A stretch of 64,000 bases of DNA, taken from NCBI RefSeq assembly GCF_013410775.1, contig NZ_JACCFH010000002.1, positions 62,001 to 126,000 of the forward strand. Direction: 5' to 3'. The notes under the pieces were generated by a model. It saw only the letters and a list, made by a program, of their open reading frames with translations. It searched no databases and was not told where the DNA came from. Source of the stretch: Sphaerotilus montanus (GTDB lineage: Bacteria > Pseudomonadota > Gammaproteobacteria > Burkholderiales > Burkholderiaceae_C). The position numbers were made by a program, and so were the translations under genes. Each line of letters begins with the position of its first letter. The first letter of the stretch is position 1. Below are positions 1 to 64,000 of this stretch, one piece after another.

Positions 1-2
1 AG

Positions 3-2744
3 CGCTTGGTGGGTGCGGTAACCTACGACCGCATCGCTGGCTACTTTCGCAGCAGCTTGTTCGAGGTGGCGGGCGAGGCCCTGGCGCAGGTGCAAGGGCC
101 GATACGCATCGTCTGCAATTCCGACTTGGACCCGCAGGACTTGATCACCGCTGCCGCTGCGCAGGCTGCTCTGCGCCGGAGCTGGTGCGCCGGCAAACCC
201 GAGGACGCACCACCTGCCGCACTGCCCCGCTACAAAGCACTATACGAGGCCCTGACCAGCAAGCGCATCGAGGTGCGGGTGCTGCCGGACACGGCGTTTG
301 GTCTTATCCACGGCAAGGCCGGTGTAGTGCGGCGCGCTGATGGCAGGGCCACGGCATTCCTGGGCAGCGTGAACGAGAGCGCCAGTGCTTGGCGGTTGAA
401 CTACGAGCTGCTGTGGGAGGACGACGCTCCCGACACCGTAGCCTGGGTGCAGGAGGAGTTTGACGCCCTCTGGAACGATCCGCGCGCCATCGACTTGAGC
501 GTGTGCCCGTTCATTGCGCAGGACGTACAGCGCATTGCAGCCCGCCGGATCATCGAGGTACCGCAGTGGAAGGCTACTGCCGACACCCAGATCGCCGCTG
601 CTTCTGCGGCGGTGGAAACGCCGGTCTACCGCCGCGAGCAGGGCCTGTGGCCGCACCAGAAGTACTTTGCCCAGTTGGCTCTGGAGCGTCACCGCCTGGG
701 TGGTGCGCGGCTGGTGCTGGCAGACCAGGTGGGCCTGGGCAAGACCGTGCAACTGGCCATGGCCGCGATGCTGATGGCGCTGGAAGATCCGGATGGAGGG
801 CCGGTGCTGGTGCTGGCCCCCAAGCCTCTGTTGCAGCAATGGCAAGGCGAGTTGATGGAGCTGCTGCATTTACCGTCGGCGCGCTGGAACGGCCGCGCCT
901 GGGTTGATGAGCACGCGCTGGAATATCCGTCCGAAGGCGTCAGGTCGCTGGGCAAGTGCCCGCGCCGCATCGGGCTGGTGTCGCAGGGTCTGGTGGTTCG
1001 CGGGCTGCCGGAGGCCCTGCAGCAGTTGCTGTCGCGCCGCTACACCTGTGTGATCGTTGACGAGGCGCACCGCGCCCGGCGCCGCAACGTGCCCAAGGTG
1101 GACGCCAGCGACGAGGATGTGGACGAACGCGCCGAGCCGAACAAGCTGATGGCCTTCCTGAAACAGATCGGTCCATGCACCAAGAGCATGTTGCTGGCCA
1201 CAGCCACCCCGGTGCAGTTACATCCGCTGGAGGCCTGGGACTTGTTGGATATCCTGTCCCATGGCAACGACGGTGTGCTGGGAGGCTGGACGCGTACCAG
1301 TCCCTGGTTCCGGCCCAGCCACTGCCTGGCGGTTGCCAACGGAGAGGCCTCGGTACCAACCGAGGTGAAGGCAGGCTGGCAGTACGTGCGCGACCCCTTG
1401 CCAGCGCGGGCCGAAGGTGACGGCTTCGACCGCATCCGCCGCAACCTTGACGCCGACGACCACACTTGGCAGTTCGCGCCCGAGGTGCTGGACAAGCTCT
1501 CGCCTGCAATCCGCCGTGTGCAGTTGCAGAACGGTGTACTACCAGGCTACGGCGACCAGTTCAACCCGCTGCTGCGCTGCATCGTGCGGCGCACACGTGG
1601 CTACCTGGAGGCCACCGTCAACCCGGCGACTGGTGGCTATTTCCTGCCCAAGGTGACCGTCCGCCTGTTTGGTGAAGACAGCACCAGCGCGCTGGGGTTG
1701 GGTGGGTACTTGCGCGAGGCCTATGAGGAAGCTGAGGAGTTCAGCCGGCTGATGCAACAACGCGTGCGAGGTGCAGGCTTCTTCAAGACGCTGCTGCTGC
1801 GACGCTTGGGTAGCTCAATGGAGGCTGGCCGCAATACCGTGATGAAGCTACTGAGCAGTGCTCCCGACGAAGTGACGGACGAAGACGACGATGACACTGA
1901 CGACGTGGCTCAGGGCGAAGAATCCCCGCCACGCGGCAGCACCGCGACTTCCGACTTCAAGGATTTCACCAAGGCCGAGGTAGCCTCGCTGCAGCGCTGT
2001 TTGGCGCTGCTGCAGCAAGGCGGGAACAACGACCCCAAGCTGGACGCAGTGCTGGGCTATTTGCTGGGTGGCCGGCCGGATGTGAGCGAGCGCTGGATCG
2101 ACCGCGGCTGTATCCTGTTCTCGCAGTACTACGACACCGCACGCTGGGTAGGCGACGAGATGGCCAAGCGGCCGGAGTTCTCGGGCATGGAGATCGGGCT
2201 GTATGCGGGCAGCAATCGCTCTGGCATCTGGAGTGGCGGCCGCTTCCAGCGCTGCGACCGCGAGTTGCTGAAGGCTCGTGTGCGGGCCGGTGAACTGAAG
2301 CTGCTGCTTGGCACCGATGCGGCGTCCGAGGGCTTGAACCTGCAGCGCCTGGGCACGCTGATCAACATCGACTTGCCCTGGAACCCCACGCGCCTGGAGC
2401 AGCGCAAGGGCCGCATTCAGCGCATCGGGCAGGTACGTAGTGAAGTATGGGTGGCAAACCTGCGCTACAGAGGCTCTGTGGAAGACAGAGTTCATGAAGT
2501 GCTGGCTGATCGCCTTGAATCCATCCACCAATTGTTCGGGCAGATCCCCGACACCCTGGAAGACGTGTGGGTCAAAATCGCCTTGGCCGATGAGGAAGAG
2601 GCTCGGCGCCTGATAGATCGCACTGCGGCGACACGCAACCCCTTCGATGCGAAGTACAGCAAGGTCGAGGATGCGGACTGGGAAACATGTTCGCTGGTGT
2701 TGGAGCCGAGTTCCGTGAACGAGCAGCTTTCGCGCGGTTGGTAA
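3..2744 (+). CDS. PLD-like nuclease / SNF2 helicase fusion, 5' end outside window
   Basis: Open from the window edge, so the true start lies upstream; the first in-window start-like codon (TTG at 6) is not proposed as the real one. The N-terminal ~180 residues look like a phospholipase-D-type nuclease domain (IHGK followed by FLGSVNES). From about residue 220 there is a complete SNF2-type superfamily 2 helicase: Walker A as QVGLGKT (~245), DEAH (~351), LLATATP (motif III), GTDAASEGLNL (motif V) and QRKGRIQRIGQ (motif VI). An acidic insert (residues ~620-640, Asp/Glu-rich) separates the two RecA lobes. PLD and SNF2 domains are common parts of phage-defence and DNA-repair systems, so a defence role is plausible but inferred. 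The gene converges on the minus-strand run to its right with only 46 bp between stops. It is probably a complete, functional C-terminal part. Confidence 0.85.
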   Translation, partial: RLVGAVTYDRIAGYFRSSLFEVAGEALAQVQGPIRIVCNSDLDPQDLITAAAAQAALRRSWCAGKPEDAPPAALPRYKALYEALTSKRIEVRVLPDTAFGLIHGKAGVVRRADGRATAFLGSVNESASAWRLNYELLWEDDAPDTVAWVQEEFDALWNDPRAIDLSVCPFIAQDVQRIAARRIIEVPQWKATADTQIAAASAAVETPVYRREQGLWPHQKYFAQLALERHRLGGARLVLADQVGLGKTVQLAMAAMLMALEDPDGGPVLVLAPKPLLQQWQGELMELLHLPSARWNGRAWVDEHALEYPSEGVRSLGKCPRRIGLVSQGLVVRGLPEALQQLLSRRYTCVIVDEAHRARRRNVPKVDASDEDVDERAEPNKLMAFLKQIGPCTKSMLLATATPVQLHPLEAWDLLDILSHGNDGVLGGWTRTSPWFRPSHCLAVANGEASVPTEVKAGWQYVRDPLPARAEGDGFDRIRRNLDADDHTWQFAPEVLDKLSPAIRRVQLQNGVLPGYGDQFNPLLRCIVRRTRGYLEATVNPATGGYFLPKVTVRLFGEDSTSALGLGGYLREAYEEAEEFSRLMQQRVRGAGFFKTLLLRRLGSSMEAGRNTVMKLLSSAPDEVTDEDDDDTDDVAQGEESPPRGSTATSDFKDFTKAEVASLQRCLALLQQGGNNDPKLDAVLGYLLGGRPDVSERWIDRGCILFSQYYDTARWVGDEMAKRPEFSGMEIGLYAGSNRSGIWSGGRFQRCDRELLKARVRAGELKLLLGTDAASEGLNLQRLGTLINIDLPWNPTRLEQRKGRIQRIGQVRSEVWVANLRYRGSVEDRVHEVLADRLESIHQLFGQIPDTLEDVWVKIALADEEEARRLIDRTAATRNPFDAKYSKVEDADWETCSLVLEPSSVNEQLSRGW

Positions 2745-2790
2745 TCGCTCAAACACGACGCATCGCCTGCGCCACGTCCGGGACTTGCCG

Positions 2791-2997
2791 CTACTTCAGC
2801 ACCGACCACTTGACCCACTGCGCACAAGTAGCCGACGGACTCCGCTCCGTGCGGTTCCAGCCCCCGCCAACACATTCGCCGCGCACCCGGTCGCTGTCGT
2901 ACTCGACCCGGTCCCGAAACGTGGACACATCGCGCGACCCCGCCCAGTGGGTGCAGGTGGCACAGACTTGCCACGTAGAAGGTTTGCTGGTGCTCAT
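2791..2997 (-). CDS. 68-aa four-cysteine small protein
   Basis: Its ATG (2997-2995) overlaps the stop of the upstream PAS gene in an ATGA arrangement, indicating translational coupling; this overlap decided the start. The product is hydrophilic with no signal peptide or membrane segment. Cysteines are at residues 12, 15, 42 and 58 (CATC near the N terminus, then ECVGGG and TCAQW), and it has four tryptophans. This spacing would suit a structural zinc site or disulfides, which is an inference. I do not recognise a named family. The regular Cys/Trp pattern, coupled start and codon usage like its neighbours argue for a real gene. It is the last gene of the minus-strand run that begins beside the IS element. 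Confidence 0.65.
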   Translation of the reverse strand: MSTSKPSTWQVCATCTHWAGSRDVSTFRDRVEYDSDRVRGECVGGGWNRTERSPSATCAQWVKWSVLK

Positions 2998-3698
2998 GCA
3001 GAGACTCCGTGAAGGGGTTGGTTGGAAACGTGGGATGTTGGTGAATCGACCGGCCCCTGCTCGGCCACCGTCACCAAGCAACCCAGTAGCTTCGAGGCTT
3101 CGGCAGACACCGGGGTACAGGTCAGACGGACAGGCACCGGCGAACGGCCATGCAGGGCAAACAGCAACGCCACACGCACCCGCGGCACGGCGGCCTTCAG
3201 CACCTGCGTCCAGGGGAGATCGACACCCCCTGGCGCCAGCGACAGCGCCTCACACCACCAGGAGTGCGCGTCCAGCGAGTCGCCGATTTGCACTGCCTTC
3301 GGGCTGACCAGCGTCTTGAACGCATCGTTGACGAGCACGACACGCCCGTCTTGGTCCAGCAGAACCACGGCATCGGGCAGCAGGTTCATCGCGTTGCTCA
3401 CCCGCTCGGGCACGACGTCCGCTGAAACGAACGGACCCAGTTTCCCGCGCAGATACACCCACACGGTGACCACCAAGGCCATCACCGAAATCAGCGGCCA
3501 CCGACTCCATGGCGGATCAACGACACCGGGACTCAGCCATCGCCCGACCTGGTCGAGACCGACTAGGCACAGCAGTGTGAGCGCTGCAAGACTGGCGGAC
3601 ATGCGCCACAGCGGGACCAGAGGACGCAGGCGATTCGGCGGCACAGCGAGCTTTCGAGAGTGAGCCGGTTCTATCGGTATCGAGCCGATCAACTTCAC
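2994..3698 (-). CDS. Membrane-anchored PAS-domain protein without output domain
   Basis: The product is 234 aa. Two hydrophobic segments (about residues 33-53 and 66-84) form a short membrane anchor. They are followed by a PAS domain (about 98-215: LPDAVVLLDQDGRVVLVNDAF is the classic PAS core). PAS domains bind small ligands or cofactors and normally sense for an attached kinase, cyclase or phosphodiesterase. Here the protein ends right after the PAS domain, so it is either a stand-alone sensor or the remnant of a truncated sensor kinase or GGDEF protein. The GTG start at 3698 lies 9 bp after the stop of the preceding gene; an internal ATG (residue 33, just before the first membrane segment) is an alternative. 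Its stop overlaps the start of the 68-aa gene by 4 bp. Confidence 0.65.
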   Translation of the reverse strand: MKLIGSIPIEPAHSRKLAVPPNRLRPLVPLWRMSASLAALTLLCLVGLDQVGRWLSPGVVDPPWSRWPLISVMALVVTVWVYLRGKLGPFVSADVVPERVSNAMNLLPDAVVLLDQDGRVVLVNDAFKTLVSPKAVQIGDSLDAHSWWCEALSLAPGGVDLPWTQVLKAAVPRVRVALLFALHGRSPVPVRLTCTPVSAEASKLLGCLVTVAEQGPVDSPTSHVSNQPLHGVSA

Positions 3699-3707
3699 CC
3701 GCGGGCG

Positions 3708-4076
3708 CTACGCGGGGCTCACCTTGCGTTCATGCCGAGGGTCGTCCTGCAGGTTGTAGAGGACTTCCCAGACGTCGTGGTACACCCCCGCCCGCTCATG
3801 CCCCTGCTTGCGCCCGACCTCGCTCTTGAAATTGCTGTAGCCGAGTTGCTCGATCGACCGCGCCATCGCCTGGGCGACAGCCTCGCGCGGCGCCTGGGCG
3901 CGGTAGCGGTAATCGTTGTGCGGGCTCTTGCGGATCTCGCCCAGTTCGGGGAGCAGGTGGGCACGAAGATTTTCCAGGTCCGCCTTGACCCGTGCGCGCA
4001 CGGTCAGGGTGCCGGTCGAAACATCTTCCGGCTTGCAGACGATGCTGAAAAAGCCGATCGGGGTGAGTAGCCACAT
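3708..4076 (-). CDS. Conserved hypothetical 122-aa protein
   Basis: The start at 4076 (MWLLTPIGFFSIV) is chosen because a good ribosome-binding site (CTGGAGA) lies 8-9 bp upstream; a longer reading from 4112 has no such site. The protein looks globular and cytosolic: a short hydrophobic beta-type N terminus, then a charged, Arg/Lys-rich region with DYRYRAQ and YSNFKSEV, and a C-terminal YHDVWEVLYNLQ segment. It resembles a family of small uncharacterised bacterial proteins I have seen annotated only as hypothetical, so no function is proposed. It lies 32 bp downstream of the SIR2 gene and 9 bp before the PAS gene, so it is almost certainly co-transcribed with both. Confidence 0.7.
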   Translation of the reverse strand: MWLLTPIGFFSIVCKPEDVSTGTLTVRARVKADLENLRAHLLPELGEIRKSPHNDYRYRAQAPREAVAQAMARSIEQLGYSNFKSEVGRKQGHERAGVYHDVWEVLYNLQDDPRHERKVSPA

Positions 4077-4108
4077 GGTGAAGGTTCTCCAGAAAAAAGA
4101 CGATCCGT

Positions 4109-4888
4109 TCAAGGATCAATGGCCGACCACCGCGCCATCAGCGCCGGCAGCACCTCGCCCGCAGGCCCACGCAGGCACAACTCGCGGGACCGCCCATCGG
4201 CCAGTTCGCCGGGGTTGATGACGATGATCGGCTTGCCTTGCTGCGCGGCGATCTGGTGCAGACCCGCCGCCGGGAACACCTGTCCAGAAGTGCCGATCGA
4301 GAGGAACAGATCGCATTCGCGCACCGCACGCTCGGCCGCCGACCACGCCAGCGTCGGCAGCGATTCGCCGAACCAGACCACGCCGGGCCGCACATATCCA
4401 CGGCACCGCTCGCACCGTGGCGGCTGTATCGAGCGACCGCCCTCCGGCTCATCGGGGATCCCGTCTGGCAGCACGTGCGGATGCCCGCAGGCAAAGCAGC
4501 GCGGATGAAGCAAGCTGCCGTGCAGGTGAACCACGTCTGGACTGCCCGCCCGCTCATGTAGGTCATCGACGTTCTGCGTGATCAACCGGCAGTCTTCGAC
4601 GCGCTGGCTCAAGGCCACCAGCGCGCGATGCCCGGCGTTGGGTTCGCTGCTCAGCACCTGCATGCGGCGCCATTCGTACCAGCCCCAGACCAGCGCCTTG
4701 TCTTCTCGAAATGCCCGCGGCGTGGCCAGGTCCGCCGCTTCGAAGCGCTCCCACAACCCAGTCAGGGCATCACGAAAGGTCGGGATGCCGCTCTCGGCAG
4801 AGATTCCCGCACCCGTCAGCACGGCCACCCGACGCGACTGGGCCAGCCAGTCCACAGCCTTGTTCAGTTGGGTGTCGTGAACGGTCAC
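4109..4888 (-). CDS. SIR2-family NAD-dependent protein deacylase
   Basis: The product is 259 aa, typical for a bacterial sirtuin. These enzymes remove acyl groups from lysines using NAD, releasing nicotinamide and O-acyl-ADP-ribose. Visible signatures are the NAD-binding TGAGISAESGIPTFR, the TQNVDDLHERAG motif, the catalytic His in HLHG, and two zinc-binding cysteine pairs (CFAC and CERC). GIGTSG- and NPGE-like motifs of the Rossmann fold appear as SIGTSGQVFPAA and VINPGE. The start is set at the GTG at 4888 because it overlaps the stop of the phosphatase gene by 4 bp (GTGA); an upstream in-frame extension has no sirtuin similarity. Its place between a phosphatase and a conserved small gene, downstream of a macro-like gene, suggests an ADP-ribose or NAD-linked module. 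Confidence 0.92.
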   Translation of the reverse strand: MTVHDTQLNKAVDWLAQSRRVAVLTGAGISAESGIPTFRDALTGLWERFEAADLATPRAFREDKALVWGWYEWRRMQVLSSEPNAGHRALVALSQRVEDCRLITQNVDDLHERAGSPDVVHLHGSLLHPRCFACGHPHVLPDGIPDEPEGGRSIQPPRCERCRGYVRPGVVWFGESLPTLAWSAAERAVRECDLFLSIGTSGQVFPAAGLHQIAAQQGKPIIVINPGELADGRSRELCLRGPAGEVLPALMARWSAIDP

Positions 4889-5427
4889 GCAGCCACCCCA
4901 GGTGACGGCTTCGACAACGCCGCTTCGACGATGTGCCAGTCCTGCACATAGCGGCGCTGCTCGGCCGTCTCGGGTGACTGCGGCCGGCGTGCCGACTTGG
5001 GGCACTCGCGCCAGAGTTCGGCCAGTCGTGTGAGTGCCGCGTCCGCCTGCAGCCCCTGGCGTGACGACAGCCCGCACCCCACGATGACCCCGGTTCGACC
5101 GATGCCGCCCCAGCAGTGCAGGTACACCCCACGGCCTGCGCTCAGGTGCCGGTCGATCGACGCCAGGATTCCCACTGTGCGGGACACGTCCGACGGGATC
5201 GACACATCGCGAATCGGATGCCGCTCATGAACCACCTGCGAAGGCAACCACTGCGCGTAGGGCGCCAGTTCGTCTGCCTCGGTCAGGTCAATGAACGCTG
5301 TGATGCCCGCCTGGACCATGGCGGTGACTTTCTGCTGCCCTTCCGCTGCACTTTTGGCGCCCGGATACTCGCCGGCATAGAAGCGGTCTGGAATCACGGG
5401 GTAACTGAAATGGGTCGGACGGGTCAC
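4885..5427 (-). CDS. Dual-specificity / tyrosine-type phosphatase
   Basis: The product is 180 aa with the Cys-based phosphatase P-loop HCWGGIGRTG (HCx5R plus TG) at about residues 104-113, the nucleophile being the Cys. An N-terminal FYAGEYPGA segment and a DLTEADE loop, positioned like the general-acid loop region, fit small bacterial dual-specificity phosphatases. The protein lacks signal peptide and membrane segments and is therefore cytosolic. It is coupled to the SIR2 gene by a 4-bp overlap and starts 50 bp after the macro-like gene. Such phosphatases occur beside ADP-ribose-handling genes in bacteria, so its substrate may be a nucleotide or ADP-ribose phosphate rather than phosphotyrosine; that part is inference. 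Confidence 0.88.
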   Translation of the reverse strand: MTRPTHFSYPVIPDRFYAGEYPGAKSAAEGQQKVTAMVQAGITAFIDLTEADELAPYAQWLPSQVVHERHPIRDVSIPSDVSRTVGILASIDRHLSAGRGVYLHCWGGIGRTGVIVGCGLSSRQGLQADAALTRLAELWRECPKSARRPQSPETAEQRRYVQDWHIVEAALSKPSPGVAA

Positions 5428-5477
5428 GGCGGTTTCCTGGGAAAAATGGGGGCGTCATGCGGGCAGTCGGCTGCTAC

Positions 5478-6401
5478 TCAGACCTCGATCGGGATACAGC
5501 AGAGGTTGCTGTCATCGACCCGCATCGTCAGACCTTGTGTCAGGACCAGTTTTTCCCATGTGCGGAACGGCGCTGGCGGGGAATACTGCTGAACCCGCGG
5601 TTCATAACGGCCTTCGACCCCGGTCATGACCTGCATTGAGTTGGTTGCGGCGGCCTTGACCCCATCGTCCGTGGCGCGCAGGCCGCCATAAAAATCATTG
5701 CCCGGCCAAGACACGTGGTCCCATGCCACGACGCTGAACAGATCGCAGTCGCTGAAATCCTCCCCCGCCTGCGCATAGGCCTGCGGCTCGCACAACTGCG
5801 GAGTTTTGGGATTTCCTCGGGCGAGCGGCCGCACCCGCAGCAGCGTTTGCTCGAACTGCTCTTGCTGGTTGTCGCATTCCTGATAAGGGTCGAAGTGAAC
5901 CAGTTTCACATGCGACAGTCGCTGGGCGTGCTTGGCCAGCAACGCCTTCAAAGCCGCCAACAACTTCGACCCCATCTTGCCGCGATACGGCCCAGCGAAC
6001 ATGCCGCAGCCGAGACCTGGCACCGTGATGACGGCCTTGCGACCACGGGCACGGGCGACCTCATTGGCATGGACAAAGACCGGCAGCAGACGGCGCTCAT
6101 AGAGGGCAGCGTAGCCTTGGTCGTCGAAGCGACCGTTGCGCACCACTTCGTCCCAGTCCGCAGAGCGCCCACCACGGCCCGTCTCCAGCAACGCGCCGGG
6201 CGTGAAGAGCAGCGAGGCAGAGAACGGTTGTGCGTGAACCACAGGGTAGCTGTGCACACCGTTGTCATAGACCGTGACCGGAGTGGCCACGCTGATGTCG
6301 CCCAGCAAACCCAACTCATCCAGATTCCAGTCCGTCCCATCGCCAGATACAGCGCTTTCGGCAAATATCTTGGGCTTTTTAGTGGATATCAAAAGACGCA
6401 T
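5478..6401 (-). CDS. Macro-domain-like protein, 5' end abutting an IS element
   Basis: The product is 307 aa from the ATG at 6401 (MRLLISTKKPK). The central region VITVPGLGCGMFAGPYRG and the later SVVAWDHVSWPGNDFYGG with DDGVKAAATNSM resemble the ADP-ribose-binding loops of macro-type domains. The protein as a whole belongs to a little-described family, so the call is a fold-level suggestion. The IS1595 element begins only 24 bp upstream of the chosen ATG, and no convincing ribosome-binding site remains. The gene has therefore lost its promoter, its true N terminus, or both. Downstream it leads into phosphatase and SIR2 genes. If it is a macro domain, substrates would be ADP-ribose derivatives such as the sirtuin product O-acyl-ADP-ribose. 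Confidence 0.6.
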   Translation of the reverse strand: MRLLISTKKPKIFAESAVSGDGTDWNLDELGLLGDISVATPVTVYDNGVHSYPVVHAQPFSASLLFTPGALLETGRGGRSADWDEVVRNGRFDDQGYAALYERRLLPVFVHANEVARARGRKAVITVPGLGCGMFAGPYRGKMGSKLLAALKALLAKHAQRLSHVKLVHFDPYQECDNQQEQFEQTLLRVRPLARGNPKTPQLCEPQAYAQAGEDFSDCDLFSVVAWDHVSWPGNDFYGGLRATDDGVKAAATNSMQVMTGVEGRYEPRVQQYSPPAPFRTWEKLVLTQGLTMRVDDSNLCCIPIEV

Positions 6402-6425
6402 GAATTCAGTGAATCCAAGGGCTTT

Positions 6426-6449
6426 CCTGATTAGCAACGATCCTCAGCA
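6426..6449. repeat. Left terminal inverted repeat of the IS1595-type element
   Basis: Reads CCTGATTAGCAACGATCCTC followed by AGCA, and pairs with 7447-7470. The transposase stop codon (TAA on the minus strand at 6433-6431) lies inside this repeat. Confidence 0.85.
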
Positions 6450-7387
6450 TTCCCCCGAACGACCCGCTGAGCCCGAGGCTTGCACCGCGAGACATCGATG
6501 ATGAGCCGAGCCACCAACTCGCGCAGGTCGAACCGACGGTTGAAGCGGTAGGCGAACGCTGCCAGGTAGCTGCTGGCGTACTTGGGGTACTTGAACGCAT
6601 GGAACGCACCCGACAACGTCGTCTTCAGGTTGCCCAGCACCGTGTTGACCCAGGTGAACTCGGGCAGCTCGCGCGGCTTGCGCTGCCCCACCACGATCGG
6701 CGTGTGCAGACAGCCCGCGCTGGTGACCGCGGCGAAGCACCCCAGCCCGTCGCTGACCACCCGCGCTCCCGGCATCAGCGCCGCCTGCGCCCACTGGCCC
6801 ACCGCCTCCAGCGTGAAGCCGCTCACCGGCGCGAGCTTGACGTACTGCGGATGCCCCTGGTCATTGACCGAGACCGCCGCCACGAACGGCACCTTGTTCT
6901 CCGAACCCCGACCCGCCTTGCCGCCGCTGCGCTCCCCGCCGAGGTAGGCATCGTCGAGCTGCACCGTGCCGTCGAGCCGGTGCTGGCTCTCCCGCTCGGC
7001 CATCGCGTGCATGATCTTCTGGTGCATCAGCCACGCCGTCGGGTAGCTCACGCCCACCTGCCGCTTGAGCGCCAGCGCCGACAGCCCCGTCTTGGCCTGG
7101 CTGAGCAGGTAGATCGCCAGGAACCACGTTCTCAGCGGCAGCTTGGTGCTCGCGAACAGGCTGCCCGCGGTCAGCGAAGTCTGGTGGCGGCAGCCGTTGC
7201 ATTGATACAGCTTGCGTGCGCCCTGGCCCACCACGTAGTGCGCCGCAGTGCCGCAGCGCGGGCACTCGAAGCCCTGGGGCCAGCGTGCCTGCTTGACCGC
7301 CTCGGCGCATTGCTCTTCCGTGCCGAAGCTGCTCATGAACTCCGGCAGCGACATCCCTTGCTGGAACTGGATTCGGTTCATCGGCAT
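6431..7387 (-). CDS. IS1595-family (ISXO2-like) transposase
   Basis: The product is 318 aa. The N-terminal zinc ribbon reads CPRC and CNGC (about residues 42-72). It is followed by the typical SLTAGSLFASTKLPLRTWFL segment and a DDE/N-type catalytic core beginning at LDDAYLGGE, with VVSDGLGCF and a C-terminal YRFNRRFDL region. The protein catalyses cut-and-paste or copy-type movement of its own element. It is uninterrupted and ends within the left inverted repeat, so the element may still be active. Confidence 0.93.
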   Translation of the reverse strand: MPMNRIQFQQGMSLPEFMSSFGTEEQCAEAVKQARWPQGFECPRCGTAAHYVVGQGARKLYQCNGCRHQTSLTAGSLFASTKLPLRTWFLAIYLLSQAKTGLSALALKRQVGVSYPTAWLMHQKIMHAMAERESQHRLDGTVQLDDAYLGGERSGGKAGRGSENKVPFVAAVSVNDQGHPQYVKLAPVSGFTLEAVGQWAQAALMPGARVVSDGLGCFAAVTSAGCLHTPIVVGQRKPRELPEFTWVNTVLGNLKTTLSGAFHAFKYPKYASSYLAAFAYRFNRRFDLRELVARLIIDVSRCKPRAQRVVRGNAEDRC

Positions 7388-7446
7388 GTGCTCGCTCCTG
7401 CGCTTTGTCTGCCTTCTACGCTACGCCTGATCGTCGGCTAGGGCCT

Positions 7447-7470
7447 TGCTGAAGATCATTGCTAATCAGG
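7447..7470. repeat. Right terminal inverted repeat of the IS1595-type element
   Basis: The reverse complement reads CCTGATTAGCAATGATCTTC followed by AGCA, differing from the left end at two positions. The outermost base is at 7470. Confidence 0.85.
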
Positions 7471-7531
7471 TCGCGCCTTGGACCTTGCTCAAATGCTCTG
7501 ATCGCAGGCTCTGCCGCGAACACACCCACCA

Positions 7532-7765
7532 CTAAACGAGCATGACAGTACAAACTTCTTCAGGAGTTAATTTTTGTTCCAAATGGTGGATGATTGTCGG
7601 AAGATGTTTGTTGACAAAATCCAACAATGGAGATTGTCCACCTCCAAAGATACTCGTTGAGAGTTCGTTGAGGCCGGTGATCATGTCATCAATAGAGACA
7701 TTGTCGTCGATTGACGTTTTAATGAAATTAACAGCCAACAGGCAGATGTCGTGGTTGAAGCTCAT
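7532..7765 (-). CDS. Saposin-like small protein
   Basis: The product is 77 aa from ATG 7765; a TTG 36 bp upstream is an alternative. The sequence matches the saposin-B pattern: DICLLAVNFIKTSI at the start, an amphipathic helical middle (FVNKHLPTIIHHLEQ) and LTPEEVCTVMLV at the end, the last being nearly the signature of animal and protist saposins. Saposin folds have three disulfides (C1-C6, C2-C5, C3-C4). Here only Cys8 and Cys72 remain, which correspond to the C2-C5 pair. There is no signal peptide. Base composition is visibly AT-richer than the rest of the window. No clear ribosome-binding site is present. It may be a real acquired gene or a fragment; the similarity is judged by eye. Confidence 0.5.
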   Translation of the reverse strand: MSFNHDICLLAVNFIKTSIDDNVSIDDMITGLNELSTSIFGGGQSPLLDFVNKHLPTIIHHLEQKLTPEEVCTVMLV

Positions 7766-7928
7766 TTTTGGATGGTAAAGAGTCTGATCGATTTTTGTCA
7801 ACTGGTCGCTGAACGCCCCAAGTCTCCAGTGCGTTCAAGGTGACCATGGCAGGCTGAAAGCGGAATGCAGTACCGACCCGAACAGCACGGCACGACAAGG
7901 TGAGCAAGACTGGGGGCATGATGGAATT

Positions 7929-8084
7929 CTGCTTGGCTGCGTTGAGCACCGAACACGCCCCCAGAACCAGCAACGATCGCATGCAGAGATCACCAGCCTT
8001 GGTGATGCTGCCCATTCGAGTCTTGCCACCCAAGTTGTACTGGTCAGGTACCAGGCCCAGCCAGGCTGCCACATTGAAAGTGAT
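7929..8084 (-). pseudogene. IS110-type transposase remnant (C-terminal scrap)
   Basis: Translation on the minus strand gives AAWLGLVPDQYNLGGKTRMG, then SITKAGD and RSLLVLGACSVLNAAK. This is the conserved core of the C-terminal transposase domain of IS110-family enzymes, which normally reads AAWLGLVP..GGK.RLG.ITK.GD..LR.LL..GA. The catalytic DEDD N-terminal domain is absent, and the homology stops on both sides within a short frame. It is therefore a decayed fragment, not a functional gene. Confidence 0.8.
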
Positions 8085-8142
8085 GACCCCATAACTCCTC
8101 ATGCTCTCGGCATGAACGGATCCTCACATAATTCGGAAAAAA

Positions 8143-8349
8143 TCGTACGGTAAGGACCATGGCGCTTTGCGCCATGGTGCACAAACGGGATGGCTGCCCG
8201 CAACAGGAGGCGATCCCGTACAAAAGCGTGTTGCACAACCCGTTCGAATGGCAACAGCTTTGCGGGTCGAGCCAGACGTCCACGTCTGGGATGTGCATCA
8301 AGGTCGCCGGGAGGCGCGACTCTCCCGGGCAAAGAACCTTACCGTACGA
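8143..8349. repeat. 207-bp multi-hairpin element with 13-bp terminal inverted repeats
   Basis: The ends TCGTACGGTAAGG (8143-8155) and CCTTACCGTACGA (8337-8349) are perfect inverted repeats. Inside are further stems: CCATGGCGC/GCGCCATGG with a 3-nt loop (8157-8177), ACGGGAT/ATCCCGT (8185-8191 with 8213-8219), CCAGACGT/ACGTCTGG with a 2-nt loop (8272-8289) and CCGGGAG/CTCCCGG (8307-8313 with 8322-8328). No convincing ORF fits. It could be a miniature transposable element, the end region of a lost IS, or DNA encoding a structured RNA. No target duplication is evident. Confidence 0.55.
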
Positions 8350-8422
8350 ATTCTGCAGCGACCCGATCATGACCATGCCTTCGCTGCGCCGTCCGGTTCT
8401 GGACACCGCAAGGGGGTGGAGG

Positions 8423-8845
8423 TCAGTAAGGCCATTCCCCATCAAAGTTACCCGGCGGATCGAAGCTCAGCACGACGAATATAGCTCCATCATCACAGGT
8501 AACCTTGCCTGCGCCCATTCTGGTCGTATCTCTCCAGACAAGCTGGGTGTAATTTCGGCAGTCCTGATCGGGTTGGCAGCTATTTGTCGGATAGTCATAG
8601 TATTCCTTTTCCGACAAGAAGGATGCGACGACATCGGCTGCAGAGTAATGCTGACCCACCCCCCGGAAAATGCACTCACCATACGGGCCGCCCGATTTAA
8701 TGAACGCACCATCCCCTGACCTTTGCTCTGCGTAGAGCTGAGCGTATGCAGCTAAGTCGTTATCCCAAGAGAGAGGGGCTACGCCTACGTTGCTGCGCGC
8801 CGCATTGACCGAATCTAAATAATTTTCGGGTGAGTCAGTTGGCAT
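8423..8845 (-). CDS. CAP-superfamily (PR-1/SCP-like) protein, no signal peptide
   Basis: The product is 140 aa, with AAGGAA 6 bp before the ATG supporting the start. The whole length fits the CAP fold of plant PR-1 proteins: YLDSVNAARSNVGVAPLSWD, SGGPYGE, a CRNYTQLVWR box and the C-terminal FDPPGNFDGEWPY. CAP proteins are normally secreted and bind sterols, lipids or peptides, but this one has no leader peptide. The two histidines of the usual CAP cavity are replaced (Lys before SGGPYGE, Asn in NYTQ), while the Glu of YGE remains. Neighbours are transposon remnants and a saposin-like ORF, so horizontal acquisition is likely. Secretion could still occur by an unconventional route. Confidence 0.82.
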   Translation of the reverse strand: MPTDSPENYLDSVNAARSNVGVAPLSWDNDLAAYAQLYAEQRSGDGAFIKSGGPYGECIFRGVGQHYSAADVVASFLSEKEYYDYPTNSCQPDQDCRNYTQLVWRDTTRMGAGKVTCDDGAIFVVLSFDPPGNFDGEWPY

Positions 8846-9181
8846 TGAATTCCTTGTTTGGACCTGTTTATTACTATGCGAACCATTGTGATGTAGAGAA
8901 AGTCATATATTTGCGGTGTGTTTGAAACGCATGTAAGTACAAGTTGGCGCGTGTTATTGACTTACGACCGCCCATGAGTCGCAGGCGCGGGAGCTGAGTT
9001 CTAGAATTGCCCGATAGACAGAAAGCATTACCCGAGCGACATCAGCACCAAAGAGTGGAGATTCTGGGAGGCCCGGCGCATCTTCGATGCGCTGAGCCAG
9101 TAGTTGCATCGGCACGAGTGCTGTCAACTTGTTGCGGCGAGGTCGAGATACGGCCACCGGCGCCGTGTCGGCCAAAATTAA
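8846..9181. other. Non-coding stretch between CAP gene and IS6 remnant
   Basis: I see no gene here. The first ~130 bases (8850-8970) are AT-rich and could hold the promoter of the CAP gene. The remainder has normal GC and may contain unrecognisable transposon debris, since it leads directly into a transposase scrap. Confidence 0.5.
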
Positions 9182-9433
9182 ATGGCGGCGACGCCGAACA
9201 ACAAGGGGGAGAATTTGCACCAGCCGACCCGGGTCAGAGAAAAGGTCATGCGCCGGTTCAAATCGGCGCGGCATCTGCAGCGCTTTGCGTCGACCCATGA
9301 CCAAATGGCCAGCCTGTTCATCCACAGTCGTTACAACCGAGGTGCGGCCGCCAAACGGGCCGCTCGTACCAATGCCTTTGCAGCCTGGGCTTGGGCCAGT
9401 GGTGCCCGGTCGTTCGGCGTCACGGCCATTTGA
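9182..9433 (+). pseudogene. IS6-type transposase C-terminal remnant
   Basis: The translated frame contains NNKGENLHQPTRVREKVMRR followed by FKSARHLQRFAS. This is the C-terminal end of IS6-type transposases, including the final catalytic Glu region (usually N..AENSHQPTRRRER..RFKS..). The DD part of the catalytic triad and the N terminus are missing, and no terminal inverted repeats were found nearby, so the element is dead. Confidence 0.78.
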
Positions 9434-9464
9434 TGCTGACTGACGCAGCGGCGACGGCCTAGGC

Positions 9465-26021
<16,557 letters not shown>

Positions 26022-26031
26022 GTCGTTCAGA

Positions 26032-29000
26032 TCAGTCAAGAGAGGTCTCCTCGGTGCGCGCGTCCTTGCGGATCTGGCGCTGGCGCAGGCCCGCACCGCG
26101 GGCCGTGCGCCGGGCCTCGGCGCGGCGGGTGTCGTCGGGGGGCGGGGCGTCGTGGCGGGTCGTGGACTCGCCGCCATGGCCGTCCCACGATCCGGCCGTC
26201 GCCAGGTGGCGTGCCAGCGTGGCCACGGTCGGGTGGCGGAACAGGTCCACCAGGCCAAGCGCCGGCACGCCCCAGTCGTCGAGTCGGTTCTTCAGCTTCA
26301 CCAGCAGCAGCGAATGGCCGCCCAGTTCGAAGAAGCTGTCGTCGCGGCCGACCTGCTCGACCTGCAGCAGTTCCTGCCACAGCGCGGCTAGCCGGCGCTC
26401 CAGCGCGGTCTGCGGGGCCATTGGCGAGTCGGAGCGCGGGACGGAGGTGGGCACCGGCAACGCCCGGCGATCCACCTTGCCGCTGGGATTGCGCGGCAGC
26501 GCGTCCAGTCGGACCCAGGCCGCGGGCAGCATGAAGGCCGGCAGGCGCTCGGCGGCGAAGGCGCGCAGCACGCCGCTGTCAGGGGCTTCGACACCGGTAG
26601 CGGCCACGGTGTAGGCCACCAGCCGCGGCTCACCCGGGCGGTCCTCGCGGACGATGACGGTAGCATCGGCGAGCGCCGGATGGGCCCGCAGGACCGCCTC
26701 GACCTCGCCCAGCTCGACGCGGAAGCCGCGCAGCTTGACCTGGTGGTCGATGCGGCCGAGGAACTCCAAGTTACCGTCGCTCAGTCGGCGTGCGAGGTCG
26801 CCCGTGCGGTACAGCCGCTCGCGCCGCCCCATCACCGTTCGCTCGACGAACTTGTCGACTGTCAGGTCGGGCCGGTTCAGGTAGCCGCGGGCCAGACCGA
26901 CCCCGCCGATGCACAGTTCGCCCGGCACGCCCACCGGGACCACCTGACCCGCCGTGTCCAGCAGGTGCAGCCGGGTGTTGGCGACGGGGCGGCCGATGGG
27001 AACGGTCTGGGGGCCGTCCACTGGCTGCGTCACCTGGAAGAAGCTGGTGCCGACGGTGGCTTCGGTCGGACCGTAGCCGTTCAGGAAACGTCGGCCTGGG
27101 CTCCAGCGCAGGGCCAGCGCCCATGGACAGGCTTCGCCGACCGCCACGACGGTGGTCAGGTGCGGAAACGCCGCCGGGTCGAGCGTGGCCAGCAAGGCGG
27201 GTGGCAGGGTGGCCACCGACACCTGTTCGCGCTGCAGCAGCGCTACCTTGGCGACGGGATCGGCCCGCGTCTGCGGCGTTGCCAGCACCAGCGTGGCACC
27301 GGCCGCCAGGGTCACCAGGATCTCGAACACCGCGCCGTCGAAGCCCCAGGCGGCGAACTGGGCGAAGCGGCTTTCGGGTGTGAGCCGACCCAGCTTGATG
27401 AAGTCCTCGGCCAGGTTCACCAGCCCGCGGTGCGGCAGCATCACGCCCTTGGGCCGGCCGGTCGAGCCAGAGGTGTAGATCACGTAGGCCAGGTCGTCCT
27501 GCACCACCGCCGCCACCGCCACCGCAGCGACATCACTGGCCACGGGCCGCTCGCACAGCGTGTCCAGGTCCAGCACCTGCACGGTCGCGCCGATGCCCCT
27601 CAACGCGGCCATGGCGGCTGGCCGTGTCGCGGCCTGGGTCAACAGCACCTGAACACCAGCGTCCTCCAGGATGCCGGTCAGGCGCTCCCGCGGGTAGTGC
27701 GGGTCCAGTGGCAGGAAGGCGCCGCCGGCCTTCAGCGTACCCAGCATGCCGGTCACCAGGGCCGGGCCGCTGTCCACGCAGAGGGCCACCAGCACGTCCC
27801 GACCGACACCCGCCCGGCGCAGGTGCTCGGCCAGTCGATCGGCACGTGCATCCAGTGTCTGGTAGCTGACCTGCTCCCCGCCGCACACCAGCGCGACCGC
27901 CTGCGGACACCGCTTGGCCTGGGCTTCGAACAGTTGGTGGACACAGGCGGTGGCCGGGCAGGGCGTGTCGGTGGCATTCCATGCCTGCAATTGCTGCTGC
28001 TCAGCCGCAGTGAGCATCGGCAAGCGGCTGATAGCCGTGTCCGGCGCACCACGGGCATCGGCACTGGCTTCGGCCGTGGCCACGACCGAAGCCAGCAGCG
28101 TCGTGTAGTGCCCCGCCATGCGGGCGATGGTGTCGGCGTGGAAGAGGTCGGCGTTGTGGTCGAACACCAGACGCAGACCTCCCTCATGCTCATCGGCCAG
28201 CAGCGCCAGGTCGAACTGGCCCGCGCCCTGTCCGCCGGTTTCGGCCAGCGCCCACGGCGTCATCTGCAGGCCGGCGGCGGTCAGCGGCTCGGCCGCATCC
28301 TGCTGGCTGAGCAGAAACAGCGTCTGCACCAGCGGCGGTACGCTCGGGTCGCGCTGCGGCAGCAGCTCCTGCACCAGCGCGGGGAACGGGTAGTGCTGGT
28401 GCGCCAGCGCACCGGCCACCGTCTGCGCGACCTGGTCGAGGAAGTCGGCGAAGTCCGGCGAGGCGTCTGGATCGTGGCGCGAACGCAGCGCGATCAGGTT
28501 GACGAAGTAGCCGACTACTGGCGCGAACTCGGCGCGGGCGCGGCCAGCCTCGGGCGCCGTGCCGACCAGCAGGTCGGACTGGCCGGTGGTGCGGTGCAAC
28601 TGCACCAGGTACACCGCCAGCAGCAGCGTGAACAGGCTGACCCGCCGACGCCGCGCCAGCCCCTTGACGCGCTGCGTCAGGTCGGCGTCCAGGTGCCAGA
28701 CATGGGAGCGGCCGTTGAACGTCCGGGTCGGTGGACGGGGCACGTCCAGCGGCAGTTGCAGCACCGGCAGCTCGCCCGCCAACTGCTGGTGCCACCAGGT
28801 GCGCAGGCGCGGCCCGGCCGCCTCTAGCAGCCCTTGTTCCCAGCGCACGAAATCGGCCCAGCCGTGGCGCAGCGGCGGCAGCGCGGCCACCGTGCCCGCA
28901 CAGCGCGCGCCATAACCCTGCGCCAGCTCGCGGGTGAGGATCTCGCCCGAGCCGGCATCGGTGGCCAGGTGGTGGATCGACAGCACCAACAGGTGATCGT

Positions 29001-32000
29001 CGTCGGCGTGGCGAATCAGCACGGGGCGGAACACGCCTTGCGTCAGGTCGAAAGGCTGCGTGAACTGCGCGCGCACTTGCGCCGCCAGCGCACCCGCGTC
29101 CAGCCCGACCGCATCGACCTCGGCCAGCACCACCCGCGTGGGTGGCAGCACCTGCTGCATCGGCTCGCCGTCTTCGACGCGCACGACCAGTCGCAGCGCG
29201 GCATGACGCGCCACCAGATCGGTCAGCGTCTGCTGCAACGCCCCGCGCTGCAGCGGGCCGCGCAGCCGCAGCACCAGCCCGGAGTTCCAGGCGTGGCTGA
29301 GCGGCGCACTCTGCTGCAGGAACCACAGGGCGCGCTGCCCGTGCGACAGCGGGCAGCGGACGGCCTCCTCGGTCACGACCGGCAGGGGCTCCGTGAAGAC
29401 CATCGCCATCGGATCGGGCATGTCGTCCACCCCGGCCTCGTCCAGCGCGGCGGCCAGTGCGGCGACGCTGCGCAGCCGGTAGAGCTGCGTGGCCGTCACG
29501 GCCCGGTCCAGCCGTTGCTGCGCCAGGCGCACCAGCCGCAGGGCCAGCAGCGAGTGCCCGCCCAGCTCGAAGAAGTCGTCATGCACACCGACCGCCGGCC
29601 GCCCGAGCACCTCGGCGAAGACCGCCTCCAACGCGGCCTCGACGGGCGTGCGCGGGGCGACCTGCCCATTGCCCGTGGGATCGCCCGTCGTGTCGATGTT
29701 CGGCGGGGGCAGTGCGCGGCGGTCGATCTTGCCGTTCGGGGTCAGCGGCAGCCGCGCATGCACCATGAGGTGTGTCGGTACCAGGTGCGCGGGCAGGCGC
29801 TGCTGCAGCCAGCGGCGCAGCGCCGTGCCGAGCGCTGCGGCCCGGGCGGTGTCGGCGATGTCCTTCAGCCCGACATGGCCGACCAGCACGGCGTCGGCCC
29901 CTTGCCCGTGGACGACGGCCGCGGCGGCGATGACGGCCGGGTGGGCGACCAGCGCCGCCTCGACCTCACCCGGCTCGATGCGGAAGCCGCGCAGCTTGAT
30001 CTGCTGGTCGATGCGGCCGAGGTAGTCCAGTTCGCCGTCAGGCCGCCAGCGGGCCAAGTCGCCGGTGCGGTAGAGCCGCTCGCGCCGGCCGCCAAGGTCT
30101 GCCTCGGTGAACTTCTCGGCCGTGAGGTCGGGGCGGTTCAGGTAACCGCGTGCCAGCCCCGTCCCGGCGATGCACAGCTCGCCCGGCACGCCCGGGGGCA
30201 CGCGCTGCTGGTGCGCATCCAGCAGGTGGATGCGGGTGTTGTCGATCGGCCGGCCGATCGGCGTCGGTGCCTGTGCATCGACCGCCGCGGTGAAGCGGTG
30301 GAAGGTCGAACAGATGGCGGTCTCGGTCGGGCCGTAGCCGTTGACGATCACCAGGCCCTGCGGTCCGGCGGCGTCCTGCCAGGCTTGCAGCAGCCCCTGC
30401 CGGATCGATTCGACGCCCACCAGCAGGCGGCGCAGCGGCACATCCCCGCCCACTGCATCGAGCAGCGGCTCCAGCAGCGCGGGCGGAACGTAGGCGCTGT
30501 CGATGCCGCCGGTTCGGATGTAGCGGGCCAGTTGCTCGGGCGCGAGCAGCAGGTCGCGGGGCACGATGTGCAGGGCGCCGCCAAAGCCCAGCGTGCCGTG
30601 AAGCTCCCACACCGCCACGTCGAAGCCGAACGGGGCCAGCGTCAGGCTACGGAAGCCGGGCGCCAGCGGGGCCACGCGGTGGAAGGCCGTGACCATGTTC
30701 GTCAGCGCGCGGTGCGGCAGGCAGGCCCCCTTCGGCTGTCCGGTCGAACCGGAGGTGTAGATCACATAGGCGAGGTCATCCGGCCCGGCGCGGCGCGTTG
30801 GCCGGTTGGTCGGGTATGCGCTCCAGGCGTCCGGTTCGTCCAGACCGAGCAGCACACAGCCCGTGGGCGCCAGCGCCGCCACCCGCTCGGCCAGCCCCTG
30901 CTGGGTCAGCACCAGGTCGGCGCCGCAGTCTTCGAGCAGGAAGCGCAGGCGCTCCGGCGGATAGTCCGGGTCGAGCGGCACGTAGGCGCCGCCGGCCTTC
31001 AGGATGCCCAGCAGACCCGCCACCATGTCCGGCGAGCGCGACACACAGAGGCCGACCAGCGTGTCCGGGCCGACACCGCGCGCGATCAGCGCCTGGGCGA
31101 TGCGGTTGGCGCGGGCGTCGAGGTCGGCGTAGCTGAGCGAGGTGTCCCCGTAGACAACGGCGGGCGCCGCGGGCGTGGCCGTGGCGTGGGCCTCGAACAG
31201 GTCCACGAGGGTCCAGCCCTGCGGGTCGTCCCGCTCGGTCGCGTTCCAGGCGCGCAGTTGCCGCTGCTCGGCGTCGGTCAGCACGGGCAGGGTGTGGATG
31301 TCCGCCTCGGGGTTGACAACGATGCCCTGCAGCAGCACCTGCAGGTGCCCGGCCATCGCGGCGATCTGCGCGTCCTCGAAACGTCCGGCGTTGTAGGTGA
31401 ACATCGCCGTCAGGACGCCGCCGCGGTCCAGGAAGGTCAGCGTCAGTGCCTGCGGCATGCCGCGCTGCTCGCTCGCCAGGGGCTGCAGCAGCGCGTCGGC
31501 GGTCACCGCGTCCGCCTGGCGCAGTGCGACGCAGACGAAGCCCGCGATGCCTGTGTGCAGCCGCTGCGGCGTGGCGTGGGTTTGCAGCAGGCGCATCATC
31601 TCGGCGTGCGGCCAGGCCTGGTGCGCGAGGGCTTGTTGCTGCGCCGCCTGCGTGCGCTGCAGCAGCGTGGCGAAGGTCGGTGAGCCACTCAGGTCCGCGC
31701 GCAACAGCACCGGGTTGGCGAAGTAGCCCACCGTGTCGGTCCAGCCCGGCAGCGCGCGGGTGGTGGCCGGCGATGCGATCAGAAATTGCTGCTGCCCGCC
31801 ATGCCGGCCCAGCAGCACCTGCCAGACGGCCAGCAGCACCGCGTACAGCGTGCTGCGCTTGGCACGGGCCAGCGCGCGCAGTCCGTCCGCCAGACCGGCA
31901 TCGAGCGTCACGCAATGCCGGCGTGCATCGCCATCGGCGTGGCCGACGGTCGGCGGGTCGAGCAGCGCAGGCTCGCCACTCAGCGCGTCGCGCCAGTAGG

Positions 32001-32829
32001 CCGCCAGCGCGTCGCCCTGCACCGCGAGCGTGTCGCGCTCCCAGCGCACGAAATCGTGGTGATTCAGGTGTCCGGGATCGGTCACCGCGGCCGTGACCGG
32101 CCCGCGGCCTGCGACCAGTTCGCGGTGGAGCGCGGCGAGGTCGTGGCGCAGGATCTCCTGGCTGGTGTAGTCGGTGGCGATGTGGTGGACCGACCAGTGC
32201 AGGTGGGCCTCGACCGCGCCGGACGGGGTGGTCACTTCCAGCACCGCCATGCGCATGACCGGGCCGCGGGCGAGGTCGAAGGGCTGGTCGGCAAAATCCT
32301 GGCGCCAGGCGTCGACCTGCGCTGCGGGCCAACCGCGGCCATCGACGACGGTGAAGTCCGGTTCGGCCTCGACGAGCAGGCGCTGCGCCGGCTGCACTGC
32401 ATCGGGTGCCTCGGGCCTGTCGGCCGTTTCGGTGAGCGGGTAGGTGGTGCGCAGGATCGGGTGCCGCTGCAGCAGCGCGCGCGCAGCCTGGCGCAGCGTG
32501 TCGAGGCAGGTGCCGGCTGGCAGGCGGTCGATGCTGACCAGGTGGTAGCGGCGGCTGGTGGGGTCGATCTGCCAGTCCAGCCACAGGCCGAGCTGCCCTT
32601 GTGACAACGGGCTGTCGTGGCGCCCAGCGGCGAAGGCGTCCCGCTCGGCGAGCCAGGCCACGATCGTCGCCTTGTGCTGCCGCAACTGCGCGATCACCTC
32701 GGGTGGCATGCCGGTGCGCGGGGCGCGAAAGCGCAACTGGCCGTCCTCCAGCCACAGCGTGATGTCGCGGGCGGCAAGGTCGCCCAGCAGCTCGACCACG
32801 TTCAGGTCGGGGTTCAAGTTCATGCTCAT
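26032..32829 (-). CDS. NRPS: dock-C-A-PCP-C-A-PCP (two residues)
   Basis: The start at 32829 forms an ATGA overlap with the previous stop, giving 2265 aa (an ATG 18 bp earlier is possible). In the numbering from that earlier ATG the domains are: TubC-like docking (9-68), C1 (78-525), A1 (545-1055), PCP1 (Ser1099), C2 (1165-1610), A2 (1635-2140), PCP2 (Ser2179) and a ~60-residue charged tail. C1 has HHIATDY and C2 has HHLATDA instead of the usual HHxxxDG, retaining the second His and the Asp. My pocket readings are D-V-W-Y-L-G-G-I-C-K (A1) and D-G-F-T-V-V-G-V-G-K (A2); I cannot assign either confidently. C1 should join the polyketide from the upstream PKS to the first amino acid, making this the PKS-to-NRPS switch. 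Confidence 0.95.
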   Translation of the reverse strand: MSMNLNPDLNVVELLGDLAARDITLWLEDGQLRFRAPRTGMPPEVIAQLRQHKATIVAWLAERDAFAAGRHDSPLSQGQLGLWLDWQIDPTSRRYHLVSIDRLPAGTCLDTLRQAARALLQRHPILRTTYPLTETADRPEAPDAVQPAQRLLVEAEPDFTVVDGRGWPAAQVDAWRQDFADQPFDLARGPVMRMAVLEVTTPSGAVEAHLHWSVHHIATDYTSQEILRHDLAALHRELVAGRGPVTAAVTDPGHLNHHDFVRWERDTLAVQGDALAAYWRDALSGEPALLDPPTVGHADGDARRHCVTLDAGLADGLRALARAKRSTLYAVLLAVWQVLLGRHGGQQQFLIASPATTRALPGWTDTVGYFANPVLLRADLSGSPTFATLLQRTQAAQQQALAHQAWPHAEMMRLLQTHATPQRLHTGIAGFVCVALRQADAVTADALLQPLASEQRGMPQALTLTFLDRGGVLTAMFTYNAGRFEDAQIAAMAGHLQVLLQGIVVNPEADIHTLPVLTDAEQRQLRAWNATERDDPQGWTLVDLFEAHATATPAAPAVVYGDTSLSYADLDARANRIAQALIARGVGPDTLVGLCVSRSPDMVAGLLGILKAGGAYVPLDPDYPPERLRFLLEDCGADLVLTQQGLAERVAALAPTGCVLLGLDEPDAWSAYPTNRPTRRAGPDDLAYVIYTSGSTGQPKGACLPHRALTNMVTAFHRVAPLAPGFRSLTLAPFGFDVAVWELHGTLGFGGALHIVPRDLLLAPEQLARYIRTGGIDSAYVPPALLEPLLDAVGGDVPLRRLLVGVESIRQGLLQAWQDAAGPQGLVIVNGYGPTETAICSTFHRFTAAVDAQAPTPIGRPIDNTRIHLLDAHQQRVPPGVPGELCIAGTGLARGYLNRPDLTAEKFTEADLGGRRERLYRTGDLARWRPDGELDYLGRIDQQIKLRGFRIEPGEVEAALVAHPAVIAAAAVVHGQGADAVLVGHVGLKDIADTARAAALGTALRRWLQQRLPAHLVPTHLMVHARLPLTPNGKIDRRALPPPNIDTTGDPTGNGQVAPRTPVEAALEAVFAEVLGRPAVGVHDDFFELGGHSLLALRLVRLAQQRLDRAVTATQLYRLRSVAALAAALDEAGVDDMPDPMAMVFTEPLPVVTEEAVRCPLSHGQRALWFLQQSAPLSHAWNSGLVLRLRGPLQRGALQQTLTDLVARHAALRLVVRVEDGEPMQQVLPPTRVVLAEVDAVGLDAGALAAQVRAQFTQPFDLTQGVFRPVLIRHADDDHLLVLSIHHLATDAGSGEILTRELAQGYGARCAGTVAALPPLRHGWADFVRWEQGLLEAAGPRLRTWWHQQLAGELPVLQLPLDVPRPPTRTFNGRSHVWHLDADLTQRVKGLARRRRVSLFTLLLAVYLVQLHRTTGQSDLLVGTAPEAGRARAEFAPVVGYFVNLIALRSRHDPDASPDFADFLDQVAQTVAGALAHQHYPFPALVQELLPQRDPSVPPLVQTLFLLSQQDAAEPLTAAGLQMTPWALAETGGQGAGQFDLALLADEHEGGLRLVFDHNADLFHADTIARMAGHYTTLLASVVATAEASADARGAPDTAISRLPMLTAAEQQQLQAWNATDTPCPATACVHQLFEAQAKRCPQAVALVCGGEQVSYQTLDARADRLAEHLRRAGVGRDVLVALCVDSGPALVTGMLGTLKAGGAFLPLDPHYPRERLTGILEDAGVQVLLTQAATRPAAMAALRGIGATVQVLDLDTLCERPVASDVAAVAVAAVVQDDLAYVIYTSGSTGRPKGVMLPHRGLVNLAEDFIKLGRLTPESRFAQFAAWGFDGAVFEILVTLAAGATLVLATPQTRADPVAKVALLQREQVSVATLPPALLATLDPAAFPHLTTVVAVGEACPWALALRWSPGRRFLNGYGPTEATVGTSFFQVTQPVDGPQTVPIGRPVANTRLHLLDTAGQVVPVGVPGELCIGGVGLARGYLNRPDLTVDKFVERTVMGRRERLYRTGDLARRLSDGNLEFLGRIDHQVKLRGFRVELGEVEAVLRAHPALADATVIVREDRPGEPRLVAYTVAATGVEAPDSGVLRAFAAERLPAFMLPAAWVRLDALPRNPSGKVDRRALPVPTSVPRSDSPMAPQTALERRLAALWQELLQVEQVGRDDSFFELGGHSLLLVKLKNRLDDWGVPALGLVDLFRHPTVATLARHLATAGSWDGHGGESTTRHDAPPPDDTRRAEARRTARGAGLRQRQIRKDARTEETSLD

Positions 32830-35800
32830 ATTGATCCGGTGATCCATTCGGCTTCTCCCGCAGGCGCCGGGGCGACCGTTGGCACGTCAAGCCGCTGCAG
32901 CAACTCGGCGACGAGGTCCTGGGTGCTCAGCCCCTGCAGGAAGCGGGCGAACGGGATGTCCGCGCCCCAGGTGCGGCGCAGGTGGTTGCGCAGCTCGACC
33001 GCCATCAGCGAGTCCATCCCGAGGCCCAGCAGGCTCTCGTCCGCGGGCAGCGTCTCGCCACGCGGCAGGCGCAGCACACGCGCCACCAGCCCGGTGACCT
33101 GTGCGCTCAGGAAGGCCGGTCGCTCGGCCGGTGCGCAGCGCTCGAACTGCTGGCGCGGGCTGGCCCCATCGCTGCGGGTTGCCTCGTCCACCACAGGGGT
33201 TGGCTCGGTCGCCATGGCGGGCCGGGTCACGTCGGCAGGCGGTTCGTGTGCCGCCAGCAGTTCGGTGAACAACGGGGTCACGCCCGCCTGTCGGCGGTGC
33301 TGCGCCCAGTCCATCGGCATGACCGCGGCCTGCGGTTCGGCCATGCCCAGCAGCCGACCGAGCGCCGCCAGGCCCTGCGCCCGATCGATCCGGCCATGGC
33401 CCTGGTCCTGCAGGTGGTACGCGCGGCGTGCGTCCATCTGCGTGGCGGCGCCGACCTCGGACCAGATACCCCAGTCGATGCTCAGCGCGGGCCGGCCAGC
33501 GGCGTGCCGTTGTCGACACAGTGCGTCCAGGAAGCTGTTGGCCGCTGCATAGGCCCCCAGCCCGAGGTCGCCGGTCAGCGCGGTGATCGACGAAAAGCAG
33601 ACAAAGAAGTCCAGCGGCAGGTCGCGGGTCAGCGCGTCCAGGTGCCAGGCGCCGAGCAGCTTGGGCCGCAGCACCGCAGCGAACTGCGCGCTGTCGGTCT
33701 GGTGCAGCAAGCCGGTGGTGTCCGCGGCTGCGGCGGCGTGTAGCACACCCGCCAGTGGCTGTTGCGGAACGATCGATGCCAGCACGGCGGCGAGCGCGTC
33801 GCGGTCCCCCACGTCGGCGGACACGGCACGCACCGTGGCACCGAGCGCCCGCAGCGTTTCCAGCTCTCGCGTGGTTTCCGGCGACGGTGTGCGGCGCCCG
33901 AGCAGCAGCAGGTGACGCGCTCCGTGCTCCACCAGCCAGCGCGCGACCGCCAGCCCGATGCCTCCCAGACCGCCGGTGACCAGGTAGCTGGCCTCGGCGC
34001 GAAGCCGTGTGGCGGTTGGCATCGCTGGGCGCTGGTCCATGCGCACCAGCCGCGCGACCTGGCGCCGGCCGTCGCGCAGCGCGATCCGATCCTCCACGGG
34101 GCGGGTGTCGGCCGCGGCCGGCGTCGCCAGTTCCGCCAGCAGCACCTCGACCTGGGCCGATGCAGGCTGCCGACCGTCCAGGTCGATGCGGACGCAGGCC
34201 AGTTCCGGGTGCTCGACGGCGATGACCTGCCCGAGGCCCCACAGTGGCGCCTGCAGCGCGCCGCGCACCTCGTCGCCCTCCACCACACCCTGCGCGTCCT
34301 GTGTCACCAGCCACAGCCGTGGCCGTGGCAGTTCAGTCGCTTGTTCGCTGAGCGCCTGCACCAGATGCAGCGCGCTGGTGCAGCACGACCGCGCCGCAGA
34401 CGAGACATCGTCGGCGCCTGCATCCAGCCCCCAGAGATGGAGTACCCCCTGCAGCGACGGGTGGAGGGTCAGCAGCCGCCGGAAGTCCTGCGGGTCGTCC
34501 GGGTTCAGGCGGATCTCCCCGTCTTCGGCGCGCCAGGCGCTGCTGGTACGAACCAGCACCGGCTGATCACCGCGTTGGCGCAGTTCGGTCGCGAGCCGAT
34601 CACCCAGACCGCCCTCGTCTGCGAGGATCAGCCAGTGTCGGCCCGGCACCTGCACCAGCGAAGTCACAGCGATGGTCGTCGCCCGTGCCAGCAGCAGCAC
34701 CTGCCCGAGTTCGCCATCGGCCATGTCGGCCTCCGGGCTGGAGGTGGTCACCTCGAAGCCGCAGTCGGCCAGCAGTGCCCGCCAGGCGTCGGTCGGCAGC
34801 AGCGGGTGGCCCTGGCGCTCGTCGGCCGAGCGCCACCAGCCCTCGGTCAGCCCGAAGGTCAGGTCGATCCAGCGCCGCTGCGCGCTGGCTTCCAGCAGCA
34901 CCAGCAGGCCGCCCGGCGCCAGCAGGCTGCGCGCGTGGGTCAGGCTGGCGCGCAGGTCGCGGGTCGCGTGCAGCACGTTGGCCGCCACGACCACGTCGAA
35001 TTGCCCTGGCAGGAAGCCCTGGATCGAGGGCGACTGCTCGATGTCCAGCACCTGGGCGTGGACGAAGGGGTGCGCGGCGTAGCGCGCGCGGGCCTGTTTC
35101 ACGAAGGCCGTGCCCTTGTCGGTGAAGGTGTACTGCACACGGCGCGGTTGGCGCGCCAGTCGGTCCAGCAGCCCATCGGTGGTGCCCCCGGTACCGGCAC
35201 CGATCTCCAGCACGCGCACGCCGTGGTCGGCGGGCAGCGTGTCGAGGGCGGCGCTGACCGCCGTCTCCACCAAGGCGTTCATCATCCGCGCCGCCGCGGT
35301 CTCGCGGTACAGCCGCGCGGCGGTGTCGTCGCCGAACAGCAGGTCCAGTGCCTGTGCCTGTCCGCGCAGCAGGGCCAGCCACTGCGGTGCAAAACGTGCC
35401 AGCAGCGTGCCTTCGATCGCCGCTGCCGGGTCGGCCGGTGTCGGCAGATCGACCGGCGACAGCGTGTACCGCACGCGCCAGTGTTCGCCCTCGTGCGCCA
35501 ACATGCCAGCGTCGGCCAGCATCGCCAGCAGGTTAGCGAAGAAGCGCCGGTGCGCCGGCACGACGCCCAGCGTCCGTGCGGCCTCGTCCGCCGTCCAGCA
35601 CGCGCCTTCGCGCAGCGGCAGGCCGCCCTGTGCGAACAGATGCGCTACCCGGTCCGGGCAGCCGGCGTCGAGGCGTGCCACGGCCTGCAGCGATGCATGT
35701 AGCGCGGGGTTGGCCAGATGGCGGGCAGCCTCAGTCTTCAGTGCGGCAGCGATGCGATCGACGGGCGCCAGTCCGGCCGCCGCCCGGCCCCAGACGCCCT

Positions 35801-38800
35801 GGTCACGCCAGACGAGTCGGTACAGCAGGTCGTCGAGGCATGCAGCGGCGGTCTGCTCGCGCTGTCGTGCCAGCAGCAGGTCCACCAGCTCAGGCAGCGC
35901 CGTGCGCGCTGTGCTGGACAGGGTCAGCCCCTCGCCAAGCAGGTCGAGCAGGCACTGCCGGTCGCCCTGTAGCAGTCCTGCGACCAGCGGCGTGGCCATG
36001 GCGGGCGTGGTCGCGGTCGGTGTGGTGGTCGATGTGGTGGCCGGTAGTGCCGATTCGACCCAGTGGCGGCTGCGCTGGAACGGGTAGGTCGGCAGGACGA
36101 GCCGCCGCCGTGGGCGCTGCCCGTCCACACCCGCCCAGTCCGGCAACACGCCGCGCACATAAAGCGCCCCCAGGCTGTCAAGCATCGATCGGTGGTCGGG
36201 TTCGCCCTGGCGCAGGCTGGGCAGCAGCAGCGGGGCGACGCTGGCGGTCGCGTCCGGCACTGCGAGGGTGTCGAGCACCGAGCCGGCCATGCCCGCCAGC
36301 GTGGCCTGGGGGCCGATTTCCAGGAAGAGGCGGCAGCCCTGCGCGTGCAACGTGGCCACGCCGTCGGCGAAGCGCACCGTCTGGCGCAGGTGGCGGCGCC
36401 AGTAGGCCGGGTCGGTCAGCTCGTCCGTGACCCGCTGGCCGGTCATGCCGGAGATGACCGGCAGGCGTGGCGGCGACAGGCGCACCCGGGCGAGTGCGGC
36501 CGAGTAGGCGTCCAGCACCGGGTCGAGCAGCGGCGAGTGCGCCGCGACCGGGATAGCCAGTTCGCGCACCGTGTGGCCAGCGGCCTGCAGCGCGGCCATG
36601 ACCCGCGCCACGCTGTCAGCGCCGCCAGAGACCACCACGCTCTGCGGGCCGTTGACCGCGGCCAGATCGACGTCTTCCAGACCGGCGATGCAGGCCCGCG
36701 CCTGTGCCTCGGTGGCGATGGCCGACACCATGCGACCACGGGCACGTTCCATCAGCCGCCCGCGCTCGATCACCAGGCGCAGTCCTTCCTCCAGTTCCAG
36801 TACGCCTGCGGCATAGGCCGCCGCGTAGTCGCCCAGGCTGTGGCCCAGCACCATCGCGGGCTGCACGCCCCAGGCGCACCACAGGTCGGCCAGCGCACAT
36901 TCCAGCGCGAAGTTGGCCGCCTGCCCGCAGGGATGGGAGGTCATCAGGTCCTGGTGCTCGGGCGCGATGGCCGCGTACAGCAACTCGATCAGCGATCGGC
37001 CCAGCTCGGCCTGCACTACCGGCTCGCAGCGGGCGATGACCGCGCGGAACACCGGCTCGGTGTCGTACAGGTCGCGGCCCATGTGCAGGTACTGCGAGCC
37101 CTGGCCGGTGAACAGGAAGGCGATCTTCGGTGTCCCCTGGCCCGGGACCACGCCGTGGTGACCTTCGACCGCATCGGCGGGGTCATCGACGTGTGCTTGC
37201 AACTGACCGAGCAGGCCCGCCGCGGTGTCGGCGGTCAGGGCGAGGCGGTGGTTGAAGTGGTTGCGACCAGTGAAGGCCGTGGCGCACAGGTCGCCGAGGT
37301 CAGTGTGCGGCGCCGATCGCAGCCGTTCGGCGTGCCGCCGCGCCAGCGCCCGCAGCGCGGCCGGGTGGCGCGCGGACAGCGTCAGCAGGTGCCAGGCACG
37401 GTCCGGCACCTGCACGGGCACCGCTGCCACCTCAGCCGCCTCGACCGAGGCCTGCTCCACGAGCACATGCGCGTTGGCGCCGCCCAGACCGAAGGAGCTG
37501 ACACCGGCGATACGCTGGCCCGCCGGCCAGGGCGACAGCCCGGTGGCCACCCGCAGCCGGCCGTCCAGCCAGTCGATGTGCGGATTGGGGTGGGCAAAGT
37601 GCAACTGGTGCGGGAGGACGCCATGTTGCAGCGACAGGATGACCTTGATCAGGCCCGCCACGCCCGCGGCTTCCTCCAGGTGGCCGATGTTAGCCTTGAC
37701 CGAGCCGATCGTCAGCGGCTGCGTGCGTTCGCGCTCTCCGAAGACCGTTGCCAGCGCTCGGACCTCGATCGGGTCGCCGAGCTTGGTGCCGGTGCCGTGG
37801 GCCTCGATGTAACCCACGTCCTGCGCTGACACCCGGCCGTCCGCCAGTGCCTGGCGGATCAGCGCGGCCTGCGCGGTGGCGCTGGGCACGGTCAGGCCGC
37901 TGCTCGGGCCGTCGTGGTTGGTCGCGCTGCCGCGGATGAGCGCCAGGATGGGGTCACCATCGGCCTCGGCATCGGACAGGCGCTTGAGCACGACCAGTCC
38001 GCAGCCTTCGCCCCGTCCGTAGCCGTTGGCGGCGGCATCGAAGGTCTTGCAGCGGCCGTCGGGGGCCAGCGCCTGCAGTTGCGACTGCACGACATGGCCC
38101 TGCGGCGTGACCATCAGGTGGCTGCCGCCCGCCAGCGCCAGGTCGCTGGTGCGCAGGCGCAGGCTTTCGCAGGCCAGGTGGACGCCGATCAGCGACGCCG
38201 AGCAGGCGGTGTCGATCACCAGACTGGGGCCTTGCAGACCCAGCACGTAGGACAGGCGGCCCGCGGCAAAAATGGCGCTGTTGCCGGTGGTGGCGTAGAC
38301 CGAGGACCGGTCCGCCTCGCCGAGCAGGCCGAGGTATTCGCTCGGCGTCATGCCTACGAACACGCCGGTGCGGCTGTTCCGCAGCGCCGCGGGCGCCCGG
38401 CCCGTGCGCTCCAGCGCCTCCCACGCCACCTCCAGCAGCAGGCGCTGCTGTGGGTCGAGGACCATCGCCTCGCGCGGCGACAGGCCGAAGAACGCAGCGT
38501 CGAATGCGTCGATCGGGCTTTCGAGGAAGGCGCCTTCCCGCACATAGGTCCGGCCCGGCGTGCCCGGCTCGGGGTGGTGGCAGGCGTCGCGGTCCCAGCG
38601 TGCCGGCGGCACGGGGCCGACGCGGTCCTGACCGGTCTTCAGCAGCTCCCAGAACGCCTCCGGGCTGTCGGCGCCCGGAAACCGGCAGGCCATGCCGATG
38701 ACGGCGATCGGTTCGTGGCGCGCCGCTTCCGCCACATCGAGTTTCTGCCGGGTCTTCTGCAGTGCCTGCAAGGCCTTGAGCAGTTGGGCGCGGTGGTCAG

Positions 38801-38835
38801 GGGGGGTACTCATCAGCCGTCTCGTGTTCACATCG

Positions 38836-38843
<8 letters not shown>
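32826..38843 (-). CDS. Type I PKS module: KS-AT-MT-KR-ACP
   Basis: The start at 38843 overlaps the end of the upstream PKS gene by 8 bp and leads straight into a helical docking region ([20 protein letters not shown]) before the ketosynthase; an ATG at 38813 is an alternative. Domains, numbered from an in-frame codon 33 bp earlier: KS (55-480, Cys225), AT (585-880, GHSLG Ser680, VAAHS motif at 777), C-methyltransferase (about 1010-1395, [10 protein letters not shown] at 1222), KR (1630-1815, FSSITAL and GAYAAAN intact, no LDD motif) and ACP (GMDS, Ser1955). There is no dehydratase, so the expected extension is an alpha-methyl, beta-hydroxy unit. The C terminus ([10 protein letters not shown]) is a candidate docking peptide for the TubC-like domain of the following NRPS. 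Confidence 0.95.
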
Positions 38844-50328
<11,485 letters not shown>

Positions 50329-50668
50329 CGTGATGTCAACCGAGTCGTGCGGGGAAAGGTCTGCGGGGTGCGGATTCGGGTGCGTTCAGCCGAGAGGCTC
50401 AGGGCATCTGGAGGACGGACGGCTGCAGAGGCGGGTTCGGGGCGAGTTCGGTTTCTGCCCGGGTGATGCGGTGGGGCAGCGCAGTGCGCGACGAGGAATC
50501 AACCATGGTCTGCGGTTGATCGATCACATCTGCCGGCAAAAGGCGTTTCCAAGGCGGCAGGCGAGCGCGGACGCAGCGGAGCCCGCATGAAGTGGCTCAA
50601 GCCGTGACGTTCAAGATTCAGAAGCACCACACGATCACTACTGACTTTATAAAAAACATGGTGATCAG

Positions 50669-50749
50669 TTGTTTGTGATTTTTTCACTCCCTCATCTTAG
50701 GCAGAAAGACAAAAAATGCCCCTCATTTGAAACAAATGATCACAAACAA
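50669..50749. repeat. 11-bp inverted repeat TTGTTTGTGAT / ATCACAAACAA
   Basis: Perfect 11-bp arms at 50669-50679 and 50739-50749 with about 59 bp between. Each arm adjoins or overlaps a TGATCA hexamer (50662-50667 and 50737-50742). The spacing is too long for a terminator hairpin; it fits paired binding sites for a dimeric regulator in the divergent promoter region. Confidence 0.55.
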
Positions 50750-50754
50750 ATGTA

Positions 50755-50780
50755 CAAAACGCGTTTGTCAATGCGTTTTG
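50755..50780. repeat. 8-bp inverted repeat CAAAACGC / GCGTTTTG
   Basis: Arms at 50755-50762 and 50773-50780 with a 10-bp centre. It lies in the AT-rich divergent region with no flanking T-run on the plus strand, so a protein-binding palindrome is more likely than a terminator. Confidence 0.45.
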
Positions 50781-50961
50781 GGCTGCTTCAGCACAAAATC
50801 TCCGTGAAAATGCAGCTTTAAGCAGCTTGAATGGCGCATGCACCTGCCGCCGGAAAAACTGATTCGTCATATCTGGTGCAATAAAAAAGGTGCGGCTGTG
50901 GCCCGCCCCCGACGCCAAGTCCTATCCCCCCGTCCTGCACCTCCTCCACTGCCCGCCTGCC

Positions 50962-51756
50962 ATGCGCCTGCGTTCCATTCCGTTTCTCACGCCGTGGTTG
51001 CATCAGCCGCGTCTTTGTGAATCGCCCCGCCTGCGGCTGTTCTGTCTGCCCTACGCGGGTGGCTCTGCCTCGATCTACCGGACCTGGCGTGCAGGATTGC
51101 CAGCCGATGTGGAGTTGTGCCCTATCCAGTTGCCAGGTCGCGAAGGACGCTTTGCAGAACCCTCCATGGACGACCCTGATGTGCTGCTGACGGAACTGCA
51201 CACGGCGATCAGGCCATGGCTGGACTGCCCCTTCGTGCTGATGGGCTACAGCATGGGCGGGCTGATCGCGCATGCGCTGGCGTGCCGGCTACAGTCGTCA
51301 GGCGGGCCTACCCCTGAGCGCCTGGTCGTGGCCGCCTGCGGCAGCCCGGACCACCCCGCACGGATCGATCCCGACCGAATGGATCACGCCGAGTTCACGG
51401 CCTACGTGCGCAGCCTGGGCGGTACCCCCGACGCCGTGTTCGAGCACGCGGAGTTGCTGGACATGCTGCTGCCGATGCTCAGGGCGGACTTCCGGCTGGT
51501 TCGGCGCCTGCGCGAAGCCGCCACGGCCTGGCCAGGGTGGCCGCGCCTGAGGTGTCCCATCACGGCCCTGGCGGCCCAGGACGACGAGCACGCCACGCCG
51601 CAGCAGGTGGCGCGCTGGGCGGATTTCACCCAAGGACTGCTGCACTGCACGAGCATCCCCGGAGGGCATTTTTCACTTTGGCAGCAACCTCAGTTGCTGA
51701 TGGACGCTGCATTGGGTGCCCCCGGGATCCGGTCCGGACAGGCTGTCACAGGATAG
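50962..51756 (+). CDS. Type II (editing) thioesterase
   Basis: The product is 264 aa from the ATG at 50962 (MRLRSIPFLTPWL); a GTG at 50890 would add 24 residues without family similarity, and neither start has a strong ribosome-binding site. It is an alpha/beta hydrolase of the external thioesterase family: LRLFCLPYAGGSASIYRTW near the N terminus, the nucleophile in GYSMGG, an Asp in QDDEHATP and the catalytic His in GGHFSLWQQ. Such enzymes clear misprimed or stalled acyl groups from carrier domains of PKS/NRPS lines and act in the cytosol. Its placement head-to-head with the first PKS gene suggests regulation with it. Confidence 0.92.
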   Translation: MRLRSIPFLTPWLHQPRLCESPRLRLFCLPYAGGSASIYRTWRAGLPADVELCPIQLPGREGRFAEPSMDDPDVLLTELHTAIRPWLDCPFVLMGYSMGGLIAHALACRLQSSGGPTPERLVVAACGSPDHPARIDPDRMDHAEFTAYVRSLGGTPDAVFEHAELLDMLLPMLRADFRLVRRLREAATAWPGWPRLRCPITALAAQDDEHATPQQVARWADFTQGLLHCTSIPGGHFSLWQQPQLLMDAALGAPGIRSGQAVTG

Positions 51757-51849
51757 GCGTCGTACCACGGACCGCGTGATCCACAATGGGGCGTCAGGGC
51801 ACCGCCGACCAGGCGAGTCCATGCCCAGCCCCGCAAATTTATCCGTTCA

Positions 51850-52542
51850 ATGGTCACGCTACCCAGCACCCTTGCCCTGATCGATGACGATTCCGAATTC
51901 GTCGAATTCCTGGCCCAGTACCTGCGCGAACAGGGCATCAAGGTCGATGTCTTCCCGGACAGCGACGACCTGCTGACCACCGATGCACCGTATGGGTACG
52001 ATTTCTACGTGGTGGACCTGATGCTGCCGGGGGTCGACGGGATCCAGTTGATCCGACTGCTGCGGCGGCGCACCAATGTCGGCATCGTGGTGATCTCCGG
52101 CAAGGTCACGCCGGACGTGTTCCGGTCGGTCATCGACGCGCAGGCGGACATGTACCTGAGCAAGCCGGTGAGTTTCGAGCAGGTGCTGCTGACCATCCGG
52201 GCGATCTGCCGGCGCACGGCGGCTATGGCGCAGGTCAATTCGGCCTGGCAACTGGACCGGCGCGCCAGCCTGCTGATCGCACCGGACACGAGCCGCATAG
52301 AACTCAGCGGTGGTGACATGACCGTCATGGAGTGCCTGCTGGAAGCCCACGGCCAGCCAGTGGCGCGCGAAGTGCTGATCAAACGGCTGGGCCGCAACCC
52401 GAGTGGCGCCGACGATAACTGGCTGCACGGCACGATCTATCGGCTGCGTCGCCGCATCGAGCGGGCCACGGTGCTGCCAGTACCGCTGCAATCGGTCGCC
52501 AGAGTGGGCTACGAATTCAAGGCTGAACTGCGCGCCATCTGA
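51850..52542 (+). CDS. OmpR-type response regulator
   Basis: The product is 230 aa. The receiver domain (residues 8-120) has the acidic cluster IDDD, phospho-acceptor Asp56 in VVDLMLPG, Ser83 in VISGK and Lys105 in LSKPV. A winged-helix DNA-binding domain follows (about 140-228, ending in VARVGYEF). The likely partner is the histidine kinase encoded convergently 37 bp downstream. Sitting between the thioesterase and exporter genes, it is the best candidate for the cluster's own transcriptional regulator. The binding sites may be the repeated TGATCA-type motifs in the two large intergenic regions, which is inference. Confidence 0.93.
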   Translation: MVTLPSTLALIDDDSEFVEFLAQYLREQGIKVDVFPDSDDLLTTDAPYGYDFYVVDLMLPGVDGIQLIRLLRRRTNVGIVVISGKVTPDVFRSVIDAQADMYLSKPVSFEQVLLTIRAICRRTAAMAQVNSAWQLDRRASLLIAPDTSRIELSGGDMTVMECLLEAHGQPVAREVLIKRLGRNPSGADDNWLHGTIYRLRRRIERATVLPVPLQSVARVGYEFKAELRAI

Positions 52543-52579
52543 ACCCGGGCCTGGCGCTTCATCCGGCGCGGCATCCAGA

Positions 52580-54019
52580 TCAGATGGGCCGATCCTGCGG
52601 GATCGTGAGCCGCAGGTGCGCACCCGGTCTGCCAGATTCACCTGGGAGGATCTCGACGGTACCGCGGTGCAGTTCGGCCACACGTCGCACGATGTACAGC
52701 CCCAAACCCAGGCCGGTTCCGGTGCTTTCAGGGCCCCGCACCCCCCGCTCGAACGCCCGCGCCCTGAACCCCTCGGCAATGCCCCGCCCCTGATCGGAAA
52801 CCTCGAAGACGATCGCCAGCGGCTCCTCTCGCTCGCTCAGGCGCAGTACCACCGACGAGTTGGAGGGCGAGTACGCCAGCGCATTGACCAACAGGTTGCG
52901 TAATGCGAGCCGCATCAGCCCCAGATCAAATGCCGCTGTCCGCAGACCCGGGTCATGCTCCACCAGGATGCGCAGACGGGCCGACGGCATGATGTCGGCT
53001 AGGCACAGCTCGACCAGGGTCTCCAGATCCGACTCCACGAGGGCGAGCCGGCCGTCGGCTGACAGCAGCGTCGTGGCCGCCAGCGTGTTGTCCAGGATGC
53101 TGGTGATCTGCTGGATGACGTTGCGAGCCCGGTCCAGGCGGCCCACGAGGCGGGGCGCGAGGTCAGCCGGGGCCTCGGTCGCCACGGTCCGTGTGCTCTG
53201 CAAGGCGGCCGAGGCGTTGTTGAGCGGCTGGCGCACCTCGTGGGCGAGCAGGTTCAACATCTCGTCGCGCTCGCGCAGCAAGGACAGTAGCCGCTCGGAT
53301 TGCGCCTGGCTCTGGCGCTGGGACTGGCTGAGGCGTTCGATGTCGAGCTGGCGGGTCAGCTCGCGGGCATGCACGCCCTCCAACGTGATGCCGATGTAGG
53401 CGATGTTGCCGAATGCCGCCGTGAACATCATCACCAGCGTCAGAAGGACCGAGTTCGTGCTGCGGTCGAGGGTGAGGGCTTCGCCAGTTCCGAACAGCAT
53501 GTTCCAGATCCTCAGCGACAGCAGGATGGCCGCACACCCGTAAGCCATCGACATGGCGTGCGCGCTGGCACTGGCGCGCACGCGGCCGAGTCGACTCGAC
53601 ACGGCGCACAACCACAGCGATCCGATCAGCATCACGAGCACGACATAGAACGCGCGGTCCACCAGGCTGGTGCGTCGGCTGATCTCGAAGCCGATCATCA
53701 GGGCCACCAGAACGGCCAGTGCCCGTGGCCAGGCGATCGACTCTCCCAGGTGGTGGTGCATGGCCAAGGCACGCAGCATCGTGCCGGCGAACCCGAGCGC
53801 CACGCTCAGCAGCAGCAGGCCCGTGGGCAGTGGTGTGCCGTGCCGGACTGCGGCCAGGCTGATGAACAACCCCACGGCGATGTTGCCCGCCACCCAGATG
53901 CCCAGACGGACAGGGTCGTCCTGCTTGCGCAGGATGAACCACACCCCCAGCGGCAGCAGCACATAGAGCAGGCTTGCCACGAAGCCGATGGTGTGGGAAT
54001 CCAGCGAAGGAATAGACAT
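52580..54019 (-). CDS. Seven-transmembrane sensor histidine kinase
   Basis: The product is 479 aa. The N-terminal ~210 residues contain about seven hydrophobic segments with only short loops, forming a membrane-embedded sensor with no large periplasmic domain. A coiled-coil-like linker (SQSQRQSQAQSERLLSLL, about 231-248) precedes the H-box AHEVRQPLNN (His260) and the ATPase domain with LRNLLVNALAYSP (N box), DQGRG (G1) and GTGLGLGLYIVRR (G2). A sensor buried in the membrane suits hydrophobic or envelope-stress signals. It converges on the response regulator gene, and its start faces the exporter operon across a 317-bp gap. Confidence 0.93.
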   Translation of the reverse strand: MSIPSLDSHTIGFVASLLYVLLPLGVWFILRKQDDPVRLGIWVAGNIAVGLFISLAAVRHGTPLPTGLLLLSVALGFAGTMLRALAMHHHLGESIAWPRALAVLVALMIGFEISRRTSLVDRAFYVVLVMLIGSLWLCAVSSRLGRVRASASAHAMSMAYGCAAILLSLRIWNMLFGTGEALTLDRSTNSVLLTLVMMFTAAFGNIAYIGITLEGVHARELTRQLDIERLSQSQRQSQAQSERLLSLLRERDEMLNLLAHEVRQPLNNASAALQSTRTVATEAPADLAPRLVGRLDRARNVIQQITSILDNTLAATTLLSADGRLALVESDLETLVELCLADIMPSARLRILVEHDPGLRTAAFDLGLMRLALRNLLVNALAYSPSNSSVVLRLSEREEPLAIVFEVSDQGRGIAEGFRARAFERGVRGPESTGTGLGLGLYIVRRVAELHRGTVEILPGESGRPGAHLRLTIPQDRPI

Positions 54020-54336
54020 GGGTCACTCAAGAAGAAACGACAAGTAACAAGAAGATCTGATCAATCAAAGAAAGAACGATTGCCGACTAGAATTGATTTA
54101 AGTGAACAATTAACGAATTTCAAGCAAGCAGGTCACACTTTCTGGCGCCTGAATTGGTTTATTTGATCAGTCAAATTTCGCCCGCTGTGGCGCATTCGCT
54201 CCACGAGTCATACCTGACTGTTTTGTACACATGTTCGCCAGCTTTTGCCGCCATCAACGAAGCCTAGCGCAAGCCTCGATCACCGACAGGCCGACTGGTT
54301 CGTGTGTGTGCGTGATGGCGCGCTGAATCAGCACCG
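54020..54336. promoter_or_regulatory. Divergent promoter region, kinase / exporter operon, with repeated TGATCA motif
   Basis: AT-rich 317-bp gap between the kinase gene (minus) and the first ABC gene (plus). The 12-mer TGATCAATCAAA (54058-54069) recurs as TGATCAGTCAAA (54164-54175), a direct repeat with one mismatch and starts 106 bp apart. A related TGATCAGTTGTTTG occurs at 50662-50675 in the other divergent region. These are candidate binding sites for a shared regulator. Confidence 0.5.
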
Positions 54337-55983
54337 ATGCAGCAACTGAAGCGCTTTCTGACGCAAGAAGCGGGTGTGCCCAAGCGGCGCATTCTCGTGA
54401 TGTCACTGCTCACAGGAGCCTGCAACGCGCTCATGCTGGGCCTGCTCAACATGGCCGCGGCTCATGCCGGTGATTCGGATCGTGACAGCAGCCTTTTTGC
54501 TGTGTACGTGGTCGCGCTGGCACTGCATGCCTATGCGCAGCGACACTCGATGCTCGACGCGATGGGTGCGGTCGAGCACACCATCGAGCGTGTGCGGCTG
54601 CGCCTGACCGACAAGGTGCGCCGCGCGTCGCTGCACCTTGTCGAGCAGGCCGGCGGGCTTCCCGGCTTCTCCGCACTGACCCAGGACACCCAGGTCATCT
54701 CCCAGGCGGGCTCGCAGGTGGTCACGACGCTGCAGGCGCTGGTGACGCTGACCTTTTCAGTGCTCTACCTGGCTTGGCTGTCCCCACTGGCCTGCCTGGC
54801 GGTGGTGGTCGTGGTGGTCGGCTACATCATCGTGAGCAAAGTGCGCGACCCGGCCATCGCCTCCGCCATGAAGCAGGCCCACGAACAGGAAGTCACGGTG
54901 CAGCGCGCGATCTTGGACGTCGTGCAGGGCGTCAAGGAGCTGCAACTCAGCCGTCGCGAGCGCACTGGCCTGCGCACCTACCTGACCGACGTGGCGGCGC
55001 AGTCGCATGCCCACAAGCTGCAGGCCAACCTGGACACGGTTTTTGACCACCTGTTCGGCGGTCTGGTCTTCATGCTGCTGCTGCTGGCGGTGGTGTTCCT
55101 TCTGCCCATCGTGGTACCGAGTAGCAATGAGACCACGCACCAGGTAGTCGCCACCATGCTCTACATCCTCGGGCCGATCGGCGCGATCACCCAGGGCCTG
55201 GCTGGCATGGCGGCGGTGGAGGCCGGCATCAGCCACCTCTATGCGCTCGAAGCCCGATTGGATGCGGCCCTGGAGCCCCACCACCGTCGACCGACCGAGC
55301 CGCTGCACAGCTTCGACGAGATTCGCCTCGACGCCGTGCGCATGCGCTACCTTGACGCCAAAGGTGCGCCGCTGTTCACCTCCGGCCCGCATGACTTGCG
55401 CCTGCGCGCGGGCGAGACGGTCTTCATCGTCGGCGGCAACGGGGCGGGCAAGTCCACGCTGCTCAAGCTGCTCACCGGGCTGTATCCGGCAGAGGAGGGC
55501 TGCGTGCTGCTAGACGGCAAGCCGGTCGAACCACGAACGCTGGAGGCCTACCGCAGCCTGTACTCGACCGTCTTCACCGACTTCCACCTGTTCGACCGGC
55601 TCTACGGCTTGCCCGAGACCGTAGACGACGCGGTGGTCAACGCCTGGATCGAGCGCATGGGGCTGGCGGGCAAGACACGCTGCGAGGGCGGGCGTTTCAC
55701 GAACACCGACCTCTCGACCGGCCAGCGCAAGCGCCTGGCGTTCATCGCTGCAGTGCTCGAAGACCGGCCGATCTGCCTGTTCGACGAACTGGCGGCCGAC
55801 CAGGATCCCGTGTTCCGCCGGCGCTTCTACGAGGAATTGCTGCCTGAACTCCAGGCCCAGGGACGGACGCTGCTGATCGTCTCGCATGACGACGCCTACT
55901 TCGACTGCGCCGATCGACTGCTCAGACTCGATGCCGGGCACATCGTGGCCGACGAGCGCCGCCATCCCGGGGAGCCAGCATGA
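54337..55983 (+). CDS. Cyclic-peptide-type ABC half-exporter (PvdE/SyrD-like), first copy
   Basis: The product is 548 aa, fused membrane and ATPase domains. An exporter-type membrane domain (about 20-310, including the very hydrophobic CLAVVVVVVGYIIV) is followed by an ATPase with GGNGAGKST (Walker A, about 366), a signature LSTGQRKRL (about 461) and CLFDELAADQDP (Walker B plus D-loop). The AADQDP form is typical of siderophore and lipopeptide exporters such as PvdE and SyrD. It probably moves the finished peptide or an acylated precursor across the inner membrane. Its stop overlaps the next gene by 4 bp, so the two probably pair as a heterodimer. Confidence 0.92.
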   Translation: MQQLKRFLTQEAGVPKRRILVMSLLTGACNALMLGLLNMAAAHAGDSDRDSSLFAVYVVALALHAYAQRHSMLDAMGAVEHTIERVRLRLTDKVRRASLHLVEQAGGLPGFSALTQDTQVISQAGSQVVTTLQALVTLTFSVLYLAWLSPLACLAVVVVVVGYIIVSKVRDPAIASAMKQAHEQEVTVQRAILDVVQGVKELQLSRRERTGLRTYLTDVAAQSHAHKLQANLDTVFDHLFGGLVFMLLLLAVVFLLPIVVPSSNETTHQVVATMLYILGPIGAITQGLAGMAAVEAGISHLYALEARLDAALEPHHRRPTEPLHSFDEIRLDAVRMRYLDAKGAPLFTSGPHDLRLRAGETVFIVGGNGAGKSTLLKLLTGLYPAEEGCVLLDGKPVEPRTLEAYRSLYSTVFTDFHLFDRLYGLPETVDDAVVNAWIERMGLAGKTRCEGGRFTNTDLSTGQRKRLAFIAAVLEDRPICLFDELAADQDPVFRRRFYEELLPELQAQGRTLLIVSHDDAYFDCADRLLRLDAGHIVADERRHPGEPA

Positions 55984-57617
55984 AAAGCCACCTGCTGGAC
56001 TTCCTGCGCCGCGAGTCCGGGCAGCGGCGGGCTCCGATGCTGGTGGCCATGGTGCTGTCGGGGCTGGCCGAGGGCCTGGTGATCGTGCTGGCCAACGTCG
56101 GGGCCAACTCGGCGAGCGAAGGTCTCACGCTCACCCGTTCGGTGCTGCTGACGGTGTACCTGATTGGATTGACCACCTGGGTGGTCAGCCTGCGCCGGGC
56201 GCTCAAGCAGAGTTTCACCGCCTCCGAGCAGGCGCTGGAGCGTGTCAAGACCCGCCTGGCCACCCGGCTGCTGCAGGCGGACCTGCTCTACGTCGAGCGC
56301 CAAGCGGCCAGTGGCCGTTTCTCGCTGCTCAGCCAGGACACTCGGCTTGTAGCAGACGCCGTCATGCGGGGCCTGTACTGCCTGCAGTCGCTGGCGTTGT
56401 TCGCGGCCAGCAGCGTCTACATGCTCTGGAAAGATCCGGTCGCTTTCGGACTGGTCGCGCTGGTGTTCGTGCTGGCGATTCCGAAGCTGATGCACAACTA
56501 CCAGCAGGCGACCGCCGAGACACGGCTGTCGGCCGAGCGCGAAGGCCGCTTCTTCGCCCTGTTCGGCGACCTGGTGCGGGGCTTCAAGGAGGTCAAGCTG
56601 CACCGTCCACGCAGTGATGCCCTCCAGGCAGAACTGGTCGAGCGGGCCCGAGCAGCCCACGCGCCCCGCCATCACATCCACCGGCGCACCGTCGATGACC
56701 TGCAGTTTTCCAACGGCATCTTCTACGTGCTGCTGGCCGCGCTGGTGTTCCTGTTGCCTGAGATCTGGTCGAGCCGTGGCGACACCGTCGAGCAGACACT
56801 CACGACGGTGCTCTCGCTCATGGGGCCGCTGACAGCGTTCGCCACCACGCTGCCGATGCTGGCGCGTGCCGAGGCGGCGGTGGCAGGGCTGTACGCGCTG
56901 GAGGCCGAGATCGATGCCGCCGCCCAAGACTGCGAGGCTGAGGATGATTCGGATCCTCAAGCATCGGACACACCCACCTTCGAGCGGCTGGCCCTTCAAG
57001 GTGTGAGCTTCCACTACACCGACGATGCGGGGGACGTCACCTTCTGCTCCGGTCCCCACGATCTGGAGATCCGCCGCGGCGAACTTGTCTTCATCGTTGG
57101 GGGCAACGGTTCAGGCAAATCCACGCTGCTCAAGCTGCTCACGGGCCTGTACGCACCGGTGACGGGCGAGTTGCTGCTGGATGGCCAGATCGTCGACGCC
57201 GACGCACGCCAAGACTGGCGAGAACTCTTCTCGATCGTCTTCACCGACTTCCATCTGTTCGAGCGGCTGCACGGCCTGGACAACGTCGATCCTAGGGAGG
57301 TGAAGCGCTGGCTGGCCGTGATGGGCCTGGCGCACAAGACCCGCTTCAGGAATGGCCGCTTCACGCAGACCTCGCTCTCGACCGGCCAGCGCAAGCGCCT
57401 GGCCTTCATCGTCGCGATGCTGCGCGACAAGCCGGTGTGCATCCTCGACGAGGTGGCCGCCGACCAGGATCCCGAGTTCCGCCGCCGCTTCTACCGCGAG
57501 CTGCTGCCCGGGCTGCGCGAGCGTGGCACCACCGTCATCGTCGTCTCGCATGACGACGCCTATTTCGACTGCGCCGACCGGCTCATCCGCTTGCAGGATG
57601 GCCGCATCGTCGCCTGA
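55980..57617 (+). CDS. Cyclic-peptide-type ABC half-exporter, second copy
   Basis: The product is 545 aa with the same layout as the preceding gene: exporter membrane domain (about 15-310), GGNGSGKST (about 373), LSTGQRKRL (about 467) and CILDEVAADQDP. Both copies keep the catalytic Glu after the Walker B Asp, so neither ATPase site looks degenerate. The pair look like a duplicated ancestral gene that has since diverged through much of the membrane half. The ATGA junction with the first copy indicates coupled translation. It leads an accessory membrane gene set after a 33-bp gap. Confidence 0.92.
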   Translation: MKSHLLDFLRRESGQRRAPMLVAMVLSGLAEGLVIVLANVGANSASEGLTLTRSVLLTVYLIGLTTWVVSLRRALKQSFTASEQALERVKTRLATRLLQADLLYVERQAASGRFSLLSQDTRLVADAVMRGLYCLQSLALFAASSVYMLWKDPVAFGLVALVFVLAIPKLMHNYQQATAETRLSAEREGRFFALFGDLVRGFKEVKLHRPRSDALQAELVERARAAHAPRHHIHRRTVDDLQFSNGIFYVLLAALVFLLPEIWSSRGDTVEQTLTTVLSLMGPLTAFATTLPMLARAEAAVAGLYALEAEIDAAAQDCEAEDDSDPQASDTPTFERLALQGVSFHYTDDAGDVTFCSGPHDLEIRRGELVFIVGGNGSGKSTLLKLLTGLYAPVTGELLLDGQIVDADARQDWRELFSIVFTDFHLFERLHGLDNVDPREVKRWLAVMGLAHKTRFRNGRFTQTSLSTGQRKRLAFIVAMLRDKPVCILDEVAADQDPEFRRRFYRELLPGLRERGTTVIVVSHDDAYFDCADRLIRLQDGRIVA

Positions 57618-57650
57618 GCCGGGCATCCGCCCCGCAAGGACCGTGTTCCC

Positions 57651-58592
57651 ATGACCACTCCCAAGGAATGGTTCGACGACCTCAAGGCCGATGCAGGCAC
57701 CGAGGCCGACGCCCCCGAGGTGCCACTGACGCGCCGCCAGCGTTTCTCGCTCTGGCTGCACGACAACACGCCGTCCTTCATCGTCACGAATCTGCTGCTG
57801 GTCCTGTTGCTGATCTTTCTGTGGAACCGCGTGGTCGTGGTGGTGCCACCGGGGCAGACCGGAGTGCTGTTCCGCCTGTTCTCAGGCACTGAGGTGGACC
57901 GGGTCTACGGAGAAGGTCTCTACCTGATCAGTCCGCTCAACACGATGAACCTGTACGAGACGCGCAAGCAGGTGACGCTGCACGAGTTCGAGGTGCTCAC
58001 TGCCAAGGGCCTGAGCGTGAAACTCGCGCTGGCGATCCGCTACCAGCCCGAGGTCGAGATGCTGGGCGTGCTGCACCAGCGCATCGGCCCGGACTACGCC
58101 CAGCGCGTGATCATCCCGCAGGTCGAGTCCGTCATGCGCAAGCAGCTTGGCCAATACGTCGCCGAGGACGTCTACACCAACAAGGACGGGCTGCTCACGC
58201 GCGCGATCCTGGCTGCGCTGGATGAAGTAGGGCGCAACTTCATCCAGGTCGAGGACATCATCATCCGCAGCATCCAACTGCCCGACAAGCTCAAGGCGGC
58301 GATCGAGGACAAGCTGACCCAGGAGGAGATGCTCAAGTCCTACGAGTTCCGCATGGAGACCGCGCGCAAGGAGGCCGAGCGGCTGACGATCGAGGCCGAG
58401 GGGCACAAGAAGCACAACGCCATCGTGGCCGAGACGCTGACGGACAAGGTGCTGCAGCGCGAGCAGATCGCGGCGATGCGGGATCTGGCCAAGTCGCCCA
58501 ATGCCAAGACGCTGATCATGGGCAGCGGCCAGAGCGGCGCACCGGGCACGGCCCAGGGCGATCCCAAGCTGATGATCAACGTCACGCCATGA
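57651..58592 (+). CDS. SPFH / band-7 (prohibitin-like) membrane protein
   Basis: The product is 313 aa. A cytosolic N-terminal stretch (1-40) is followed by one membrane span (about 43-63, FIVTNLLLVLLLIFLW). The SPFH domain comes next (VVVPPGQTGVLFRLFSG through about 220), then a charged helix (RKEAERLTIEAEGHKKH) typical of stomatin and prohibitin oligomerisation regions. Family members form large rings or membrane microdomains and often tether or control proteases and transporters. Here it sits between the exporter pair and a binding-protein-like gene, so a scaffold around the export machinery is a reasonable guess. Its stop overlaps the next ATG by 4 bp. Confidence 0.88.
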   Translation: MTTPKEWFDDLKADAGTEADAPEVPLTRRQRFSLWLHDNTPSFIVTNLLLVLLLIFLWNRVVVVVPPGQTGVLFRLFSGTEVDRVYGEGLYLISPLNTMNLYETRKQVTLHEFEVLTAKGLSVKLALAIRYQPEVEMLGVLHQRIGPDYAQRVIIPQVESVMRKQLGQYVAEDVYTNKDGLLTRAILAALDEVGRNFIQVEDIIIRSIQLPDKLKAAIEDKLTQEEMLKSYEFRMETARKEAERLTIEAEGHKKHNAIVAETLTDKVLQREQIAAMRDLAKSPNAKTLIMGSGQSGAPGTAQGDPKLMINVTP

Positions 58593-60628
58593 AGCGCCTG
58601 CTCGTGATGGCGGCCGCGGTGGCGGTCGGCCTGTTCGTGTGGAGCCACTGGCCGGCGGAGGACTATGCCGCGCTGGCGGATGCCCGTGACCAGCACGCGC
58701 TCGACACCCAGGCCGACATCGTCGTGGCGGCGGTGGCCGACCCGCAGCAGTCGGACTACGTCAAGGGCATCGAGCTGGCGGTGACGCAACTCAACGAGCG
58801 ACCCGAGAAGCTGCTGGGGCGGCTGGTACGGCTGCGCATTGAGCAAGGCAGCGCAGACCCGGTGGCCGAAAACCGGCTGGTGCAGCGCCTGGTCAGCGAC
58901 GAACGGGTGGTGGCCGTGCTGGGTCACCGCGCATCGAGCCTGGCGGTGCCGGCCTCGCTGGTCTACGAGGCGGCCCGCATGGTATTCCTGCCGCCCTTCG
59001 CCACCAAGAAGAGCCTCACCGGACACGACTTCCAGTACGTCTTCCGCATGGCCCCGAGCAGCCCGGTGATGGCCGAGCAGCTCGCCAGCCTGACGGCGCT
59101 GCTGGGCCACGGTCGGGTCGCCGTGCTGCATGCCCGCGACGACTACAGCCGCGAGCTGGCCTTCCTGTTCGAAGACTCGGCCGTGGCGCGCGGCGTGCGG
59201 GTGACACAACGGGCCTCGTTCCTCGCCACCGACGAGGACTACCGCAGCCTGGTGGCACAGCTCCGCGCCAAGCCCTTCGATGCGGTGTTCCTGTCGGCCT
59301 CCAGCGGGCCGGGGGCTCGCATGGTGCAACAGTTGCGCGAACTCGGTGTGCAGGTACCCATCATCGGCATCGATTCCATGAACTCGCGCGAGTTCAAGGA
59401 CGCGGCGGGGGCGGCCGGTCACAACATCATCACCCCGGTGCTCTACCGCAGCAACCAGACCGGCTGGCGCAATGCCGCGTTTGTCGAGCGTTTCCGTGCC
59501 GCACACGGGCGCGAGCCGGACCACAACGCGGCCCAGGGCTACGACTCGATGCTGCTGCTGGCGCGCGCCATCGAGCTGGCCAAGACTACGCGCACGTCGG
59601 CCGTGCAGTCGGCGCTGCGCTTCATGCCGTACTGGATCGGCGTGACCGGGCTGCATGCCTTCGACGCCCGTGGGGAGCTGCGGGCCAAGCGCTACGAGTT
59701 CCAGCAACTGCTGGCGGGCGAGTGGCAGCCGCTGCCGGGGCTGCACCTGCGCTACCAGCTGGAGCGCGCCGAGGCCGAGGCGCGCCTCACGGGCGAACCG
59801 CTGCCGGCGGGCTTCAGCCAGTCCTTCCGTGCCGAGGCGTCGCTCGAAGAGACGGCTACGCTGCAGTTCGAGATGGCGCGGCGCATCTTGCCGATCCAGC
59901 GCCTGGGGGTGCTCATCGCCTCGCGCGACCCCGACACGCTGGAAGAGGTTACCCAGCAGGTGCAGCGCCTGGCCAAGGCCACCGGCGTGGCCATCGAGCA
60001 CTGCGTGATGCGGGACGAGGCACTCGATGACGACCTGGCGCACTGCCTGCAGACGCTGACCGCCCCGTCACCGTCGCAGCCCCAGGCGCTGATGCTGGCC
60101 CGCTTCGACGACCTCAGCTTCGTGGATACCGTGGCCGTGGGCGCGAAGCTGCGCGCCGCGCCACTGCCGGTGTTCGCCATCAGCGCAGCGGGCAACCGCG
60201 TCATGCCGCCGGGGCTGGCGGTGTTCGTCGACGAGGTCGGGCGGCAAGACTACTTCGGCCCGGCGGTCAAGAACATCGAGCGCATGGTGGCGCGTCAGGT
60301 GGTGGACGGCGTGATCGGCGGGCTGGTCAACCTGCCAGCGGTCAAGGTCGATCTGCAGCGCCTGCTGGCCCTCGGACACCAGAGCAACCCGGCGCTGCTG
60401 AACCTGTTCGCCGAGGAGATGCCGCCGGTGGCGGCCACGTTCGCGCTGCCCAAGCAGGCGCGTCAGCCGGTGGCGGCGCCTGAAGCCGCTTCGGCCGCCT
60501 CGGAAGCTGCCAGCGCGGACGCTGCGGCCAGTGCACCTGATGCGGCGTCGGCCGCGTCAACACCGACCTCGGCCCCTTCGTCGGCCCCGCTCCCCGCCTC
60601 GGCGCCCTCCAGCTCTTCTGATCGGTAA
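58589..60628 (+). CDS. Large periplasmic-binding-like protein (type I fold), Ala-rich tail
   Basis: The product is 679 aa. The N-terminal hydrophobic stretch (LLVMAAAVAVGLFVW) is a membrane anchor or signal. Residues about 40-375 match branched-chain-amino-acid/ABC-type binding proteins (DIVVAAVADPQQSDYVKGIE, GHRASSLAVPAS, DAVFLSASSGPGARMV, GYDSMLLLARAIELAK). A second region (about 430-620) looks like another partial binding lobe. The last ~60 residues are a low-complexity Ala/Ser/Pro tail. There is no accompanying permease for uptake, so it probably serves as a sensor or as an adaptor to the SPFH protein or exporters rather than as a transporter subunit. The length is well above the usual ~380 residues for this family. 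Confidence 0.78.
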   Translation: MKRLLVMAAAVAVGLFVWSHWPAEDYAALADARDQHALDTQADIVVAAVADPQQSDYVKGIELAVTQLNERPEKLLGRLVRLRIEQGSADPVAENRLVQRLVSDERVVAVLGHRASSLAVPASLVYEAARMVFLPPFATKKSLTGHDFQYVFRMAPSSPVMAEQLASLTALLGHGRVAVLHARDDYSRELAFLFEDSAVARGVRVTQRASFLATDEDYRSLVAQLRAKPFDAVFLSASSGPGARMVQQLRELGVQVPIIGIDSMNSREFKDAAGAAGHNIITPVLYRSNQTGWRNAAFVERFRAAHGREPDHNAAQGYDSMLLLARAIELAKTTRTSAVQSALRFMPYWIGVTGLHAFDARGELRAKRYEFQQLLAGEWQPLPGLHLRYQLERAEAEARLTGEPLPAGFSQSFRAEASLEETATLQFEMARRILPIQRLGVLIASRDPDTLEEVTQQVQRLAKATGVAIEHCVMRDEALDDDLAHCLQTLTAPSPSQPQALMLARFDDLSFVDTVAVGAKLRAAPLPVFAISAAGNRVMPPGLAVFVDEVGRQDYFGPAVKNIERMVARQVVDGVIGGLVNLPAVKVDLQRLLALGHQSNPALLNLFAEEMPPVAATFALPKQARQPVAAPEAASAASEAASADAAASAPDAASAASTPTSAPSSAPLPASAPSSSSDR

Positions 60629-60634
60629 GAAGTC

Positions 60635-60928
60635 ATGTCCTCACTACCTCCGTATGTCATGCCCCTGCTGTATGGCTTTGGCAGCCTGTTCGTGGCGCTC
60701 ATGGGGCGCAATCGCAAGTGGGGCTTCTGGGGCTATTTCTGGGCGTCGTTGCTGATGTCACCCGTGCTGGGTCTGCTGTTCGTGCTGGCAGGCGACAAAC
60801 CTGAGCGCAAGCCGAAAGCGCCCAAGTCCGCGCTCCAGCCTTCGCCAGTGGCTGCAACGCCAGCGGTGGGCGTCCCCGCAGCCAGCGTGAAGCCCGTTGC
60901 CACATCAGCCCCGGCGGTCAAGCCGTGA
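60635..60928 (+). CDS. Small membrane protein with Pro/Ala-rich tail
   Basis: The product is 97 aa. Two hydrophobic segments (about 5-21 and 32-52) separated by a short basic loop (GRNRKWG) form a hairpin in the membrane. A basic stretch (KPERKPKAPK) and a Pro/Ala/Val-rich tail follow. I do not recognise a family. It starts 6 bp after the binding-protein gene and is clearly in the same operon. Confidence 0.65.
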   Translation: MSSLPPYVMPLLYGFGSLFVALMGRNRKWGFWGYFWASLLMSPVLGLLFVLAGDKPERKPKAPKSALQPSPVAATPAVGVPAASVKPVATSAPAVKP

Positions 60929-61149
60929 GCGCCACTGAAGGCTCGGGGCGGGAGACAAGGGAGCACGGCGGACCACCTCCAGGACATCCCCAGTTTCCTC
61001 CACCCACCCCGAAAGGACTGCGCATCCGCAAGAAGAAATCCGCTCATACACCTGTCGAGCTGGGTCTGCTCGAACCCCTGGCGCTGACGCCGGAGCCGGA
61101 GTCGACCGCTCTTTCTCTTCTCTCCTCCCAACCTCTGGAGACCATTTTC

Positions 61150-61728
61150 ATGAGTCAAACCGCTGACCACAACACCATCGACGCCGAAGCCACGGTCGTC
61201 GAACCCTCTGCGCCCGCCACCCCCGCTCCCGTGCTGGTCTCTGACGTGGTGCGTTCCGACCGGCTGCTGCTGGCCAACGACATCGTCAAGAACCACGTCA
61301 TCGCCGCCACCGGCATCAGCCTGATCCCGATCCCGGGGGTCGATCTAGCCGCCATCATGGGCATCCAGGTCAAGATGGCACACAGTCTGTGCAAGCTCTA
61401 TGACGTGCCCTTCAAGGAGAAGCTGGTGCGTTCGCTGCTGACCTCGCTGGTCAGCAGTGCGGGTGCAGTGCTCGCCATGACCGGGCTGGCCAGCCTGGCC
61501 AAGGCCGTGCCGGTGCTCGGCTCGATCGCCGGTGCAGCCGGCGTGTCGGCCACCTCGGCGGCGATGACCTACGCCACCGGCAAGGTGCTGACCAAGCACT
61601 TCGAGACGGGCGGCACGATCGACACCTTCGACCCGGTCCAGTTCAAGGAAATGTTCAAGGCCAAGGTCAAGGAAGGCGCCGAAGTCGTCAAGTCGCTCAA
61701 GCCTGACGCTGCACCCGCGTCCGCCTGA
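61150..61728 (+). CDS. DUF697-family membrane-associated protein
   Basis: The product is 192 aa. The start is set at 61150 because CTGGAG lies 9 bp upstream; an in-frame GTG at 60925, overlapping the previous stop, would add 75 low-complexity residues and remains possible, so 60929-61149 is otherwise just leader. Residues about 30-165 match the DUF697 pattern: IVKNHVIAATGISLIPIPGVDLAAI, then hydrophobic helices (SSAGAVLAMTGLASLAKAVP, GSIAGAAGVSATSAAMTYA) and HFETGGTIDTFDP. The family is of unknown function, membrane-associated and often found with GTPase-like or stress proteins. It follows the SPFH and binding-protein genes, so it probably belongs to the same membrane assembly. Confidence 0.8.
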   Translation: MSQTADHNTIDAEATVVEPSAPATPAPVLVSDVVRSDRLLLANDIVKNHVIAATGISLIPIPGVDLAAIMGIQVKMAHSLCKLYDVPFKEKLVRSLLTSLVSSAGAVLAMTGLASLAKAVPVLGSIAGAAGVSATSAAMTYATGKVLTKHFETGGTIDTFDPVQFKEMFKAKVKEGAEVVKSLKPDAAPASA

Positions 61729-61884
61729 CCTTCTGAAACCCTGAGGCCATGATCAGGGCCTCAGGGTCGCCGGCACCACCCAGGCTTCCCACGCACCGCC
61801 ACACGGTGCCGGCACTTCGCCTGCCTGTCTCTTGCACCTTTCCCCCCGCTTCCACCCACTTCGCTCCTGTTCCGGAGGTCTGCC

Positions 61885-62973
61885 ATGTCCGCTCGTACTT
61901 CGTCGCGCACCGCGCTGCGCCGTCTCCTTCCCCTGTCGGTGGCCACCGCCACGCTGCTGCTGGCTGGCTGCAGCGGCCCGGCTGCGCTGCGCTCGGGCTA
62001 CGTCGACTATTCGCACGCCCAGGCCCAGGTCGGCAACCAGCAGACGCTGCTGAATCTGGCACGCATCCGCAATGGCCACCCGCCGTACTTCCTGCAGATG
62101 GGTGCCATCACCGCCAGCTACAGCTTCACCCGCGGCACCAATGGTTCGGCCTCGCACACACTCGGCACCATGCCGGGCGCCTTGCCCGAGATGTTCACGC
62201 GCGCCCTTGGCCTAAGCGGCAGCGCCACCGAGGCGCCGATGTTCAACTTCGCGCCGCTGAGCGGCCCCGGCTTCTCGGCAGTGATCATGAAGCCGATCGA
62301 TCCGCGCACGTTCTCGGGTCTGGCGATGCAAGGCTTCTCGGCAACGGCGCTCATGCGCATGCTCGCCGACGAGGTCACGCTGACGAACGCGAGTGGTCAG
62401 AAAACGGTGTTGCGCAACGGCTTTGACGCCCAGGACAGCGATAACTATGGCGACTTCCTGAGGCTGGTGGAGGCGCTGCAGACGCTGCAGTACGCACGCG
62501 CCCTGGTCACGGGCACCGACGCCGGGGGCACGACGCTACGCATCACGGCAGACGATCGGGCTGGCGCGGTGTTGCAGCGCCTGGCCACGCGAGACGGAGC
62601 CAAGGCCCAGTTCAAGACGCTGGGCAATCAAGCCCTGGCAGGCGGCTTCAGTGTGGATGTCAAGCTGCGCACCTTCGTAGGCACCCTGTATGCGATGGCC
62701 TACGACGGTGCGGGCGCTGACGCGCTGCCCGCGGCGCTGCGCGAGAGCCTGCCGGAAGGCCAGCGCGACGCGGTGCTGCGCATCGAAGCAGCGTCCGATC
62801 TGACCGAGCCGGAAGCGGCAAGCGTGGACTATGCCGGGCGCAAGTACGTCATCTCGGACAAGGCCGGCTCGCTGCGTTACCGCACCACCTTCCAGGGCCT
62901 GCAGTTCGTCTTCGCCCAGACTGAACTCAATCCCGGTCAGCTCCCGCAGGCGTCCGTCATCCAGATGCGCTGA
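61885..62973 (+). CDS. Outer-membrane-type lipoprotein of unknown function
   Basis: The product is 362 aa. A lipoprotein signal peptide ends in LLLAGC, with Cys29 as the lipidation site and SG following, consistent with transport to the outer membrane. The mature part has no recognised domain. It contains a LLNLARIRNGHPPYFLQ segment and an apparently beta-rich body (for example TTLRITADDRAGAVLQRLA). As the only lipoprotein beside the exporter genes, it may connect inner-membrane export to the outer membrane or bind the product; that is inference. It is in the same direction as the surrounding operon, 60 bp before the next NRPS gene. Confidence 0.75.
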   Translation: MSARTSSRTALRRLLPLSVATATLLLAGCSGPAALRSGYVDYSHAQAQVGNQQTLLNLARIRNGHPPYFLQMGAITASYSFTRGTNGSASHTLGTMPGALPEMFTRALGLSGSATEAPMFNFAPLSGPGFSAVIMKPIDPRTFSGLAMQGFSATALMRMLADEVTLTNASGQKTVLRNGFDAQDSDNYGDFLRLVEALQTLQYARALVTGTDAGGTTLRITADDRAGAVLQRLATRDGAKAQFKTLGNQALAGGFSVDVKLRTFVGTLYAMAYDGAGADALPAALRESLPEGQRDAVLRIEAASDLTEPEAASVDYAGRKYVISDKAGSLRYRTTFQGLQFVFAQTELNPGQLPQASVIQMR

Positions 62974-63032
62974 GCGCCTGGGCTGCTCCTCTCATCGCCC
63001 CCGCTCTCTGACCTGATCGACTGTTCTTCACC

Positions 63033-64000
63033 ATGCGCGCACCTCACCTGACCGTTCACCCGCTCTCTTCGTCCCAGCGCGAGATCTGGTTCGACCAGAT
63101 GCTGCACGAGGGGGTGGCGCTGTACAACATCGGTGGCTGGGTGGACCTGCCCGGGGAGATTGACGTCGAGATGTTCCGCACGGCGGTACAGATGCTGATC
63201 AGGCGGCATGACGCGCTGCGTCTGGTGCTGATGGACACCGCGGACGAGGACGGCATGCCGCTGCAGAAGGTGGTCGAGCCTTGGGCTGCGGAGGTGCCGC
63301 TGCACGACTTCTCGGGTGAAGCGGATCCGAGAGGTGCGGCGCACGCCTGGATGCAGGCCCGCTTCGAGGAGCCCTTCACGCTGATCGGGCAGCCGCTGTG
63401 GCGCTACGACCTGGTCAAGATGGGGCCCAGCGAGTACGGCTGGCTGCTGCAGTACCACCACCTGATCGTCGATGGCTGGGGCGTGGCACTGATCAACCGC
63501 TCGCTGGCGGAGATCTATTCCAGTCTGGCCGAGCAGGCCTGGAGCGAGATCGCGCCGAGTCCGTCGTACACGGCGTTCATCGCCAGTGACCGGGAGTACG
63601 TGGAGTCGCCCGCGTTCGAGCGGGACCGGGCGTACTGGTTGGCCCAGTACGCCAATGGCGCACCTGAGCCGTTGCTGCAGGCTCGGCACCATGCCACTGC
63701 ACCGAAGAGTGAAGGAACCGCGGGCAGCGCGGTGCAGTCGATGCACCTGCCTCGGGCGATGTACCGTGAACTGGAGGCGCTGGCGGCCGAGCAAGGCGCC
63801 AGCGTGTTCCATGTGCTGCTGGGAGCGTTGTACGTGTACTTCACCCGTACCGGGCAGCGCGAGGACTTCGCCGTGGGCCTGCCGGTGCTCAACCGCAGCA
63901 ATGCGCAGATGCGGGCAACTGCGGGCCTTTTCGTCGGGGTGACGCCAGCACACTTCCAGTTCGGGCGCGAGATCACGTTCGTGGAGCTGATCCGAGGAAT
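63033..64000 (+). CDS. NRPS, N-terminal condensation domain (3' end outside window)
   Basis: Starts at ATG 63033 (MRAPHLTVHPLSSSQREIWF) and stays open to the window edge, giving 322 residues. It is a condensation domain: SSSQREIWFDQ (C1-type motif), RRHDALRLVL (C2), QYHHLIVDGWG (catalytic HHxxxDG at about 143) and ATAGLFVGVTPA near the end. There is no docking or carrier domain before it, so this gene starts a synthetase with condensation: it could acylate the first residue with a fatty acid, or receive a chain from another protein. It shows that the pathway needs at least one more synthetase than the minus-strand operon encodes. Confidence 0.92.
   Translation, partial: MRAPHLTVHPLSSSQREIWFDQMLHEGVALYNIGGWVDLPGEIDVEMFRTAVQMLIRRHDALRLVLMDTADEDGMPLQKVVEPWAAEVPLHDFSGEADPRGAAHAWMQARFEEPFTLIGQPLWRYDLVKMGPSEYGWLLQYHHLIVDGWGVALINRSLAEIYSSLAEQAWSEIAPSPSYTAFIASDREYVESPAFERDRAYWLAQYANGAPEPLLQARHHATAPKSEGTAGSAVQSMHLPRAMYRELEALAAEQGASVFHVLLGALYVYFTRTGQREDFAVGLPVLNRSNAQMRATAGLFVGVTPAHFQFGREITFVELIRG

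Follow-up and report, generated by a model that had tools for sequence, protein, structure and literature searches.

An SPFH and DUF697 gene set recurs with one branch of cyclic-peptide ABC exporters, often beside NRPS/PKS genes

Introduction

We show here that genes for an SPFH protein, a small DUF697 protein and a two-span membrane protein, often together with a Liv-type periplasmic binding protein, recur as a set, mostly in the company of one branch of cyclic-peptide ABC exporters. Reading from gene content and neighbourhood, we propose that they form an accessory membrane module for this separate exporter branch, in which an SPFH ring would organise the exporter; we give this reading about an even chance. 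To our knowledge, how peptides made by non-ribosomal peptide synthetases and polyketide synthases (NRPS/PKS) leave Gram-negative cells without harm is poorly understood. The starting point was a 64,000-nt stretch of Sphaerotilus montanus (contig NZ_JACCFH010000002.1, contig positions 62,001-126,000), called "the window" below. A first-pass annotation had connected five of its genes with peptide export. That link is strongly supported by the conservation of the set with a cyclic-peptide exporter branch, often beside NRPS/PKS genes, but the exporters are not of the PvdE/SyrD-like type it had assumed, and the lipoprotein it had included is not a regular member.

Results

The window locus

All five genes described by the annotation were recovered as open reading frames, preceded by two ABC genes of the TIGR01194 family and followed by an NRPS gene of 7,052 aa (Table 1). 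Both ABC genes score above the cut-off of this cyclic peptide export model (286.2 bits), and the locus combines an SPFH protein, a small DUF697 protein, a two-span protein and a module-branch exporter, the four parts by which we define the module. The downstream NRPS opens with a condensation domain and has six A-domain motifs in our motif map. The type II thioesterase belongs to a protein cluster with members in 21 loci; this count takes in the window and two loci on repeat contigs. Neither the small protein nor the lipoprotein matched a Pfam or NCBIfam family above cut-off.

Table 1. Features of the module locus in the window.
Feature	Position	Strand	Evidence or remark
Five NRPS/PKS genes	10759-50328	-	Profile matches and motif map
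Type II thioesterase of the cluster	50890..51756	+	Thioesterase 139.7 bits
Response regulator and kinase-type gene	51850-54019		Directly upstream of the exporters
ABC half-exporter 1	54337..55983	+	TIGR01194 338.7 bits; module branch
ABC half-exporter 2	55980..57617	+	TIGR01194 344.0 bits; family and branch as half-exporter 1
SPFH / prohibitin-type protein, 313 aa	57651..58592	+	Band_7 87.5 bits (cut-off 23.6)
Liv-type periplasmic binding-like protein, 679 aa	58589..60628	+	Peripla_BP_6 130.5 bits (cut-off 31.7), residues 53-361
Small two-span protein, 97 aa	60635..60928	+	Homologues in SPFH loci; hydropathy
Small DUF697 protein	61150..61728 (ORF opens GTG 60925)	+	DUF697 45.1 bits (cut-off 27.7); codon-position GC; start probable
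Hairpin, DUF697-lipoprotein gap	61738..61767	+	Fold z -4.5
Lipoprotein, 362 aa, optional component	61885..62973	+	Lipobox by eye; L172 homologue
NRPS start, gene continues past the window	63033..64000	+	Condensation 199.3 bits

Several features of the wider region were also recorded. The downstream NRPS gene, which runs on into stretch L009, contains internal repeats, with identities of up to 99.6% across 1,583 bp and 97% across 2.6 kb, which suggest recent module duplication or conversion. Identical 1,046-bp copies carrying an IS1595-type transposase gene lie at 6425-7470 of the window and, beyond it, at 153073-154118 of contig C2; the two copies flank the NRPS/PKS cluster in inverted orientation, as in a composite mobile element. 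A 5.9-kb repeat of 97% identity is found on both sides of the region (about 6718-12630 of L012 and 177594-183519 of contig C2). Upstream of the cluster (13356-19931 of L012 and 3-2744 of the window), genes for DUF499, DUF3780, a DUF1156-methyltransferase and a PLD-helicase stand in a row that matches one PADLOC model set.

Proteins of the module

The window SPFH protein scores well above the Band_7 cut-off and so carries this domain, which lies behind a single N-terminal transmembrane segment (residues 48-66 by hydropathy). With the SPFH family profile, the nearest PDB entry is prohibitin-2 (E 1.1e-28), prohibitins coming first and HflC next. The arrangement of an SPFH domain behind one N-terminal span is common to prohibitin and HflK/HflC assemblies; by analogy with the topology of HflC and prohibitin, the SPFH domain of the module protein would lie outside the cytoplasm. 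HflK and HflC have FtsH as their partner, whereas the genomic partner of the module protein is an ABC exporter, and its score with the HflC model (TIGR01932, 19.9 bits) is far under the cut-off of 134.4, which sets it apart from HflC itself.

The binding-like protein has an N-terminal hydrophobic segment by hydropathy, followed by its Peripla_BP_6 domain and a C-terminal region in which Pfam finds nothing. Its PDB matches included 4mlc (1.8e-46) and leucine-binding protein (6.8e-17). The annotation had described it as lacking a permease, which agrees with our scan: among nine window proteins, there was no importer permease and no separate importer ATPase. It therefore shares the binding-protein fold with Liv-type amino-acid importers but differs from them in these missing partners and in the fusions seen among its relatives. 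In two loci (L075, L079), TSP3 repeats and an OmpA domain form part of the same polypeptide as the binding protein, a fusion that would anchor it to peptidoglycan. In Azospirillum argentinense (L031, 5874-9722), a Peripla_BP_6 domain near the module is fused to a mechanosensitive-channel domain; this gene is also close to an IcmF-related gene and an ABC-SPFH-ABC set. A binding protein is present in 32 of the 47 SPFH loci described below, four of these positives being weak matches (74-78 bits) to large Azospirillum proteins, and absent from 15, seven of which are named alphaproteobacteria including Tistrella.

The small protein of 97 aa has two spans by hydropathy, as first described, and belongs to a family of 52-101 aa with homologues in 35 of the 47 SPFH loci, the window counted. 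The assignment of the next gene to DUF697 also stood, but its start is probably ATG 61150 and not GTG 60925, because GC3 is lower in the first 225 bases of the reading frame (0.63) than in the remainder (0.86) and because the relatives align from about position 61150. With this probable start, 221 bp separate the small gene from the DUF697 gene and 156 bp separate the latter from the lipoprotein gene, so that the description of five tightly packed genes holds for the first three.

An AlphaFold model of the DUF697 protein from position 61150 is all helical (mean pLDDT 81.5), and in a Foldseek search with it no PDB structure reached E 0.001. The sole PDB sequence match of the DUF697 profile, at E 0.073, is not credible. 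The window DUF697 protein alone, as query against genome contigs, retrieved no relative. In the YcjX-YcjF pair, a GTPase is paired with a DUF697 protein. The module proteins have the Pfam DUF697 domain in common with YcjF and its kin, but they are short and form a separate high-scoring class, and the nine window proteins scanned include no GTPase gene or domain partner for DUF697. In seven loci (L120, L123, L129, L135, L136, L170 and L174), mostly of giant sulfur bacteria and their relatives, a gene of a MACPF-hemopexin family immediately precedes the small DUF697 gene, the family assignment being checked by Pfam in three of the seven. This pair is possibly a pore-former and its partner or immunity protein.

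The gap between the DUF697 and lipoprotein genes contains an 11-pair hairpin (-23.6 kcal/mol) that none of 200 shuffles equalled; it is followed by no T-run and is not among the terminator-like sites found. The lipoprotein has the lipobox LLAGC, recognised by eye. Although it was first taken as part of the set, it accompanies the set in just one other locus, L172 of a Chromatiaceae MAG, where a homologue of 43% identity lies near the module. L172 contains all parts of the window set, and its 20 kb hold a DegT-type aminotransferase-methyltransferase gene and no NRPS/PKS match. As a marker, the lipoprotein gave distant matches only, in 7/200 family genomes and 10/398 phylum genomes with the window's own included, and there was no module part near three distant plasmid homologues in the stretches examined; we therefore dropped it as a defining part. 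Its AlphaFold model, made from two sequences, was unusable (mean pLDDT 41.3).

Co-occurrence of the set across genomes

A tblastn search of plasmids with the DUF697 protein yielded 18 records. Nine of the 18 neighbourhoods were examined, and in all nine the SPFH protein, the small protein and a module-type exporter were matched. Annotation or profile matches also placed NRPS/PKS genes in the plasmid loci of Skermanella, two Azospirillum brasilense, Tistrella and Rhodobacteraceae SC52; in the Azospirillum loci L029 and L031-L033 there were none in the 15-20 kb examined on each side.

We then have a genome-wide view from 398 genomes of the phylum, searched with an alignment of the DUF697 proteins of the plasmid loci and the window. 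With up to seven best candidates scored per genome, at least 64 genomes matched; 20 matches in 17 genomes reached 121 bits or more, which we call the small DUF697 class, and the rest were at 66 bits or less. The SPFH subfamily (E 1e-25 or better, up to six best candidates scored per genome) gave at least 18 matches in 17 of the 398 genomes, with a profile built partly from sequences of the genomes it was searched against. Among these best candidates, both proteins occurred in 16 genomes, SPFH only in G202, DUF697 only in G378 and neither in 380. In 14 of the 16, the two genes share a contig and are no more than about 10 kb apart, and in G251 and G255 they are on separate contigs. The strength of this reciprocal test is that, among the best candidates, almost no SPFH protein of the module kind was found without DUF697.

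The neighbourhoods of 17 high-class loci (16 genomes, the window's genome excluded) were compared with those of 21 controls (20 low-scoring DUF697 loci and one borderline at 66 bits), with flanks of at most about 10 kb in either direction, as far as the contigs reached, and with profiles built in this analysis. The high-class loci contained SPFH in 14, the small protein in 10, the binding protein in nine, a module-type exporter in six and an NRPS/PKS match in 11. Counting these proteins other than NRPS/PKS as core parts, 16/17 loci had one or more of them, and 17/17 had a core part or NRPS/PKS. At the same thresholds, the controls had core parts in 0/21 and weak NRPS/PKS matches in 2/21, in a comparison that favours the high class for borderline parts since the profiles were enriched with members of the tested loci. 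Together with the reciprocal SPFH/DUF697 test, this comparison leads us to reject a chance neighbourhood.

A search of genome contigs, many of them short, pointed in the same direction: among the best 80 of 278 DUF697 relatives, 37 had a core part nearby and 51 a core part or NRPS/PKS, and 29 had neither, seven of these lying behind a MACPF-type gene. After eight repeat loci (six with SPFH) were dropped, 47 SPFH loci including the window remained, four of them Azospirillum near-copies (L029, L031-L033); most were found through DUF697 as anchor, so that its presence there is by design. SPFH-bearing loci come from Gamma-, Beta- and Alphaproteobacteria, Magnetococcales, Desulfobacterales, an Acidobacteria MAG and anammox-type MAGs. 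Gene order varies widely among loci, and set membership is kept. In the stretches examined, 32 of the 47 had a module-type exporter, 22 an NRPS/PKS match and 37 either; L026 and L027 add NRPS/PKS by annotation only. An exporter without NRPS/PKS match was found in 15 of the 47, two of these having an annotated NRPS at the edge.

The first-pass annotation had named a wide occurrence of the five genes without any NRPS or exporter as one observation that would count against its reading. In the stretches examined, 10 of the 47 SPFH loci lack both an NRPS/PKS match and a module-type exporter: three of these have other large ABC exporters, three stretches are shorter than 11 kb and four are 17 kb or more. 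Most copies are thus accompanied by an exporter, but the set also occurs outside NRPS clusters, and on the counts over the 47 loci we reject a strictly NRPS-bound device. The conserved co-occurrence with exporters that had been proposed as a check is borne out, as a reshuffled set kept across phyla, with one exporter branch and often with NRPS/PKS. The small DUF697 class without SPFH in the stretch accounts for 52 further loci, with NRPS/PKS matches in 17 and an exporter in two. A TolC-type family, one member of which was checked by Pfam, occurs in nine loci, one contig being counted twice.

The exporter branch

The 398 genomes were searched with TIGR01194 at E 1e-60, scoring up to three best candidates per genome so that counts are lower bounds, and gave at least 79 matches in at least 63 genomes. 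Among these best candidates, 22 matches score no higher than 348 bits, and 19 of them come from SPFH-module genomes; 57 score above 348 bits, and 56 of them come from genomes without the module, the remaining one being on another contig of the module genome G393. At least 13 of the 17 SPFH genomes have a TIGR01194 match; the other four are G310, G361 and G392, whose other large ABC exporters score below every NCBIfam cut-off listed, and G202. The adjacency of SPFH and exporter genes is not constant, because the two are on different contigs in G271, G275, G286, G294 and G334, the SPFH gene is on a contig of its own in G255, and the exporter is about 77 and 45 kb away in G243 and G475, respectively.

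We built a maximum-likelihood tree of 68 exporters, 48 from module loci or genomes (six of them, from L206, L207 and L211, more than 10 kb from module parts) and 20 others chosen from 60 to span the scores; module exporters in reading frames over 1,000 aa and one 413-aa fragment were left out. Known members of the TIGR01194 family include PvdE, SyrD and YojI. Eighteen exporters of the PvdE/SyrD/YojI type, assigned from score bands and not from names, formed one clade (support 100/99) with none of the 48 module rows inside. One module exporter, that of L030, has a very long branch and is placed next to this clade, so that the module label needs two changes on the tree, against 17.6 when shuffled (0/500). 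The two window exporters and that of L172 form a group of their own (100/100) outside the clade, which refines the earlier description of the window pair as PvdE/SyrD-like. The module exporters share with PvdE, SyrD and YojI the family, the half-exporter build and a frequent NRPS/PKS context, but they stand outside that clade and are accompanied by SPFH, DUF697 and the small protein. No PDB entry matched the exporter at 1e-30.

Distances between SPFH proteins correlate with those between exporters (r 0.73, n=26, 0/1000 permutations; computed after removal of five near-copies and of proteins at least 1,000 aa long), a correlation that is also expected from mere co-inheritance.

Discussion

Based on these findings, we infer from the sequences that the module acts in export, and we suggest a possible manner. 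The SPFH protein, being of the prohibitin/HflC type, may assemble into a ring or cage at the periplasmic side of the inner membrane and there surround or organise the ABC exporter, with the DUF697 and two-span proteins as its putative membrane partners. The periplasmic binding protein could capture or sense the peptide on its exit from the ABC pump. An amphipathic product would in this way be confined during release and passed to an outer-membrane step, sparing the inner membrane; in the window, the lipoprotein may be an added outer-membrane part. A wider version of this scheme, which we put forward tentatively and consider possible but on the doubtful side, is that a prohibitin-type SPFH cage would house an ABC exporter instead of a protease, in many cases together with a binding protein of its own, as a periplasmic chamber into which non-ribosomal peptides and further amphipathic products are released, in several phyla, the didemnin cluster included.

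The main rival of the exporter-organising reading is envelope protection. Phage-shock proteins keep the inner membrane intact, and the module could do likewise under a membrane-active product, with the exporter just sharing the operon. We judge this rather unlikely. A general stress device would not be expected to be restricted to one exporter branch or to show correlated SPFH and exporter distances, and the DUF697 class is well separated by score from the other DUF697 proteins of the 398 genomes, even though protection would suit the seven loci with small DUF697 genes directly behind MACPF-type genes, the fusion of a binding domain to a mechanosensitive channel near the module in A. argentinense, and the loci in which the set is without NRPS/PKS matches. 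The restriction to one exporter branch and the correlation of distances lead us to favour export with an SPFH ring over pure envelope protection.

Product sensing, in which the binding protein would report periplasmic product to the two-component pair and the SPFH ring would be a platform only, seems improbable to us. The response regulator and kinase-type gene do stand directly upstream of the window exporters, a response-regulator/kinase gene lies directly 3' of the binding-protein gene in L172, and a binding-protein fold with importer genes absent among the proteins scanned would be in keeping with such a sensor; however, 15 of the 47 SPFH loci are without a binding protein, and that of the window has no signalling domain by Pfam.

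It is very improbable, in our estimate, that the set is a scaffold for the megasynthases themselves. The idea comes from cluster GI13 of Thalassobaculum sp. OXR-137, for which the accessible portion of the report describes an ABC exporter and then a prohibitin gene beside NRPS/PKS genes, and its authors suggest a possible interaction of prohibitins, in their capacity as scaffolding proteins, with the NRPS/PKS cluster (PMC12016528). GI13 has the exporter and prohibitin gene beside NRPS/PKS in common with the module, but it is one cluster only, and that portion of PMC12016528 makes no mention of DUF697, small or binding proteins. Against such a scaffold, the SPFH domain would lie outside the cytoplasm if it follows HflC and prohibitin, and 15 SPFH loci have an exporter and no NRPS/PKS match in the stretch (two with an annotated NRPS at the edge). 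That the genes are passengers of a mobile cluster with no common role, as the identical inverted IS1595-type copies around the window cluster might suggest, is scarcely credible given their co-occurrence across several phyla despite changed gene order and the genome-wide association seen in the neighbourhood and SPFH/DUF697 tests.

The module sets this exporter branch apart, provides marker genes by which NRPS/PKS clusters of this kind can be found, and gives a genomic setting to the small DUF697 class. We found no paper on the combination of DUF697 and SPFH in open-access PMC.

A copy of the module lies in what is very probably a cluster with a known product. On plasmid pTM3 of Tistrella mobilis KA081020-065, the DUF697, small-protein, exporter and SPFH genes are found at about 665975-670138 of the record, following a type II thioesterase gene (665186-665971) and preceding an RND pump and membrane-fusion gene and a bimodular NRPS (C-A-T-C-A-T, 674941-681312); beyond the last NRPS gene is an Rce1-like CAAX gene (346 aa, 735243-736283). 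The available excerpts of PMC10811503 describe a didemnin cluster in which DidA is bimodular, DidJ is a type II thioesterase and DidK is a CAAX homologue whose catalytic residues begin at 203. In strain L17, according to the same excerpts, the cluster is chromosomal and 87-100% identical to the reported one; 19 flanking ORFs, grouped as regulator, hydrolases, transporters and hypotheticals and including eight transporters and eight hypothetical proteins, were examined, and didJ and didK were chosen for knockout (PMC10811503). Because DidA-, DidJ- and DidK-like genes are placed as published there, we consider it very probable, though not fully certain, that the pTM3 cluster is the didemnin cluster. 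It resembles the module loci in that the DUF697, small-protein, exporter and SPFH genes are all present, here flanked by the thioesterase gene and the first NRPS gene, and, unlike the window, it has no binding protein or lipoprotein match. Since gene deletion and product imaging have been published for the didemnin cluster, a role of the SPFH protein in secretion should be directly testable there. Of additional note, a TIR-domain gene matching ThsB (239.7 bits; 15924-17066 of L213, equal to 729824-730966 of pTM3) directly follows the last NRPS gene of this didemnin-type cluster.
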